From NCBI RefSeq assembly GCF_014524545.1, contig NZ_CP053557.1:2443501-2507500 (forward strand): a stretch of 64,000 nucleotides of DNA, given 5' to 3'. Positions 1 through 64,000 of this stretch are shown piece after piece (position 1 is the stretch's first letter; each line of letters begins with the position of its first letter). A program made the translations under genes and the position numbers. The stretch comes from Exiguobacterium sp. Helios. GTDB taxonomy: Bacteria > Bacillota > Bacilli > Exiguobacteriales > Exiguobacteriaceae. A model generated the notes under the pieces. That model had not been told where the DNA came from. It ran no database searches and saw only the letters and a program-made list of their open reading frames with translations.

Positions 1-194
1 TCTGCATGCGAGATGTATTGCGATTTCGTCTTACCGGGAATCATCTCGCTCCAAAACGTTTGGTACAGACCAAGCGCTTTCACACCGATAATTGGTTGAT
101 ACAGATAGTAGAGGGACTGATATGCTTCCCGGTCGACGACACCATTACTCATGATCAAGCAGAGATCGGTCCCTGACAATTCACGTTCCATCAT
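1..194 (-). CDS. dnaB: DnaB replication initiation/membrane attachment protein, N-terminal part (cut by window edge)
   Basis: Only the first 64 or so residues are inside the window, reading leftwards off the edge. They contain an LYQPIIG...ALGLYQTFW.E pattern, which is the hallmark N-terminal region of Gram-positive DnaB, the helicase co-loader that acts with DnaD and DnaI at oriC. The best start is the ATG at 194: an AGAAGGG box at 204-210 sits 9 nt upstream. The ATG at 203 directly abuts that box and is unlikely. The gene follows nrdR with a terminator hairpin between them, as in B. subtilis. It is distinct from the DnaB helicase of E. coli. Confidence 0.85.
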   Translation of the reverse strand, partial: MMERELSGTDLCLIMSNGVVDREAYQSLYYLYQPIIGVKALGLYQTFWSEMIPGKTKSQYISHA

Positions 195-218
195 TTGCTT
201 CATCCCTTCTTTCGTGAG

Positions 219-257
219 AAAAAGAGAGGGCGTTCTGAACAGTCAGACGACCTCTCC
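219..257 (-). terminator. Intrinsic terminator after nrdR
   Basis: On the minus strand a GAGAGG/CCTCTC stem with an inner CTGA/TCAG pairing is followed by TTTTTC. It lies between the nrdR stop and the dnaB start, so dnaB expression may depend on partial readthrough. Confidence 0.7.
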
Positions 258-261
258 TTCA

Positions 262-744
262 TTAGGTTTGATTTTCCCGTTCAGTGTCTTGATGACGTTC
301 CATCAATTCGGATAATTCCTGGAAAAAGACATTGATGTCTTTAAATTGCTTATAGACACTGGCAAACCGGACATACGCTACTTCATCGACAGAAGCGAGT
401 TCATTCAGCACGAGTCGTCCGACCTGTTCGCTCGGAATTTCATGTTGTGCCGTTGCTCGTAGTGTTTTTTCAACCCGGCTGACGACTGTTTCCAGTTGTT
501 CAATGGAAATCGGGCGTTTTTCACATGCTCGGACTAATCCACGCAAGATTTTGTCCCGATTGAATTCGTCACGTGTTCCATCTTTTTTGACGATGATGAG
601 AGGCGTTTGTTCTACCATCTCAAATGTCGTAAAGCGATAGCCACATGATTCACATTCCCGCCGTCTGCGAATCGAACCAAAATCTTGCACGGGTCTCGAA
701 TCTAATACTTTTGTCCCGTTATAGTTGCAGGCTGGACAACGCAT
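262..744 (-). CDS. nrdR: Transcriptional repressor NrdR
   Basis: 160 residues, the usual length. The N-terminal zinc ribbon has CPAC (residues 4-7) and CESCG (around 31-35) with the RRRRE DNA-contact segment; an ATP-cone (about residues 49-139) follows. NrdR senses ATP/dATP and represses ribonucleotide reductase operons through NrdR boxes. The ATG at 744 has GGAGG 5-6 nt upstream. It lies 13 bp behind the 122-residue gene, so the two are probably cotranscribed, and it precedes dnaB as in Bacillus. Confidence 0.96.
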
Positions 745-757
745 GTCGTACCTCCAT

Positions 758-1126
758 TCACGTAATTTCTTTCGTACCGATCATTTTTAAACGATACGTC
801 GAATCAAGCTCCTGATAAATGGATTCAATCCATTTTTCAAGATCGGGACCAAGCAAACCGTCGCGGTGCAGGAACAAATCAACAGCCGTACGGCCGGATC
901 CCACCATGATGACAGTCGCCAGACCATCTAAGCCAGGTGCACTAAACGCAAGTTCTCCGCGCCCTTGATCGATCCGCTTAACTTTTCCCTGTTGTTTTGT
1001 TACTGTCGCTTCCACCCCCGTAAATAGCATCTCTACGGTCGCTGCATAGTAATGGGTCCGTAACTTTTCGTTTTTATGTGTATCTGACGTTTCCATTTGT
1101 TTTTGTAACCGTTCTTTCAGTCCCAT
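758..1126 (-). CDS. Uncharacterised 122-residue cytosolic protein upstream of nrdR
   Basis: I do not recognise a named family. It starts [12 protein letters not shown] with a short charged helix, has no signal peptide or membrane segment, and contains a central [19 protein letters not shown] stretch that looks like a compact alpha/beta domain. The ATG at 1126 is preceded by a GAGGGA-type ribosome binding site. The 13-bp gap to nrdR indicates an operon, but that alone does not imply a role in nucleotide metabolism. Similar proteins are usually labelled only as cytosolic protein. Confidence 0.7.
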
Positions 1127-1186
1127 TCCCTCATCACCCTTTTTCTGTTTTCTTCTACTATTAAGAATAACAGACGTCAGACATAT

Positions 1187-1216
1187 TAAAAAGCCCTCGC
1201 CATAAGACGAGGGCTT
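1187..1216 (-). terminator. Intrinsic terminator after speD
   Basis: GCCCTCG/CGAGGGC stem (1193-1199 with 1208-1214) followed on the minus strand by a run of T. Confidence 0.85.
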
Positions 1217-1233
1217 GTTGATTCGTGTTTTTG

Positions 1234-1620
1234 TCAGTTAACGTGCTGAACCTTAGCAGCCGGAACTTCAACAGGTCCCATACCACGTGGAATTTCGACA
1301 TTTTCACGGATTTTCGCATCGAGTCCGTCAGCGATATAATGCGCTGCGATGGCCGGATCGATTCGATCGCCACATGTAAATACATCAACAGATGCATAAC
1401 CATGCTCTGGGAAACTGTGAATCGTTAAATGCGATTCAGAAATAATAACGACGCCGCTGACGCCGTGTGGAGCAAACTTATGGAATGCGACTTCGCGTAC
1501 TTCCGCACCTGCTTGAAGTGCTGCATCAACAAAAAGTCGTTCTACAAATTCCATGTCGTTCAATTTTTCAGGATTACAATCCCAAAGTTCTGCAATAATG
1601 TGTCTTCCCATAGTATCCAT
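1234..1620 (-). CDS. speD: S-adenosylmethionine decarboxylase proenzyme
   Basis: About 128 residues, the size of the short prokaryotic class 1B enzyme. The [20 protein letters not shown] core holds the E-S-H self-cleavage site: the Ser becomes the pyruvoyl cofactor, and the His and Cys (DVFTCGD) are the expected processing and catalytic residues. It makes decarboxylated SAM, the aminopropyl donor for spermidine. An in-frame ATG exists further upstream, but the start at 1620 (MDTMGRHII) has the GGGGGG ribosome binding site immediately 5'. The gene is transcribed alone from its own promoter with an unusually long folded leader and ends in a terminator. Confidence 0.95.
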
Positions 1621-1764
1621 TTGTGGATCCCCCCTACATTCAATGGTCTTCAAAGTAGTTGATCACTTACTTTGCGCCTGAGTCGTTCGCACCCACGGGG
1701 GAAAGTTAGTCCAGAGAGGTCCTAACCCTTTAAGCTGCGATTGCCAGACCGATTGAAGTTCACG
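1621..1764 (-). promoter_or_regulatory. Structured speD 5' leader, putative cis-regulatory RNA
   Basis: The RNA from the promoter at 1771-1799 to the speD ATG is about 144 nt. It can form several helices: GTTAG..CC/GG..CTAAC around 1704-1727, a perfect 7-bp CAAAGTA/TACTTTG hairpin (1651-1657 with 1668-1674), and a GCG/CGC pairing near 1675-1692. A UCCCCC segment (1697-1702) is complementary to the GGGGGA ribosome binding site (1628-1633), so the leader could mask translation initiation. I do not recognise a named riboswitch class. The structure is inferred by eye, not folded computationally. Confidence 0.5.
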
Positions 1765-1770
1765 ATTTGA

Positions 1771-1799
1771 ATTATAGCGAGTATCAAAAAGATACACAA
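1771..1799 (-). promoter_or_regulatory. speD sigma-A promoter
   Basis: TTGTGT (-35, 1794-1799) and a perfect TATAAT (-10, 1771-1776) on the minus strand with a 17-bp spacer. Confidence 0.85.
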
Positions 1800-1828
1800 G
1801 GATAAATTTCGAATTTTAATATATTTTC

Positions 1829-1868
1829 TCGAAGAAAACGCTCTACAGGTTGCTGTAGAGCGATTCTT
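1829..1868 (-). terminator. Intrinsic terminator after gapB
   Basis: Perfect 10-bp CGCTCTACAG/CTGTAGAGCG stem followed by TTTTCTTC on the minus strand. Confidence 0.85.
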
Positions 1869-1878
1869 CATTATTATT

Positions 1879-2922
1879 TTATTTTAACTCCAGTTGTTTT
1901 TGTTCGTTTCCGCTTGCCTCGATATGTGCACCAACCAGATGAACGAGATCGACGACACGACATGAGTATCCCCACTCATTGTCATACCAAGCGAGGACTT
2001 TGACCTGTCGTCCCCCCATGACCATCGTCGACAGACCGTCGACGACTGTTGACTTCTCTTCTCCGTTGAAGTCGATCGAAACGAGTGGTTCCATCGTCAG
2101 ACCGAGTATTCCGTCGAGCGCTCCGTCCGCTGCCTTCACGAATGCCTCATTGACTTCAGCGACTGTCGTATCGCGGCTGACTTCCACCACCAGATCGACC
2201 AGTGAGACGTTTGGTGTCGGAACACGGAGTGCCAGTCCGTTGAGTTTTCCTTCGAGGTGCGGTAAAACGAGTGAAATCGCTTTGGCTGCTCCGGTCGAAG
2301 TCGGAATGATCGATGATCCGCAAGCCCGTGCCCGTCGTAAATCCTTATGCGGATTATCGATATTATTTTGATCATTCGTAAAGGCATGAATCGTCGTCAC
2401 AAGACCCGATTCAATCCCGAACGCCCGGTCGATGACTTGAACGACAGGTGCGAGACAGTTCGTCGTGCACGAAGCGTTCGAGACGATCGCATCCGTCTCG
2501 TGATCATACATCTCGTCATTGACCCCCATGACGATCGTACGTAAATCCCCTTTGGCTGGCGCCGTGATGACGACTTTTTTAGCTCCGGCCGTCAAATGTT
2601 TTTCAGCACCTGTTTTTGAATTAAACTTCCCGGTTGCCTCAACGACGATATCGATGCCCAGTTGCCCCCACGGCAACTGTTCCGGGTCGCGCTCGCTGAC
2701 GATTTGAATTTGTCGTCCATTCACCATCAATGCCCCATCAATGATGTCGACTGGATAAGCAAATTTCCCGTGAACCGTGTCATATTTGATGAGATGTGCC
2801 AATGTTTCCACCGGATAACTTGCATTAATGGCGACAACCTCACTTTTCCCCTCAGCGATTAGACGCCGGAATACCATTCGACCAATTCGACCAAAACCGT
2901 TAACTGCCACCTTGACTCCCAT
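1879..2922 (-). CDS. gapB: Glyceraldehyde-3-phosphate dehydrogenase, gluconeogenic GapB type
   Basis: 347 residues from the ATG at 2922 (MGVKVAVNGFGRIG, with GGGGGATC upstream). In-frame codons further 5' run into the coaE terminator and are not coding. The Rossmann motif NGFGRIGR, the catalytic Cys in SNASCTTNC and the DPHKDLRRAR region (here NPHKDLRRARA) are intact. The sequence, including INASYPVETLAHLIKYDTVHG, matches the GapB rather than the GapA branch. GapB runs in the gluconeogenic direction and prefers NADP(H). Its place between speD and coaE is the Bacillus arrangement. A consensus cre box covers its promoter. Confidence 0.95.
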   Translation of the reverse strand: MGVKVAVNGFGRIGRMVFRRLIAEGKSEVVAINASYPVETLAHLIKYDTVHGKFAYPVDIIDGALMVNGRQIQIVSERDPEQLPWGQLGIDIVVEATGKFNSKTGAEKHLTAGAKKVVITAPAKGDLRTIVMGVNDEMYDHETDAIVSNASCTTNCLAPVVQVIDRAFGIESGLVTTIHAFTNDQNNIDNPHKDLRRARACGSSIIPTSTGAAKAISLVLPHLEGKLNGLALRVPTPNVSLVDLVVEVSRDTTVAEVNEAFVKAADGALDGILGLTMEPLVSIDFNGEEKSTVVDGLSTMVMGGRQVKVLAWYDNEWGYSCRVVDLVHLVGAHIEASGNEQKQLELK

Positions 2923-2971
2923 TTTCGGATCCCCCTTCAATGTGACGGATGATGCTCCGTTTACAGATAGA

Positions 2972-3000
2972 ACTATATCATGAAATGTAAGCGATTTCAT
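2972..3000 (-). promoter_or_regulatory. gapB promoter overlapped by a consensus cre (CcpA) site
   Basis: Minus-strand ATGAAA (-35, 2995-3000) and TATAGT (-10, 2972-2977) with a 17-bp spacer. The 14-mer at 2986-2999, TGAAATCGCTTACA, fits the cre consensus TGWAANCGNTNWCA at every position and also fits when read on the other strand. CcpA bound here would cover the -35 region and spacer, predicting repression on preferred sugars. Confidence 0.75.
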
Positions 3001-3010
3001 TACGTAATCT

Positions 3011-3045
3011 AAAAAAAGTGAGAGAAGTTGGTAACTTTCTCCCAC
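3011..3045 (-). terminator. Intrinsic terminator after coaE
   Basis: Minus-strand hairpin GTGGGAGAAAGTT/AACTTCTCTCAC (one bulge or mismatch) followed by TTTTTTT. A second hairpin, GAAAACCG/CGGTTTTC, lies at about 3075-3098 just past the stop codon. Confidence 0.85.
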
Positions 3046-3098
3046 TTTGATTACGAAAACACTTTTCCAGGCAGAAAACCGATCTAAACGGTTTTCCT

Positions 3099-3686
3099 TT
3101 ATGCGGAACGAATCGTTTTTAGCCAGTCATCGATTTGCCGGTATAATGCTTCTCGTGTACTTTCATTAGTCAGAACGTAGTCTGCCAAACGTTTTTTCTG
3201 CTCGATATCGAGTTGCGCATCCATTCTGGCTTGCGCCTCTTCTGCTGTTAGATGATTCCGCTCCATCAAACGTTGCTTTTGTAATTTAGCAGGGCAATAG
3301 ACCACTACGACTTGATCGACAAGTTGTTTCCAGTCTCCTTCTAGCAGTAATGGAATATCAAAAACGATGATGGATTGTCCGGCCTGTTCGTTTTGAGACG
3401 CCATTTCTAACATCTGTTGCCGAATTTTCGGATGCATCAGTTCATTCAGGATGATCCGCTTTTCATTATCGTGAAAAATGATATCCCCGAGTTTTGAACG
3501 AACGAGTTCCCCTTCTGAAAAGGCTGTCGGAAAAGCGGCTTTGACTTCCTCATAAGCCAACCCGCCCGGTTCGATGACTTGACGGGCGACAAGATCCGCA
3601 TCGATGACGACGACACCCTGTTGTTGTAGATAGGCAGAGACCGTACTTTTTCCGGTTGCAATTCCTCCGGTCAGTCCGATTCTCAT
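3099..3686 (-). CDS. coaE: Dephospho-CoA kinase
   Basis: About 195 residues. It starts MRIGLTGGIATGKST with the P-loop, and has DADLVARQVIEPG and a C-terminal LADYVLTN segment typical of CoaE. It phosphorylates the 3' hydroxyl of dephospho-CoA, the last step of CoA synthesis. The ATG at 3684-3686 overlaps the fpg stop as ATGA, so translation is probably coupled. Longer in-frame starts lie inside fpg and lack a ribosome binding site. The terminator after it closes the polA-fpg-coaE transcript. Confidence 0.95.
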   Translation of the reverse strand: MRIGLTGGIATGKSTVSAYLQQQGVVVIDADLVARQVIEPGGLAYEEVKAAFPTAFSEGELVRSKLGDIIFHDNEKRIILNELMHPKIRQQMLEMASQNEQAGQSIIVFDIPLLLEGDWKQLVDQVVVVYCPAKLQKQRLMERNHLTAEEAQARMDAQLDIEQKKRLADYVLTNESTREALYRQIDDWLKTIRSA

Positions 3687-4513
3687 AAAGCCACCTGTTG
3701 GCATGTCGGACAGAAGTGCGTCCCTCGTCCACCTACTTTGATTTTCTCGATTGCTGTCCCGCACCTCGGACAAGGTGAACCGGTTTGTCCGTACACAGCA
3801 AGCTGTAATTGGAATTCACCTTTTCCGGTCGGAGACACATAACTCCGAATCGTGCTCCCGCCGCCTTCAACGGCTTTCCCTAACACATCCACACCGGCAA
3901 CATGAATCCGTGAGATGTCATCTAACGTCAAAGCCCCTGATTTCGTTAACGGATGGACCCGGGCAGCAAACAACGTCTCATCGACATAAATGTTCCCCAG
4001 TCCTAAAAAAATCGATTGATCGAGTAGCGCGGTTTTAATCGGGCTCCGCTTTTTCCGGATCAGGTTTTCAGCCAGGACTTCTGCCGTAAACGTCGGATCA
4101 AACGGTTCCCGTTCGAGTTGGGCCAGTGGCGGGACCGACATCGCGGTCTCTTTCTCGCGCAGCTCCATCGTGCCGAATTTCCGGACATCGTTGTAATGCA
4201 GTTCCGAACCGTCTGTAAAGCGGAAGATGACATGTGTATGCTTATCCTTCTCAATCGCCTGCGGATAAGGGAAATACTTCCCTTCCATCCGCAAATGACT
4301 GACGAGATAAAATCTTTCAAACGTAAACAGTAAAAATTTCCCCCGACGCTCGACCCGTTCGATTCGCTCTTGCTTCAATGCATCAACGAACGGTGCGACT
4401 TCCATTCCCCGAATCATCTTCGGATGAAATACTTTGACGGAAGAAATCGTTTTTCCGGAGACCGTCCGTTCCAAGCTTCGTCTGACGGTCTCGACTTCAG
4501 GTAATTCAGGCAA
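3683..4513 (-). CDS. mutM: Formamidopyrimidine-DNA glycosylase
   Basis: 276 residues from a TTG start at 4513 (GGAGGAAG box, 4 nt spacing). That start places PELPEVE immediately after the initiator, as required because the exposed N-terminal Pro is the catalytic nucleophile; upstream codons would bury it. The C-terminal zinc finger CPRCG...CPTC and the H2TH segment ENLIRKKRSPIKTALLDQSIFLGLGNIYVDE are present. It excises 8-oxoguanine and formamidopyrimidines and nicks the abasic site. It sits between polA and coaE as in Bacillus. Confidence 0.96.
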   Translation of the reverse strand: MPELPEVETVRRSLERTVSGKTISSVKVFHPKMIRGMEVAPFVDALKQERIERVERRGKFLLFTFERFYLVSHLRMEGKYFPYPQAIEKDKHTHVIFRFTDGSELHYNDVRKFGTMELREKETAMSVPPLAQLEREPFDPTFTAEVLAENLIRKKRSPIKTALLDQSIFLGLGNIYVDETLFAARVHPLTKSGALTLDDISRIHVAGVDVLGKAVEGGGSTIRSYVSPTGKGEFQLQLAVYGQTGSPCPRCGTAIEKIKVGGRGTHFCPTCQQVAL

Positions 4514-4537
4514 CTTACTTCCTCCTCTGACCACTTC

Positions 4538-7135
4538 TTATTTGGTTTCGTACCATGAATGACCGGCATCACCATCAACACGTAATGGTACAGACAAGTG
4601 AACCGTCTGTTCCATCGCTTGTTTGACTAGCGTCTTGAGCGCATCCAGCTCTTCATCCGGCGCTTCAAAAATCAATTCATCGTGCACTTGCAGTAACAGA
4701 CGAGCCTGCAACGGAGATGCTTCCAGGGCGGCATGGACATCGAGCATGGCTTTTTTGATGATATCGGCTGCTGAACCTTGGATCGGCGTGTTAATCGCCG
4801 TCCGTTCCGCAAAACCGCGCAAATTAAAGTTTTTCGAATTGATGTCAGGAATATTCCGGCGGCGATTCATCAGCGTTTCGACAAAACCGTTCATCCGTGC
4901 TTTCTCAATCGCTGCATCCATGAACAACTTGATTTGCGGGAACAATTCGAAATAACGGTCGATGAAGTCTTGCGCCTCTTTACGTGAAATATTCAAGTTC
5001 TGCGACAAACCGTAATCACTGATTCCGTAAATGATTCCAAAGTTGACGGCTTTCGCCTGACGACGCATATTGCCTGTGACGTCATTCGGTGCGACACCAA
5101 AGACACTGCTCGCTGTCTGCGTGTGAATATCGGCATCATCCAAGAACGCTTGGACAAGTGTTTTGTCTTCCGACATATGAGCCATGACCCGCAATTCGAT
5201 TTGGGAATAGTCGGCGGCGTACAAGGACCAGCCTGATTCACTCGGCACAAACGCTTTTCGGATTTTTCGTCCTTCTTCGATCCGGACCGGAATGTTTTGT
5301 AAGTTCGGATTAACGGAGCTGAGACGTCCTGTCTGAGCAATCGTTTGAGCAAATCGGGTATGAATTTTTCCGTCTTCCTTGATGACCTTCTGTAAGCCTT
5401 CGACATACGTCGATTGCAGTTTTTGCAATTCGCGGTACAACATGATGTGGTCGATGACCGGATGTAGCGGACGAAGTTTTTCTAGTACGTCGGCCGCTGT
5501 TGAATAACCGGTCTTCGTTTTCTTGAAGGCAGGTAATTCAAGTTTTTCGAACAGGATGACGCCGAGCTGTTTCGGCGAATTGATATTGAACTCTTCCCCG
5601 ACTTCCCCGTAAATCAATTGTTCCAAATCGTGTAGACGTCCTCCCAAATCGGTTTGCATCTCCTGAAGTGTTGCCACGTCGACGCGAATTCCGGTCCATT
5701 CCATTTCAGCCAATACGCCGGATAATGGACGTTCCAGTGTCTCATATAACTCAAACTGTTGGTTTGCCTTCAGTTCTTCTTTGACTTTCGGGAATAACAG
5801 TTCAATCATGCGGGCTTTTTCCGCCAAGTAAGGATGCAACACCTCGTCTGCCGGAGTAAGACGTTTTGCGCCTTTTCCTAAGACAGACTCTTCATTCGGT
5901 GCCATCAGCATATAATGTCCGGCAATCGACGCCAGGGTCGTTCCTCCGCTCAAGTTTAATAAATAACCGGCGAGCAACAAGTCATCGAATGCCGTTAATT
6001 TCAGCCCGTGTTTACGTAAAGCGAACGCGACCTGCTTCGCATCGAGGCAAATTTTTTGATGTTCTGATTCAATCCAATCACGGAAGGCCGGATCATGGAC
6101 AAGTTCCAAGGACGCGACATAAATTTGATTCGGTGTCGCGATACCAAATCCAATGATCTCTTCTTCCATGTAATCTTCACGCAGTTGTTCAACGACCAAC
6201 ACAGCATCTGTAACATCTGTCGGGAAAGAAGTAATCGTTTGGACGTTTAACTGTTCTTTATCCGCTTCTTCAACGACGGGAGCAAACCGGTTCGTTAAGG
6301 ATTTAAAGCCAAGTGATTGGAACAATGAATACGGTACTTGTGTATCGACGTCACTGATCTGTAAGTCATCGAGTGTGACATCAAGCGGAACGTCCAGCTT
6401 GATTGTCGCGAGTTCTTTTGACAACCGTGCCAATTCTTCATTCGCGATGACTTTTTCTTTTTGTTTCCCTTTTAAGTCTTCGACATGTTCGTACAGACCT
6501 TCGACTGATCCATAAGCAGAAATCAATTTGACGGCTGTTTTTTCACCGATTCCCGGAACTCCTGGAATATTATCGGATTTATCGCCCATCAAACCTTTCA
6601 GATCAATCATCTGAATCGGCTTTAATCCGCCGTAAGTTTCAGCAAATAATTCTTCTGTCATACACAGAACGTCTGTGATACCACGCTTCGTAATCAACAC
6701 TTCGACCTGATCCGTCACGAGTTGAAGTAAATCCTTATCTCCCGTCACGATTCGGATGCGATCAGCCGGCATCGTTTGTGCCAATGTCCCAATCAAGTCA
6801 TCCGCTTCGTAGCGGTGAAGTTCCATCATTTGAATGCCTAACGCTTCACAGATGTCCCGGACAATCGGAAACTGTTCCCGGAGCTCTGAAGGCGTCTTTT
6901 CACGACTGCCTTTATATTCTTGGTACACGTCATGCCGGAACGTTTCGCTTGATGCATCAAATGCGACGAGCATGTGTGTCGGTTGTTCCTCTTCAAGTAA
7001 TTTCAACAACATCATCGTAAAACCGTAAGCTGCATTCGTATTGCGTCCTTGCGCATCCGTCATCGGTGGTAACGCAAAAAAAGCTCGATACGTCAGTGAA
7101 TTTCCATCAATCAATAAAAGTTTGTTTTCCATCAT
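4538..7135 (-). CDS. polA: DNA polymerase I
   Basis: 865 residues. The N-terminal 5'-3' exonuclease domain (about 1-290) has LLIDGNSLTYRAF, ADDLIGT, TGDKDLLQL and GDKSDNIPGVPGIGEKTA. The middle domain lacks the acidic metal ligands of a proofreading exonuclease, as in other Bacillales Pol I. The polymerase domain has motif A DYSQIELR, motif B RRQAKAVNFGIIYG and motif C VHDE. It fills gaps and removes primers in repair and lagging-strand maturation. Two adjacent ATGs (7135, 7132) could start it. It ends 24 bp before the fpg start and heads the polA-fpg-coaE operon. Confidence 0.98.
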   Translation of the reverse strand: MMENKLLLIDGNSLTYRAFFALPPMTDAQGRNTNAAYGFTMMLLKLLEEEQPTHMLVAFDASSETFRHDVYQEYKGSREKTPSELREQFPIVRDICEALGIQMMELHRYEADDLIGTLAQTMPADRIRIVTGDKDLLQLVTDQVEVLITKRGITDVLCMTEELFAETYGGLKPIQMIDLKGLMGDKSDNIPGVPGIGEKTAVKLISAYGSVEGLYEHVEDLKGKQKEKVIANEELARLSKELATIKLDVPLDVTLDDLQISDVDTQVPYSLFQSLGFKSLTNRFAPVVEEADKEQLNVQTITSFPTDVTDAVLVVEQLREDYMEEEIIGFGIATPNQIYVASLELVHDPAFRDWIESEHQKICLDAKQVAFALRKHGLKLTAFDDLLLAGYLLNLSGGTTLASIAGHYMLMAPNEESVLGKGAKRLTPADEVLHPYLAEKARMIELLFPKVKEELKANQQFELYETLERPLSGVLAEMEWTGIRVDVATLQEMQTDLGGRLHDLEQLIYGEVGEEFNINSPKQLGVILFEKLELPAFKKTKTGYSTAADVLEKLRPLHPVIDHIMLYRELQKLQSTYVEGLQKVIKEDGKIHTRFAQTIAQTGRLSSVNPNLQNIPVRIEEGRKIRKAFVPSESGWSLYAADYSQIELRVMAHMSEDKTLVQAFLDDADIHTQTASSVFGVAPNDVTGNMRRQAKAVNFGIIYGISDYGLSQNLNISRKEAQDFIDRYFELFPQIKLFMDAAIEKARMNGFVETLMNRRRNIPDINSKNFNLRGFAERTAINTPIQGSAADIIKKAMLDVHAALEASPLQARLLLQVHDELIFEAPDEELDALKTLVKQAMEQTVHLSVPLRVDGDAGHSWYETK

Positions 7136-7206
7136 CTACGCCCCTTTGGAAGATTTTCTGTTCTTATTGTATCACTCTACACACATTTGTTCGCTAAAAA
7201 AGCAGA

Positions 7207-7239
7207 CAAAAAAAGACGACCGGCTAAATAGCCAGTCGC
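7207..7239 (-). terminator. Intrinsic terminator after phoPR
   Basis: Minus-strand CGACTGGCT/AGCCGGTCG stem with an ATTT loop followed by TCTTTTTTTG. Confidence 0.85.
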
Positions 7240-7337
7240 CACTGCGTGTCCCGACATGGGAGCTGAACCAGTCGAGGCACAGATGATGAAGAAGGTACTT
7301 TAAGCATACGATTATTCTGTAAAGGAAATATGAACCC

Positions 7338-9071
7338 TCATCCCTTTTTTGGTAAACGTATCGTAAAGGTCGTCCCGACATTTTCCTCGGATTCAACCTC
7401 GATTGTCCCATGATGAAGATCAATGATATGTTTCACAATTGCCAGACCAAGACCGGTCCCGCCCGAATTTCGACTCCGCGCCTTATCCACGCGGTAAAAC
7501 CGTTCAAAAATCCGTTGCATCTCTTTTGGATGAATCCCGATTCCATCATCCTTGATTCGGAGCATGACGGCTTCTTCCCCGTCCTCTAGACTGACCCAGA
7601 CATTACCGCCGTTCGGCGTATAGTTCAAGGCATTCGCGACAAGATTGACGACGACTTGCTTTAAACGATTTAAATCCGCCCGGATAAATACTTCTTCTTC
7701 TGTCTCGAGATGAATCGTCATCTGCTTTTCCGTTGCTTTTCGTTGTAACAGTGTTTCAGTTTCACGGAGTAAACTCGTAACGTCGACAATCGTCGTCTCC
7801 AGCTGATAATTGTCCTGTTCGAGACGCGACAGTTCAAGTAAATCTTCGACCAGCGTCTGCATCCGCTCTGATTCATCGTGGATGATGTTCAGGAACTGCT
7901 CCCTGATTTCCGGTACGTCTTGTGCTCCATCGAGCAGTGTCTCCGCAAATCCTTTGATGGAAGTCAACGGTGTCTTCAGCTCATGACTGACGTTTGCAAC
8001 GAAGTCTTTACGCATCTGTTCGAGCTTTTTGATTTCTGTAATATCGTTAAAAACGACCGTCGTCCCTTGGACACGTCCATTTTTCCCGAAAATCGGTGCT
8101 GCACTGACCATAAAGGTCCGACTGTTTAAACCAAACCGGACACTTGATTGTTTCCGGTTTGGTTTTTCCGTCAAGTAGACATCTTCAATCACTTGACTCA
8201 TCTTTTCATTTGGTAAGACCCGGTAATACAATTGTCCATTTGATTGACCATAGATATTGAACATTTCCCGGTACGTTCGATTGACAAGCAAGACATAGCC
8301 TTTTTCATCAATCAACATCAAGCCGGCACCCATGTATTCAATCAGTGACTCAAGTCGCGCCCGTTGCATCGCTTCGCCGGAAGACGCATTCTCTAGGTTC
8401 CGGGCCAACAGATTAATGGATTTCCCGAGATCTCTCGATTCATCCGGTGCCGTCAATTCGTAGACACGTGATTTATAGTTCCCGTGTGACAACTCGTATA
8501 AGACTTCTGTCGCTTCCGCAATCGGTCGTAAAAAACGTTTTGTCGAACTGTAGACAGCGAAGAAAATAATACAAAGCGAAGTCAGAAGAGATAAGATGAT
8601 GACGGTCCAAATCCGCGAATAAATCATGTTCAAATCTTTTGTATAGCGGATGAAACTGATGTAGACTTCCCCACCGTCAGCCGTCAGGACGGGTTTCGTA
8701 TATTGAAGACTCGTTTCATAGACTTTCGATTCGAATGTGCCATCGTTTGGGATGGCAGAAAAATTAATGGCCCTAACGTTTAGCTTCGTGACATCGACCG
8801 GGGTTCCGGCAATGATTTCCCCGCGACCGTTAAATAAAATCATGTCGAAATTCGATTCAGCATACATCTTATCGACGTAGGCTGCCATATCCGGCACTGT
8901 CCGCTCCCGTAAAATGGACTCCACAAGTGAAGTTTCATCCACTAATTTTTCTTTTTCATTATTGATATAAAAATCTTTAAATGATTGTCCAAGCAAAAAG
9001 CCCAGTGCGATTAAGACCAGGCTGATGAAAGACAACATTTTCAGAATGAATCGTTTGCGGTATTTACTCAT
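7338..9071 (-). CDS. phoR: Sensor histidine kinase PhoR
   Basis: 577 residues. Order: membrane segment (about 9-29), extracytoplasmic sensor region (30-152), second membrane segment (153-175), HAMP-like linker, PAS domain (about 238-345), HisKA with the phospho-acceptor His near 363 in FVANVSHELKTPLTS, then a HATPase with N, G1 (DDGIGI) and G2 (GGTGLGLAIVKH) boxes. With PhoP it forms the phosphate-starvation two-component system. Its ATG overlaps the phoP stop as ATGA. The large outer sensor matches PhoR/WalK-class kinases; adjacency to phoP, polA and mdh supports PhoR. Confidence 0.93.
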   Translation of the reverse strand: MSKYRKRFILKMLSFISLVLIALGFLLGQSFKDFYINNEKEKLVDETSLVESILRERTVPDMAAYVDKMYAESNFDMILFNGRGEIIAGTPVDVTKLNVRAINFSAIPNDGTFESKVYETSLQYTKPVLTADGGEVYISFIRYTKDLNMIYSRIWTVIILSLLTSLCIIFFAVYSSTKRFLRPIAEATEVLYELSHGNYKSRVYELTAPDESRDLGKSINLLARNLENASSGEAMQRARLESLIEYMGAGLMLIDEKGYVLLVNRTYREMFNIYGQSNGQLYYRVLPNEKMSQVIEDVYLTEKPNRKQSSVRFGLNSRTFMVSAAPIFGKNGRVQGTTVVFNDITEIKKLEQMRKDFVANVSHELKTPLTSIKGFAETLLDGAQDVPEIREQFLNIIHDESERMQTLVEDLLELSRLEQDNYQLETTIVDVTSLLRETETLLQRKATEKQMTIHLETEEEVFIRADLNRLKQVVVNLVANALNYTPNGGNVWVSLEDGEEAVMLRIKDDGIGIHPKEMQRIFERFYRVDKARSRNSGGTGLGLAIVKHIIDLHHGTIEVESEENVGTTFTIRLPKKG

Positions 9072-9775
9072 TCCGCTTTCGGCTCCTCCATTTTGTAACC
9101 TAATCCGCGAATCGTTTTAATGTAGATCGGCTTTTTCGTATTCGGTTCAATTTTTTCTCGAACATGACTGATGTGCACATCAACGATTCGCGTATCCCCA
9201 ACGAAGTCATAATTCCAGATGGCGGATAACAATTGGTCCCGCGTCAAAACACGTCCTTTGTTTTTTGCGAGATATACTAACAGCTCAAATTCCTTTGGTG
9301 TCAATTCGAGTCGCTCTTCCGCCTTGAATGCTTCGTAGTTATCCGGTACGATTTTGACGTCTCCAATCAGGATCGTTCCATCCGTCACTTCTTCCGCGAC
9401 ATTCTGCTGGTTCATTCGGCGCAGGATGGCTTTAACACGGGCGACGACTTCACGCGGACTGAACGGCTTCGTCAAATAATCATCTGCTCCGAGTTCCAGT
9501 CCGAGCACTTTGTCAAACTCATCATCTTTTGCCGTCAGCATTAAAATCGGGGTATTGATTTTTTGTTGGCGTAGTCGCTTGCAGACTTCCAGTCCATCCA
9601 GTTCCGGTAACATGAGATCCAGGACAATTAACGCTGCATCTTGTTTCTCCGCTAACTTCAACCCTGTCATTCCATCATGGGCCGTTTCAACAACAAAACC
9701 GGCTTGCTCTAAATTAAATTTTAAAAGTGTGGCAATCGAGAGTTCATCATCAACAACGATTATTTTATCTTTCAA
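9068..9775 (-). CDS. phoP: Response regulator PhoP (OmpR family)
   Basis: About 235 residues. The receiver domain has the acidic pair VVDDE, the phospho-acceptor Asp in LIVLDLMLPELDG and the Lys in DYLTKPFSPRE; a winged-helix domain ends in IKTIRGLGYKME. TTG at 9775 is the likely start: AGGAGG lies 9 nt upstream and the product begins MKDKIIVVDDE like known PhoP proteins. A GTG at 9796 would place the ribosome binding site inside the gene. It activates or represses phosphate-scavenging genes when phosphorylated by PhoR. Confidence 0.93.
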   Translation of the reverse strand: MKDKIIVVDDELSIATLLKFNLEQAGFVVETAHDGMTGLKLAEKQDAALIVLDLMLPELDGLEVCKRLRQQKINTPILMLTAKDDEFDKVLGLELGADDYLTKPFSPREVVARVKAILRRMNQQNVAEEVTDGTILIGDVKIVPDNYEAFKAEERLELTPKEFELLVYLAKNKGRVLTRDQLLSAIWNYDFVGDTRIVDVHISHVREKIEPNTKKPIYIKTIRGLGYKMEEPKAE

Positions 9776-9996
9776 GACAGTTAGCCTCCTCAGCACATTT
9801 CATCTTTGAATGAGGAATTCCGTGGAATCCGCTTCTTCTGTCTTCATCTTAACGACTTTCGCTACTAAACCACAAATCTTTCTGGTCTTTCTTTACATAA
9901 TCTTTAAGGTCGGACACTTTCTTCCAGTAGTTTCCCGTGTTGAAATGACGGAATTGGGGAAACAGTTACATATCGTGATTATGTGGAGGAATGAAA

Positions 9997-10422
9997 ATGG
10001 AATGGAATCACCCGTTGTTTGCAGCAATTACGGCCTGGTTTATCGCACAAGCCGCCAAACTCGTCACCGGTTTAATCAAAACGAAAAAATTTGACCTTGA
10101 AATCATGTTTGCTTCAGGCGGCATGCCGAGTTCACATAGTTCGACTGTCGTCGCACTGGCTGTCGTGATTGGTTTTCAAGAAGGCTTTAGTTCTTCCCTG
10201 TTCGCACTTGCCGCCATTTTCGCTGTCATCATCATGTACGATGCGACCGGCGTTCGCCAAGCCGTCGGGTTACAGGCTAAGCTGTTAAATGATTATTTCA
10301 AAGGAATCCGGCACAAGACACCTCTGCTCAATGAACTGGTCGGACACACCGAGTTTCAGGTCTTCGTGGGTCTTCTGCTTGGTCTTGCCGTAGGTTTCCT
10401 TTGGCCCGTCTTGTTCTTTTAA
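9997..10422 (+). CDS. Divergent PAP2 family membrane protein (YuiD-like)
   Basis: About 141 residues, strongly hydrophobic, four or so membrane segments. It carries ASGGMPSSHSSTVVAL and an YDATGVRQAVGLQA segment, features of the DUF212/divergent PAP2 family related to acid phosphatases; an enzymatic role is not established. GGAGGA at 9985-9990 supports the ATG at 9997 over the abutting ATG at 9991. It is divergent from phoP and ends at a hairpin shared with the dehydrogenase gene. Confidence 0.88.
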   Translation: MEWNHPLFAAITAWFIAQAAKLVTGLIKTKKFDLEIMFASGGMPSSHSSTVVALAVVIGFQEGFSSSLFALAAIFAVIIMYDATGVRQAVGLQAKLLNDYFKGIRHKTPLLNELVGHTEFQVFVGLLLGLAVGFLWPVLFF

Positions 10423-10464
10423 TCATGACGCCCACACGGTACATCAGATATAATTTTCCACACA

Positions 10465-10496
10465 AAAGACCGCTTCGGATGTCAGAAGCGGTCTTT
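10465..10496. terminator. Bidirectional terminator
   Basis: Perfect 12-bp AAAGACCGCTTC/GAAGCGGTCTTT stem between convergent genes, with T-rich ends on both strands. Confidence 0.8.
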
Positions 10497-10508
10497 ATGC
10501 TGGTTGCG

Positions 10509-11648
10509 TTATGGTTTTAAGATGACTTTAATGCACCCGTCCTCATGATCGTTAAACGTTTGGTAGGCATGGGCTGCCTGTTCCAAATCAATTTTGTGCG
10601 TAATGATATCGGTTGGATCAAACTCCTGATTGATGATTTTTTGGAACAATTCGGGCATCAGATGAACGACCGGAGCCTGTCCCATCTTTAGCGTGATGTT
10701 CCGCGTAAAGAAATCTCCGAGCGGGAATTGATTGTATTTTTTGGCATAGACACCTGTCAATTGGACCGTTCCAAATTTCCGAACAGCATCTTTCGCGATA
10801 TTGATGGCACTCAACGTTCCACCTTGCAAACCGATTTTTTGTTCCACTTTTTCAACAGCCGACATCTTACCGTCCAGTCCGACACAATCAATGACGACAT
10901 CTGCGCCGCCCTGAGTCAGTTCCTTCAGATATTGACCGGTCTCTTTGTGATCCTGCAAATTGACCGTTTCGACGCGGTTCGTCATCTTGGCATGATTTAA
11001 CCGGTATACTTGCTGATCAACGGCAATGACCCGTTTTGCTCCTTGCATCCAGGCAAATTTCTGTGTCATCAATCCGACCGGCCCCGATCCGAGAATGACG
11101 ACCGTATCCCCTTTTTTAACGCCGGCATTCAAAACACTCCAGTAAGCTGTCGGAATGACATCGGACAGGAACAGTAAGGCTTCATCTTCAAGTTCACAAG
11201 ACTCCGGAACAACGAGTGGCATGAAGTTTCCAAACGGGACTTTTAAGTACTCTGCCTGACCGCCCGGATGTCCTCCGAATTCTTCCGTAAATCCGAAGTA
11301 TCCGCCTGTATCGACGTGCGGATTCCCGTTCGAATTGTCGCATTGACTCTCCATATCATGTTCACAAAAGAAACAATGTCCACACGCGACGTTGAACGGC
11401 AGGACAACTCGGTCTCCGCGCTTGACCTTCGTTACATCCGGACCAACTTCTTCAACGATTCCCATCGGCTCATGTCCAATGACATAATCTTTTTTTGCCG
11501 GCATATTTCCTTGATAGATGTGCAAATCTGACCCACAGATGGCAGTTGACGTAATTTTGACGATGATATCATCGTTTTTCTCAATCGACGGATCCTGAAC
11601 ATCTTTCACTTCGACATTTTTTGTACCTTGATACGTAACGGCGCGCAT
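10509..11648 (-). CDS. Zinc-dependent alcohol dehydrogenase, formaldehyde-dehydrogenase-like
   Basis: 379 residues of the MDR superfamily. The catalytic zinc site has Cys in AICGSDLH and the GHEPMG segment; the structural zinc region has CGHCFFCE...C. The NAD-binding motif is VILGSGPVGLM. The closest family by eye is the long-insert formaldehyde/threonine dehydrogenase-like group (compare B. subtilis AdhB). The substrate cannot be told from sequence. It is a single-gene transcript between phoP/yuiD and mdh. The start ATG at 11648 follows AAAGGGGGA. Confidence 0.88.
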   Translation of the reverse strand: MRAVTYQGTKNVEVKDVQDPSIEKNDDIIVKITSTAICGSDLHIYQGNMPAKKDYVIGHEPMGIVEEVGPDVTKVKRGDRVVLPFNVACGHCFFCEHDMESQCDNSNGNPHVDTGGYFGFTEEFGGHPGGQAEYLKVPFGNFMPLVVPESCELEDEALLFLSDVIPTAYWSVLNAGVKKGDTVVILGSGPVGLMTQKFAWMQGAKRVIAVDQQVYRLNHAKMTNRVETVNLQDHKETGQYLKELTQGGADVVIDCVGLDGKMSAVEKVEQKIGLQGGTLSAINIAKDAVRKFGTVQLTGVYAKKYNQFPLGDFFTRNITLKMGQAPVVHLMPELFQKIINQEFDPTDIITHKIDLEQAAHAYQTFNDHEDGCIKVILKP

Positions 11649-11670
11649 GAAATTTCCCCCTTTAAAGTTT

Positions 11671-11715
11671 TAAAAAACAGGTATACTGTAAAGGTTTACC
11701 CTAAAAAACAGGCAT
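11671..11715. repeat. Pair of direct repeats upstream of the alcohol dehydrogenase
   Basis: TAAAAAACAGGTAT (11671-11684) recurs as TAAAAAACAGGCAT (11702-11715), 31 bp apart, about three helical turns, in the promoter region. It may be a regulator binding site; nothing else identifies it. Confidence 0.45.
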
Positions 11716-11761
11716 TCATGTTACATGTTTCTTACAAAAAGAGGATTTTTTAATCCAATAC

Positions 11762-11793
11762 AAAAAGACACCCAATCTTTTGATTGGATGCCT
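11762..11793 (-). terminator. Intrinsic terminator after mdh
   Basis: Minus-strand stem CATCCAATC/GATTGGGTG with AAAA loop followed by TCTTTTTG. Confidence 0.85.
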
Positions 11794-11811
11794 TGTTTAC
11801 TAAAATTGAAG

Positions 11812-12744
11812 TCAGAGCATTTCCAACACAGAACGGACCGTTGAAACGGATTGATCCAGCCCTTGCTTTTCTTCTGACGTCAAGTCCAACTCCAGTACCC
11901 GTTCCACGCCGTTCCCACCAAGAATGATCGGAACACCGAGATACAAGTCCTCATACCCGTATTCTCCTTCGAGATAGGCAATCGCCGGCAAAATTCGACG
12001 CTGATCTTTTAGAATTGCTTCCACCATCTCGACGATGGCAGCTGCCGGTGCGTAATAGGCCGAACCGTTCCCGAGTAACTGAACGATTTCACCGCCGCCT
12101 TTGCGTGTCCGTTCGACGATGGCAGCTAATCGTTCCGGTGTCAGCAGTTTCTCCAGCGGAATTCCGCCCGCGTAGGAATAACGTAACAACGGTACCATAT
12201 CGTCGCCATGCCCACCGAGCACGAATCCGGAGATATCCTTAACGGAGACATTGAGTTCCATTGCGACGAACGTCCGGAAACGCGCCGTATCGAGCACACC
12301 GGACTGACCGATGACGCGTTCTTTCGGAAAACCGGATGCTTGAAAGACGGTATACGTCATCGCATCGACAGGGTTCGTCAACACGATGATGATCGATTCC
12401 GGTGCATGGGTCACGATTTCTTTCGTGACGGCTTTCATGACGTTTGCATTCGTGCTGACAAGATCTTCACGACTCATCCCCGGTTTTCTGGCAATCCCCG
12501 CCGTAATGACGACGATGTCAGAACCTTGAATGTCTTGATAATCAGATGTCCCGTTGATCCAGGCATCAAAACCTTGAATCGGTCCTGTTTCCTGCATATC
12601 AAGTGCTTTTCCTTTGGTCGCGTTTTCCTGTTGCGGCATATCAACGAGCACGATATCCCCTAACTCTTTTTGAGCGAGGTACAGTGCTGTTGTTGCCCCT
12701 GTGAATCCGCTCCCGATGACCGAAATCTTTTTTCGTCGATTCAT
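11812..12744 (-). CDS. mdh: Malate dehydrogenase
   Basis: 310 residues of the LDH-like MDH type found in Bacillus. NAD motif [12 protein letters not shown]; substrate-binding Arg residues in [19 protein letters not shown]; catalytic His in [12 protein letters not shown]. It oxidises malate to oxaloacetate with NAD. It is 22 bp downstream of icd without a terminator, so it is the last gene of a citZ-icd-mdh block. Confidence 0.96.
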
Positions 12745-12766
12745 TGCCCCGTCCCCCTATTCAAGA

Positions 12767-14041
12767 TTACATATTCTTGATGAGTTCATCTGCGAATTCA
12801 GAACATTTCACTTCTGTCGCACCATCCATGAGACGTGCGAAGTCATATGTGACGACTTTATTTTCAATTGATTTTTCCATTGATTGAATGATCAAGTCTG
12901 CAACTTCATTCCATCCAAGGTGACGGAACATCATTTCTCCTGAAAGAATGACAGAAGATGGATTTACCTTATCAAGTCCCGCATATTTCGGTGCTGTACC
13001 GTGAGTCGCCTCGAAGATCGCGTGACCTGTCATGTAGTTGATGTTAGCACCAGGTGCAATCCCGATTCCGCCGACTTGTGCTGCAAGCGCATCAGAAATG
13101 TAATCACCATTCAAGTTCATCGTTGCAACGACATCGAATTCTTTTGGACGCGTCAAGATTTGTTGTAAGAAGATATCAGCAATCGAATCTTTGACGATCA
13201 ACTTGCCCGCTGCTTCTGCTTCAGATTGTGCTTTGTTCGCTGCATCAGCGCCTTCTTCATCCTTGATGCGGTCATACTGGTTCCATGTGAAGACGTGTTC
13301 TGCATATTCACGTTCTGCGAGTTCATAACCCCAGTTTTTGAATGCACCTTCTGTGAACTTCATGATGTTCCCTTTGTGAACGAGCGTCAATGAAGCACGT
13401 TTGTTTTCGAGTGCATATTCAATCGCTGCACGGACAAGACGTTCTGTTCCTTCTTTTGAGATCGGTTTGATCCCGAGACCAGACGTTTCAGGGAAACGGA
13501 TTTTGTTGACACCCATCTCTGTTTGCAGGAAGTTAAGTAATTTTTGTGCTTCTTCGCTGCCTGACGCATATTCGATCCCAGCGTAGATATCTTCTGTGTT
13601 TTCGCGGAAGATGACCATGTCTGTATCTTCTGGGCGTTTAACCGGTGAAGGAACACCTGTGAAGTAACGGACCGGGCGAAGACATGTATATAAATCAAGT
13701 TCTTGACGAAGCGCAACGTTTAACGAACGGATTCCGCCGCCGACTGGTGTCGTGAGTGGTCCTTTGATCGCGATGATGTGTTCGCGGATCAGGTCAAGTG
13801 TTTCTTCTGGAAGCCAGTTGCCTGTTTTGTTGAATGCTTTTTCTCCAGCGTACACTTCTTTCCATTCAATCTTTTTTTCACCGTTGTATGCTTTTTCGAC
13901 AGCAGCATCAAAGACACGAACTGCAGCATTCCAGATATCAGGTCCAGTGCCATCACCGATGATGAACGGAATGATTGGAGCGTTTGGTACGTTAAGTGTG
14001 CCGTTTGTTACCGTGATGTTTTCGCCTTGAATTGTAGCCAT
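12767..14041 (-). CDS. icd: Isocitrate dehydrogenase (NADP)
   Basis: 424 residues. It carries [12 protein letters not shown], the substrate Ser/Asn loop [23 protein letters not shown], the metal/substrate [30 protein letters not shown] and the coenzyme loop [13 protein letters not shown]. It converts isocitrate to 2-oxoglutarate with NADP. The ATG at 14041 follows AAGGGGGA. A terminator between citZ and icd suggests partial readthrough from citZ, or its own promoter. Confidence 0.97.
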
Positions 14042-14075
14042 TTGTAAAATCCCCCTTGAATATGATTGATGTCAT

Positions 14076-14110
14076 CAAAAAGCAGGAGAGGATTTCTCCT
14101 CTCCGTCTTT
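14076..14110 (-). terminator. Intrinsic terminator between citZ and icd
   Basis: Perfect GGAGAGGA/TCCTCTCC stem, short loop, followed on the minus strand by TGCTTTTTG. It probably makes citZ mRNA more abundant than icd-mdh mRNA. Confidence 0.8.
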
Positions 14111-14111
14111 T

Positions 14112-15224
14112 TTAACGTTCGTTCATGGACACGTATGTCCGGTGTGTTTCACCAATATAATCGGCGCGTGGACGAATGAGGCGGTTGTCACTATACTGCT
14201 CTAAAATGTGCGCTAACCAACCTGACATACGACTGACGGCAAAGATTGGCGTAAACAATTCCGTATCAAGTCCAAGTGCATGGTATGTGGAAGCGGAATA
14301 GAAATCGACGTTGGGTTTCAATCCTTTTTCCGATTGGACGATTTGGTCAATCTTGACTGACATCTCGTACCATTTCGGTTCTCCGATTTGAGCTGTCAAT
14401 TGACGGCTCATCTCCTGGAGGTGCTTCGCACGCGGGTCGCCGTCTTTGTAGACACGGTGACCGAAGCCCATGATTTTTTCCTTGTTCTTAAGTTTATTAT
14501 GAACATACTCGTCAACCTTTTCAACTGAATCAATTTCAAGCAACATGTTCATGACCGCTTCGTTCGCTCCACCGTGAAGCGGACCTTTCAAAGCACCCAT
14601 GGCAGCTGTGACGCCTGAATAGACATCTGACAGGGTTGCAACACAGACACGTGCTGTAAATGTTGAAGCGTTCAGTTCGTGATCGGCATGCAAGACGAGT
14701 GCTTGGTTAAAGGCTTTTTCTGCTACTTCTGTCGGTTCTTCGCCTGTCAGCATGTAGAGGAAGTTTGCCGCATAAGAAAGACCTGCTTTCGGTGCAACCG
14801 GCTCTTGACCTTTTTTGATTCGTGCATACGCTGTTACGAGTGTCGCAATCTGCGCCTGGAGTTTGATGGCTTTAGCGTAATTCGCCTCTGTCGACATATC
14901 TTCAGCCGATTCATCATATAATGCGAGTTGTGATAAAGCCGTGCGAATGGCTGACATCGCGTTGGCGGTTTTCGGCGCCACTTTTAATGTCTCGAGAACT
15001 GCTGGTGCGACCGTTGCTTCAGCAATCAAAGCTTCTGACAGTTGCTTCAGTTCGTCTTCTTTTGGTAAGCGGTCATTCCAAAGTAAAAAGACCACTTCTT
15101 CAAATGAGGCGTGCTCCGCCAAATCATCAATTGTATACCCACCATACGTCAACTGACCATCAATGATCGAACTGATCTTCGATGCTGTCGCGACGATTCC
15201 TTCTAAACCTTTTGTTTGTGTCAT
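14112..15224 (-). CDS. citZ: Citrate synthase
   Basis: 370 residues, the short Gram-positive type. Catalytic His residues lie in LVLHADHELNAS and MGFGHRVYKDGDPRA, the Asp in the later VDFYSAS region, and GPLHGGANEAV is intact. It condenses acetyl-CoA and oxaloacetate to citrate. The ATG at 15224 follows AAGGGGGA. The leader carries a terminator-like hairpin and a near-consensus cre site, pointing to carbon-source control. Confidence 0.97.
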   Translation of the reverse strand: MTQTKGLEGIVATASKISSIIDGQLTYGGYTIDDLAEHASFEEVVFLLWNDRLPKEDELKQLSEALIAEATVAPAVLETLKVAPKTANAMSAIRTALSQLALYDESAEDMSTEANYAKAIKLQAQIATLVTAYARIKKGQEPVAPKAGLSYAANFLYMLTGEEPTEVAEKAFNQALVLHADHELNASTFTARVCVATLSDVYSGVTAAMGALKGPLHGGANEAVMNMLLEIDSVEKVDEYVHNKLKNKEKIMGFGHRVYKDGDPRAKHLQEMSRQLTAQIGEPKWYEMSVKIDQIVQSEKGLKPNVDFYSASTYHALGLDTELFTPIFAVSRMSGWLAHILEQYSDNRLIRPRADYIGETHRTYVSMNER

Positions 15225-15255
15225 ACAAAAATCCCCCTTTTTTTCCCCCAGAAAT

Positions 15256-15269
15256 TTAAAACGCTTTCA
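15256..15269 (-). promoter_or_regulatory. Near-consensus cre site in the citZ leader
   Basis: Minus-strand TGAAAGCGTTTTAA; read on the plus strand, TTAAAACGCTTTCA differs from TGWAANCGNTNWCA at one position. It lies about 85-95 nt downstream of the inferred transcription start, where bound CcpA would act as a roadblock. Confidence 0.6.
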
Positions 15270-15280
15270 TTTCCGTATTG

Positions 15281-15346
15281 AAAAAAAGACGTCTACGCAA
15301 GAGTCGTTCCCCACTCTGAACCGTTTGCTCTTGAATAGACCATCTT
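15281..15346 (-). terminator. Terminator-like hairpin inside the citZ leader
   Basis: Long imperfect minus-strand stem: AAGA/TCTT, GTCTA/TAGAC and CAAGAG/CTCTTG, with an inner GTTC/GAAC, closed by TTTTTTT (15281-15287). It lies downstream of the best citZ promoter and upstream of the cre site and start codon. It could be an attenuator, or alternatively the terminator of ytwI if the promoter call is wrong. Confidence 0.6.
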
Positions 15347-15358
15347 GTTTCTGTTCTT

Positions 15359-15387
15359 AGTATAAACAAATTTAACCAAAAAGTGAA
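15359..15387 (-). promoter_or_regulatory. Candidate citZ promoter
   Basis: TTCACT (-35, 15382-15387), 17-bp spacer, TATACT (-10, 15359-15364) on the minus strand. Confidence 0.55.
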
Positions 15388-15441
15388 CGAACTTGCATAC
15401 TATTATCAAAAAATTAATTCAGTTCACTATTGTTACATAAT

Positions 15442-15912
15442 TTAACCACTGATTGTTTTAACGATGATATCCCACATCCCGATGACAAGAGCTGCAATTC
15501 CTGCTCCGATCAAAGGACCAACCGGTACACCGCGGAACAGTCCGACTGCAAGAATCGTTCCGGCAAGCAGTGCTGTCGTGACGAGTGGATCTTCCTTCAT
15601 CAGACCAACGCCGTGGGCTGCAATGATTGCTACAAAAATCCCTGCTAAAAATGAAATGATCCCGATATGTCCCCGGATACTGTTCAGTAATTCTCTAAAT
15701 CCGATGTCTCCCGTTGCAATCGGTACTAAAATCGCCGCCGTGATCAACGTGACCCCCCATGTGATGCCTTTCACCTGTAACGACGGGAACAGGCGACCGT
15801 CGAGCCCGATTGCTTTGATGATGAGTAAAAATGCGGCCGCAATGATCAACGATTTATTTTGAGCGATGACACCAATCAACACGAGACCAATCAAAAAAAG
15901 ATAGGCTTCCAT
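15442..15912 (-). CDS. ytwI: DUF441 family membrane protein (YtwI-like)
   Basis: About 156 residues with four to five hydrophobic segments separated by short loops (ILVPIATGDIGF, GHIGIISFLAGIFVAIIAAHG). It belongs to the DUF441/UPF0756 family of unknown function. The ATG at 15912 (MEAYLFLIG) follows GGGGGTTTGAAC; the upstream in-frame ATG lies in the pyk terminator. It sits between pyk and citZ, as in B. subtilis, but the ytvI gene found there next to it is absent. Confidence 0.85.
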   Translation of the reverse strand: MEAYLFLIGLVLIGVIAQNKSLIIAAAFLLIIKAIGLDGRLFPSLQVKGITWGVTLITAAILVPIATGDIGFRELLNSIRGHIGIISFLAGIFVAIIAAHGVGLMKEDPLVTTALLAGTILAVGLFRGVPVGPLIGAGIAALVIGMWDIIVKTISG

Positions 15913-15929
15913 GTTCAAACCCCCGATTT

Positions 15930-15963
15930 GAAAAAACGGACATGGCTTTCGCCACATCCGTTT
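15930..15963 (-). terminator. Intrinsic terminator after pyk
   Basis: Minus-strand AACGGATGTGGC/GCCATGTCCGTT stem with GAAA tetraloop followed by TTTTC. Confidence 0.85.
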
Positions 15964-15969
15964 CATTGA

Positions 15970-17718
15970 TTATGCGTTGTACAATTTACCTGTTAAAGGA
16001 TCGATTGAAATACGTTGACCATCCGTGAAGATTGTCATGGCATTTTCAACACCGACGATAACCGGTTTACCGAGTGAAGGACCAACGATTCCAGCATGGC
16101 TTGTCAATCCGCCGTCTACTGTGACCATTGCTGCAGCCATCTCGATTGCAGGCATCATATCGCGATCCGTTGAGTTCGTGATCAGAATCATACCTGGTTT
16201 TGCTTTTGCGTTTGCTTCTTCAGCTGTATGAGCGATGACGACTTCGCCAACGACACCACGTTCACCGATTCCGCGACCGTTTGTGATCTCTTTACCGACG
16301 ATATGGATTTTCAACATGTTTGTCGTACCTGCCGTAAGAGCCGGGATACCTGCAGAGATGACGACGAGGTCACCGTCTGTAACGAATCCTGCTTCTTTTG
16401 CTGTATCAGCAGCAAGTGTCAACATGTCATCCGTGTTGTCTGACAAATGATCGACAACGATCGGGTAAACACCCCAAACGATATTGAGTTGACGTGCAAC
16501 ACGCGCGCTCGGTGTAACGGCAACGATGTTTGGCTCTGGACGGTATTTTGAAATCCGGGCAGCTGTGTAACCAGACTGAGTCGGTGTCAAGATTGCTTTA
16601 GCGTCCAGGTTGATCGCTGTATGCGTAACTGCTTGAGCGATTGCATCCGTCACAGTGTGCTCACTGCGTGTTTGACGATCTTTCAAGAGCATTTTGTAGT
16701 CAAGCATTTTTTCTGTGCGCTTCGCAATCGTATGCATCATTTGAACAGACTCAATTGGGTAGTCCCCGGCTGCTGTTTCACCTGAAAGCATGATCGCATC
16801 TGTTCCATCAAGAATCGCGTTTGCGACGTCTGATGCTTCGGCACGTGTCGGACGTGGGAAACGTTGCATCGAGTCAAGCATTTGCGTTGCTGTGATGACC
16901 GGTTTACCGTAGTCATTACAAATTTTGATGAGATCTTTTTGTGTTGGTGTAACTTCTTCCGTCGGAATCTCGATTCCAAGATCACCACGTGCGACCATCA
17001 AACCGTCTGAAATCGCGATGATTTCTTCGATGTTGTCGACACCTTCTTGGTTTTCAATTTTCGGGAAGATTTTGATATGACTTGCATTGTGTTTTTCGAG
17101 CAATTGACGAATCGCAACGACATCAGATGCGCGACGAACGAATGAAGCAGCAATCAAATCGATGTCGCTTTTGATTCCGAACTCGATGTCTGCGATATCT
17201 TTGTCTGTCAAAGCAGGTAAGTTAACTTTTACGTTTGGTAAGTTAACGCCTTTTTTCGTTTTGATGATTCCTTCGTTTTCGATGTCACAAAGGAGTTCAC
17301 GGTTTTCGAGTTTTTCTGCGACACGAAGTCCGATTAATCCGTCATCTAACATGATCATCGAACCGACCTCGACATCATCATATAAACCATCGTACGTGAC
17401 AGAGAACTTGTCTGCTGTTCCGACGATTTCGTTCGCGTCACCACTGACGACGATGACTTGTTTGCCGCGTACGAGAAGAGCTTTGCCTTCTTCAAATGTA
17501 TGCGTACGGATTTCAGGACCTTTTGTATCTAAAAGAATCGTAACTAATTTATTTGCTTCTTCTGCTGCACGGCGGATGTCCGTAATACGGGCACCATGTT
17601 CTTCATAGTCACCGTGTGAGAAGTTCAAACGAGCGACGTTCATACCCGCTTCAATCATTTCTGGAAGACGTTTTTCTGACGCCGGTCCAATCGTACATAC
17701 AATTTTAGTTCTGCGCAT
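15970..17718 (-). CDS. pyk: Pyruvate kinase with C-terminal PEP-utiliser domain
   Basis: 582 residues from the ATG at 17718 ([19 protein letters not shown] upstream). The barrel core has [42 protein letters not shown] and the [23 protein letters not shown] signature. An extra domain of about 100 residues at the C-terminus holds the phospho-His-like motif [18 protein letters not shown] of PEP-utilising enzymes, as in other Bacillales pyruvate kinases. It makes ATP and pyruvate from PEP. It lies directly downstream of pfkA, probably in one transcript. Confidence 0.97.
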
Positions 17719-17801
17719 ATTCCATAAACCTCCTACAATGTTTGGCTGTTCAATCACAATGCCAATAAAACCTATTCTACTCCGACTGATATCGGTCGAT
17801 C

Positions 17802-18797
<996 letters not shown>

Positions 18798-18799
18798 CT

Positions 18800-18829
18800 A
18801 AAATAGCACGTAGTTTTGTTGTTTTACAA
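18800..18829 (-). promoter_or_regulatory. Candidate pfkA-pyk promoter
   Basis: TTGTAA (-35, 18824-18829) and TATTTT (-10, 18800-18805) on the minus strand, 18-bp spacer. Moderate match. Confidence 0.45.
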
Positions 18830-18897
18830 CAGGGCAGACTGCATAAACTTTCTACAGCAGTTTGTTCATCCTATCACGAAATAAGGAATGCCAATCA

Positions 18898-18911
18898 TGA
18901 TAGCGATTACA
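18898..18911 (-). promoter_or_regulatory. Consensus cre (CcpA) site upstream of pfkA-pyk
   Basis: Minus-strand TGTAATCGCTATCA fits TGWAANCGNTNWCA at every position. It lies 6 bp past the accA stop and roughly 110 bp upstream of the inferred pfkA start of transcription, a position compatible with activation rather than roadblock. Confidence 0.65.
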
Positions 18912-18917
18912 TGCAGG

Positions 18918-19853
18918 TTATGTGCCAATTTGGTGATATTTTTCTGTGCGCTTCTCGATTAACTGCTCTGGTGTCAAACGGGTCAGTTGGGCAAGTCTTT
19001 GTTCTAGAACAGATTTTACTTTGTCGGCCTGTAATGAAACATCTAAATGCGCTCCACCGATGACTTCCGGGATGATTCCATCCGCGATTCCAAGTCGAAG
19101 TAAGTCCGGCGCCGTAATTTGCATTGACTCTGCCGCTTTTTCAGCAAGACTCGCATCTTTCCAAAGAAGGGCAGCTGCACCTTCAGGTGAAATGACGGAA
19201 TACGTAGAGTTCTCTAACATCAACAACTGATCACAGACACCGATTCCAAGTGCTCCACCTGATCCGCCTTCACCGATGACGATAGAAATAATCGGGACCG
19301 GCATTCCGGCCATTTCAAAGAGATTCTTCGCGATTGCTTCGCTTTGTCCCCGTTCTTCCGCTGCCCGGCCGGGATACGCGCCTTTCGTATCAATGAACGT
19401 GATGATCGGACGATTGAACTTCACCGCTTGTTGCATCAATCGTAAAGCTTTTCGATAGCCTTCAGGATGCGGCATACCGAAATTCCGGCGGATATTTTCT
19501 TTCGTATCTTTTCCTCGCTGATGACCAATGATTGTCACGGCTTGACCATTCAGCATCGCAATTCCTCCGACGATTGCTGCATCATCGTAACCGTGCCGGT
19601 CACCATGTAATTCAATGAAATCGTCACAGATCAGACGAACATAATCAAGTGTCGTCGGACGCTCCGGATGCCGTGCCAGTTGGACACGGTTCCACGCTTT
19701 CATATTCCCGTAAATATCGAGTTCTAATCGACGTAGCCGTTCTTCCAATAAATTCAGCTCTTCTTTAAAATCGAGCCCTTGTGTCTCTGCCATATCGTGC
19801 AGTTCTAATATTTTTTCGCGCAATGCGATTACTGGTTGATCAAATGGTTGCAT
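18918..19853 (-). CDS. accA: Acetyl-CoA carboxylase carboxyltransferase subunit alpha
   Basis: 311 residues. It begins with a helical segment containing [14 protein letters not shown], then the crotonase-like carboxyltransferase core: [67 protein letters not shown] and [13 protein letters not shown]. With AccD it transfers the carboxyl group from carboxybiotin to acetyl-CoA, making malonyl-CoA. Its ATG overlaps the accD end by 14 bp, with its ribosome binding site inside accD, indicating coupling for equal subunits. Confidence 0.97.
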
Positions 19854-20700
19854 GATTGGTTCCCTCCGAGTGCATCATCAGAATACGTGTGTAGTAGGTT
19901 TTCAAGTCGTGTCGCGATACGACATCGTCGAGTTGTCCCGCCTGCAATAAAAACTCTGACGTTTGGAAGTCTTCCGGTAATTTTTCACGAATCGTCTGTT
20001 CAATGATCCGGCGACCGGCAAAGCCGATCAAGGCACCGGGTTCTGCAATATTAAAATCACCTAACATGGCAAAACTGGCTGACACGCCACCTGTCGTCGG
20101 GTGTGTCATACATGAAACGTACAATAATCCGGCATCCGAATGTTGTTTCAGGAATAAGCTCGATTTCGCCATCTGCATCAGGCTGACCATTCCCTCTTGC
20201 ATCCGTGCTCCACCGGAAGCCGAAAAGATCGTTACAGGCAACCGTTCTTTCGTTGCATAACGGATGGCTTCTGCAATCGCAGCTCCGACTGCCGCTCCCA
20301 TTGAGCCCATCCGAAAACGTGCATCCATGACACAGGCTACAAGCGGATATCCATTCACTTGACCAACACCGCAGACAATCGCTTCTTCAAGTCCTGTCCG
20401 TACTTGATCTCCTTTCAGCTTTTCCGGATAATCCTGAAAATCGAGTGGATCTGCCTTCACTGCCGGTAAATCGAAATACGTAATCGTTCCCGCATCAAAC
20501 AATTGTTCAAATCGTTCGGTAGCAGTTAACGGATGATGGTAGCCACAGACACAGACTTTTAAATTGGCTTCGAGTTGTTTCGTATATTGAATCAGTTTGC
20601 ACTTCGGACATTTCGTCATTAAACCAACCGGTACATCGACCCGTTGTTCTTTTGATGTCAAAGTGACAAATTTTTTAGGTTTTCGAAAAAATGCTTGCAC
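19840..20700 (-). CDS. accD: Acetyl-CoA carboxylase carboxyltransferase subunit beta
   Basis: 286 residues from a GTG start at 20700 (AAGGGGGA upstream). The N-terminal zinc ribbon has CPKC (around 31-34) and CVCG (around 51-54). The crotonase fold follows with [18 protein letters not shown] and [20 protein letters not shown]. The partner of AccA. It follows the GntR regulator by about 20 bp, so the regulator and both subunits are probably one transcript. Confidence 0.97.
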
Positions 20701-20721
20701 GTTAGTTCCCCCTTGTGGTTC

Positions 20722-21240
20722 CTACGAGCGTTTTAGAAAAGCTTCCCGTTCCGCTCGCGTATAGAGCTCCCCTTGACCAAAACTTTGATAGAAGGCATTC
20801 ACTTGCCGCCAAATCCGCTCAAACAAATCGTTATCGATTGTAGCGATCAGCGTTTCCCGAAAAGCCGCATCGGAATCGACGTGCACTTCTAGAATGGACG
20901 CGTCTGCGAGTTGAACAAATGCTGCTTGTTCAAGCAAACGAAGTGTTCCTGCCAGATCTTCAAACTTTGAATCGCCGGTCACTAAAAATTGTGCGATGAT
21001 TTGAATATAGGTATGGTCATCACGGTTTAAAAGAAAACTACCTCCGCCGTGCCTCGTCTCGATGATTCCGAGATAAGCTAACGTCCGAAGTGCTTCCCGG
21101 ACAGACGGACGACTAATCGACAGTCGTTCTGCCAATTCACGTTCTGATGGAATTCGATCTCCCGGCACAAAACCATCCTGTTCGATCATCGTTTTGATTG
21201 CTGAAATATTCATTTCAAAAGCATTCCGCTTTTTCTCCAT
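20722..21240 (-). CDS. GntR/FadR-type transcriptional regulator upstream of accDA
   Basis: About 172 residues. The N-terminal winged helix has DGFVPGDRIPSERELAERLSISRPSVREALRTLAYLGIIETRHGGGSFL, the typical FadR-subfamily pattern. The C-terminal effector domain is short (about 100 residues) and lacks the full set of helices of FCD domains. The ATG at 21240 (MEKKRNAF) has GGAAGG about 9 nt upstream. Autoregulation is likely through ATTGGTC-A-GACCAAT at its start site. Its location before accDA suggests control of fatty-acid initiation, but the ligand is unknown. Confidence 0.88.
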   Translation of the reverse strand: MEKKRNAFEMNISAIKTMIEQDGFVPGDRIPSERELAERLSISRPSVREALRTLAYLGIIETRHGGGSFLLNRDDHTYIQIIAQFLVTGDSKFEDLAGTLRLLEQAAFVQLADASILEVHVDSDAAFRETLIATIDNDLFERIWRQVNAFYQSFGQGELYTRAEREAFLKRS

Positions 21241-21259
21241 TTGTACAGCACCACCTTCC

Positions 21260-21273
21260 TGACGCATGCGTCA
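21260..21273. repeat. 14-bp perfect palindrome in the GntR gene leader
   Basis: TGACGCATGCGTCA lies between the promoter and the ribosome binding site of the GntR gene. It may be a second operator or an RNA hairpin. Confidence 0.5.
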
Positions 21274-21292
21274 TTTCCTTATTCCGGCGGTC

Positions 21293-21321
21293 ATTGGTCA
21301 GACCAATCACCCCTTATTATA
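21293..21321 (-). promoter_or_regulatory. GntR gene promoter with FadR-type operator
   Basis: Extended -10 TGTTATAAT (TATAAT at 21316-21321, minus strand). The perfect palindrome ATTGGTC-A-GACCAAT (21293-21307) overlaps the inferred start of transcription. TGGTC-N-GACCA is the classical FadR-subfamily operator, so repression by the adjacent gene product is expected. Confidence 0.75.
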
Positions 21322-21341
21322 ACAAATCTTATTACCTACTA

Positions 21342-24300
21342 CTAGTTCGAACGAGGGACATTTTTCAAGATGATATTCGTTTCCCCGAATCGAATCCGGA
21401 GTTGCGCCATCAATTCTTCTTCCTGTTGGATGGCATACATTCCCGGCAGTGATTTGGTCTCATTCGTATCGGCATAACGAACGACGACCGGAATATCCCC
21501 GGGGACGGTCTCGAGCATCCGCTCAAGAACCGCGAGATCATTTTTGGACGGTAGTTTGACGAATAACACATCTTGCCCTAAAGGACGTAACCGCTCCAGG
21601 ACGAATTGCCGGTTCCCTTCGCGTTCCTGCACCTTCACTTCAATCAACAAGACGTTTCCGATATACAACGAACGTTTAAACGCTGCATACTGTTGCGGAA
21701 AAACGACAACTTCTTCCGTCGAATACCCATCAACGGCATGCATGACCGCCATCGTTTGGGCGCGTTTTGTCTTAAATTCACGGATTTGCTCAATATAACA
21801 GACCAGGTAATTGGTTTGATTGCCTTCAAGGGAAACCGTTTGAAAATGCGTCGTTTCAACCGGCGGCTTCATCGCGGTCATCAATGGGGAATAGGTCAAC
21901 CAAAATCCGAGTGATTCACGCTCAAGGCGTGCCCAATCCGTTGCTGTCCGGTTCGTTTGTGCCGTTGTCTTTCTTCGCCCGAGACTTGCGAGTTCATCCG
22001 GAAGAAGTGTATTCGAAGCCATCGTAAAGTAGTCAAGGACTTCCTGTTCCGCTAGCCCACGGTCTCCATGAGTTGCCCGATCGAGCGCTCCGCTGTATAA
22101 CAAAAGTTCAATCTTAGCCCGTTCTTTTTTCCCCCAACCAACTGCTGACAATAATTGTGTAATCGTTTGCGAGGTTTTGGCCGCTTCCCGTAACGTCTGA
22201 AAATCTTTTTCCGTGATTCCCCGAAGTGTTTGAACGCCGAGCCGGATTCCTTTACCTTCTAATGTCGAACGGTAATCCGACATCCAAATATCAGGCGGCA
22301 GTACCGGAAGACGTTTTTCCCGCATGACACGCACGAGACGTTCCGGTTGATCGATCGATACCAATGAAAAGATTTGTGGATAATGGGCCTTCATGTATCC
22401 GAGGGCATAACTGATTTTCGTATACGCCACGGCATGACTACGGTTAAATCCGTATCCGGCAAACCGTTCAATTTGATCGTACAACGTTTCGGCGACCGTT
22501 AAATCAAAACCGTTTTGCAGCGCCCCTTCAATAAATCGTTGTTTTTCCGCCTCTACAGACTGACTGCTTTTTTTCGAGATTGCCCGCCGTAATAAATCAG
22601 CTTGCGCCAAGGTGAATCCGGCGACCCGGCGTGTAATCTCCATAATTTGTTCTTGGTAGACGATGACGCCGTACGTCGCGGTTAAAATCTCTTCTAAAAT
22701 CGGATGGACCATTTGATAGGGTTGACCGGCTTTTCGTTTCGCATAGATATCGATGAATTTCATCGGTCCCGGACGGAACAGTGACATCGTCGCGACCAGA
22801 TCCTCGAACTGATTGGGCTTGACCTCCCGTAACGTCTGTTTCATTCCGGCCGACTCAAATTGGAAGATGTGATCCGTCTCCCCTTTGGCGAACAATCGTA
22901 ACGTCGCTTTGTCCTCGTCCGGTATCCGTTCCACCAAGAAATCGGGGTACGTATGTTGAATCAATTGTTCCATCTGCCGCAGTCGTGTTAAATTCCGTAA
23001 CCCCAATAAGTCAATCTTCAGCAATCCTTGTTGTTCGATGGCCTTCATTAGATATTGTGTAACGAACCGTCCGCTGGCATTCAAATCAACCGGTGTCGTC
23101 TCGATCAACTCATCTGATGCGATGATGACACCGGCAGCATGAATGGAACGTTGGCGTGGTAATCCTTCAATTGCTTGAGCAAGCTGCAGTAATTGGCGTC
23201 GTTTTTCACTGCCCGAGAACCAGCGGTAAATGGAAGCCTGTTGTTCAAGGCCTTGTAATGTCGTCACTTTTCCCAACTGTTTCGCTGCCGCATCTGTTTC
23301 ATCTTTAGAAAACTCCAACACCCGTGCAACATCGCGTAATGCTGCTTTCGCTCCAAGAGTCGATAACGTTCCGATCTGACCGACATGTTGCTTCCCGTAC
23401 CGTTCGACCAGGTACTCAAGCACTTCTTCCCGCCGCTCATCTTCGATATCAATATCGATATCGGGCATCGAGATCCGCTCCGGATTTAAGAACCGTTCAA
23501 ATAACAACCCGTATTTCAGTGGGTCTACCGTCGTAATCCCGAGAGCATAACTGACGAGCGACCCTGCGGCCGAGCCCCGTCCCGGTCCTACACGGATGCC
23601 TTTTACCTTCGCATGGCGCACTAAATCTTCGACGATCAGAAAGTAATCAGCAAATCCCGTTTTTTCAATGACTTCCAGTTCATACTGCAACCGTTTTGTC
23701 GCTTCTTCCTCGACATGTCCATGTGCGAGCAAGCCATCATGCGCCAAACGGTTCAATGCATGATTTGAATCATCCGATACTTGCGGGAGAGGACGTGATT
23801 GAAACGGCAACGTCAATGTTTCCTGCGACTCTCCCCATTGTTTCAGCAACCGCAGTTCCCGATCAGTATACTGCTCGTGCAACTCCTCCATTAGTTTAAA
23901 GTGAGCCGTTCGACTGACTTTTTGATCAGCGAACGTCGACCCTTCGTCAATCGCACGCAAAGCTTGAAACGCTTCCGCCTCTTCCCGAAACAGATAACGA
24001 ACAGGATCGATGGGAATCGTTTCGATTCCGAGCGCATTTGCCGCTTGACGGTACTGTTCCCTGCTGTCGCGCTCAACGGTCGACCGGACCGCCTTGACGC
24101 CGAGAAAAATCTTCGCTTTGTGCGCTGATCCCATCCAGTGGGCGATGAGACGCCGTAAACGCGAGTCATCTTCCGGTGCTTGGCGTTTTGGTTCCAGGAC
24201 AGCAATCAATTGTGAATAGTCTTCAACAGGCATCTCACTGGCAAGCCGGTAGAGTGCTTTTAGTCCATGACTCGTCTTCGCATACCACAAAATCGTGAGT

Positions 24301-24509
24301 TCATCCGGTTCTATGACTTGTTCTAGTCCGATGATCGGAGTCAGTTCCCGTTGCGCACAACCTGCCATGAACGCCGGCACGCCGGTCAAGGACGTTTCAC
24401 AGATGGCTGCAGCTGAAAAGCCGCGTCGTTTGACCTCATCCAGATAACGATCCATCCGAATCGTACTTTGCAAAGGACTGTATGCTGTACGGACATTTAG
24501 TTGGATCAT
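21342..24509 (-). CDS. dnaE: DNA polymerase III subunit alpha, DnaE type
   Basis: 1055 residues from the ATG at 24509 (GGAGG, 7 nt spacing). The order is a degenerate PHP domain (1-about 200), then the C-family polymerase core with VGPGRGSAAGSLVSYALGIT, PDIDIDIEDERREEVLEYL and the FNRSHAVAYTKISYALGYMKAHYP segment, then an HhH-like region and a C-terminal OB fold. PHP metal ligands of proofreading types are not evident. In Bacillales DnaE extends RNA primers before PolC takes over. Confidence 0.96.
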   Translation of the reverse strand: MIQLNVRTAYSPLQSTIRMDRYLDEVKRRGFSAAAICETSLTGVPAFMAGCAQRELTPIIGLEQVIEPDELTILWYAKTSHGLKALYRLASEMPVEDYSQLIAVLEPKRQAPEDDSRLRRLIAHWMGSAHKAKIFLGVKAVRSTVERDSREQYRQAANALGIETIPIDPVRYLFREEAEAFQALRAIDEGSTFADQKVSRTAHFKLMEELHEQYTDRELRLLKQWGESQETLTLPFQSRPLPQVSDDSNHALNRLAHDGLLAHGHVEEEATKRLQYELEVIEKTGFADYFLIVEDLVRHAKVKGIRVGPGRGSAAGSLVSYALGITTVDPLKYGLLFERFLNPERISMPDIDIDIEDERREEVLEYLVERYGKQHVGQIGTLSTLGAKAALRDVARVLEFSKDETDAAAKQLGKVTTLQGLEQQASIYRWFSGSEKRRQLLQLAQAIEGLPRQRSIHAAGVIIASDELIETTPVDLNASGRFVTQYLMKAIEQQGLLKIDLLGLRNLTRLRQMEQLIQHTYPDFLVERIPDEDKATLRLFAKGETDHIFQFESAGMKQTLREVKPNQFEDLVATMSLFRPGPMKFIDIYAKRKAGQPYQMVHPILEEILTATYGVIVYQEQIMEITRRVAGFTLAQADLLRRAISKKSSQSVEAEKQRFIEGALQNGFDLTVAETLYDQIERFAGYGFNRSHAVAYTKISYALGYMKAHYPQIFSLVSIDQPERLVRVMREKRLPVLPPDIWMSDYRSTLEGKGIRLGVQTLRGITEKDFQTLREAAKTSQTITQLLSAVGWGKKERAKIELLLYSGALDRATHGDRGLAEQEVLDYFTMASNTLLPDELASLGRRKTTAQTNRTATDWARLERESLGFWLTYSPLMTAMKPPVETTHFQTVSLEGNQTNYLVCYIEQIREFKTKRAQTMAVMHAVDGYSTEEVVVFPQQYAAFKRSLYIGNVLLIEVKVQEREGNRQFVLERLRPLGQDVLFVKLPSKNDLAVLERMLETVPGDIPVVVRYADTNETKSLPGMYAIQQEEELMAQLRIRFGETNIILKNVPRSN

Positions 24510-24663
24510 TCTTTTTCCTCCATTCTCATCTGCTTTTATTCCTTCCATAAATGAAACGTTTTCAGAAGTTTCATATCTATGCGTTTCTGAGTCTCGCCAT
24601 CCCCATCATTTTTCGCTACAATAAAAAGAGAACATCATGACTTGCACGGAAGGAGAGTTTGCC

Positions 24664-24858
24664 ATGATTTTAAACCGTAGCCAAATTGCCCGCGAAAAAG
24701 TAGAACAACTGAAATTAGGGGTAACCGCATTTACCGAGACTGAAGAAATCGCTGAAAAAATCCGGAAGTCCGTTAAAGAACTTGAATTAAACGTCATTGA
24801 AGATCACACAGAACGGGGAACTTGGTTCATCCCTCAAGAAGAGGCTTCCACTCATTGA
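24664..24858 (+). CDS. Uncharacterised 64-residue protein
   Basis: I do not recognise it. It is charged and probably helical (SQIAREKVEQLKLG, EEIAEKIRKSVKELEL), with no signal or membrane segment. The ATG at 24664 follows GGAGAG with about 8 nt spacing, and a TACAAT -10-like box lies about 50 bp upstream. It is monocistronic, with a strong terminator directly after. In B. subtilis this gap between dnaE and nrnA holds ytrH/ytrI, to which it shows no resemblance by eye. Confidence 0.7.
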   Translation: MILNRSQIAREKVEQLKLGVTAFTETEEIAEKIRKSVKELELNVIEDHTERGTWFIPQEEASTH

Positions 24859-24862
24859 TGCT

Positions 24863-24918
24863 AAAAAAAGCTGTTCGCCATGTATCCGAAACAGGATGAT
24901 GGCGAGCAGCCTTTTTTT
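24863..24918. terminator. Bidirectional terminator between the 64-residue gene and nrnA
   Basis: Stem GCTG..CGCCAT/ATGGCG..CAGC with a long loop, T-run on the plus strand (CTTTTTTTATT) and on the minus strand (seven T). Confidence 0.85.
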
Positions 24919-24919
24919 A

Positions 24920-25855
24920 TTAGAACGTAAAGGCTTCTGCCACTTCATTCAAACGGGAGACGACCGTATCCACTTCCGTCAAATCTTTGATCGTCGCACC
25001 TGATGCCATCGGATGTCCGCCACCATTAAATTCTTTGGCTACCTCATTGATGACCGGCCCTTTCGAACGCAGGCGGACACGAACTTCCTTATCAGTTTCG
25101 AGGAATAATGCCCATGCTTTTAAGCCTTTCAGACCTGCGAAGCTATTGACGAGGAGGGACGCTTGTTCAACGGTCGCATCGAATGTCGCCAATGTATCCT
25201 GTGTCAACACGACATACCCGATGCCGGCTTTCGTCAACTGGATATGTTGCAAGACATAGCCTTGTAACTGTAAAGCAACCAGTTCCGTCTGATACATGTT
25301 GCGGTAGAGCCAATCCGTATCGATTCCTGTATCCAGCAGTTGCGCTGCGACGGAAAATGTCCGGCTTGTCGTGCCTCTGAATTGGAAGCGGCCTGTATCA
25401 CCGACAATTCCTGCATAAAATTGAATCGCCGCCATTGCCGGAATCTCGTACTCCCATTCATTTAAGAGGTGAACCAATAATTCTGACGTCGAACTGACGG
25501 TTGTATCCACAAGTTGAACGTCGGCGTATGGATCTTCGTCCGGATGGTGGTCGATTTTAATCGTGTGTTGACCGTTTAAGGCTTCCGCTCCATCGATCCG
25601 TCCTTGATTGGCGGTATCCAGGACGATGACGAGTGCATGCGCGTACTCTGCTGATTCTACAGCATCGAGCTCTCCCATGAATGAAAGGGAGGTCGCCATC
25701 TCGCCCACTGCCTTTATTGTTTTATCGGGAAATCGCTTTTGTAAAACCAGCTGTAATCCAAACTGACTGCCTAGCGCATCAGGGTCCGGACGTTCATGCC
25801 GATGAATGATGATTGTCGATGCTTGTTCAATCAATTGTCTGATTTGTTCTTTCAC
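24920..25855 (-). CDS. nrnA: NanoRNase / pAp phosphatase NrnA
   Basis: 311 residues from a GTG start at 25855 (GAGGAG, 9 nt spacing); the longer in-frame start has no ribosome binding site. DHH domain: HERPDPDALGSQ, VLDTANQGR, the DHHPDEDPYADV signature and GDTGRFQF. The DHHA1 domain ends FNGGGHPMASGATI. It degrades 2-5 nt RNA and dephosphorylates 3'-phosphoadenosine-5'-phosphate. It is divergent from ytpI as in Bacillus. Confidence 0.95.
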   Translation of the reverse strand: MKEQIRQLIEQASTIIIHRHERPDPDALGSQFGLQLVLQKRFPDKTIKAVGEMATSLSFMGELDAVESAEYAHALVIVLDTANQGRIDGAEALNGQHTIKIDHHPDEDPYADVQLVDTTVSSTSELLVHLLNEWEYEIPAMAAIQFYAGIVGDTGRFQFRGTTSRTFSVAAQLLDTGIDTDWLYRNMYQTELVALQLQGYVLQHIQLTKAGIGYVVLTQDTLATFDATVEQASLLVNSFAGLKGLKAWALFLETDKEVRVRLRSKGPVINEVAKEFNGGGHPMASGATIKDLTEVDTVVSRLNEVAEAFTF

Positions 25856-25921
25856 AGTGCACAGCTCCTCTAAATATTGATATGATACAAACAGATATAG
25901 AAAGAAAAGGAGGTCATCCAT

Positions 25922-26239
25922 ATGCAGTTTGTTCTCATTCTGTTAATCGTCTTGTCTCTTGGTGGATATTTACTTGCAAAACGACGTGCGTTTCATACGA
26001 AAAGCACGAACCGGAAATTTTTATTCAATACGCAAGCGAGCATCTGGCTCAGCTTGTTCGTCATTCTTTTTGCCGTTAACCAATTTGTGTCTGGTGACGG
26101 ATTGACGACGACGATCGGAAAAGTCGTCTGTTCGATTCTGATTGTCATCGGTGTCGCTTCATTTATCGCAGGTTTCATCCGCTATAAGAAAATCTATCCG
26201 TATGTCGTCCGTGAAATGGAACAGTCGGAACAATCGTAA
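25922..26239 (+). CDS. ytpI: YtpI-like membrane protein
   Basis: 105 residues with three hydrophobic segments (about 2-18, 42-57, 66-87) and a short charged tail. It matches the YtpI family of unknown function in length and position between nrnA and ytoI. The ATG follows AAAAGGAGG with good spacing. Function unknown. Confidence 0.85.
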   Translation: MQFVLILLIVLSLGGYLLAKRRAFHTKSTNRKFLFNTQASIWLSLFVILFAVNQFVSGDGLTTTIGKVVCSILIVIGVASFIAGFIRYKKIYPYVVREMEQSEQS

Positions 26240-26268
26240 AAAAGACGGTAGCTACCGTCTTTTTTTGT
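26238..26268. terminator. Bidirectional terminator between ytpI and ytoI
   Basis: AAGACGGTAGCTACCGTCTT palindrome followed by T-runs on both strands, overlapping the ytpI stop. Confidence 0.85.
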
Positions 26269-26280
26269 GTCCAGTCCCTG

Positions 26281-27591
26281 TCATCGATCGATTAGTTGTG
26301 ACGTCACGAGTGCTTTCGCCACGATTTGTGTACCTTGATACATCTCGACATCCACTTTTCCGAACTTCCGTCCGACATCAAACACATTGGCTCGAATCGT
26401 AATCGTACTCTCGATTTGAACAGGTTTGATGAAATAAATGCTGACATTTTCGATGACGAGGTCACCCTTTTTCATATGACGCAACATCCGTGTCGCTCCT
26501 TCGACGAGCAAGGTCGTCAAGACACCACTCGAAGCCGTCCCCATGAAGTTCGTCATCTGCGGTGAGACTTCGAGTGAAAGGTAAGGTCCTCTCGCATCTT
26601 CTGCCGCTTTGATCTGTCCTGTGATCAAGTCATCAAACGTTTCGCCGACTTGCGGTTGACGGTTCGCCAGTTGCAGGGCTTTCAAGACATCTTGCCGGCT
26701 GATGATGCCAAGCAGACGTCCGTACTGATCGATGACCGGTAACATCTCGATCCCTTCCCATACCATCTGGTGCGCGGAGTTCGTCACGCTTGTCCGGATT
26801 CCGACCGTGATCGGGTGACGGGTCATGACTTTTTCGACCGGCCAGTCATGTGGACGATCAATGATATCCTTCGCCGTCACGACACCGACAACCTTCATCT
26901 GTTCATCAATGACCGGATAACGGTTATGTTTTGTCTGCTCATTAAGTTCATGCCATCTGGCAATCGGGTCGTTCGTTTGCAAATAAAACGTATCGTGTAA
27001 AGGAATTAAGATATCGGAGACCAGTAAAATTTCTTTTTTGATCAGTCGGTCATAGATGGCCCGGTTGATCATCGTCGCGACAGTGAACGTATCGTAAGAC
27101 GTGGAAATGATCGGCAACTCCATTTCGTCTGCCAATCGTTTTGCGTCTTCCGTCGTGTCAAAACCACCGGTAATTAAAACTGCTGCTCCTGCATCCAAGA
27201 CCAGCTCATGTGCTTTTTCCCGATTTCCGATGATGACGAGACTGTCGACATCGATATAACGCATCATCGCTTCTAACTTCATCGCGCCGATGACGAACTT
27301 CGTCAATGTCTTATGAAGTCCGTCACGTCCTCCGAGAACCTGTCCATCGACGATATTGACGACTTCCGCAAACGTCAGTTTTTCAATATTTTCTTTTTGT
27401 TTCTTTTTAATGCGAATCGTCCCGACACGTTCAATCGTTGAGACGAACCCTAAATTTTCCGCTTCTTTGATGGCACGATATGCCGTACCTTCGGATACCG
27501 TTAAGTCCTTTGCGATTTGCCGGACGGATATTTTGGCGCCCACATCGAGATCCTCAATGTGCCGGATGATCTGTTCATGTTTTGTAGGCAT
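26281..27591 (-). CDS. ytoI: YtoI: HTH, DRTGG, CBS pair and hot-dog domain protein
   Basis: 436 residues from the ATG at 27591 (MPTKHEQIIRHI, AGAAGGG upstream). Domain order: DeoR/GntR-like winged helix (about 1-65, TVSEGTAYRAIKEAENLGF), DRTGG domain (about 75-180), two CBS motifs (about 190-315, RYPVIDEQMKVVGVVTAKD and LPVIDQYGRLLGIISRQD), and a C-terminal thioesterase-like hot-dog (about 325-430). CBS pairs commonly bind adenine nucleotides or c-di-AMP, so it may be a nucleotide-responsive regulator; the ligand and any targets are unknown. Confidence 0.88.
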   Translation of the reverse strand: MPTKHEQIIRHIEDLDVGAKISVRQIAKDLTVSEGTAYRAIKEAENLGFVSTIERVGTIRIKKKQKENIEKLTFAEVVNIVDGQVLGGRDGLHKTLTKFVIGAMKLEAMMRYIDVDSLVIIGNREKAHELVLDAGAAVLITGGFDTTEDAKRLADEMELPIISTSYDTFTVATMINRAIYDRLIKKEILLVSDILIPLHDTFYLQTNDPIARWHELNEQTKHNRYPVIDEQMKVVGVVTAKDIIDRPHDWPVEKVMTRHPITVGIRTSVTNSAHQMVWEGIEMLPVIDQYGRLLGIISRQDVLKALQLANRQPQVGETFDDLITGQIKAAEDARGPYLSLEVSPQMTNFMGTASSGVLTTLLVEGATRMLRHMKKGDLVIENVSIYFIKPVQIESTITIRANVFDVGRKFGKVDVEMYQGTQIVAKALVTSQLIDR

Positions 27592-27747
27592 GCTGTATCC
27601 CTTCTTTTTCCTATATTCTACTCTTCTGTCATTATACTGTACCACTCCAACGAATGAAAAGTGTACTAGTCCCGATTTGCGAGAAATGTTTTCCATTTCT
27701 AACGATGGTATACTGAATCCTGAAACGAACAGAGAGGTGGAAACGAT

Positions 27748-28860
27748 ATGTTAGAACGGACAAATCAGATTAGTCGTGTATTACAGGAATCAGGAATCGA
27801 CGTTGCATTGATTACGTCAAAAGCGAGTGTGTTTTATTTTTCAGGTGTCTATGCGGAACCTCATGAACGTGTGATGGCTGTCATCGTAGATGCTAACGGA
27901 AAACGTGCCCTCTTCTGCCCAGCCCTCGAAGCCAACATCGTCGCTGCAAGTCCATGGGACGGCGAAGTCATTACGTATGCGGACCACGAGCATCCATTTG
28001 ACAAAATTAGCGAAACCCTGAAGACATTTTCGATTTCCAATAACCGAATTGGAATTGAAGGTGAACACATGACTTTCAGCCGGTTTAAAGAGTTGGAAGC
28101 CCGTCAGGAAAATGCGGCAATTCTTGATATCGGTCAACCCTTGCAAGCACTACGCCTAAAAAAAGACGCTCAAGAAATTGCAATTCTCCGCGAAGCAGCA
28201 GCATTAGCTGACGAAGCGATCGAAATCGGCAAACAGGCGATTCGTCCCGGCGTCACGGAAATGGAAGTCATTTCAACAATCGAGTTCGAAATGAAAAAGA
28301 AGGGCGTCCGTGAGATGTCGTTCGATACATTGGTTTTATTCGGAGCAAACAGTGCCGATCCGCATGGTGTGCCCGGTGACCGAGTCATTCAAGAAGGCGA
28401 TTTCGTTCTGTTCGACCTTGGTGTCGTTTGGAAAGGATATTGCTCAGACATTACTCGGACGTTCGTTTACGGGGAAGCCAGTGAAGAACAACAAACTATT
28501 TATCAAACAGTTCTTCAAGCACTTGAAGCAGCAACGGAAGCCAGCCGGGTCGGCGTGACTCTTGGTACATTAGATCAAGCTGCCCGGAAGGTGATTGAAC
28601 AAGCCGGTTACGGTGACTATTTCACCCATCGTGTTGGACACGGTCTCGGCATCGATGTCCATGAATTCCCGTCACTCGCATCGAACAACTTGCTGACAGC
28701 GGAGTCTGGAATCGTATATACACTGGAGCCAGGGATCTATGTCCCGAACGTCGGCGGTGTCCGTATTGAAGATGACATTCATTTAACCGAGAGCGGACCG
28801 GAAGCACTGACCCGCTATCCGAAGCACCTCCAATCCTTACCGGTAACAGCCGTACAGTAA
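27748..28860 (+). CDS. M24 family Xaa-Pro dipeptidase/aminopeptidase
   Basis: 370 residues. An N-terminal creatinase-like domain (about 1-130) precedes the pita-bread catalytic domain with metal ligands in VLFDLGVVWKGYCSDITRTF (two Asp), HRVGHGLGIDVHE (His), TLEPGIYV (Glu) and GGVRIEDDI (Glu). It cleaves N-terminal residues next to proline. Divergent from ytoI. An extended -10 (TGGTATACT) lies about 45 bp upstream and the ATG follows AGAGGTGG. Confidence 0.93.
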   Translation: MLERTNQISRVLQESGIDVALITSKASVFYFSGVYAEPHERVMAVIVDANGKRALFCPALEANIVAASPWDGEVITYADHEHPFDKISETLKTFSISNNRIGIEGEHMTFSRFKELEARQENAAILDIGQPLQALRLKKDAQEIAILREAAALADEAIEIGKQAIRPGVTEMEVISTIEFEMKKKGVREMSFDTLVLFGANSADPHGVPGDRVIQEGDFVLFDLGVVWKGYCSDITRTFVYGEASEEQQTIYQTVLQALEAATEASRVGVTLGTLDQAARKVIEQAGYGDYFTHRVGHGLGIDVHEFPSLASNNLLTAESGIVYTLEPGIYVPNVGGVRIEDDIHLTESGPEALTRYPKHLQSLPVTAVQ

Positions 28861-28887
28861 ACGAAATCAGAATCTAATAAAAACAAA

Positions 28888-28926
28888 AATCAGGTGGACG
28901 GAATTCGAATTCCGCCCACCTGATTT
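28888..28926. terminator. Hairpin between the convergent peptidase and SDR genes
   Basis: Near-perfect 19-bp inverted repeat, AAATCAGGTGG..CGGAATTC/GAATTCCG..CCACCTGATTT. T-tracts are short, so terminator strength is uncertain. Confidence 0.65.
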
Positions 28927-28969
28927 GTATACACAGCCAAATCCAGCTGTTAATCCTTCTTCCGAAAAA

Positions 28970-29695
28970 TCACGGTCGTGATTGATGCACAACATTGACA
29001 CCACCGGTCACATCAAGAATCGCCCCTGTAATCAGACTGGATTCTTCCGCTACTAAAAATGAAATCGTCCGCGCGATATCTTCTCCGACACCTGTCCGTC
29101 CGACCGGCGTCTGTTCATCCGCCGTCGCCTCTTCAATCCGTTTTGACTTATTGTCGCCCACAATATTACCGGGATTGACCATGTTTACCGTAATTCCGTA
29201 TTCCGCCTCTTCAAGCGCTACACTTTTCGTCAAACTGACCATACCGCTTTTCGCAGCGGCGAATGCAGCTCGATCCACCCACCCGGGTGCAGATGCACTC
29301 TCCGGAAAACCGTATGTAATGATACGTCCGTATTGTTGTTCGCGCATAATCGGAAGGATTTTTCGCAATAACCAAAAACTGGCTGTCAGGTTACCGGTCA
29401 CTACTTCATTCCACTCTTCATCCGAATAGTCGACAAGCGATTTCCGTTCGAAGATATACGGTCCCGCGTTTAAAATTAACGCGTCAATCCGACCGTGGGC
29501 AGTCATCGTTTGTTCAACCGCATCCATCAATTGATTTTGCTGCGTGACGTCCGCTTTAATCAAATGAAGTCGTTCGTGAACAAATGTCGGCTCCGAGCGG
29601 TGAAGCGCAGTGACGTGCCACCCCTCCTCGAGTAAACGACGGGTCACCATTTCACCGAGTCCTTTTGTTCCTGCTGTAATTAACGCGTGCCTCAT
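28970..29695 (-). CDS. SDR-family oxidoreductase (YtkK-like) with Phe in place of the catalytic Tyr
   Basis: 241 residues from the ATG at 29695 (GGAGG, 9 nt spacing). It has a TGxxxGxG-like NAGT variant, ITAGTKGLG, then LILNAGPYIFE, the YGFPESA segment and RAAFAAAKSGM where classical SDRs have YxxxK: here Tyr is Phe. The C-terminus is like FabG-type proteins. The fold is clear, but ordinary dehydrogenase chemistry is doubtful. It resembles B. subtilis YtkK, which to my recollection also carries the Phe. Monocistronic. Confidence 0.88.
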   Translation of the reverse strand: MRHALITAGTKGLGEMVTRRLLEEGWHVTALHRSEPTFVHERLHLIKADVTQQNQLMDAVEQTMTAHGRIDALILNAGPYIFERKSLVDYSDEEWNEVVTGNLTASFWLLRKILPIMREQQYGRIITYGFPESASAPGWVDRAAFAAAKSGMVSLTKSVALEEAEYGITVNMVNPGNIVGDNKSKRIEEATADEQTPVGRTGVGEDIARTISFLVAEESSLITGAILDVTGGVNVVHQSRP

Positions 29696-29847
29696 CTTGG
29701 CATCGCCTCCTTTCATCTCTTTCCATCTTACGGGTTCCGCTGGCGAAGAACAATTTTAAAATCTCCTTAAATGTTCCTCACCTTCTACTTGAGGGAATGG
29801 TATAATAAGGGTGTAAAATCAGAGGAAGACGAAGGGATGGATACAAG

Positions 29848-30285
29848 ATGGCAATCGTATATCATAACATTTTAGTAGCAGTCGACGGATCAAAAGAGGC
29901 AGAACGTGCTTTTGAAACGGCGATTGACGTCTCACTTCGAAACAATGCCAAACTCGTCATTGCTCACGTCATCGATACACGGACTTTCGCAACTGTCGAG
30001 GCCTACGATCGGACGATTACCGAACGTGCCGAATCCTATGCAAAAGAACTGCTCGATGATTACGTCAAGACAGCTCAGGAGCGTGGTGTAAAAGATGTTG
30101 AAGTCGCTATTGAATACGGTTCCCCGAAAGTAACCATCGCCAAAAAACTTGCACCCAACCATAATGTCGATTTGATTATCTGTGGAGCAACCGGCTTAAA
30201 CGCTGTTGAACGTTTCTTTATCGGTAGCGTTTCAGAAAGTATCACACGTTACGCGAAGTGTGATGTCTTGATTGTTCGTCTTTAA
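29848..30285 (+). CDS. Universal stress protein (UspA family, ATP-binding type)
   Basis: 145 residues, a single Usp domain. It starts HNILVAVDGSKEAERAF and ends with the ATP-binding GATGLN(9)GSVSESI pattern (G-2x-G-9x-G-S), so it belongs to the nucleotide-binding subgroup. Usp proteins accumulate under energy or oxidative stress. An extended -10 (TGGTATAAT) lies about 45 bp upstream and a strong terminator follows, so it is monocistronic. Confidence 0.92.
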   Translation: MAIVYHNILVAVDGSKEAERAFETAIDVSLRNNAKLVIAHVIDTRTFATVEAYDRTITERAESYAKELLDDYVKTAQERGVKDVEVAIEYGSPKVTIAKKLAPNHNVDLIICGATGLNAVERFFIGSVSESITRYAKCDVLIVRL

Positions 30286-30298
30286 TTGAACTCATTTT

Positions 30299-30333
30299 GA
30301 GCACTTTCTCTTTCAAGAGGAAGTGCTTTTTTG
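30299..30333 (+). terminator. Intrinsic terminator after the universal stress gene
   Basis: GCACTT.CTCTTTCAAGAG.AAGTGC hairpin followed by TTTTTT. Confidence 0.85.
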
Positions 30334-30334
30334 G

Positions 30335-30372
30335 ACAAAAAAAATCAATCGCACCAATGTACGATTGATTGA
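30335..30372 (-). terminator. Intrinsic terminator after the 3D-domain gene
   Basis: Minus-strand AATCAATCG/CGATTGATT stem followed by TTTTTTTT. Confidence 0.8.
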
Positions 30373-30378
30373 AATGAC

Positions 30379-30987
30379 TTATTTGTATTTAACAGTGACG
30401 TTACGACGACCCCAGTTAAATGCTTCGGCACGTGAGTAGTACAAAATGTCCATCTTCTTGCCTTTGATGGCACCACCTGTATCTGCTGCTGTATATGTCC
30501 CTTTTAATTTCCCTTTGTAATACACTTTGACTGTTGAACGAAGCGGAATCACACGTGGATCAACTGCTACGACTTTCTTTTTCGAGCTCTTGATGTTCCA
30601 GCCGATTGCCGTTAAATTACCGCTACCTGGATCGTATGGTGTATAAGCTGTTGCACTTACGTTTGTGATTGTTTTCCAACCACCTGTTGATTGTTTTTTC
30701 GATCCGCTTGATGTGACGACTTTCGAATAACGGGCACTGAGGTACGCCGTTTTTCCTTTATAACTTACTTTATACCAGTTTCCTGTTTTAGCTTTGTACG
30801 GTAACGTTTGATTCTTATATAGAAGACCGAGTTTCTTGGACGCTGTGGTAGCTTTCTGGCGAACAATCAGACTATCGACCGACGACTTGACATTTTTTTT
30901 AGTTGCAGCTTCCGCTTGAAGACCTGCAAACGAACTGAGTGCTAACAAGACTGCTAAAACACTAGCGATTATTCGTTTCATCATCAT
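30379..30987 (-). CDS. Secreted SH3b and 3D domain cell-wall protein (YocH-like)
   Basis: 202 residues with a Sec signal peptide (KRIIASVLAVLLALSSF..., cleavage after AEA). An SH3b domain (about 33-92, SLIVRQKATTASKKLGLL) is followed by a 3D domain (about 108-200) with TAYTPYDPG, VVAVDPRVIPLRSTVKV, ADTGGAIKGKKMDILY: the three Asp residues of the MltA-like double-psi barrel. Such proteins are stationary-phase or WalR-controlled muralytic/resuscitation-type enzymes. GGAGGAGAG precedes the first ATG of MMMK. A WalR-like repeat lies about 105 bp upstream. Confidence 0.88.
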   Translation of the reverse strand: MMMKRIIASVLAVLLALSSFAGLQAEAATKKNVKSSVDSLIVRQKATTASKKLGLLYKNQTLPYKAKTGNWYKVSYKGKTAYLSARYSKVVTSSGSKKQSTGGWKTITNVSATAYTPYDPGSGNLTAIGWNIKSSKKKVVAVDPRVIPLRSTVKVYYKGKLKGTYTAADTGGAIKGKKMDILYYSRAEAFNWGRRNVTVKYK

Positions 30988-31264
30988 GTAATCTCTCCTC
31001 CATAATTGTCCCTGTTTTGTAACTTACATTAATATACATGACAAAATGAAGCTGTGCCGTTACATATAGACCACAAAAAGATGACGTCATTGTTACTTTT
31101 ATATTACAAAAGTCTCATTTTTATCGGTTTCAAACCGTTTTTTCGACAATAATCGGTTTAACTTTCGTTTTCACGTTTTTTATATGACAAACCTTGTAAC
31201 AAACGTTTTTATTACGAGAAATCATCTCACCTGTTTTCACTCCGTTGAGATGATTTTCTTCAAA
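30988..31264. other. Gene-free region between the 3D-domain gene and ackA
   Basis: A/T-rich and without a convincing ORF. It holds the WalR-like box at 31091-31107, a 10-bp palindrome ATGACGTCAT (31081-31090), several TGTAAC/GTTACA words, and a hairpin AATCATCTCA/TGAGATGATT (about 31219-31255) that may add to the ackA terminator. It should contain the promoter of the 3D-domain gene, which I cannot place with confidence. Confidence 0.5.
31091..31107. promoter_or_regulatory. WalR-like direct repeat upstream of the 3D-domain gene
   Basis: TGTTAC-N5-TATTAC on the plus strand, and read in reverse TGTAAT... -N5-AGTAAC: each orientation fits the WalR consensus TGTWAH-N5-TGTWAH with one mismatch. 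Confidence 0.4.
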
Positions 31265-31311
31265 CAAAAAAACGCCTGAATACAACTTTCGTTGTGATCC
31301 AGACGTTTGCT
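31265..31311 (-). terminator. Intrinsic terminator after ackA
   Basis: Minus-strand AACGTCTGGAT.ACAAC/GTTGT.TTCAGGCGTT stem, GAAA loop, followed by TTTTTTG. Confidence 0.85.
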
Positions 31312-31324
31312 CAAAAAGATTTAA

Positions 31325-32536
31325 TTATGCGTTTTGCTCGACCAATCCACCGATACGAACCGTGTCACGGGCAATCATCAATTCTTCATTCGTCGGAATG
31401 ATGATGACTTTGACCGGTGAATGCGGATAGTTGATGAACAATTCTTCTCCGCGTGCACCGTTGTTGAGTGAAGGATCCCAATAAACGCCCATGAATTCAA
31501 GGCCACGTAAGACACGCTCACGGATCGAATCCGAGTTTTCACCGACACCTGCTGTAAAGATGATGGCATCGACGCCATTCATCTCTGCTGCATACTGACC
31601 GATATAGCCATGAATCCGGTTAGCGAAGATTCGTAACGCCATTTCCGAACGGTGATTTCCTTCTGTCGCTGCAGATTCAACATCACGCAGGTCACTTGAA
31701 AGACCAGAAAGACCGTAGATGCCTGACTCTTTGTTCATGACATTTAGAACGTCTTCTGCTGTCTTGCCGGTTTTCTCCATCAAGAATGGGATCAAGGCTG
31801 GGTCAAGCGAACCAGAGCGCGTTCCCATCGTGATTCCTTCGAGTGGTGTGAAGCCCATTGTTGTATCAAGTGATTCTCCGCCTGCGACAGCTGCGATCGA
31901 TGCTCCGCTACCGAGGTGACATGAAATCAGACGCAAGTCTTGTAATGGACGGCCCAACAATTCAGAAGCACGTTCCGTGACATATTTATGGCTTGTTCCG
32001 TGGAAACCGTACTTCCGGATGCCGTACTCTGTGTAGTATTCGTACGGAAGACTGTACAGGAAGTTTTCTTCCGGCATTGTTTGGTGGAAAGCTGTATCAA
32101 AAACAGCGACTTGCGGTACTTCCGGTAAAATCGCTTGGAACGCACGAATTCCGATCAAGTTTGGCGGAATGTGTAACGGACCGAGCTCCGTGTAAGATTC
32201 GATGTCTTGCATGACTTCTTCTGTAATGACAACAGAGTCCGCATATTTTTCTTTACCGTGTAACACACGGTGTCCGACACCTTTGATCTCATCATACGAT
32301 GAGATGATGCCGAATTCCATGAGTTTCTCAAGTGATAATTCAACTGCTTCTTTATGTGTCGCAAGCGGAAGAACATCCGTGTATTTCTGTCCTTCGCCAT
32401 ATTTAATCGTAAAGATGGCATCGTCTTTTCCGACGCGCTCTACTAAACCAACTGCAATCATCGTTTCATTCGGCATCTCAAGTAATTGGAACTTCAGTGA
32501 CGAACTACCGGCGTTTACTGCCATAATCTTTGCCAT
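31325..32536 (-). CDS. ackA: Acetate kinase
   Basis: 403 residues. [14 protein letters not shown] start motif, VGHRVLHG, the catalytic [41 protein letters not shown] and FTAGVGENS are all intact. It interconverts acetyl phosphate and acetate with ATP formation in overflow metabolism. AAAAGGGGA precedes the ATG. Order ackA after ytxK and tpx follows Bacillus. I see no convincing cre upstream, unlike B. subtilis ackA. Confidence 0.97.
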
Positions 32537-32656
32537 GATTTATTTCCCCTTTTCCATTCAAATCGATCGACATTCACATCTGTATGAGTCTTGCTCTTTT
32601 TCTGTTCTACACTAGAATAGTCAAATTAACGACAGATTTCAATCACTTTGCGCATT

Positions 32657-33565
32657 TCATTTTAATTCTGTGTTAATCCATTCATCAATCTGTTTCACCA
32701 TCCCGCCGAAGGCACGGGCGTCGGTAAACGATGGCAACTCGGCCAACAATGCCTGTTTTGGCATCGCCATACCCGCCAAGTGGTTCCGGACAATCAAATA
32801 ACTTTTAGCTGCTTGTTCCTGCTTGAACATCGTCAACGGTAACTGGAGGATTCCGACGACATGGGCTTTTGTTTCGAAATATTGCTTCAGCTTACCTTCT
32901 GTATCATGTTGAAAGAGTCCGTTCGGAATGACAAACACTCCAAACCCGCCCGGTTTCACATAATTCATTGCTTGTTCGATCAACAGGAAATGGCTGTAAC
33001 TCATACCTTCATCCCGTTTTAAAACGTATGTTTTCGAGACTTCTTCATCCGGATAATAGCCGATCGGCAAATCTGCCATAGCTAAATCGACCGGATCAAG
33101 CAAAAGCGGACGCAAAGCATCCTGATGCGTATAGTTGACCGGATAATCCATGAGTTCAGAAACAGATGCCGAAAGTCGAATTAATGTTTCATCCACCTCA
33201 ACGGCTTCGGCAACCGTATCTTTCGGAAGTTGACTGAGGACAGCATGCAACATACCGCCTGTCCCGCTGCCAAGATCCAGCAGACGGACATCCTCCTTCT
33301 TGATTAGTTTCCCGATTAAATAACCCGCAAACAATGCGACGCTGTCCGGTGTCGGCAAGTGATTCGGTTGTGCCTGTTTCATTCCTTCGAGAATGGCAAG
33401 TGATACGGCTTTTCGGACGGTTTCCGGTTCTACGTTTTCCGTATGCCGTTCATTCAAACGGTCGATGACTTCCGTCAGACCTTCAAGGTACGGCATGTCT
33501 AAATCACGTTCTAATTTACGCGTTTGCTGTGTCAATTCTTTATATAATTTTTCTAGTGATTCCAT
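32657..33565 (-). CDS. ytxK: Class I SAM-dependent methyltransferase (YtxK-like)
   Basis: 302 residues. A helical N-terminal part (about 1-85) precedes a Rossmann methyltransferase with motif I LLDLGSGTGGMLHAV and DLPIGYYP at the motif IV position. The N-(6) adenine methylase signature NPPY is replaced by DLPIG, so DNA adenine methylation is not assured. It resembles the type I restriction HsdM fold but stands alone without HsdR/S. It sits between tpx and ackA, as B. subtilis ytxK. Confidence 0.88.
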   Translation of the reverse strand: MESLEKLYKELTQQTRKLERDLDMPYLEGLTEVIDRLNERHTENVEPETVRKAVSLAILEGMKQAQPNHLPTPDSVALFAGYLIGKLIKKEDVRLLDLGSGTGGMLHAVLSQLPKDTVAEAVEVDETLIRLSASVSELMDYPVNYTHQDALRPLLLDPVDLAMADLPIGYYPDEEVSKTYVLKRDEGMSYSHFLLIEQAMNYVKPGGFGVFVIPNGLFQHDTEGKLKQYFETKAHVVGILQLPLTMFKQEQAAKSYLIVRNHLAGMAMPKQALLAELPSFTDARAFGGMVKQIDEWINTELK

Positions 33566-33579
33566 GTGTGTTCCATCCT

Positions 33580-33620
33580 TTCAAAACGAAACGGCCCCCG
33601 CACTTCTTGGGAGCCGTTCT
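33580..33620 (-). terminator. Terminator-like hairpin after tpx
   Basis: Minus-strand AACGGCTCCC/GGGGGCCGTT stem followed by TCGTTTTG. Confidence 0.65.
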
Positions 33621-33668
33621 TTCTCATTACTTTCATTGTAGCGGTTTTACGCCGTTTGTAAACCATTC

Positions 33669-34169
33669 TTACTTCGTTGTTTTGGCTCCTTTGGCAGCCG
33701 CAAGTGCTGATTCAAAATCAACTTCATTCGTTGACTCTTCTAGATATTCCGCATAAACGACTTCATTTGCTGCGTCGATGACGAAGACCGAACGAGCCAG
33801 TAAACGAAGTTCTTCGATTGCGACTCCGTACTGTGTACCGAACGAAAGATCACGGTGATCTGATAGCGTCACGACGTTGTCGAGTCCACTCGCCGCACAC
33901 CAACGACGTTGTGCAAACGGTAAGTCGTTTGAAATCGTCAAGACTGTTACACCTTCAATAGCCGCTGCTTCTTCGTTGAATTTACGTGTTTGGGCATCAC
34001 AGACACCTGTATCGATTGATGGTACGACACTGATGATTCGAACTCCTTCATACGTATCGCGTGTCACCGGTGAAAGATCGTTTGCTAATACTTCGAAATC
34101 CGGTGCCTCTTGTCCGATTTCAACAGGTGTTCCGATTAATGTGATTGCGTTCCCTTTAAATGTTGCCAT
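33669..34169 (-). CDS. tpx: Thiol peroxidase (atypical 2-Cys peroxiredoxin)
   Basis: 166 residues from the ATG at 34169 ([19 protein letters not shown]). The peroxidatic Cys is in [15 protein letters not shown] and the resolving Cys in [11 protein letters not shown], the Tpx spacing. It reduces peroxides at the cost of thioredoxin. Longer in-frame upstream codons (to 34313) have no ribosome binding site and an unlike composition. Followed by ytxK and ackA as in Bacillus. Confidence 0.96.
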
Positions 34170-34339
34170 GTAAATTCCCCATTTCCCGATAGATTCATAT
34201 GTCGTTTTCCATTCTACTATAGAAATGCCACCACGGTAACACAAGATTTCTGCCCGCACTTCGAGCTGGCAGTACCGATTTTTGTCAAAGACGGGTATAA
34301 TAAAGGAGTTCATGAAACGCTTTCAAGGGGGAATTGACC

Positions 34340-35155
34340 ATGGCTCGAAACAATGTCTACCTGTATTACCGTAACAAACAAAGACACGAGACGCAGGTAC
34401 GTAAACTGATTGAAGTAGGAAATCGGTATGGACTGAATGTCGTTCAGGACCACAAACAAGCCAACATCATTGTCTCGATCGGCGGAGACGGTGCCTTCCT
34501 TCAAGCGGCACGCTTTACAGGATTCCGGGAAGATGCGATTTATGTCGGGTTTGCCGAAGGACCGAACTCATTTTATTGTGACTTCGATATCAACGATCTC
34601 TCTTCGGTTGAAGCCATATTCAAGGAAACCGGAAGCCGTGCTTCTGAAGGTGAAATTGAAGTCCGTCGCTATCCGCTCCTCGAAGCTTCAATTAACGGTG
34701 GACCGGGTATGTTGTGTCTAAATGAATGTTCCGTTAAGTCGAGCATCATCAAGTCGCTGGCAATTGAGGTCTATATCGACGGGTTCCTGTTTGAGACATT
34801 CCGCGGGGACGGTATGGTCATCTCGACACCAACCGGTTCAACGGCTTACAACAAATCATTATCAGGGGCAATCGTTGATCCATTAATCCATTGTCTTCAA
34901 GTCAGTGAGATTGCTTCCGTCAACAACAACCGGTACCGGACACTCGGATCGGCATTCCTCTTGAATCGCGGTCGTAAGTTGTCTTTACGAATCATCGAAG
35001 ATGGCAACGACTATCCGATCATCGGAATGGACAATGAAGCGCTCAGTTTAAAACGGACAGATTCCGTCGATATTCAATTATCGGAAAAAGAACTTAAGAC
35101 CGTTAAATTAACGAATAATACATTTTGGCATAAAATCCAACGTTCTTTCTTGTAA
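34340..35155 (+). CDS. nadK2: NAD kinase 2
   Basis: 271 residues. ATP/NAD-kinase family: IIVSIGGDGAFLQAAR (GGDG), NECSVKSS, the STPTGSTAYNKSLSGAI loop and a C-terminal beta domain. It phosphorylates NAD to NADP. It matches the second, shorter Bacillales paralogue (YtdI/PpnKB). The ATG at 34340 has AAGGGGGA 7-8 nt upstream; a TTG at 34334 is less likely. A good TATAAT lies 40 bp upstream. Confidence 0.94.
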   Translation: MARNNVYLYYRNKQRHETQVRKLIEVGNRYGLNVVQDHKQANIIVSIGGDGAFLQAARFTGFREDAIYVGFAEGPNSFYCDFDINDLSSVEAIFKETGSRASEGEIEVRRYPLLEASINGGPGMLCLNECSVKSSIIKSLAIEVYIDGFLFETFRGDGMVISTPTGSTAYNKSLSGAIVDPLIHCLQVSEIASVNNNRYRTLGSAFLLNRGRKLSLRIIEDGNDYPIIGMDNEALSLKRTDSVDIQLSEKELKTVKLTNNTFWHKIQRSFL

Positions 35156-35157
35156 AA

Positions 35158-35188
35158 CAAAAAAACTGCCGATTGGCAGTTTTTTTGT
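35158..35188. terminator. Bidirectional terminator between nadK2 and the amidohydrolase gene
   Basis: AAAACTGCC/GGCAGTTTT stem with GATT loop and T-runs on both strands. Confidence 0.9.
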
Positions 35189-35189
35189 T

Positions 35190-36749
35190 TTAATTCATGA
35201 CTGGCGTCGCCTCAAAAACAGTTCTTCCTGCTTGAACAGTCTCCAGCAACCGGTTGGTTAAGACAGCTTCCCCGCTTAACATGTAGAAATCCTGTTCAAA
35301 GATGACGAAGTCTGCATCGTATCCCGGAAGCAACATTCCTTTTCGTCCATGTGTATCGGTTGCGATATGTGGATTTTTCGTGAACAACAGCAGGGCTTCA
35401 TACATTGATAATACTTCGTCCGTCTTATTGATGTTACCTGCTGTCCCCGTCGTCGCAGCATACAAGGCACGCCGGACATCCGGACTTGAAATCGGCGCAT
35501 CGGATCCACCGCACAGAAGCGCTCCCGTATCCGCAAGAGATTTCAGCCGATAGGCCCAGTCCAAGCGATTCAACCCGAGTCGGTCTTGCGCAAAATCAGC
35601 ATCATCGAGCAGGAAGACCGGTTGGACATCGATCAAGACCGGCAATTTTCGAATTCGTGCCAACAACTCCGGACGTACGACCGTTGCATGAATGATTCGG
35701 TCCCGTGTCCCTTTTGGAGCCGGGTATTTTTCAAGGACGGCTACGAAACGTTCGATCGCCAAGTCCCCGATGACGTGTGCCGCTACCGTAAAGCCGTAAC
35801 TCCGGGCCCGTTTGACGAGTTGTTCCAACTGTTCCGGAGAATGGACTTCGATGCCGCGTGTCGTCGCATCATCCGAATATCCTCTGCCAAGCAGTGCCGT
35901 CCGTCCTCCGAGCGCCCCGTCGACGAACAGTTTCATCGCACCGGTCGACAACGTCGGCGGCAGGACGGGATTCAGTTGAATAAGTTGATCAATGACTAAA
36001 TGATGAACGAGCAGATGAGCATGGAATCCCGTTTCTTCCGTCACTTCCCGGTATGCTTGCAAGACTTCTTCTAAATCGCCATGATACGCCAAATCTTCCG
36101 TATGCGCAGCAACAATACCATGACGGTACAAATCTTTAATGGCTGACCGCAACGAGGATTTATTCCGCTCGACTGAGCCCGATTGCAGGGCATACAATGG
36201 TTCGATCGCCGCATCATAAAGAAATCCGTCCGCTTCTCCCGATTCGAGTAACCCGATTTTCCCACCTTCAATGACGGTTGACGCTTTATATCCCAACTGT
36301 TTGAACAAAACATCGTTGACGAGTACGGTATGCCGATCCGTCCGCTTCAACAAGGCCGGTTCTGTCGGAAAGAGCTGATTTAACCATGCTTTCGTCGGTG
36401 CCCGGTCAAGCTTCGTTTCATCGTATCCTTCTGCCACATGTAATCCGTTAACGGCTTCTGCCTCGACGAATGCTTTTCCCAATTCCGCTAACGTTGCATA
36501 ACGCGACGCATCCACACGTCCGATGGCTTCACCGTATCCGATCAAATGAATATGTGCATCGGTGAAAGCCGGATAAACCGCTTTCCCGTTCAAATCAACG
36601 ATCGACAGAATCCGTCTTCCAAACCGCCGTCGTAACTTGCTTTCTTCACCCATGGCAATGATCCGTTCTCCTTCAATGAACATCGCCGAGTGAATATCTG
36701 TTTCGTGCGTCATCGTTCGAATGATTCCGTTTACGTACAGTTTCCCCAT
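35190..36749 (-). CDS. Amidohydrolase family protein (YtcJ-like)
   Basis: 519 residues, amidohydrolase_3/YtcJ-like: VYPAFTDAHIHLIG holds the HxH metal site, KLFVDGALGGRTA the bridging-residue region, AAHVIGDLAIERF and IIHATVV further metal His residues, and LLCGGSDAPISSPDVRRALYAA the catalytic Asp. The C-terminus ends with a KGMLLPGYDADFVIFE composite domain. The substrate is unknown; relatives hydrolyse N-substituted amino acids, ureas or amides. It precedes a terminator shared with nadK2. Confidence 0.9.
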   Translation of the reverse strand: MGKLYVNGIIRTMTHETDIHSAMFIEGERIIAMGEESKLRRRFGRRILSIVDLNGKAVYPAFTDAHIHLIGYGEAIGRVDASRYATLAELGKAFVEAEAVNGLHVAEGYDETKLDRAPTKAWLNQLFPTEPALLKRTDRHTVLVNDVLFKQLGYKASTVIEGGKIGLLESGEADGFLYDAAIEPLYALQSGSVERNKSSLRSAIKDLYRHGIVAAHTEDLAYHGDLEEVLQAYREVTEETGFHAHLLVHHLVIDQLIQLNPVLPPTLSTGAMKLFVDGALGGRTALLGRGYSDDATTRGIEVHSPEQLEQLVKRARSYGFTVAAHVIGDLAIERFVAVLEKYPAPKGTRDRIIHATVVRPELLARIRKLPVLIDVQPVFLLDDADFAQDRLGLNRLDWAYRLKSLADTGALLCGGSDAPISSPDVRRALYAATTGTAGNINKTDEVLSMYEALLLFTKNPHIATDTHGRKGMLLPGYDADFVIFEQDFYMLSGEAVLTNRLLETVQAGRTVFEATPVMN

Positions 36750-36765
36750 CTCAATCGCTCCCTTT

Positions 36766-36801
36766 TTTTACAAAAACAGGGTGACCTGGACGGCCACCCT
36801 G
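36766..36801 (-). terminator. Intrinsic terminator after ezrA
   Basis: Minus-strand CAGGGTG.CC/GG.CACCCTG stem followed by TTTTTG. Confidence 0.85.
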
Positions 36802-36816
36802 AATTGTCAGTGATGA

Positions 36817-38523
36817 TTATGCATGCATCGTTTCCGGTTGACCACATGCTTTTCGAATACGTTCAATCGAATTAGGATCAAATTGTTGCAGTACTTGTTC
36901 TCCTAACGCAATCGTCCGTTCATAGTCTCCTGCAAGGAACTTCGTCTCAGCAATCGTCAACGACATATGTATCTCGTTATCTTGTCGGCGGAATCGATTG
37001 GCGTATTGAACGAGCCGTTCTGCATAAGTGACTTCGAATACTACTTTATCTATCCGTTCTTGCAATGTTTTAAACGTTCCGTTGACATCTTCGCTTTGGG
37101 AAACGATGTAATGGACATTAAACGGTAACTCTTCCAGCCGTGTTTCAAGCGTCTGCAGCGAACGACTTGATGCTTGTAAAGCTTCTTCGACGTCTGCAGG
37201 GATTTTCGGAAGACCGAGTCGTTTTAAGCGCAAGCGGATGGTCGATAACAATTGTCGCCATTCGGCAACACGTTGACGGACTTCTGTTTCTTCTTTCCGT
37301 AACGCCTGCAATTCAACCGCGAATCGTTCGTATTGAAGCATCAATTGTTCTTCCAATCGGACAGCATCCCGCATTTGATCTTCCAGCATACTGAAGGGGA
37401 TGATCCGGCTTGCAATCGATTCATCCAAATCTTTCGCTGCTCCAAATAACATTTCTTCATCCCGTTGAATCGATTCGTAATGTTCTCCTAAATCTGCCGA
37501 AATTTCATAGTTTTCCCGCAACATGCTGAATTCTTGTGCCAATTGATGAACCTTTTCACGCATCCGTAATGCTTTTTGCTTCAATGATTGATTTTCTTTT
37601 TTCACATGGTGCCGGGCATCGACTTCACGACGGAACGTATCGTACATTTGGTCGATATCTGAAGCAAGTTGTTGCACCTGCTCTTCAAGTCCGTTAATTT
37701 CAAGGAATTCGAGCTTCTTGACGAGACTCAAACGTTGTTCTTCAAATCGTTTGATATCAGATTGCATACCGAGTGGTTCAAGCGGATACCCATCTAATGT
37801 CATCTCTTTATAGCCGGCTCCTAGCTGATCAATGCGCTGTCTCAATTCGTGAGCGAGTGTCTTCCACTGCTGTGGAATCACTTCGACGAGTTGACGTGTT
37901 TCTTCTACTTTTGTTTCAAGTAACAAACTTGTCTCATAGGCTTTCGTCACTTCACCCGCTTCTTCAAAGGCAACCATCTCAATCCGTAACTGGTCAATCT
38001 GTTCCGCCTGTTCTTCCAATTTAGGTAACGCAGGTCCGAATGACGTCGCCTGCAACAATAACGATTTACGAATTTGACTGGAGTTTGTTTCGCTTTGTGC
38101 CTTAAGCTCCGCCAAGACCGATTGATTTGTCTTGAACGTCGACATGTCTACCAGCATCCCATCAATTAATCCCTCGAGTTCGGCAATTAATTGTTCTGTT
38201 ACCTCCAGATCATTTTTAACCGCAACAAACCGGTAACGATCCAGCCCTTCTTCCGCTCGATATAATGTCTCATCGATTTGTGCGACGTGGACTGTCACTA
38301 ACTCCTCCCATGCCTGATGCCAGGAAGTGAATTTCGTCTCCGTCTCACCCGCCATCGGGAGTTCCTTCAGTTCTTGCAACTCCTTCGGAATCGACGCGCT
38401 GATGATTCCTTGTTTCCGAAGATCAAGTTCATCGATTTTCGTATAATATTTTTTCCGACTGATCATGCTAAACAGCATGACGAGTAATACGATGACGATG
38501 ACACCAATCACCCATGCCCACAT
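36817..38523 (-). CDS. ezrA: Septation ring formation regulator EzrA
   Basis: 568 residues. A single N-terminal membrane anchor (about 3-19) is followed by about 545 residues of spectrin-like coiled coil (repeated heptads such as LEEQVQQLASDIDQMYDTF), the EzrA architecture. It binds FtsZ and limits Z-rings, and in rod-shaped Bacillales it links division to PBP1. The C-terminus contains an AETKFLAGDYERTIALGEQ segment, the conserved QNR-like patch region, although I do not see an exact QNR. Upstream of fRMsr and rpsD. Confidence 0.92.
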   Translation of the reverse strand: MWAWVIGVIVIVLLVMLFSMISRKKYYTKIDELDLRKQGIISASIPKELQELKELPMAGETETKFTSWHQAWEELVTVHVAQIDETLYRAEEGLDRYRFVAVKNDLEVTEQLIAELEGLIDGMLVDMSTFKTNQSVLAELKAQSETNSSQIRKSLLLQATSFGPALPKLEEQAEQIDQLRIEMVAFEEAGEVTKAYETSLLLETKVEETRQLVEVIPQQWKTLAHELRQRIDQLGAGYKEMTLDGYPLEPLGMQSDIKRFEEQRLSLVKKLEFLEINGLEEQVQQLASDIDQMYDTFRREVDARHHVKKENQSLKQKALRMREKVHQLAQEFSMLRENYEISADLGEHYESIQRDEEMLFGAAKDLDESIASRIIPFSMLEDQMRDAVRLEEQLMLQYERFAVELQALRKEETEVRQRVAEWRQLLSTIRLRLKRLGLPKIPADVEEALQASSRSLQTLETRLEELPFNVHYIVSQSEDVNGTFKTLQERIDKVVFEVTYAERLVQYANRFRRQDNEIHMSLTIAETKFLAGDYERTIALGEQVLQQFDPNSIERIRKACGQPETMHA

Positions 38524-38742
38524 TTGCTACGACCTCCACCCTATCAAGCGACTTTATATTTTGAGAAATTCGCTTTAATCTTATCCTTATAATAGTATAG
38601 CGCAACCGATTTGCATAGATTTACTCGGGCTTTTACTAATTTCTTCCGAATTTTTAGCCGGGTTTCTTGAAATCAATTGTTTGTCAGTCGTGTGAAAACC
38701 CGATAAGATGATTAAAATATGATTTTTCAGGAGGAATTCTAT

Positions 38743-39228
38743 ATGTTTGAGACAACGACTTATGATGGTGACCGGACAAAACAATACGAAATGCTGAATA
38801 AACAGCTTGATGCGTTACTGACTGGGGAAACGAATCAGATTGCCAACCTTTCAAATGCAAGTGCCTTACTCGGTCAATTTCTCGACCGGACGAACTGGGT
38901 CGGGTTCTATTTAATGGACCCGGAACAAAACGAGTTGGTCCTTGGTCCATTCCAGGGACTGCCGGCGTGTGTCCGGATTCCGCTCGGACGGGGAGTTTGC
39001 GGAACAGCCGCTCAGGATCAAACAACACAACTCGTCATGGATGTCCATGCGTTCCCGGGACATATCGCCTGTGACGCAACAACTAATTCGGAAATCGTCG
39101 TGCCGTTGATCAAAGACGGAAAAACGATCGGCGTCCTCGACATCGACAGTCCTGAACTCAACCGCTTCGACGAAACGGATCAAGCCGGTCTTGAAGCATT
39201 CAGCGAAATTCTTCTTCGCCATATTTGA
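38743..39228 (+). CDS. Free methionine-R-sulfoxide reductase (GAF domain)
   Basis: 161 residues, one GAF domain. The three Cys residues of the family are present: ACVRIPLGRGVCGTAA (two) and HIACDATTNSEIVVP (one). This marks it as an fRMsr rather than a signalling GAF protein; it reduces free Met-R-sulfoxide through thioredoxin. The ATG at 38743 has AGGAGG with 8 nt spacing. It is immediately followed by the rpsD promoter, whose -35 box begins one base after the TGA. Confidence 0.92.
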   Translation: MFETTTYDGDRTKQYEMLNKQLDALLTGETNQIANLSNASALLGQFLDRTNWVGFYLMDPEQNELVLGPFQGLPACVRIPLGRGVCGTAAQDQTTQLVMDVHAFPGHIACDATTNSEIVVPLIKDGKTIGVLDIDSPELNRFDETDQAGLEAFSEILLRHI

Positions 39229-39257
39229 TTGACAGCAGGAATCAGCAGACGTATACT
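39229..39257 (+). promoter_or_regulatory. rpsD promoter
   Basis: Perfect TTGACA (39229-39234), 17-bp spacer, TATACT (39252-39257). One of the strongest promoters in the window, suiting a ribosomal protein gene. Confidence 0.9.
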
Positions 39258-39263
39258 TGTAAA

Positions 39264-39453
39264 AGTGCAGAAATGATAACGATAGCGGTCAAATCGCTTA
39301 CGTATCACATTTCATGACTCGGCTTTGCCGGAGGGGCATCGTGTAACTTTGCTATCAAGCGAGGGTGCCACATCATGAAATGGGCGTAACGTGGGTTTGA
39401 TGGCGTTATTATTTTTATGCAAATAATAACGAACACTAAGGAGGAGTCTTATT
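39264..39453 (+). promoter_or_regulatory. Structured rpsD leader, likely S4-responsive
   Basis: About 190 nt of untranslated RNA. A 10-bp long-range helix CATTTCATGA (39308-39317) with TCATGAAATG (39373-39382) encloses a CGGC/GCCG hairpin, and an 11-bp perfect stem CGTTATTATTT/AAATAATAACG (39404-39431) sits just before the AGGAGG. In B. subtilis S4 represses its own mRNA through a folded rpsD leader, so the same is inferred here. Confidence 0.7.
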
Positions 39454-40053
39454 ATGGCTCGCTATACAGGTCCAGCTTGGAAACTTTCACGTCGTCTCGG
39501 TATCTCACTTACTGAAACAGGAAAAGAAATCGCAAAACGTCCGTACGCTCCAGGACAACACGGTAACAGCCGTCGCAAAATGTCTGAGTACGGTCTCCAA
39601 CTTCAAGCGAAGCAAACGCTTCGTCACATGTACGGAGTAAACGAACGCCAATTCAACCGTATCTTCAACGATGCTGGCAAAATGCCTGGTATCCACGGTG
39701 AGAACTTCATGTTCTTACTTGAAGCACGTCTTGACAACGTTGTTTACCGTATGGGTATGGCTCGTACACGCCGTGCTGCTCGTCAGCTCGTCAACCACGG
39801 TCACATCCAAGTTGATGGCGCTCGCGTCGACATCCCGTCGTTCCGCGTGAAACCAGGTCAAACGATCTCAGTTCGCGAAAAATCAAAGAACTTTGTCGTT
39901 ATCAAAGAAGCACTCGAAGTTGCACCAGCAACTAAAGACTTCGTTACTTTCGATGCTGAGAAGCTCGAAGGAACGTTCGTCCGTCTTCCAGAGCGTTCTG
40001 AATTGAACGATCAAATCCAAGAACAACTCGTCGTTGAGTACTACTCACGTTAA
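39454..40053 (+). CDS. rpsD: 30S ribosomal protein S4
   Basis: 199 residues. [19 protein letters not shown] start, [19 protein letters not shown] and the S4 RNA-binding domain [31 protein letters not shown]. The N-terminal zinc cysteines are absent (the C-minus form). It is a primary 16S rRNA binder and an assembly initiator. Preceded by its own strong promoter and leader, followed by a terminator. Confidence 0.98.
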
Positions 40054-40065
40054 TCAGTTGTTTCA

Positions 40066-40094
40066 AGCATCCACTCCGGTGGGTGCTTTTTTTG
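40066..40094 (+). terminator. Intrinsic terminator after rpsD
   Basis: GCATCCAC/GGTGGGTGC stem followed by TTTTTTTG. Confidence 0.9.
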
Positions 40095-40106
40095 TTTCCC
40101 TTTTTC

Positions 40107-40151
40107 ATGTTTTGTGTTAACCTTTATTTTATATTGGTTAACACAAAACAT
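40107..40151. promoter_or_regulatory. BirA operator at bioY
   Basis: Perfect inverted repeat of 16-bp arms, ATGTTTTGTGTTAACC and GGTTAACACAAAACAT, with a 13-bp A/T spacer that probably holds the -10 box. GTTAAC-centred arms match the biotin-repressor site of Bacillales. BirA-biotinyl-AMP should shut bioY off. Confidence 0.88.
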
Positions 40152-40168
40152 AGAGGACGTGTCATCTT

Positions 40169-40696
40169 ATGAAAACAAAAGATCTTACATTTATCGCTTT
40201 AGGTGCTGCCATCATTTCTGCGGTCAGTTTACTGCCGCAACTTCAACTCGTCGGTCCGGTACCGATCACGCTTCAAATGCTCGCCATCATGACGGTCAGT
40301 GCCATTCTCGGTGCCAAACGCGGGGGACTGGCTGTCCTGATCTTCTTATTGCTTGCCGCTGCCGGTCTTCCCTTACTTGGTGGAAAAGGAGGACTTGCCC
40401 CATTCGTCGGTCCGACCGTCGGTTATCTGATTGCGTTCCCGATTGCCGGTTTCTTCATCGGTCTCGTCGCTGAAAGGACACGCCGTTTCATTCCGCTATT
40501 CATCGGGATGCTCGTGTTTGGACTCGGACTCGTTTATCTGCTCGGCACGTTCGGTTTGATGGCCGTCTTGCATCTGTCGTTCCTCGATGCCCTGACAATC
40601 AACATTCCGTTTATTCTCGGTGATGTCCTAAAAGCGTTGCTCGCAACAACGATCGCCGTCCGTTTGCTTCCCCTTCGCCTGTTCCGTGTCGCTTAA
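40169..40696 (+). CDS. bioY: Biotin ECF transporter substrate-binding protein BioY
   Basis: 175 residues with about six membrane segments. It has PVPITLQMLAIMTVSAILGAKRGGLAVLIFLLLAAAGLP and GPTVGYLIAFPIAGFFIG, the BioY signature. It captures biotin; it works alone or with the shared EcfAAT energising module, which is not in this window. It is alone downstream of the BirA operator. No biotin synthesis genes are seen here. Confidence 0.95.
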   Translation: MKTKDLTFIALGAAIISAVSLLPQLQLVGPVPITLQMLAIMTVSAILGAKRGGLAVLIFLLLAAAGLPLLGGKGGLAPFVGPTVGYLIAFPIAGFFIGLVAERTRRFIPLFIGMLVFGLGLVYLLGTFGLMAVLHLSFLDALTINIPFILGDVLKALLATTIAVRLLPLRLFRVA

Positions 40697-40699
40697 ACA

Positions 40700-40740
40700 A
40701 AAAAAACAACGCTGACGAAATCGCCAGCGTTGTTTTTTAT
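40700..40740. terminator. Bidirectional terminator between bioY and tyrS
   Basis: AACAACGCTG/CAGCGTTGTT stem with T-run (TTTTTT) on plus and A-run on the other flank. Confidence 0.85.
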
Positions 40741-40745
40741 TCGCT

Positions 40746-41993
40746 TCAAGCGTGCTCGAGCACGAAGTATTTCTTTTTCCCACGACGGATGATCGTGAAA
40801 TCACCAATCGCATCTTGTTTCGTAATCTCTTTTGTCAATTCCTGTTCTCGGTCCCCATTGATGTAAATCGCACCGTTTGTCACATCTTCGCGTGCTTGAC
40901 GCTTCGACGGACTGATTTGGGCTTCGACAAGGATGTCGACCAGGTTTGTTGCCTCTCCCAGTGCGAAACGTGGCATTCCTTTGAAGGCATCGGCAATATC
41001 TTCTGCTTTCAACGATTTGATTTCACCGCTGAACAATGCTTTTGTAATCCGTTCCGCTTGTTCGAGTGCCTCTGCGCCATGAACGAGAACTGTCATTTCT
41101 TCTGCCAACCGGCGTTGTGCAACTCGTTTTTCAGGTGCCGTCTCGACTTCCTGTTGAAGGGCGTTGATTTCGTCAGGTGTCAGGAACGTAAAATATTTTA
41201 AGAACTTGATGACATCAAGGTCATCGACGTTGAACCAAAACTGGTAAAACTCGTACGGTGTCGTTTTATCAGCATCGAGCCAAACTGCTCCACCGGCCGT
41301 TTTCCCGAATTTTTGACCATCCGATTTCGTAACGAGCGGCACTGTGATTCCGAAAGCCTTTTGGTCATGACCGACGCGGCGAATCAATTCCATTCCTGCC
41401 GTGATGTTTCCCCACTGATCACTTCCACCGACCTGCAGGCGACATCCTTCATTTTCGTACAGCTTCAAGAAATCGAACGATTGAAGCAACATGTAGGAGA
41501 ACTCCGTGAACGAGATTCCGTTTTGCAGACGTGAGTCAACGGAGTCTTTCGCCAACATGTAGCTGATCGGGAAATGTTTCCCGATGTCGCGCAAGAAATC
41601 AATTATTGTCAAATCCTTTGTCCAGTCAAGATTGTTTGCAATCGTTACGGGATTTTCGCCATCAAGCGGCAAAAAGCGTGACAATTGTCCTTTAATCCGG
41701 TTGGCGAATTCTTCGACGATATCCGATGTATTCAATGAACGTTCTGTCGAGCGGCCACTCGGATCACCAATCATTCCCGTTGCCCCTCCGACTAATCCAA
41801 TCGCATGGTGTCCCGCTTGTTGGAAACGTTTTAACACAAGAATCGGCAATAAGTGTCCGATGTGGAGTGAATCTGCTGTTGGATCAAATCCAGTGTATAG
41901 TGTCGTCGGACTTTCAAGTAATTCTTTAATTCCTTCTTCGTCCGTCATTTGACTGATCAATCCGCGAAACTCTAAATCTTCCAGTAACGTCAT
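40746..41993 (-). CDS. tyrS: Tyrosyl-tRNA synthetase
   Basis: 415 residues. Class I: YTGFDPTADSLHIGHLLPILVLKR holds the HIGH motif; the Tyr-binding region and KFGKTAGGAVWLD with the KMSKS-equivalent KFGKT follow; a C-terminal S4-like RNA-binding domain ends the protein (KQAREDVTNGAIYINGDREQ). It charges tRNA-Tyr. A T-box leader precedes it, so expression follows the level of uncharged tRNA-Tyr. Confidence 0.97.
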   Translation of the reverse strand: MTLLEDLEFRGLISQMTDEEGIKELLESPTTLYTGFDPTADSLHIGHLLPILVLKRFQQAGHHAIGLVGGATGMIGDPSGRSTERSLNTSDIVEEFANRIKGQLSRFLPLDGENPVTIANNLDWTKDLTIIDFLRDIGKHFPISYMLAKDSVDSRLQNGISFTEFSYMLLQSFDFLKLYENEGCRLQVGGSDQWGNITAGMELIRRVGHDQKAFGITVPLVTKSDGQKFGKTAGGAVWLDADKTTPYEFYQFWFNVDDLDVIKFLKYFTFLTPDEINALQQEVETAPEKRVAQRRLAEEMTVLVHGAEALEQAERITKALFSGEIKSLKAEDIADAFKGMPRFALGEATNLVDILVEAQISPSKRQAREDVTNGAIYINGDREQELTKEITKQDAIGDFTIIRRGKKKYFVLEHA

Positions 41994-42012
41994 CTGTCTT
42001 CCCCCTAAAATA

Positions 42013-42264
42013 GTCTAAAAAAAACCGTCCCCTCGTCTGAACGAAGGGACGGAATATTCCGTGGTACCACCCTAATTGCATGAACCTCATGCCACTTAGA
42101 TTGCCGATAACGGGGCAGACCGCCTGATTTCTCAAGAAGCTCCTGGAAGCGTAATTCATGAAGCGCTATGTCCTAGTTCGCAGCACCACTAGGTCTCTGA
42201 TACAGGGAGCGGTTCATTACTTTTTTCCAATCACAGCTGATTCTACTATACGTTTGATTAAGAT
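42013..42264 (-). promoter_or_regulatory. T-box leader of tyrS with antitermination hairpin
   Basis: About 250 nt of folded RNA. The T-box sequence AGGGTGGTACCACGG is at 42059-42073 (minus strand), followed by a CCGTCCC/GGGGACGG terminator with TTTTTTTT (about 42014-42050). Stem I lies at 42150-42260; a TAC within GAATTACGC (42151-42153) is a good candidate Tyr specifier codon. Uncharged tRNA-Tyr should favour the antiterminator. Confidence 0.92.
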
Positions 42265-42270
42265 GTTTCC

Positions 42271-42300
42271 ATGATACGTTGAAGCAGAATCCACTGTCAA
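42271..42300 (-). promoter_or_regulatory. tyrS promoter
   Basis: TTGACA (42295-42300) and TATCAT (42271-42276) on the minus strand, 18-bp spacer. Confidence 0.75.
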
Positions 42301-42323
42301 GCCATTTTCTAATACTTCAGTTA

Positions 42324-42332
42324 TGGTATAAT
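42324..42332 (+). promoter_or_regulatory. Extended -10 promoter of the class A PBP gene
   Basis: TGGTATAAT (TATAAT at 42327-42332) on the plus strand; no good -35. The tyrS and PBP promoters are divergent and within 30 bp. Confidence 0.6.
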
Positions 42333-42393
42333 ACGTCTATCTGTGATTTAATGTTAATTTACACCCAAGTTTAAGATGTAAAGGAGATCATTT

Positions 42394-45060
42394 ATGCGCG
42401 AGAACTGGTTCAAGTTTTGGAATCATCCCCGGACGAAAGCCGTTCGGCACTGGTCGAATATCACATACGACGTATCTTGGAATATCATTTTATTCCTCAT
42501 CATAGGGGTCTTGTTAGTCGGAAGTTTTTCTGTCGGAGCAGCGGGCGGTTATTTCGCTTCGCTTGTCAAAGATACAAAAGCACCGAAACTGACAGAAATG
42601 AAACAACAAGTAAACAGTTATGCCATTACGAGTGAGATTTATTGGGGAAGTGGCGAAAAGCTGACGAACATTGCCACGGACGAAGAACGTCAACCTGTCA
42701 ATATTAAGGAAATTTCTCCTTATCTGCTCGATGCTGTCCTATCGACAGAAGATGTTGATTTTTACGAGCATGATGGAGTCGTACCAAAAGCTACATTACG
42801 TGCCGTCTTACAAGAGGTGACGAACTCGTCTTCCCGGACAGGCGGAAGTACGTTGACACAACAGTTGATCAAAAACCAAATCCTCACGAATGAAGTCTCG
42901 TTTGAACGGAAAGCCAAAGAAATCATTTTGGCTCTGCGTCTCGAAAATGCGATGACAAAAGATGAGATCCTGCAAGCTTATCTGAATGTCGTTTCGTTTG
43001 GTCGAAATTCACTGGGACGAAATATCGCCGGAATCGAAGCTGCGTCACGTGGTGTGTTTAACAAACCGGCCAAAAAACTGACGTTACCACAAGCTGCTTT
43101 CCTCGCAGGTATTCCAAAAAATCCTTACTACTACACACCTTACCTTCAAGGTGGAGTGGTCAAAAAAGATTTGACGCCGAGTACCAACCGGATGAAAACG
43201 GTCTTAAAGCGAATGTATGTCGCGAAAAGCATTACAAAAGCACAATATGAGAAAGCTGTAAAATACGATATTACAAAAGATTTTTCTAAAACATCAAAAC
43301 GTTCACGTGATACGTATCCGTATGTCTATGATTTAGCTGAAAAAGAAGCACTTAAAATCATGACAAGCTATTTCATGAAACAGGACGGGATCAAAGAAGA
43401 TGAGGTTAAACCTTCTGAACTTGCCGAAGTCAAAGCCAATTATCGGGATCAGGCATTGATTGCGATGCGACAAGGTGGATATAAAATTCATTTGACACTG
43501 GATAAAAAGATTCACGAAGCGATGCAAACACCGGCTAAAAATGCGTCGAACTTCCCGAGTGCGCCGCAATACAAACAAGTCGTCAATCCAAAAACGAAAA
43601 AGACAGTCACGAAAAAAGATCCGGAAGAAACCGCTGCTGTCATGGTTCAAAATGAAACAGGTCGGATTTTAGGATTTGTTGGTGGACGTTATACGGATGG
43701 AACAGCCGATGACTTCAACCGTGCTTTCCAGGCGAAACGTCAAATCGGTTCGACTGCTAAACCAATTCTTGTTTATTCGAACGGAATTGAAAATGGATTA
43801 ATCACACCGGCATCGACCATTAATGACGAAGAGTATTATTACCAGACCGTTCCGCGTCAACCCGGTGATAATCCAATCAACAATGAAGGCGGACGTTACC
43901 GTGGAAACGTCACCGTACGCGAAGCATTGGAACTGTCTCTAAACGTTCCTGCCGTTAAAACGTACGAGAAGATGAATATGTCGAATTCGATTCAAAAATT
44001 AGTCGATATGGGAATTGAAATTCCGGATAATATCCGCTATGCCCCATCTGCCGCTTTAGGAACGATGGAAATTACACCAGTTGAACTTGCCGGAGCTTAT
44101 GCAACGCTTGCCAACTACGGTGAATACGTCAAACCGTATGTCATTTCGAAGATTACGAAAGACGGTAAAAACATCTATAAAGCAAAATCAAAGAAAAAGC
44201 GTATCTACCAAGATCGTACCGCTTATTTGACGCTTGATATGATGCGGGGTGTCTTTGATAAAGGAACGGCGCAATATGCCAATTCATTACTCAAGATACC
44301 TGGTGATTGGGCAGGTAAAACCGGGACGACCAATGAAATCAAAGACTCGTACCTGGTCGGTTCAACACCTGGTGTCACCCTTGCCGTCTGGACCGGACAT
44401 GACCAAAACAACTCATTGATGGGTGCAACCACGTACTATCAACGGACACAAAATCTTTGGGCTCAAATGGCGAATCTGACGTATAACGCAAACAGCAGTT
44501 ACTTTAAGTCAGGTGCCCGATTCAATCAGCCGGCCTCTGTCAGTGCAGATGACTTCAAAAACACCGGTCGTTTCAAAGAGGAAGACCAAAAGAAAAAAGA
44601 AGCGGAAGCAAAGAAAAAAGCAGAAGCAGAAGCAGAAAAGAAAAAACAAGCCGAACAAGATAAAAAGAAAGCGGATGAAGCAAAAGCCAAAGCGGAAGCG
44701 GATGCCAAACAGAAAGCGGATGAAGCAAAAGCCAAAGCGGAAGCGGATGCCAAACAGAAAGCAGACGAAGCAAAAGCGAAAGCCGATGCGGATGCCAAAC
44801 GCAAAGCAGACGAAGCAAAAGCGAAAGCCGACGCGGATGCCAAACGCAAAGCAGACGAAGCAAAAGCGAAAGCCGACGCGGATGCCAAACGCAAAGCAGA
44901 TGAAGCAAAAGCGAAAGCCGACGCGGATGCCAAACGCAAAGCGGATGAAGCAAAAGCGAAAGCCGACGCGGATGCCAAACGCAAAGCAGATGAAGCAAAA
45001 GCGAAAGCCGACGCGGATGCCAAACGCAAAGCGGATGAAAAGCAGAAAAACGCTGAGTAA
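42394..45060 (+). CDS. Class A penicillin-binding protein with repetitive C-terminal tail
   Basis: 888 residues. One membrane anchor (about 28-52), glycosyltransferase domain (about 75-270) with EDVDFYEHDG, GGSTLTQQLIKN and RKAKEIILALRLE, then a transpeptidase with SxxK in GSTAKP, SxN in LSLNVPA and KTGTT. It polymerises and crosslinks peptidoglycan. From about residue 727 the tail is a charged, Ala/Lys/Asp/Glu-rich helix, ending in eight 15-residue repeats. TolA-like, possibly periplasm/wall-spanning. AAAGGAG precedes the ATG. Position beside tyrS is as in several Bacillales. Confidence 0.95.
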   Translation: MRENWFKFWNHPRTKAVRHWSNITYDVSWNIILFLIIGVLLVGSFSVGAAGGYFASLVKDTKAPKLTEMKQQVNSYAITSEIYWGSGEKLTNIATDEERQPVNIKEISPYLLDAVLSTEDVDFYEHDGVVPKATLRAVLQEVTNSSSRTGGSTLTQQLIKNQILTNEVSFERKAKEIILALRLENAMTKDEILQAYLNVVSFGRNSLGRNIAGIEAASRGVFNKPAKKLTLPQAAFLAGIPKNPYYYTPYLQGGVVKKDLTPSTNRMKTVLKRMYVAKSITKAQYEKAVKYDITKDFSKTSKRSRDTYPYVYDLAEKEALKIMTSYFMKQDGIKEDEVKPSELAEVKANYRDQALIAMRQGGYKIHLTLDKKIHEAMQTPAKNASNFPSAPQYKQVVNPKTKKTVTKKDPEETAAVMVQNETGRILGFVGGRYTDGTADDFNRAFQAKRQIGSTAKPILVYSNGIENGLITPASTINDEEYYYQTVPRQPGDNPINNEGGRYRGNVTVREALELSLNVPAVKTYEKMNMSNSIQKLVDMGIEIPDNIRYAPSAALGTMEITPVELAGAYATLANYGEYVKPYVISKITKDGKNIYKAKSKKKRIYQDRTAYLTLDMMRGVFDKGTAQYANSLLKIPGDWAGKTGTTNEIKDSYLVGSTPGVTLAVWTGHDQNNSLMGATTYYQRTQNLWAQMANLTYNANSSYFKSGARFNQPASVSADDFKNTGRFKEEDQKKKEAEAKKKAEAEAEKKKQAEQDKKKADEAKAKAEADAKQKADEAKAKAEADAKQKADEAKAKADADAKRKADEAKAKADADAKRKADEAKAKADADAKRKADEAKAKADADAKRKADEAKAKADADAKRKADEAKAKADADAKRKADEKQKNAE
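44671..45030 (+). repeat. Eight in-frame 45-bp tandem repeats in the PBP tail
   Basis: Repeats of 45 bp encode ADEAKAKADADAKRK (copies 3-8) or ADEAKAKAEADAKQK (copies 1-2). Copies differ only at a few synonymous or near-synonymous bases, so the array has expanded recently and the copy number is likely variable between strains. They extend an earlier, more diverged KKAEAEAEKKKQAEQ region. Confidence 0.97.
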
Positions 45061-45077
45061 TCTAAGTTCCGTCACTA

Positions 45078-45112
45078 AAGCATCGACTCTAAAAGAGTCG
45101 GTGTTTTTTTAG
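45078..45112 (+). terminator. Intrinsic terminator after the PBP gene
   Basis: GCATCGACTC/GAGTCGGTG stem with TAAAA loop followed by TTTTTTT. Confidence 0.85.
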
Positions 45113-45130
45113 TTTCCGTTCAAAACAAAA

Positions 45131-45173
45131 AACAAGACCACCTACTTCCGCTTTCTCCGGAAATAAGTGGTCT
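45131..45173 (-). terminator. Intrinsic terminator after acsA
   Basis: Minus-strand AGACCAC..TTCCG/CGGAA..GTGGTCT stem followed by TGTTTTTTG. Confidence 0.85.
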
Positions 45174-45190
45174 GTTTTTATAAGATAAAC

Positions 45191-46894
45191 TTAGTCTTCC
45201 ATCGTCGAAAGATCTCCTGTTTCAAGATTCAATTCCCAAGCCTTTAAGACACGGCGCATGATTTTACCGCTGCGTGTTTTAGGCAGTTTATCGCGGAAGT
45301 CGATTTCGCGAGGAGCCGCGTGGGCTGCCAGCCCCTCTTTAACGAATTTTTGGATTTCTTGTTTAAGTTCTTCTGTCGGCTCATATCCATCTCTTAGCGA
45401 AATGAAAGCTTTGATGATTTCACCACGAACCGGATCCGGTTTCCCGATGACACCCGCTTCTGCAACAGCCGGATGCTCAACCAAGCGACTTTCTACTTCG
45501 AATGGTCCAACACGTTCTCCGGCAGTCATGATCACATCATCGACACGACCTTGGAACCAGAAGTAGCCTTCATCGTCCATATAGGCCGAATCACCTGATA
45601 CATACCATCCTTTGAAGAAATACGACTCGTATTTTTGTGGATTGTTCCAAATTTGACGCATCATCGAAGGCCATGGTGTTTTTAACGCTAAATTCCCCAT
45701 CCGGAAAGGAGGCAACTCGTTTCCTTGATCATCTACAATCGCTGCTTGCGTTCCCGGAATCGGTTTCCCCATCGATCCTGGTTTGATATCCATTGATTTG
45801 TAGTTACAGATCATCATAGCACCCGTCTCCGTCATCCACCATGTATCGTGAATGCGTTGATCGAAAGCTTCTTTTCCCCACCGGATGACTTCCGGGTTAA
45901 GTGGTTCTCCGACCGAAAGGACATGCCGTAAACTGGACAGATCATGTGTATTTGCAATTTCCGCCCCAGCACCCATCAACATCCGGAAAGCTGTTGGTGC
46001 ACTGTACCACACAGTCACTTTATATTTCTCGATGACACTGTACCAGAAGTCAGGATTAAATCGACCGCCAACGACAACATTCGTCGCACCGTTCAAAAAA
46101 GGTGCAAAGATACCGTAGCTTGTTCCTGTGACCCAACCTGGATCAGCTGTACACCAATAAACATCTTCTTCTTGTAAGTCGAGGACCCAACGTCCTGTCA
46201 TCATATGTTGAATCATTGCGTTCTGAACATGTAAGACGCCTTTCGGTTTACCGGTCGAGCCCGATGTATAATGAAGGATTAAACCATCTTCCCGGTCTAA
46301 CCAGACCGGTTCAAATGATTCCGATGCTTGATTGAACGCTTGTCGGAAATCCTTGATTTTATCATCTTCCTCTACGTCTTCATCAACTAAGAGAATCTGT
46401 TCGAGTGATGTCAGTTCATCAACAGGGACGCGTGGTAATAATGCTTTTGTCGTAATCAACATTTTTGCTTCCGAATCCAACAAGCGATCCCGGACTGCTT
46501 GTTCCATGAAAGCTTCAAATAACGGGCCGACGATCGCACCGACTTTCAACGCACCGAGTAAAGCAAAATACAATTCCGGCGAACGTGGCATGAAAATGAA
46601 AATCCGATCTCCAGCTTCGATACCCGCATCTTTTAAGACGTTGGCCGCTTTATTTGTCATTCGTTTCATATCAGCATACGTAAACGTTTGTTCCGTTGTC
46701 CCGTCAAAATAAATCAGCGCCGTCTTATTGGCACGTTCACCTTCTGCATGACGATCGATTGCTTCGTAGGCCATGTTGACTTTCCCCGTCGTCGACCACG
46801 AAAAATATTGTTCCGCTTCTTGCCAATCGTATGAATCTGAACCATCATATTCGGATAACCAATGCTTCCCCGGAAGCGCTTTCAAAACTTTCAT
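45191..46894 (-). CDS. acsA: Acetyl-CoA synthetase (AMP-forming)
   Basis: 567 residues of the ANL superfamily. P-loop-like YTSGSTGKPKGV, motif WWMTETGA, hinge region YFWFQGRVDDVI and the catalytic Lys in LPKTRSGKIMRRVLK near the C-terminus, which is the Lys acetylated by AcuA in B. subtilis. It activates acetate to acetyl-CoA via acetyl-AMP. A good sigma-A promoter (46928-46955) drives it. It is divergent from acuABC, the same regulatory unit as in Bacillus. Confidence 0.96.
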   Translation of the reverse strand: MKVLKALPGKHWLSEYDGSDSYDWQEAEQYFSWSTTGKVNMAYEAIDRHAEGERANKTALIYFDGTTEQTFTYADMKRMTNKAANVLKDAGIEAGDRIFIFMPRSPELYFALLGALKVGAIVGPLFEAFMEQAVRDRLLDSEAKMLITTKALLPRVPVDELTSLEQILLVDEDVEEDDKIKDFRQAFNQASESFEPVWLDREDGLILHYTSGSTGKPKGVLHVQNAMIQHMMTGRWVLDLQEEDVYWCTADPGWVTGTSYGIFAPFLNGATNVVVGGRFNPDFWYSVIEKYKVTVWYSAPTAFRMLMGAGAEIANTHDLSSLRHVLSVGEPLNPEVIRWGKEAFDQRIHDTWWMTETGAMMICNYKSMDIKPGSMGKPIPGTQAAIVDDQGNELPPFRMGNLALKTPWPSMMRQIWNNPQKYESYFFKGWYVSGDSAYMDDEGYFWFQGRVDDVIMTAGERVGPFEVESRLVEHPAVAEAGVIGKPDPVRGEIIKAFISLRDGYEPTEELKQEIQKFVKEGLAAHAAPREIDFRDKLPKTRSGKIMRRVLKAWELNLETGDLSTMED

Positions 46895-46927
46895 GTCTCG
46901 TTCCTCCCCTTCGCTGTTCTCTCCTAC

Positions 46928-46955
46928 ATTATAAGCTAGTTAGCCTGTAGTTCAA
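46928..46955 (-). promoter_or_regulatory. acsA promoter
   Basis: TTGAAC (46950-46955), 16-bp spacer, TATAAT (46928-46933) on the minus strand. Confidence 0.75.
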
Positions 46956-47040
46956 TCAATTTGCCGTCAATTTGTTAAAAAATCCCTCTCTTTCTTTCTC
47001 TGCTTTCGATTATAATGAACAGGAAGGTGGTGACGCTTAC

Positions 47041-47673
47041 ATGTTTGAAAAACAATTCAATCATCGTACTCATGAAACATCGCTTGGTCCAGTAGAAATC
47101 GAAGGACCAGTCACAAGCCAGGTACTTGCTGCTTATACACTTGATCCAGGCCTAACAGCTTTTCGACAACCTGCGGAACAGCATGAAGCACTCGTTGAAA
47201 TCGCCGCTTTGGAAGAAGGACGTATCATCATCGCCCGACAAGGAAATGACATCATTGGCTATGTAACGTTTCTGTATCCCGATCCTTATGAGACATGGAG
47301 CGAGGGGAATAATCCGTATATATTGGAACTCGGTGCCATCGAAGTAGCGGCCCGCTTCCGGGGACAACAAATCGGAAAAAAACTCTTAGAAGTTTCGATG
47401 CTTGATCCAGCGATGGAACAATATTTAATTTTAACGACAGAATATTATTGGCACTGGGATTTAAAAGGAAGTGGTTTGTCTGTTTGGGATTACCGTAAAA
47501 TCATGGAAAAAATGATGAACCACGGTGGGTTGGTCTTTTTCCCGACGGATGATCCAGAAATCGCCTCGCACCCTGCCAACTGTTTGATGGCACGAATCGG
47601 TAAACATGTCGCACCTGAAGTCGTCGCGCATTTTGATGCATTACGGCTCCGTCGTCGCTTCATGTACGATTAA
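47041..47673 (+). CDS. acuA: Acetoin utilisation acetyltransferase AcuA
   Basis: 210 residues with a GNAT core: LELGAIEVAARFRGQQIGKKLLEVSM holds the acetyl-CoA R/QxxGxG/A site. In B. subtilis AcuA acetylates the active-site Lys of AcsA, inactivating it. The ATG at 47041 follows GAAGGTGG; an in-frame start at 46972 lies upstream of the TATAAT at 47011-47016 and is not used. First of acuABC. Confidence 0.95.
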   Translation: MFEKQFNHRTHETSLGPVEIEGPVTSQVLAAYTLDPGLTAFRQPAEQHEALVEIAALEEGRIIIARQGNDIIGYVTFLYPDPYETWSEGNNPYILELGAIEVAARFRGQQIGKKLLEVSMLDPAMEQYLILTTEYYWHWDLKGSGLSVWDYRKIMEKMMNHGGLVFFPTDDPEIASHPANCLMARIGKHVAPEVVAHFDALRLRRRFMYD

Positions 47674-47684
47674 GGAGGGCTCGC

Positions 47685-48317
47685 ATGTTAATCGAACAAA
47701 TCATGAAGACACATTGTATTACGATTCAACCTACAAACTCGATTGCTCACGCCGCCGAGTTGATGCGCCGTCACCAAATTCGGCATTTGCCTGTGATAAA
47801 TGCCCGACAGGAACTGTTAGGCTTAATTGGTCTGCAGGAGATACAAAGTGCCAGCAGTGTGTTTCACCCGGAAACTTTTTTAAAGGATCAACAAAATGCG
47901 GTATCAAGCATCATGCAACGAATACCAATCACGGCTCACCCTCTTGATTTCATCGAAGATGCGGCTGTCTTATTTTATGAACATCGCCTCTCCTGTCTTC
48001 CGATTGTTCGGGGACGTCGCTTAGTCGGTTTAATAACAGAAACGGATTTGCTCCGGACCTTCGTCCAATTAACCGGTGCACTAGAACCGAGTTCACAAAT
48101 CGAAGTCCGTGTCGAAAACACGGCAGGAACACTCGCTAAAATCGCTGGACTCCTGGCGAAAACAAACGTCAATATTTTAAACGTCTTAGTCTATCCGACA
48201 GATGATCCATACGTTCGGATCGTTGCTTTTCGTGTCCAAACGATGAACCCGATTCGCGTCATCGAAAAATTACGAAAGGAAGGATTTGATGTGGTTGGTC
48301 CTGATATGAGCCGATGA
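47685..48317 (+). CDS. acuB: AcuB: CBS pair and ACT domain protein
   Basis: 210 residues. Two CBS motifs (about 7-130, IRHLPVINARQELLGLIGLQEI and LSCLPIVRGRRLVGLITETDLL) are followed by an ACT domain (about 137-205, IEVRVENTAGTLAKIAGLLAKTNVNILNVLV). It probably senses an adenylate and an amino acid or other small ligand to tune the AcuA/AcuC system; the ligand is unknown. AAGGAGGG precedes the ATG, and its stop overlaps the acuC ATG as ATGA. Confidence 0.93.
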   Translation: MLIEQIMKTHCITIQPTNSIAHAAELMRRHQIRHLPVINARQELLGLIGLQEIQSASSVFHPETFLKDQQNAVSSIMQRIPITAHPLDFIEDAAVLFYEHRLSCLPIVRGRRLVGLITETDLLRTFVQLTGALEPSSQIEVRVENTAGTLAKIAGLLAKTNVNILNVLVYPTDDPYVRIVAFRVQTMNPIRVIEKLRKEGFDVVGPDMSR

Positions 48318-49507
48318 AAGAGTTTGCTTATGTATACAGCAAAGAAGAGGCTGCCTACCGCTTCTCCGACTCCCATCCGTTTAATCCGATTCGACTCGAA
48401 TTAACCCTGTCCTTATTGGAAGCAACCGGCGCCCTCGAGAATATCGACTGCATCGTCCCCCGTCCGGCAACAGACGAGGAATTATCGTTGATTCACGATC
48501 CGGATTACATACAGGCGGTGAAACTCGCAGGACACGGCGAACTTTCTCCGATGAAGGCGCAAATGTACGGATTAGGAACCGAAGACACCCCTCTTTTTGA
48601 CCAGATGCATGAAAGTGCAGCCTTGCTCGTCGGCGGAACGATTGAAGCATGCGAGCTTGTCCTGTCCGGTCAATACCGGCGGACATTCCATATCGGAGGA
48701 GGTCTGCATCACGGCTTTCGCGGACGGGCTTCCGGTTTTTGTATCTACAACGACACTGCCGTCGCGATGGCAGCCATGATTCAAAAATACGATTGCCGGA
48801 TTTTATATGTCGATACCGATGCCCATCACGGCGATGGTGTTCAATGGGCGTTTTACAACCGGGCGGATGTCATGACGTTGTCACTTCACGAAACCGGACG
48901 TTACTTATTTCCCGGAACCGGAATGGTGACGGAGCGTGGAGCAGAAGAAGGTTATGGTTGGAGCTGGAACGTTCCCTTTGACGCCTTTACGGAAGACGCT
49001 TCTTTTTTACATGCCTACCGGACTGTCCTGTTTGAAGCATGTGAACTCTTTAAGCCGGATTTGATCATTACTCAAAATGGCGCCGACGCACATGCCCTTG
49101 ACCCGTTGACCCATCTGTCGTTAACGATGGAGAGCTACGAACAGATTCCTCAAATCGCTGTTGAGGCTGCTGACCGGTACACAGGCGGCCGGATTGTAGC
49201 TTTAGGTGGTGGCGGTTACGACTGGTACCGCGTCGTCCCTCGCGCCTGGAGTCAAGTATTTGCTGCTTTAACGAATCAATCTCCCTTCCATGGGAATCTT
49301 CCGGAAGAATGGATTAAGCGATGGCAGAAAGAGAGTCCGAATGTTCCGGTGACATGGGCCGATCCTGTTCCGCTGTATCCGATGATTCCTCGTCGTCCGG
49401 AAATCGAAGAAAAAAACTGGGAGACCGTTAAACGATTACTGTGGCCGTTCGTCGATGATTCTAAAAAAGAACACTTATCGTTCTCCTCCCCTTATTCAAA
49501 TGATTAA
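48314..49507 (+). CDS. acuC: Histone deacetylase family protein AcuC
   Basis: 397 residues of the class I HDAC fold. Catalytic His pair in GGGLHHGF, charge relay and zinc ligands in VDTDAHHGDGVQ, ligand Asp in QNGADAHALDP and GGGGYDWY. It removes the acetyl group from AcsA, an alternative to the NAD-dependent SrtN. Translation is coupled to acuB. No obvious terminator follows; the next gene is about 105 bp downstream. Confidence 0.95.
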   Translation: MKEFAYVYSKEEAAYRFSDSHPFNPIRLELTLSLLEATGALENIDCIVPRPATDEELSLIHDPDYIQAVKLAGHGELSPMKAQMYGLGTEDTPLFDQMHESAALLVGGTIEACELVLSGQYRRTFHIGGGLHHGFRGRASGFCIYNDTAVAMAAMIQKYDCRILYVDTDAHHGDGVQWAFYNRADVMTLSLHETGRYLFPGTGMVTERGAEEGYGWSWNVPFDAFTEDASFLHAYRTVLFEACELFKPDLIITQNGADAHALDPLTHLSLTMESYEQIPQIAVEAADRYTGGRIVALGGGGYDWYRVVPRAWSQVFAALTNQSPFHGNLPEEWIKRWQKESPNVPVTWADPVPLYPMIPRRPEIEEKNWETVKRLLWPFVDDSKKEHLSFSSPYSND

Positions 49508-49613
49508 AAATGTCTTGTTCTTTTCACAATTACTTCGTGGGCATTTCACAAGTTCTTGTTATACTGAATAAGCTTTCATTACTTTATTTAGTAAACGAAA
49601 ATTGGGGGAATCC

Positions 49614-50378
49614 GTGTTGAAGAAAAAAACAATAGGCTTCATGGGGATGTTTTTCGCGGCAGGACTTTTGCTTGCCGGATGCGCGAATGACAAACAAGCA
49701 ATGGATCACGATACAATGCAAGGATCCGGAAAAAAAACAGTCGACGTTAAGGTTGATGTACCGGCGAAGACGATGGAAAATCAAAAAGTGGTTTTCCAAG
49801 CGACAGCACTTGAAAATAAAAAGGCTGTTAATCTGGAAAACGTAGCTTTCGAAGTCTGGAAAGCGGATGAAAAAGAAGCGGTTCATCAAAAGTTTAAAGC
49901 GGCATTGAAAAAGACAGGTACTTATCAAGCCGAAGCCAAGCTTGCTGAAGGCGAATACGAAGGACTTTATCATATCAATGATAAAAACGGACTTCACCAT
50001 ATGGATAAAATCTCATTCGTCGTCATGGACCACTCGCACGAAGGCGCGAAAAAGAACACGACTGAACATACACACAAACACGCTACCGTTGAAGGATTAT
50101 CCGTTCATTATATGGGTGCTAAAACAGTGAAGGCCGGGGCAAAATTCCCCGTCTCCTTTCATGTCTTTCTAAACGGCACACCACTCAAGGCAGATGTTCA
50201 AATTGAAGTCATCGAACCCGGTGTCGAAAAACATACGTATCTGCCGCTCACTAAAAAATCGGATCAATACGTAGGTGAAGTCTCGTTGACACATCCAGGA
50301 GAGACCATCGTCCGACTTCATGTCGAGAACGATCAATTACACCATCACCAAGACCAAACGATAGTCGTTAAACGATGA
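49614..50378 (+). CDS. Lipoprotein with two FixH/YtkA-like domains
   Basis: About 254 residues. A lipobox LLLAGC (about 17-22) follows a hydrophobic signal. Two similar immunoglobulin-like segments follow (about 40-135 and 155-254, such as KAGAKFPVSFHVFLNGTPLKADVQIEVIEPG), joined by a His-rich linker MDHSHEGAKKNTTEHTHKH that may bind metal. YtkA/FixH-like domains are linked to copper or heme-copper oxidase functions in other bacteria; the role here is inferred. GTG at 49614 or TTG at 49617 fits the GGGGGA box. Confidence 0.8.
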   Translation: MLKKKTIGFMGMFFAAGLLLAGCANDKQAMDHDTMQGSGKKTVDVKVDVPAKTMENQKVVFQATALENKKAVNLENVAFEVWKADEKEAVHQKFKAALKKTGTYQAEAKLAEGEYEGLYHINDKNGLHHMDKISFVVMDHSHEGAKKNTTEHTHKHATVEGLSVHYMGAKTVKAGAKFPVSFHVFLNGTPLKADVQIEVIEPGVEKHTYLPLTKKSDQYVGEVSLTHPGETIVRLHVENDQLHHHQDQTIVVKR

Positions 50379-50427
50379 AAAAAAGTCTGTTTCTTTTCCG
50401 GTTGGAAAAAGAACAGACTTTTTTTTG
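50376..50427. terminator. Bidirectional terminator between the lipoprotein gene and ccpA
   Basis: Stem AAAAAAAGTCTGTT.CTTTTTCC-like arms around GGTT, T-runs of eight on both sides. Confidence 0.9.
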
Positions 50428-50428
50428 A

Positions 50429-51439
50429 TCAAGAACGGGTAGAATCCCGTTGTTCGATTCGGTGTGGTAAGGTCACATCGTTTGTCTCGATTTCTTCTTT
50501 GTTGAGGATTTTCGTCAACAAACGCATTGAAACGGCTCCGATATCATACATCGGTTGAACGACCGTCGTCAGTTTTGGACGAATCATCGTTGCAAGACGC
50601 GTGTTATCATGACCAATGACTTCGAAGTCTGCCGGAACTTGATGACCAGCGTCTTGAAGAGCATGAATGACACCAAGCGCCATTTCATCTGTCCCTGCAA
50701 AAATCGCACGTGGACAAGCATCGCCAAGTTCAAGTAATTGGTTCATCGCCTTCATGCCTGAATCGTACGTGTAGTTTCCAAGGACAACATTTTGCTCATC
50801 AAACGGTAAATTGGCTTCTTCCAACGCGCTCCGGTAGCCGGCAAATTTCTTTTCTCCATTAATCTGTTGTTCAAGTGGTCCAGTAATGAATCCAATCCGC
50901 TTATGACCATTGTCAATCAGAGATTTTACAGCATCATGTGCAGCACTTTCGTAATCAATATTAACGGCCGGAAGATCATAATCTTGGTTTAAAGTAGCCG
51001 CCAATACGATTGGAACAGGTGATGTTTTAAATTCACGGACAAGATCTTCATGAAGGCGCCCACCCATGAAGATGATTCCATCGACTTGTTTACCAAGTAA
51101 CGTATTCAACAAATGAATTTCTTTTTCAGGATTTTGGTCTGAGTTACATAGGATGATATTGTACTTATACATCGTTGCAACGTCTTCAATTCCCCGTGCT
51201 AAATCTGCAAAAAAGATATTTGAAATATCCGGTACGATGACGCCGACAGTCGTCGTTTTCTTACTGGCAAGACCTCGTGCGACGGCGTTCGGACGGTAGC
51301 CGAGTTGGTCGATGGCATCCTGTACTTTTTTCCGCGTCGACGGTTTGACATTCGGATTTCCATTCACTACACGCGAGACGGTCGCCATGGAGACCGCGGC
51401 TTCCCGTGCGACATCATAAATCGTTATATTACTGTTCAA
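50429..51439 (-). CDS. ccpA: Catabolite control protein CcpA
   Basis: 336 residues, LacI family. N-terminal [32 protein letters not shown], the hinge helix [12 protein letters not shown], and a periplasmic-binding-like core with [21 protein letters not shown] and [14 protein letters not shown]. With HPr-Ser46-P it binds cre sites. The initiator is TTG at 51439 with GGAGG 8 nt upstream. It lies downstream of aroA, as in Bacillus, and is oriented to the end of the acu cluster. Confidence 0.97.
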
Positions 51440-51552
51440 AACAAATTCCTCCTTATTTTAGACAACCTTTTTGTTTTCATTCTTGTTTTCATTTTTAGGC
51501 AACACGAAAGGAAGACAGGAAAAGATAACTTTCTTTTCCCATTCTTCCCTCA

Positions 51553-51567
51553 TTGTAAAACGTTTTC
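51553..51567. promoter_or_regulatory. Cre-like palindrome upstream of ccpA
   Basis: Plus-strand TGTAAAACGTTTTCA; the core AAAACGTTTT is a perfect palindrome but it is one base longer than a strict cre and matches the consensus with two mismatches. It is about 115 bp before the ccpA start. Autoregulation is possible. Confidence 0.35.
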
Positions 51568-51596
51568 ATTCGCTAAAGAACAGTCTTTTTAGAAAA

Positions 51597-52682
51597 TCAT
51601 TGAACGTTTAGTGCCGGAAAAGTAGAAGTCAGATTCTCGATGAACGAATCGAACTCATTAAAATCTAATTGTTGGTTTGCATCCGATAACGCAAGCGCCG
51701 GAAACGGATGGACTTCTACCATAACAGCATCTGCTCCGATCGCATACGCTGCTTTTGCAGTCGGAAGAAGTAAATCTTTACGGCCCGTCGAATGGGTTAC
51801 ATCGACCATGACCGGAAGATGTGTTTCTTGTTTGAGAATCGGAACGGCAGAGATATCGAGTGTATTGCGGGTCGCCCGTTCATACGTCCGAATTCCGCGT
51901 TCGCATAAGATGACCTGTTCATTCCCGCTTGCCATGATGTATTCCGCAGCGTACATGAACTCTTCAAGTGTAGCAGACAAACCCCGTTTCAACAGAACCG
52001 GCTTGTTCGTTCGCCCTACTTCTTTCAACAAGTCGAAGTTTTGCATGTTGCGGGCACCGACTTGAATGATGTCCACGTAAGGCAGAGCTGATTCAACTGC
52101 GCTTGGTGTCATGATTTCAGTAATGACATGAAGACCGTGCGCATCAGCTGCTTTTTTCAACATCTTTAATCCGTCTAATCCAAGACCTTGGAAATCATAT
52201 GGTGATGTCCGCGGTTTGTAAGCACCGCCACGCATGAAGCGTACACCATGCTTTGCCAGTTGTTCTGCCACCTCAAAGACCTGTTCTTCACTTTCGACCG
52301 CACACGGTCCTGCAATCAATTGTTGGGAACCGTCACCAATCACATCATCCCCGATGCGAATGATCGTATTCGTCGGTTTTTGTTTTCGGGAGACCAACAA
52401 CTTCCGTGTCCGATCCTCCCCTTGAAGTTCAAGTGAAGCTTTGAAAATTTCTTTAAATACGTGCTGTAGGCGTCCTGTTTCAAATGGACCATGATTGCTC
52501 GCTGCAATCGATTCAAGCATCTGACGTTCACGGACCGGATCATACCGATCGATTCCCTGGGCACGTTTGACTTCACCGATTTCAACCGCTATTTCCCCTC
52601 GTTTATTGATTAACGCCAGTAACTCAGCGTTTACTAAATCAAGTTCATCCCGTAAACGTTTCAATTCTGCATGTTGATCCAT
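51597..52682 (-). CDS. aroA: Bifunctional chorismate mutase / DAHP synthase
   Basis: 361 residues. An AroQ-type chorismate mutase (about 1-85, [34 protein letters not shown]) is fused to a type I DAHP synthase (about 100-361) with [33 protein letters not shown] and [12 protein letters not shown]. The mutase part acts as an allosteric sensor in Bacillus. It starts the shikimate pathway from PEP and erythrose 4-phosphate. Upstream of ccpA, as in B. subtilis. Confidence 0.96.
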
Positions 52683-52757
52683 TCTTCTACCACTCCCTAA
52701 TCAGCATATAGCTCGTAATAGCAACTAATTATAGCGAACTCTTGTGAAATTGTACAT

Positions 52758-52800
52758 AAATAAAGCGTACTCACTATTTAAAGTCAGTGAGTACGCTAAA
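52758..52800 (-). terminator. Intrinsic terminator after ytxH
   Basis: Minus-strand AGCGTACTCACT/AGTGAGTACGCT stem followed by TTATTTATG; T-tract is modest. Confidence 0.7.
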
Positions 52801-52807
52801 ACGTTGC

Positions 52808-53374
52808 TTATTTTTTAGGTTGTTTTTCATGACTTAACTTTGCCTGGGGATCATTGTCCTCATCTTCTGTATCTTCTTCGTTCTCTTCTCCTTCGAGATC
52901 TTCACGTAATTCAGATAGCTCAGCAACCGTTTCAGTATCAAGTTGTTCTGCTACCGGAGCCCCGTCCACTTCGTCACCGATTTCTCGTTCGATATCACGG
53001 ACCAATTGTTCCGCTTCTGCAAGTGCAGCATCGATGCTCGATTGGTCTTTTTCAAAACCGGCATATTGTGCCGCTTCCTGGACCGTCGGATTCTTTTTCG
53101 CTTTTTCAATGACAGGTGCTGCTTTATCTTTTGCTAATTGAATCCATTCGCCGACGAGTGGTTCTGCTTTTTCGCGAACGACTTGTGTCTGTTCGTTTAA
53201 ACGTTGGCGTGCTGGCGCTGTCCGCTCATCGAGCATTCCGCGCATTTCACGGCCTGATTTCGGACTTGATAATAAAGCGGCTGCTGCGCCGATTAGGCCA
53301 CCGACGATGATGCCGGCAAGGAATCCGCCACCTTTAGAAGTATCTTGTGTTTGGTATGGATGTTGTTTTGTCAT
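52808..53374 (-). CDS. ytxH: YtxH domain general stress protein
   Basis: 188 residues. Glycine-rich hydrophobic segment FLAGIIVGGLIGAAAALLSSPKSGREMR (about 18-46), the YtxH signature, then amphipathic helices and an acidic tail (EGEENEEDTEDEDND). It follows ytxG with a TAATG stop/start overlap. In B. subtilis ytxGHJ is a sigma-B stress operon; ytxJ is not seen here. Confidence 0.9.
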   Translation of the reverse strand: MTKQHPYQTQDTSKGGGFLAGIIVGGLIGAAAALLSSPKSGREMRGMLDERTAPARQRLNEQTQVVREKAEPLVGEWIQLAKDKAAPVIEKAKKNPTVQEAAQYAGFEKDQSSIDAALAEAEQLVRDIEREIGDEVDGAPVAEQLDTETVAELSELREDLEGEENEEDTEDEDNDPQAKLSHEKQPKK

Positions 53375-53943
53375 TATGAACGATCTCCCTTCAACTCATC
53401 TGGAATACTTTCGACATCCGGAACAGAAACGATTTCCGGTGTAACCGGTGTTTCTGCTTTTTTACGGAAGCGACGACGCGGTTTCTTTTCGACTGTTGTT
53501 GTAGCTGTTGTCGAAGAAGTCACGTCTTGGCCTGGTTCAGGCTTATTTTTCTTAAAGAGTTCCACCGCGACTGATCCCCAACGGACGGCTTGTGCGATTT
53601 GTTCTTTGTTTGTATCCGCAGCACCTGCGACCGTGTCAGACACAGTCCGAACTGAATCAGTTACTTTATTGAGCGATGTTCCGAGTTCTTCGATTGAGTT
53701 CGCAACCGGTGCAAGCAATTCTGTTTTTTCTTCAATCGTATCGACAAGACGATTCGTTTTGTGTAACAACGCTGTCGTCTCCATCATGATGCCGTCTAAT
53801 TGACGCTCGAGCCCTGCTGTCGTATCCGCTACGTTGTTAAGTGTCTTACCTGCTGCGCTCAATACGCGTGCGAGGAAGATGACGAGTACTACGAATGCAA
53901 TCGCAGCAACCAGTCCGGCAATTCCGCCTAATGTAATTTCCAT
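53374..53943 (-). CDS. ytxG: DUF948 family membrane-anchored protein YtxG
   Basis: 189 residues from the ATG at 53943 (GGAGG, 8 nt spacing). An N-terminal membrane segment (IAGLVAAIAFVVLVIFLARVL) precedes amphipathic helices resembling methyl-accepting coiled coils, then a low-complexity TTATTTVEKKPRRRFRKK region. The role is unknown; in Bacillus it is a general stress protein. Cotranscribed with ytxH. Confidence 0.88.
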   Translation of the reverse strand: MEITLGGIAGLVAAIAFVVLVIFLARVLSAAGKTLNNVADTTAGLERQLDGIMMETTALLHKTNRLVDTIEEKTELLAPVANSIEELGTSLNKVTDSVRTVSDTVAGAADTNKEQIAQAVRWGSVAVELFKKNKPEPGQDVTSSTTATTTVEKKPRRRFRKKAETPVTPEIVSVPDVESIPDELKGDRS

Positions 53944-54083
53944 GGTTCGTGCCTCCAATTTCTTTTGCTAGTGTCTAGTTGGTAGTTCGACGTCGGGGCA
54001 GTTGTTCCTGCTACTCCAAATGGTTTATTTCCGTTACAATGATAAATGAAACCTACATACATCATTTTGAGGAGGAACTTTTC

Positions 54084-55196
54084 ATGCGTGACCCGCGCCT
54101 AACACAACTCGCAACGAATCTTATCAATTATTCAGTAGCACTTGCTCCTGGTGAAAAAGTCTTGATCGAGAATTTCGGAATCGAACGTGAACTTGTCGAA
54201 GCACTCGTTGATGCCGCTTATGAAGCCGGTGGTCTTCCATTCGTCCTCTTAAAGGATAACCGTGTGTTACGGAAATTGTACCGCAATGCGTCGGAAGAAC
54301 AACTTCAGTTAATGGCAGACATCGAACAAAAACAAATGCAGGCGATGGATGCTTATATCGGTCTGCGTGCCGGAGACAATATCAATGAACTTTCCGATGT
54401 CCCGTCTGACAAAATGAAGCTGTACGGTAAAACGCTCGGTAAAATGCATACCGAAGATCGTGTCAAAGGCACGAAATGGGTCGTGTTACGCTTCCCGACG
54501 ACTTCAATGGCACAACTGGCGAACCAGTCGACAGAAGCTTTCGAAGATTTTTACTTCGATGTCTGTACGCTTAACTACGCGAAGATGGGTGAAGCCATGA
54601 CGCCCCTCGTCGATTTGATGAATAAAACTGATCGCGTTCGTCTCGTCGGTCCCGGAACAGACCTGACTTTCTCAATCAAGGACATTCCAGCCATCAAGTG
54701 TGCCGGCAATGCCAATATTCCGGACGGAGAAGTCTTTACGGCGCCTGTCAAAGATTCGATCAACGGAACGATTTCATACAATACGCCTTCCCCTTACCAG
54801 GGCTTTACCTTCGAGAACGTCAAACTGACATTTAAAGACGGTAAAATCGTAGAAGCAACAGCAAACGATACGGAACGGATCAATCAAGTATTTGATACAG
54901 ATGCCGGAGCACGTTTTGTCGGCGAATTCGCAATCGGTGTTAATCCGTTCATCCAACATCCGATGAAGGATATCTTGTTTGATGAAAAGATTGATGGTAG
55001 TTTCCACTTTACACCCGGTCAAGCATATGCCGAGGCGTACAACGGAAATGACTCATCCATCCATTGGGATCTCGTGAACATCCAACGTCCTGATTACGGT
55101 GGCGGAGAAATTTGGTTTGATGATGTCTTAATTCGTAAAGACGGTCGATTCGTCTTACCTGAACTCGATGTCTTGAATCCTGAAAACTTAAAGTAA
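54084..55196 (+). CDS. M29 family aminopeptidase (AmpS/PepS-like)
   Basis: 370 residues from the ATG at 54084 (GAGGAGG, 8 nt spacing); upstream in-frame codons are not preceded by a ribosome binding site. The N-terminal Rossmann-like part is followed by the M29 metal-binding region: FTAPVKDSINGTISYN, a catalytic-site Glu, and HWDLVNIQ with His/Asp ligands near the C-terminus. It is a zinc/cobalt-dependent aminopeptidase with broad specificity. Monocistronic; divergent from ytxG. Confidence 0.93.
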   Translation: MRDPRLTQLATNLINYSVALAPGEKVLIENFGIERELVEALVDAAYEAGGLPFVLLKDNRVLRKLYRNASEEQLQLMADIEQKQMQAMDAYIGLRAGDNINELSDVPSDKMKLYGKTLGKMHTEDRVKGTKWVVLRFPTTSMAQLANQSTEAFEDFYFDVCTLNYAKMGEAMTPLVDLMNKTDRVRLVGPGTDLTFSIKDIPAIKCAGNANIPDGEVFTAPVKDSINGTISYNTPSPYQGFTFENVKLTFKDGKIVEATANDTERINQVFDTDAGARFVGEFAIGVNPFIQHPMKDILFDEKIDGSFHFTPGQAYAEAYNGNDSSIHWDLVNIQRPDYGGGEIWFDDVLIRKDGRFVLPELDVLNPENLK

Positions 55197-55198
55197 GG

Positions 55199-55247
55199 AA
55201 AAACGGACGGCTCATTCCATAGAGGATGCAGCCATCCGTTTTTTTTG
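55199..55247. terminator. Bidirectional terminator between the aminopeptidase and dps genes
   Basis: AAACGGACGGCT/AGCCATCCGTTT stem with a long loop and T-runs on the plus strand. Confidence 0.8.
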
Positions 55248-55249
55248 AC

Positions 55250-55690
55250 TTATTTTTTTAATGTTGCACGCAACATCCAAATTTGTTTTTCAATTTCTTT
55301 TGCTTGTGCCAATAAATCGTCTTCAACCGTCACATCCTGCGATTCAAGATGGACGATTGCATCCAGCATTTCCTTACGAATCTGTTGGAAGTCACTGATG
55401 ACCGACTCGACCATCTCATCTGCTGATAAGCCTGGTTTAGCTTCTTCAAGCGTCGTTTGCTCCAAATATTCCTTCAGTGTTGCAGAAGGCATTCCGTTGT
55501 TCATCAACAGACGTTCTGCCACGACATCGTACTGTTCCGAAACCCATGTGTATAATTCTTCAAGCTTTACATGTAACGTCAAGAAATCAGGACCTTTAAT
55601 GTACCAGTGGTAGTTATGGAGTTTTACAAACAGGACACCATAGTTTGCCACCTGTTGATTTAAAGCCGTCTTAGCATGATTACTAATCAT
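55250..55690 (-). CDS. dps: Dps family ferroxidase/DNA-protection protein
   Basis: 146 residues, four-helix bundle. Intersubunit ferroxidase residues are visible as NYHWYIKGPDFLTLHVKLEELY..VAERLL (His, Asp/His, Glu). It oxidises Fe(II) with peroxide and stores iron in a 12-mer. GAGAGGAG precedes the ATG. A candidate sigma-B promoter lies about 50-75 bp upstream, consistent with a general-stress Dps. Confidence 0.95.
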   Translation of the reverse strand: MISNHAKTALNQQVANYGVLFVKLHNYHWYIKGPDFLTLHVKLEELYTWVSEQYDVVAERLLMNNGMPSATLKEYLEQTTLEEAKPGLSADEMVESVISDFQQIRKEMLDAIVHLESQDVTVEDDLLAQAKEIEKQIWMLRATLKK

Positions 55691-55736
55691 TATCGATTTC
55701 TCCTCTCATAAAACTATGTTTTGTTCTATTTCATCT

Positions 55737-55762
55737 TTATCCTTAAATAACAAAACTTAAAC
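55737..55762 (-). promoter_or_regulatory. Candidate sigma-B promoter of dps
   Basis: Minus-strand GTTTAA (55757-55762), 14-bp spacer, GGATAA (55737-55742). The sigma-B consensus is GTTTAA-N12-15-GGGTAT: -35 is perfect, -10 matches at 4 of 6. Confidence 0.45.
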
Positions 55763-55806
55763 ATGATTTCATGAGAGATTCTTCGAGCATGCAGTAAAAA
55801 AATTTC

Positions 55807-56322
55807 TTACTGAGACCGTTTCAATCCTTTGAGCATATAACCGCCTTTGAAATCCACCGAATCAAAAGCGACAAGAAACGCTTTCGGTTCATACTCCTCG
55901 ACCAGGTTACGCAATACTTTCATTCTTGTCCGGGCTGCCAGTACATCCAGTCGATAACGAATTCCATCACGACCCTGACCTTGATAATGTGTGACTCCGA
56001 ATCCGTTATCCCGGATAACTTGAATCAATTCTGCCGGAAACTCTTGTGTGTGAACTTGAATCATATTGTATCCAATCGCCAGCTTCCGTTCGACGAATCC
56101 TCCAATCAGAATACCAAGACCGAATCCAAGCGCATAGACAATCATTCCGACTGTCGTCAAGTCACGGAATACGATACCGAGCGCAAAGATATAAATCAAC
56201 GTTTCAACCGTTCCTAACACACCTGCAATGATTGTTCTTCCTTTGACGAGCATGATGGTACGTAATGTCAAAACAGGTACGTAAATCAGCTGTAACAGTA
56301 AGATGAGTAAGATTTGTCCCAT
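55807..56322 (-). CDS. UPF0316 family membrane protein with DUF2179 domain
   Basis: About 171 residues. Three hydrophobic segments (about 5-22, 32-52, 59-79) precede a soluble DUF2179 domain (about 85-165) resembling that of YitT/YebE proteins (GFGVTHYQGQGRDGIRYRLDV). UPF0316 (compare B. subtilis YebE) has no known function. The ATG at 56322 (MGQILLILLL) follows AAAGGAAAG. Confidence 0.88.
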   Translation of the reverse strand: MGQILLILLLQLIYVPVLTLRTIMLVKGRTIIAGVLGTVETLIYIFALGIVFRDLTTVGMIVYALGFGLGILIGGFVERKLAIGYNMIQVHTQEFPAELIQVIRDNGFGVTHYQGQGRDGIRYRLDVLAARTRMKVLRNLVEEYEPKAFLVAFDSVDFKGGYMLKGLKRSQ

Positions 56323-56442
56323 GACGTCTTTCCTTTCTAAATAACATACCCCCACTATTCCAAAAATTAATTCAAGATGCAATCAAAAATTTACAACAAC
56401 CTACCTCAAAATCACTTCAGTTTTTTTTGTTTCATGAAACCG

Positions 56443-56477
56443 ACAAAAAAGACACTGACAAATGAATGTCAGTGCCC
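56443..56477 (-). terminator. Intrinsic terminator after murC
   Basis: Minus-strand GGCACTGACA/TGTCAGTGTC stem with TTCATT loop followed by TTTTTTG. Confidence 0.85.
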
Positions 56478-56493
56478 GTTCTTACTCAGGATG

Positions 56494-57789
56494 TTATTTC
56501 GTGTTTTCGTACTGGTGTTGATACGTTTGAATGTCTCCTGCTCCCATAAAGAGCAATACGGCATTTTCGTGTTTACTTAAGAGTGATACATTGTCCCGTG
56601 TCAAAATATCCGAGCCCGGCACTTTTTCTTGTAAGTCTTCTACCCGGACCTGGCCTTCCTGCTCACGTGCCGATCCAAAGATTTCACACAGATATGTGGC
56701 ATCTGCCTCGCGTAACGATGTCGCAAAATCATCCATGAATGACTTCAAGCGAGTATACGTATGCGGTTGAAAAATCGCTACGACTTCACGATCCGGATAT
56801 TTCTTGCGTGCAGACTCAATCGTCGCACTGATTTCTTTCGGATGGTGTGCATAATCGTCAACAAGAATCTGCGAACCGAAGTTAGATTCACTAAAACGGC
56901 GTTTCACTCCGCCGAATGTAGACAGACGCGCCGCTACCTCTTCTTTGTTCAATCCTTCATACTGGCAGATTGCGATGACAGACAGTGCATTCAAGACATG
57001 GTGGCGACCAAATCCAGGAATCAGGAATGTCCCGTAGAAGTCATCCCGGAGATATACGTCAAACGATGTTCCATCTGGAGTCGACGTTGCATTTTCTGCA
57101 CGGAAATCATTATTTTCGCCAAAACCGTAATACAGAATCGGAACATTCGCCTGAAGGTTTTGAAGATGTTCGTCATCTCCACAAGCTACGATTGCTTGTT
57201 TGACCTGCATCGCCATCTCCTGGAATGCAGATACGACGTCATCAATGCCTGTAAAGTAATCGGAATGATCAAAGTCAATATTCGTCATGATGGCATAGTC
57301 CGGTTTGTAATACAGGAAGTGGCGTTTGTATTCACACGCTTCAAAAACAAATGCTTTCGCATCTTCTACACCGGCACCCGTTCCATCACCAATCAAAAAT
57401 GCCGTTGGTGTAATTCCACTCAAGACATGTGACAGTAACCCGGTCGTCGATGTTTTACCATGCGAACCGGTAATGGCGACAGACCGGTACTCATCTGCTA
57501 AATAGCCTAAGAAATCATAATAATGATAAATCGTTAAATCCAGTTCCTTTGCCCGAGCAATTTCTGGATGATCATCTCCAAAAGCATTTCCTTGGATGAT
57601 GACTTGATTTTCTTTAATGTTGTCCGCACTGAACGGGAAAAACGGAATTCCTTTTGCCCGCAAGGCATCTTCTGTAAAAATATGCTTGTCAATATCAGAA
57701 CCTTGTACTTGATGATTCATTTCATGCAGTACTTGGGCGAGTGCACTCATCCCTGTCCCTTTAATCCCTACAAAATGATAATTTGTCAT
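56494..57789 (-). CDS. murC: UDP-N-acetylmuramate-L-alanine ligase
   Basis: 431 residues from the ATG at 57789 (GGAGGG, 7 nt spacing). Rossmann N-domain [12 protein letters not shown], central ATP-binding [16 protein letters not shown], Mg/substrate region DHSDYFTG and the C-domain YAHHPKEI. It adds L-alanine to UDP-MurNAc. A TATAAT box lies in the 80-bp gap behind the acidic gene, so it has its own promoter. Beside ytpR/ytpQ as in Bacillus. Confidence 0.96.
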
Positions 57790-57870
57790 ATATGAGCCCT
57801 CCAATTCACGTTCCGGTCCGTACCATCGGGCTTGGGTACAAAACCTGTACCATTATAGCAAACCGACTTA

Positions 57871-58770
57871 TTATTTACCATTTAAATTATTTTGTTCCCG
57901 ACGTGCACGATACATGGCCATCAAGTCTTTCGTCGTCATCACGACGTTTACCGGTGGTCCGACCGGTTTTTTAATTTGAACCGACTGGTCTGTAGGTACC
58001 TTTTCTGCCCCACTATTTTCTACTTTGATTTCAGCGACTAAATCGTTTTCAGCAGAGGGCAGTTCTTCTACTTGTGTGACCGGTTCCTCCGTTTTGTGAT
58101 CAACGTGTAAAGTACCTGTTGATAACTGGACAGGTTCCGCATCTTCTCCGTGAACAGCGTGCTCTTTCAAAGTCATTTCAGACTTTTCTTCCACAGGAGT
58201 CTCTTCGGTTAATTCTTCCATCGTCTCTTCTTTACTCATTTCTTCTGTAGCAGGATTTTCTAACGCTTGAACGGTATCGTTTACTTCAACAATATCGTCT
58301 GCTGCAGGAAGAGAACTTTCCGTCGTCACTTCTGCTTCGACTTGTTCTTCCGAAACATCTGACGGAGAATTTTCTTCGATTGTCGGTTCTGGAACGAGGA
58401 TGTCTGCATCTGTCGTCGGTACTAAGCCAGCATCCGCTTCGGTTAGATCCGTCTGTTCCATCGTCTCGATCCGCGACTCTTCGTTCAATTCTGATGTCTC
58501 ATGTTCAAGCGACTCTTCTGATTTTTCCTCTTCCTGTACACTTGAAACATCGACTTCAGATTCGTCAGAATGGATTTCCTCTTGGATCGACCGTTGCTTT
58601 CTAGGTCGTTGGAATCCGTAAATAGGCGATGGAACATCCGTCAACACGAAACGATCTTCACGCTCTTCTTTTTTAGGCCGTTCAACGGGTTTTGTTTCTT
58701 TTTCGCCTGCTAATTCACGTCGAATTCGTGCTGCCTGTTCCTTTAACGACTGTTCATAACGATTGCTCAT
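57871..58770 (-). CDS. Acidic, disordered protein at the SftA position; possible SftA N-terminal remnant
   Basis: 299 residues, very rich in Glu, Asp, Thr and Ser, low complexity over about 60-270, no membrane segment or catalytic motif. Two ordered islands remain: residues about 40-56 with FVLTDVPSPIYGFQRPR and the C-terminus PVNVVMTTKDLMAMYRARRE. In B. subtilis the gene between ytpR and murC is sftA, a FtsK-type DNA translocase with an acidic N-terminal linker and a similar SPIYGF-type motif (from memory). The motor domain is missing here. Function unknown. Confidence 0.6.
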   Translation of the reverse strand: MSNRYEQSLKEQAARIRRELAGEKETKPVERPKKEEREDRFVLTDVPSPIYGFQRPRKQRSIQEEIHSDESEVDVSSVQEEEKSEESLEHETSELNEESRIETMEQTDLTEADAGLVPTTDADILVPEPTIEENSPSDVSEEQVEAEVTTESSLPAADDIVEVNDTVQALENPATEEMSKEETMEELTEETPVEEKSEMTLKEHAVHGEDAEPVQLSTGTLHVDHKTEEPVTQVEELPSAENDLVAEIKVENSGAEKVPTDQSVQIKKPVGPPVNVVMTTKDLMAMYRARREQNNLNGK

Positions 58771-58787
58771 TCCCTCACCCCTCCATC

Positions 58788-58820
58788 TTGTTAAAAAATC
58801 GGCCGAATTATCGACCGATT
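58788..58820 (-). terminator. Terminator-like hairpin overlapping the ytpR stop
   Basis: Minus-strand AATCGG/CCGATT stem including the TAA stop, followed by TTTTTAAC. Confidence 0.6.
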
Positions 58821-59416
58821 AAAAATGCTTCTCCCGTTTTCGCCGTATCCTCAAGGACAAGAATTCCTTTTTCCTGCGGTGCATCCGGCAATGCGAGTTC
58901 CCGTGCAGAACAAAGCATTCCGCTCGAAGCCACTCCACGTAACGCGGACGGACGAATGATCAATCCGGACGGCATGACTGCGCCAGGTTTAGCGACCACT
59001 ACTTTTTGTCCGGCAGCAACATTTGGTGCTCCACAGACGATTTGCAATGTCTGACCATCCACCTCTACTTGACAGACCGACAACTTGTCCGCATCTGGAT
59101 GTTTTTCAGCAGATGCTACGAATCCGACTACGAATTTAGGTGAATAATCAATTTCACGTGCTTCGAAATCGACTCCGTTTTCTCCTAGTACGCGTTGAAC
59201 CGTTTCAACAAGTTCCGGTGTCAATTCGACCGGTCCTACAGCGTTCAATTCAAACTGCTTTGATGCTTCGAAGATGTTATAGCCAATGACGTCTTCGCCA
59301 TGGAAAATCGTTGCTACATCGCCTTTTCTTTCGGCAGTGATTTCAGCGCGTGGTGCATCTGCCAAGATGACCATCAGGACGTCCCCGACACCTTCTTTAT
59401 TATAAAAAACATTCAT
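58808..59416 (-). CDS. ytpR: tRNA-binding domain protein YtpR
   Basis: 202 residues from the ATG at 59416 (MNVFYNKEGVGDVLMV). An N-terminal DUF4479 half (about 1-85) precedes an EMAP/tRNA-binding OB fold (about 90-200: VGFVASAEKHPDADKLSVCQVEVDG, VCGAPNVAAGQKVVVAKPGAVMPSG, ALRGVASSGMLCSARELAL), homologous to the N-domain of PheT. It resembles a freestanding tRNA-binding protein; its target is unknown. Upstream of the acidic gene and murC as in Bacillus. Confidence 0.92.
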   Translation of the reverse strand: MNVFYNKEGVGDVLMVILADAPRAEITAERKGDVATIFHGEDVIGYNIFEASKQFELNAVGPVELTPELVETVQRVLGENGVDFEAREIDYSPKFVVGFVASAEKHPDADKLSVCQVEVDGQTLQIVCGAPNVAAGQKVVVAKPGAVMPSGLIIRPSALRGVASSGMLCSARELALPDAPQEKGILVLEDTAKTGEAFLIGR

Positions 59417-59469
59417 GCAATCCATGACTCCCTTCAAACTTTCTCACAATGCCTATTGTAGCAGATTAT

Positions 59470-60267
59470 TCAACTTTTCGGATGCTTGTTTTTTGCAAGA
59501 ACGAAGACAGGTTCCAGTTTACCTTCTTCATACATGAACGGAAGCGCCGTTACCGGAACCCGTCCGTTCGTGAAGAAATCGAACATCAATTGTTGTAAAA
59601 CATCGTATCCTGCATCATTTCGGATATCGGCAAAAATCAGCACATCCTGATGCGGAATCCCGACAGCAAACTCACCTGTCATTTTTTCAGCGTAATCGCT
59701 CAATAATTGTTTATTTAAGACACGACTTGCTTCATATCCATCACCCGTACTGAGGAAGTAAAAGATGTTCCCGGCTACTTCGTCCATTTTAAAGGGGGCT
59801 TCCAGTGTTTTTAAATTAAAGCGGGCTGCTTCTGACAAATGTTCGGTCGTCCACCCTGCCTGATGTAACAATTCTTCGTCAATCAACCGGTACGTGGCAC
59901 CTAAATCAAGCGCGTACATGATTTTCGTTTCACCGGTATGGGGGGTGCTGATGATTTTCTTACCATCTTTCGTTTCATCCGCAAAAGATTTTGCCCGAAT
60001 GACCGGAAAGACTTGTTGCTCATGACCAATTAAAGAAACCGGTTCCGTCTGTTCCAAAACGGCTTTGATGTATTCGATTGTCTCTTCGACTGCGATGACA
60101 CCGCGACGCTTCGCTTTCGCTACAAGTGGATTTAATCCCAGATCGACTCCTGTACGATCTTTTTTTCGTTCGATGCGAAGCACCGATTTTTCACGATCGA
60201 AATACGTTGTATAGTGGGTTGTATCAAATGCCTCAGTAACAAGGCGACGAATTTGTTGTAGTTCCAT
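59470..60267 (-). CDS. ytpQ: DUF1444 family protein YtpQ
   Basis: 265 residues, soluble, matching the UPF0354/DUF1444 family in length and in the segments VFPVIRAKSFADE and ALDLGATYRLIDEELL. Function unknown. It forms a conserved ytpR-ytpQ-ytpP cluster. The ATG at 60267 is preceded by AAAGGATG. Confidence 0.9.
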   Translation of the reverse strand: MELQQIRRLVTEAFDTTHYTTYFDREKSVLRIERKKDRTGVDLGLNPLVAKAKRRGVIAVEETIEYIKAVLEQTEPVSLIGHEQQVFPVIRAKSFADETKDGKKIISTPHTGETKIMYALDLGATYRLIDEELLHQAGWTTEHLSEAARFNLKTLEAPFKMDEVAGNIFYFLSTGDGYEASRVLNKQLLSDYAEKMTGEFAVGIPHQDVLIFADIRNDAGYDVLQQLMFDFFTNGRVPVTALPFMYEEGKLEPVFVLAKNKHPKS

Positions 60268-60290
60268 GAATCCATTTCATCCTTTCCTAT

Positions 60291-60317
60291 TAAAAAAAGC
60301 GAGTCAGCACTCGCTTT
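60291..60317 (-). terminator. Intrinsic terminator after ytpP
   Basis: Minus-strand AAGCGAGT/ACTCGCTT stem with GCTG loop followed by TTTTTA; ytpQ would need readthrough. Confidence 0.85.
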
Positions 60318-60321
60318 TGTC

Positions 60322-60630
60322 TCAGACTGTTTCTAAAAAGGCTGTAACCTGTTCAGGTGTTTTTCGTTCTTTCCCGACATAACGGCCTGTCTCTTCATTT
60401 TCACGATACGCGACGAAACTCGGGATTCCGAAGATGTCCATTTCCTGGGCAATTTCAATGTGCTGATCGCGATCGACGTAATAAAAATTGAATTCATTAA
60501 ACGTCTGTTCCATCTCCGGCATGAACGGATCTAAAAACCGGCAATCCGGGCACCAATCCGCCGAGAAAAGGAAAATCGATTTTTCTTTTTTTGCTTGGTC
60601 AAATTGTTCTTTTGATTCTAATTTTTCCAT
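60322..60630 (-). CDS. ytpP: Thioredoxin-like protein YtpP
   Basis: 102 residues, thioredoxin fold. The redox motif is WCPDC (about 26-30) rather than WCGPC, with a cis-Pro in FGIPSFVAY. Family members are thiol-disulfide oxidoreductases of unknown partner. First gene of ytpPQR. Confidence 0.92.
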   Translation of the reverse strand: MEKLESKEQFDQAKKEKSIFLFSADWCPDCRFLDPFMPEMEQTFNEFNFYYVDRDQHIEIAQEMDIFGIPSFVAYRENEETGRYVGKERKTPEQVTAFLETV

Positions 60631-60754
60631 CTGTTACACTCCCTCAATACTTGCTTTTTCATTGGGTTCATCATAGCATATTCGAATGTTTCTGTGCGTT
60701 TTGGCGCTCTGTTTGCTATACTGCAACTAGAAAATGTCCTGAAAGGAAATTATT

Positions 60755-61045
60755 ATGACTGATCAACCTGTTAAACATCCTTTCGAACGATTTGTAGGTT
60801 TTGTCGGCATGACAAGTTGTCTCCGATATGGATATTCGTTCATCGATTCCGAGCGTAGCCTGCCTCAAATTCTTATTTTTCTTGTGGTCGGATTCGCCAT
60901 CATCATGTTACTCGAAGCCATCGGGAAACGGCTCGCCAGAAAATTACCAATCGTTCGGATGCGTTACTTGATTCCGCTCTATCTATTGTACTTGTATGTC
61001 TTTTTCACAAGTTTTTACTCCAGCTCGTTTGGTTTTTCCCTGTAA
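60755..61045 (+). CDS. Uncharacterised 96-residue membrane protein
   Basis: I do not recognise a family. Two to three hydrophobic segments (about 37-55, 70-86) separated by the basic stretch GKRLARKLPIVRMR. The ATG at 60755 follows GAAAGGA. Divergent from ytpP and terminated by a perfect 46-bp inverted repeat. Nothing in the context indicates its job. Confidence 0.7.
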   Translation: MTDQPVKHPFERFVGFVGMTSCLRYGYSFIDSERSLPQILIFLVVGFAIIMLLEAIGKRLARKLPIVRMRYLIPLYLLYLYVFFTSFYSSSFGFSL

Positions 61046-61057
61046 GTATACGTATGT

Positions 61058-61103
61058 AAAGAGAAACAGGCGGTGGATGCGCATCCACCGCCTGTTTCTC
61101 TTT
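61058..61103. terminator. Perfect 46-bp inverted repeat, bidirectional terminator
   Basis: A 23-bp arm and its exact complement meet without a loop (centre GATGC-GCATC at 61076-61085), with A-run and T-run at the outer ends (AAAGAG...CTCTTT). It separates the convergent 96-residue and EIIC genes. Confidence 0.85.
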
Positions 61104-61144
61104 CTTTGCCTCTTTCAAAAAGCCAATGAACAAGCATATTCTCA

Positions 61145-62158
61145 TTAGTACTCGATTTTCAAATCTCCGTCTTTAATCCGTCCCATGCGATGAAGGGCCC
61201 GATAAATCAAATAACTCAGCAGCGCTGGTGCCAGGAAACATAAAACAAAGACAGCTAAATAATACTCCGCTTCAAATCCCATCGTTTTTAACATCATCAG
61301 CGGACCGACAAGTCCGCTTGTCCCCATACCCGATCCTTCAGGATTACTTTCGAGTGTCAACAAGACGGTCGCGAACGGTGCGAGCAGTGCTCCTGCCAGT
61401 GTCGGCGGGACAATCGTCCATGGATTTCGAATGATATTACCCACTTGTAACATCGACGTGCCGATTCCTTGGGCAATTAATCCGCCAATCCCGTTATCCC
61501 TGTAACTGATGACACCAAATCCGATCATCTGTGCCGCACAGCCAATCGTTGCAGCACCGGCCGCCAGTCCGTCAAGACCTAACATGATACCGAGGGCAGC
61601 ACTTGAAATCGGAGCTGTTAAGGCGAGACCCATGACGGTCGCGACAAAAATCCCCATGATCAAGGGTTCTCTTTCTGTTCCCCACCGGATGACTTCTCCT
61701 AAATCGATCATCAATGTTCCAATCCAAGCTCCGACGTACTTACCACTTACAAAACCGACGAGCAACGTGATCAATGGCGTCAAGATGATATCAAGACGCG
61801 TCGTCTTTGAAATCAATTTTCCGATTTCAGTAGCAATGACCGCTGCGACATAACTTCCGGCAGGGCCTCCTGCTTCATAACCAAATGCACCGACAGCAAC
61901 GGCAGAAAACAAAACGAGTGGTGGCGCTTCAAGTGCAAACGCGACAGCCACTCCGATTGCCGGACCCGTCAGCGCGATTGCCTGTTCTCCGACCGTAACG
62001 AGCATTCCCGCTTCAATACCTCTTGCAATCAATCCTTCACCTATCGTCTTTAAAATTAATCCCATAATCAAAGAACTGAATAACCCTAATGCCATATAGC
62101 TGAGCACTGTAATAAAATATACTTTCGGACTAAGTAAAATCCCTTTTCTTTTTAACAA
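61145..62158 (-). CDS. PTS EIIC-like membrane transporter (PTS_EIIC_2 family)
   Basis: 337 residues, eight to ten membrane segments, with GAFGYEAGGPAGSYVAAVIATEIGK and the GLDGLAAGAATIGCAAQMIGFG segment of the PF13303-type EIIC family. No EIIA/EIIB partner lies nearby, so PTS phosphotransfer is uncertain and the substrate unknown. The start is TTG at 62158 with AGGAAG 7 nt upstream. Confidence 0.82.
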   Translation of the reverse strand: MLKRKGILLSPKVYFITVLSYMALGLFSSLIMGLILKTIGEGLIARGIEAGMLVTVGEQAIALTGPAIGVAVAFALEAPPLVLFSAVAVGAFGYEAGGPAGSYVAAVIATEIGKLISKTTRLDIILTPLITLLVGFVSGKYVGAWIGTLMIDLGEVIRWGTEREPLIMGIFVATVMGLALTAPISSAALGIMLGLDGLAAGAATIGCAAQMIGFGVISYRDNGIGGLIAQGIGTSMLQVGNIIRNPWTIVPPTLAGALLAPFATVLLTLESNPEGSGMGTSGLVGPLMMLKTMGFEAEYYLAVFVLCFLAPALLSYLIYRALHRMGRIKDGDLKIEY

Positions 62159-62254
62159 GATGCCACTTCCTTCTGTTTGAAATCAGATTCATTATAACAA
62201 ACCCCCAAAAAAGGTCATACATTTGTTTTTCATGTGACAAGACAGTCGGGATGT

Positions 62255-62283
62255 AAAAAGAGGATGCACAAAGGCATCCTCCA
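62255..62283 (-). terminator. Intrinsic terminator after the M42 peptidase gene
   Basis: Minus-strand GAGGATGC/GCATCCTC stem followed by TTTTTAC. Confidence 0.85.
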
Positions 62284-62289
62284 TTATCT

Positions 62290-63360
62290 TCATTTGATTT
62301 GTAATGTTGCGAGCGTCGTCGCATCGAGTTGCGTGACAAGTTTCTTGAGCAATTCTTTTGCCGCATCGTAGTCATCCGTGTGCATGATCGAGGCATGCGT
62401 ATGAATATAACGTGCCGGAAGACCGACGACCGTCGTCGGAATACCGTTGTTTGAACGATGAATGACTCCCCCGTCCGTTCCGCCTGCACCAACATAGTAT
62501 TGATACGGAATCTTGTTCGATTCTGCCGTATCGAGAACATAATCTGTCATTTCTTTCGATAAAATCATGACGCTGTCCTTAATCCGTAACAACGGTCCTT
62601 GACCGAGCTGACCAAATTCTGTTTTATCACCTGAAGCATCGTTGGCCGGTGAGGCGTCGACGACAAAGGCAACATCCGGATCGATCAGATTCGTTGCTGT
62701 TTGTGCGCCGCGTAAGCCGACCTCTTCTTGAACCGTCGCTCCTGAGAATAAGATGTTTGGATGATCCGACGCTGTCGTCTCTTCCAACAACTCGATCGCC
62801 ATACCGACGCCGTACCGGTTATCCCATGCTTTCGCCATGATTTTTTTAGGATTGGCCATCGGTGTGAACGGGAAGAACGGAACAGCCGGAATACCCGGAC
62901 GGATGCCGAAAGATTCCGCTTCTTCTTTTGAGTCTGCCCCGACATCGATGAACATATCTTTGATTGCCATCGGCTTATTCCGGACTTCATCCGTCAATAA
63001 ATGTGGTGGTATCGAGGCAATGACACCGGGAATGATGCCGTTATCCCCACAAATCGAGAACCGTTGTGCGAGCAGTACCTGACTCCACCAACCGCCGAGC
63101 GGTTGAATCCGGAGCATGCCGTTTTTCGTAATCTGCGTTACCATGAAGGCCACTTCGTCCATATGACCGGCAACCATAACCTTCGGACCATTTTCCTGTC
63201 CCGTCCGTTTGCCAAAAATCGAACCGAGACCGTCCATGACGATTTCATCCGTCACCGGTGTAATGCGTTCTTTGACAAAGCGTCTGACATCGTGTTCAAA
63301 TCCAGGTGCACCATTTAATTCTGTCAACGTTCGAAACAAGTCTCTTGTTTTTTCATTCAT
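62290..63360 (-). CDS. ytoP: M42 family glutamyl/leucyl aminopeptidase (YtoP-like)
   Basis: 356 residues from the ATG at 63360 ([18 protein letters not shown] upstream). Binuclear metal ligands are visible: His in [10 protein letters not shown], Asp in DNRYGVGM, Glu pair in [10 protein letters not shown], Asp in VVDASPAND and His in [10 protein letters not shown]. Tetrahedral aminopeptidase type, acting on N-terminal residues of peptides. Neighbour of ytpP as in Bacillus. Confidence 0.95.
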
Positions 63361-63480
63361 ATGTATCGCCCCCTGTTCATTCATTATACAAAATTTTGCT
63401 TCAATCACTTAACCTTTTGTTTCTCACTGGACGAATTATTTGGTACAGTAGGAATAGAACCTGTAAGGAGGGGAATTTTA

Positions 63481-63783
63481 ATGAAAAAACGCTATTGGAT
63501 TATCGGTCTCGCAGCAGCGGTCGTTGCCGCTTTCGCAGTCAAGAAGGCTGTCGACAACAAACAACTCTCTGCCGAGGAAGCGCTCGAAATCACGAAACGC
63601 ACATTTTCAGCAAAAGGACGTGTCCAAGGTGCATGGATCTCTGCAACACCAGAGGCGTACGCATACGAGTCACGTGACTACCAAAGCTACAAAGGTGGCA
63701 TCTCGGTCCTTGAAGGTGACGATGAAAAAACGTATCAATTCACAGTTGATGCGGAAACAGGTGCTTTACTCGAATACGCATAA
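63481..63783 (+). CDS. ytzB: Membrane-anchored PepSY domain protein (YtzB-like)
   Basis: 100 residues. An N-terminal signal anchor (YWIIGLAAAVVAAFAV) is followed by one PepSY domain (about 30-100) ending YQFTVDAETGALLEYA. PepSY domains are found in protease inhibitors and other exported proteins. AAGGAGGGG precedes the ATG. Terminator downstream. Similar in place and size to B. subtilis YtzB. Confidence 0.85.
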   Translation: MKKRYWIIGLAAAVVAAFAVKKAVDNKQLSAEEALEITKRTFSAKGRVQGAWISATPEAYAYESRDYQSYKGGISVLEGDDEKTYQFTVDAETGALLEYA

Positions 63784-63786
63784 TAG

Positions 63787-63820
63787 ACGGACCATACTTC
63801 GATCGACGAAGTATGGTCTT
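63787..63820 (+). terminator. Intrinsic terminator after ytzB
   Basis: GACCATACTTCG/CGAAGTATGGTC stem followed by TTTTAAAAG. Confidence 0.85.
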
Positions 63821-63841
63821 TTAAAAGAAAGGAGTCTCGAC

Positions 63842-64000
63842 ATGTCTTTACTCGCTATCTTCTTTGTACTGCTAGTCGCTGTGGAACATTTTTATATCAT
63901 GGTACTTGAAATGTTTCTTCTATCATCTAAGTCTGCCAAACGTACATTCGGACTGACCGAAGAAGCGGTCTCAAATCCGCAAATCCGGACATTATTCGCC
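63842..64000 (+). CDS. DUF1304 family membrane protein, N-terminal part (cut by window edge)
   Basis: The first 53 codons are visible: a hydrophobic start (SLLAIFFVLLVAVEHFYIMVLE) then FGLTEEAVSNPQIRTLFA. The HFYIMVLEM and NPQIRTLFANQG-like pattern is characteristic of the DUF1304 membrane family, whose function is unknown. AAAGGAG precedes the ATG at 63842. The C-terminus is outside the window. Confidence 0.75.
   Translation, partial: MSLLAIFFVLLVAVEHFYIMVLEMFLLSSKSAKRTFGLTEEAVSNPQIRTLFA

Follow-up and report, generated by a model that had tools for sequence, protein, structure and literature searches.

The sftA locus of Exiguobacterium sp. Helios encodes a motor-free ortholog of the N-region of SftA (YtpS), not the SftA translocase. 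The window analyzed was a stretch of 64,000 nt, and all of its features described here lie on the minus strand. In it, an ORF of 299 aa (57871-58770), with a GGAGGGG ribosome-binding site before its ATG start, is flanked upstream by ytpR (58808-59437; tRNA_bind and DUF4479 domains) and downstream by murC (56494-57789; three Mur ligase domains, likely ATG at 57789). These two neighbors mark the position held by sftA in many Bacilli, and relatives have kept sftA between them. Taken alone, the origin of the gene as an sftA ortholog that lost its motor is very probable.

The gene and its surroundings

The product of the ORF is strongly acidic (pI 4.3, net charge -45), with 25% D+E and 10% K+R. AlphaFold2, given 14 homologs, predicted only two helices, at residues 2-20 and 280-297, in an otherwise disordered chain with a mean pLDDT of 51. 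Neither Pfam nor NCBIfam assigned the protein to a family, and the PF01580 motor domain was absent from the ORF. As the FtsK motor was searched for and found missing, the protein does not belong to the SftA translocases. The original prediction, which placed an acidic, disordered protein without an FtsK motor between ytpR and murC, was confirmed. It had also described the space before murC as free of motor debris. Indeed, no motor remains were found in this gap of about 81 bp (57790-57870); it contains an extended -10 motif, TTTGCTATAATG, that is unchanged between the two genera of Exiguobacteriaceae.

Directly after TTTGCTATAATG comes an inverted repeat that still pairs although its arms are not the same in the two genera: they read GGTACA/TGTACC here and GACAAA/TTTGTC in two sister-genus loci (L069 and L073). 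Together, the motif and the repeat resemble a promoter for murC whose transcript would carry a hairpin at its 5′ end. Just past murC, at 56450-56477, we observed a terminator-like hairpin of 11 pairs followed by a T run, which would end a ytpQ-ytpR-sftA(N)-murC transcript. Rfam found nothing in 54000-62500.

Conserved islands compared with SftA

The protein shares with the SftA of Bacillus and relatives not only the locus between ytpR and murC but also a series of features of the N-region: an F-x-P-T-x-V-P-S-P-[IV]-Y-G-F island (island 1), an acidic linker and, as a candidate, a later P-x-N-V-x-M island (island 2). In the SftA N-regions of other Bacilli, stretches such as RRFIPTDVPSPVYGFGKPK are followed further on by LPFNVLMLKSDK; the Exiguobacterium protein has DRFVLTDVPSPIYGFQRPR and GPPVNVVMTTKD. 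Island 1 covers residues 39-57 (58600-58656). A 25-aa HMM of this island, trained solely on Exiguobacteriaceae copies, was run against about 1000 ORFs, and SftA proteins were its only good matches outside the family. In a six-frame search of 200 whole genomes, it gave E values down to 6e-10 per genome outside the family; over both search directions, E values ranged from 6e-10 to 1e-5 per genome. The matches outside Exiguobacteriaceae with E < 0.01 were in frames of 700-1100 aa, with two kinds of exception. One was a contig-edge fragment in a single genome (G114), which carried island 1 and ran into the motor. The other was a stop-containing frame of 84 aa in two genomes, and this looks like a chance match. 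In the reverse direction, a model built only from SftA recovered this locus in all 38 Exiguobacteriaceae genomes. The SftA-only HMM scored 33.8 bits on island 1, compared with 7.8 for the best of 5000 shuffled copies. Judged by these sequence comparisons, island 1 is homologous to the conserved SftA motif, and the likeness goes far beyond chance.

Island 2, together with the C-terminal helix, makes up residues 272-299 (PPVNVVMTTKDLMAMYRARREQNNLNGK; 57874-57957; helix at 280-297). Its PxNVxM part resembles the PFNVxM of SftA, and it agrees with SftA in position and pattern. Its HMM score fell inside the range of the shuffles, because the island is too short to reach significance. The pattern P[FVIL]NV[VILM]M was present in 20 of 20 copies and in 17 of 200,000 shuffles; as it was picked after the sequences had been seen, it serves as supporting evidence only. 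Of the proposed similarity of both islands to SftA N-termini, the part concerning island 1 thus stood in both directions, and for island 2 the position and pattern agreed while the HMM did not reach significance.

The variable linker between the islands (57958-58599) is disordered, with 30% D+E and a pLDDT below 50 for most of its length. Comparatively, the inter-island linker of SftA has 16-28% D+E and is 104-341 aa long. The two are alike in length and charge, and island 2 and the linker agree with SftA in order and composition. Two Exiguobacteriaceae loci (L007, 5001-6056, and L004, 5001-5918) contain an internal duplication of roughly 40-90 residues around IETMEQTDSTEADAGLVPTTDSDLLVPEP within the acidic linker, so the linker seems free to change in length. 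In the sister genus, the linker carries an extra conserved block, LGxVSIxxxGFxSVFMxSTDL (L069, 4306-5013; L071, 3991-4884; L073, 3924-4907). The core of this block, G-x-VSI-x3-GF-x-SVFM, had no match in SftA and was not present in Exiguobacterium.

The remaining parts differ from SftA. SftA starts with an MSWFKK-type amphipathic helix, its presumed membrane anchor, and also contains a FRFPLIPD box; the Exiguobacterium protein has neither, and it also lacks the FtsK motor and the gamma domain. Its own features are a polar N-terminal helix and a C-terminal helix that follows soon after island 2. The former (MSNRYEQSLKEQAARIRREL; residues 1-20, 58711-58770; helix predicted at 2-20 with pLDDT 81-87) is conserved in both genera, and it showed no relation to SftA N-regions above the level of shuffles. 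Since the protein has neither the SftA-type amphipathic helix nor a FRFPLIPD box, the retained part is the linker with its islands and not the whole N-region of SftA.

Motors, distribution and selection

We surveyed the FtsK-family motors of the same genome, which consists of two contigs and is rated 100% complete. It had one PF01580 match and one FtsK_gamma (PF09397) match, both in a single SpoIIIE-type gene far from the locus; no PF09397 domain was found in the genome outside that gene. The gene encodes 721 aa with TM-like hydrophobic segments. Its product belongs to the FtsK family and is membrane-anchored, with a full motor and gamma domain and no SPIYGF island. By contrast, the acidic, disordered protein of 299 aa has none of the membrane-translocase features of SpoIIIE/FtsK (N-terminal transmembrane segments and motor). 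The linker of this SpoIIIE contains DVPIIGF, a candidate for another SPIYGF-like motif. This stretch looks closer to the P-[IV]-I-x-x-F of the SpoIIIE linkers of other Bacilli, and it was therefore left out of the island comparison.

None of the 38 Exiguobacteriaceae genomes had an SftA motor, and each had exactly one full-strength SpoIIIE-type motor; no other chromosome translocase remains in them. Besides this motor, the matches above the cut-off were frames of 1558-1742 aa and one marginal frame of 384 aa. The long frames have the size of the EssC proteins of type VII secretion. Such EssC-sized FtsK-type frames, here of 1558-1735 aa, occurred in a few Exiguobacterium genomes (L030, L031, L032 and L033) and were absent from most of the genus. 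One genome (G037) had a motor frame of 444 aa, perhaps a broken or partial copy.

These results bear on whether the gene was retained or replaced. According to the replacement explanation, an unrelated acidic protein took the place of sftA and acquired its SPIYGF by convergence; the N-terminal helix without an SftA relative and the weakness of island 2 would fit this. The protein nevertheless occupies the same locus, matches SftA reciprocally over 19 residues, and has the same island order and a similar acidic linker. The replacement explanation is close to refuted, and we leave it only a very slight chance. Since island 1 matched in both directions and no full sftA was found elsewhere in the 38 genomes, retention of an SftA region after motor loss holds, and of the two origins first proposed, unrelated replacement was rejected.

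Among 398 genomes of the class, 199 had island 1: 38 from Exiguobacteriaceae and 161 from about 25 other families. The island-bearing frames of Exiguobacteriaceae were 236-407 aa long; outside the family, all frames among the matches listed exceeded 700 aa, save for the one contig-edge case. Among the matches listed for the 398 Bacilli genomes, the standalone form was confined to Exiguobacteriaceae. It might be argued that this form, which is fixed in both genera of the family, is ancestral and was fused to the motor later in other Bacilli. With the fused form in about 25 families and the standalone form in a single one, fewer steps are needed for loss, and an ancestral standalone form is quite improbable. 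As the island-bearing frames elsewhere were motor-sized among the matches listed, the most likely course is a single loss of the motor, in the ancestor of Exiguobacteriaceae. This is the simplest account of the distribution counts.

We also considered whether the gene is a decaying, functionless remnant of sftA. The middle part of the Exiguobacteriaceae protein varies freely in sequence and length (231-401 aa), as a remnant would. Both ends are nearly invariant over two genera in which synonymous sites are near saturation, and the ORF was intact in all genomes examined, barring a masked stretch in one. In Exiguobacterium, the median dN/dS was about 0.02 over the first 56 codons, 0.38 over the middle and 0 over the final 29 codons; the sister genus gave 0.11, 0.18 and 0.05, respectively. 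With synonymous sites near saturation these ratios are rough, although the contrast between the ends and the middle remains large. They indicate strong purifying selection on both islands and hence a gene that is not in decay. Decay is thus close to refuted and has an even smaller chance than replacement.

Possible role in cell division

The SftA of B. subtilis and its relatives offers a clue to what the retained part might do. SftA binds the Z-ring with the support of SepF and FtsA, and its overexpression in an ezrA mutant blocks division (PMC11790237). SftA is portrayed in a review (PMC5357621) as brought in by the FtsZ ring and acting ahead of septum closure. The genome studied here encodes both SepF and FtsA. 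In the literature searched, there was no study of SftA in Exiguobacterium, and the sole paper naming both concerns Spo0M.

We propose that the gene is an sftA ortholog that, in the ancestor of Exiguobacteriaceae, lost the translocase motor, the gamma domain and the former N-terminal membrane helix, keeping the acidic linker with two short conserved islands. The SPIYGF island would then act as a short linear motif through which the protein attaches to the early divisome via SepF and/or FtsA, the reported recruiters of B. subtilis SftA at the Z-ring. The free protein may keep a divisome role that does not depend on the motor, for example tempering septation driven by SepF and FtsA, and DNA pumping would be left to SpoIIIE alone. 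Origin and function considered jointly, we regard a motor-less sftA ortholog acting as a divisome-docking protein as somewhat probable. Against this reading stand the absence of the presumed membrane helix of SftA, the polar nature of the new N-terminal helix and the score of the island 2 HMM inside the range of the shuffles.

The main rival holds that the protein is a trans-acting adaptor of SpoIIIE: island 1 would bind the divisome and island 2 with the C-terminal helix would bind SpoIIIE, a bridge by which SpoIIIE could assume the pre-septal role of SftA. SpoIIIE is the sole remaining motor in 38 of 38 genomes, and no part is better conserved than the C-terminal end, which is predicted to be helical and in SftA was turned toward the motor. 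However, we recognized no new conserved feature in Exiguobacterium SpoIIIE, and SftA and SpoIIIE of B. subtilis are described as not colocalizing (PMC5357621). We consider such an adaptor unlikely.

Returning to the divisome-docking protein, each species checked still makes the acidic stretch as a protein by itself, and this suggests an independent job for it. More generally, and more tentatively, the linker of SftA might be an autonomous divisome regulator, with SPIYGF docking SepF or FtsA and a division job independent of DNA pumping; we give this slightly less than an even chance. Such independence would have allowed evolution to drop the motor and keep the regulator. A linker-only lineage would be a natural separation of the two roles of SftA, and it bears on how SftA is recruited to the Z-ring and why it affects division. 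It also singles out a motif of about 19 residues that some 25 families of Bacilli conserve and that is open to direct mutation.
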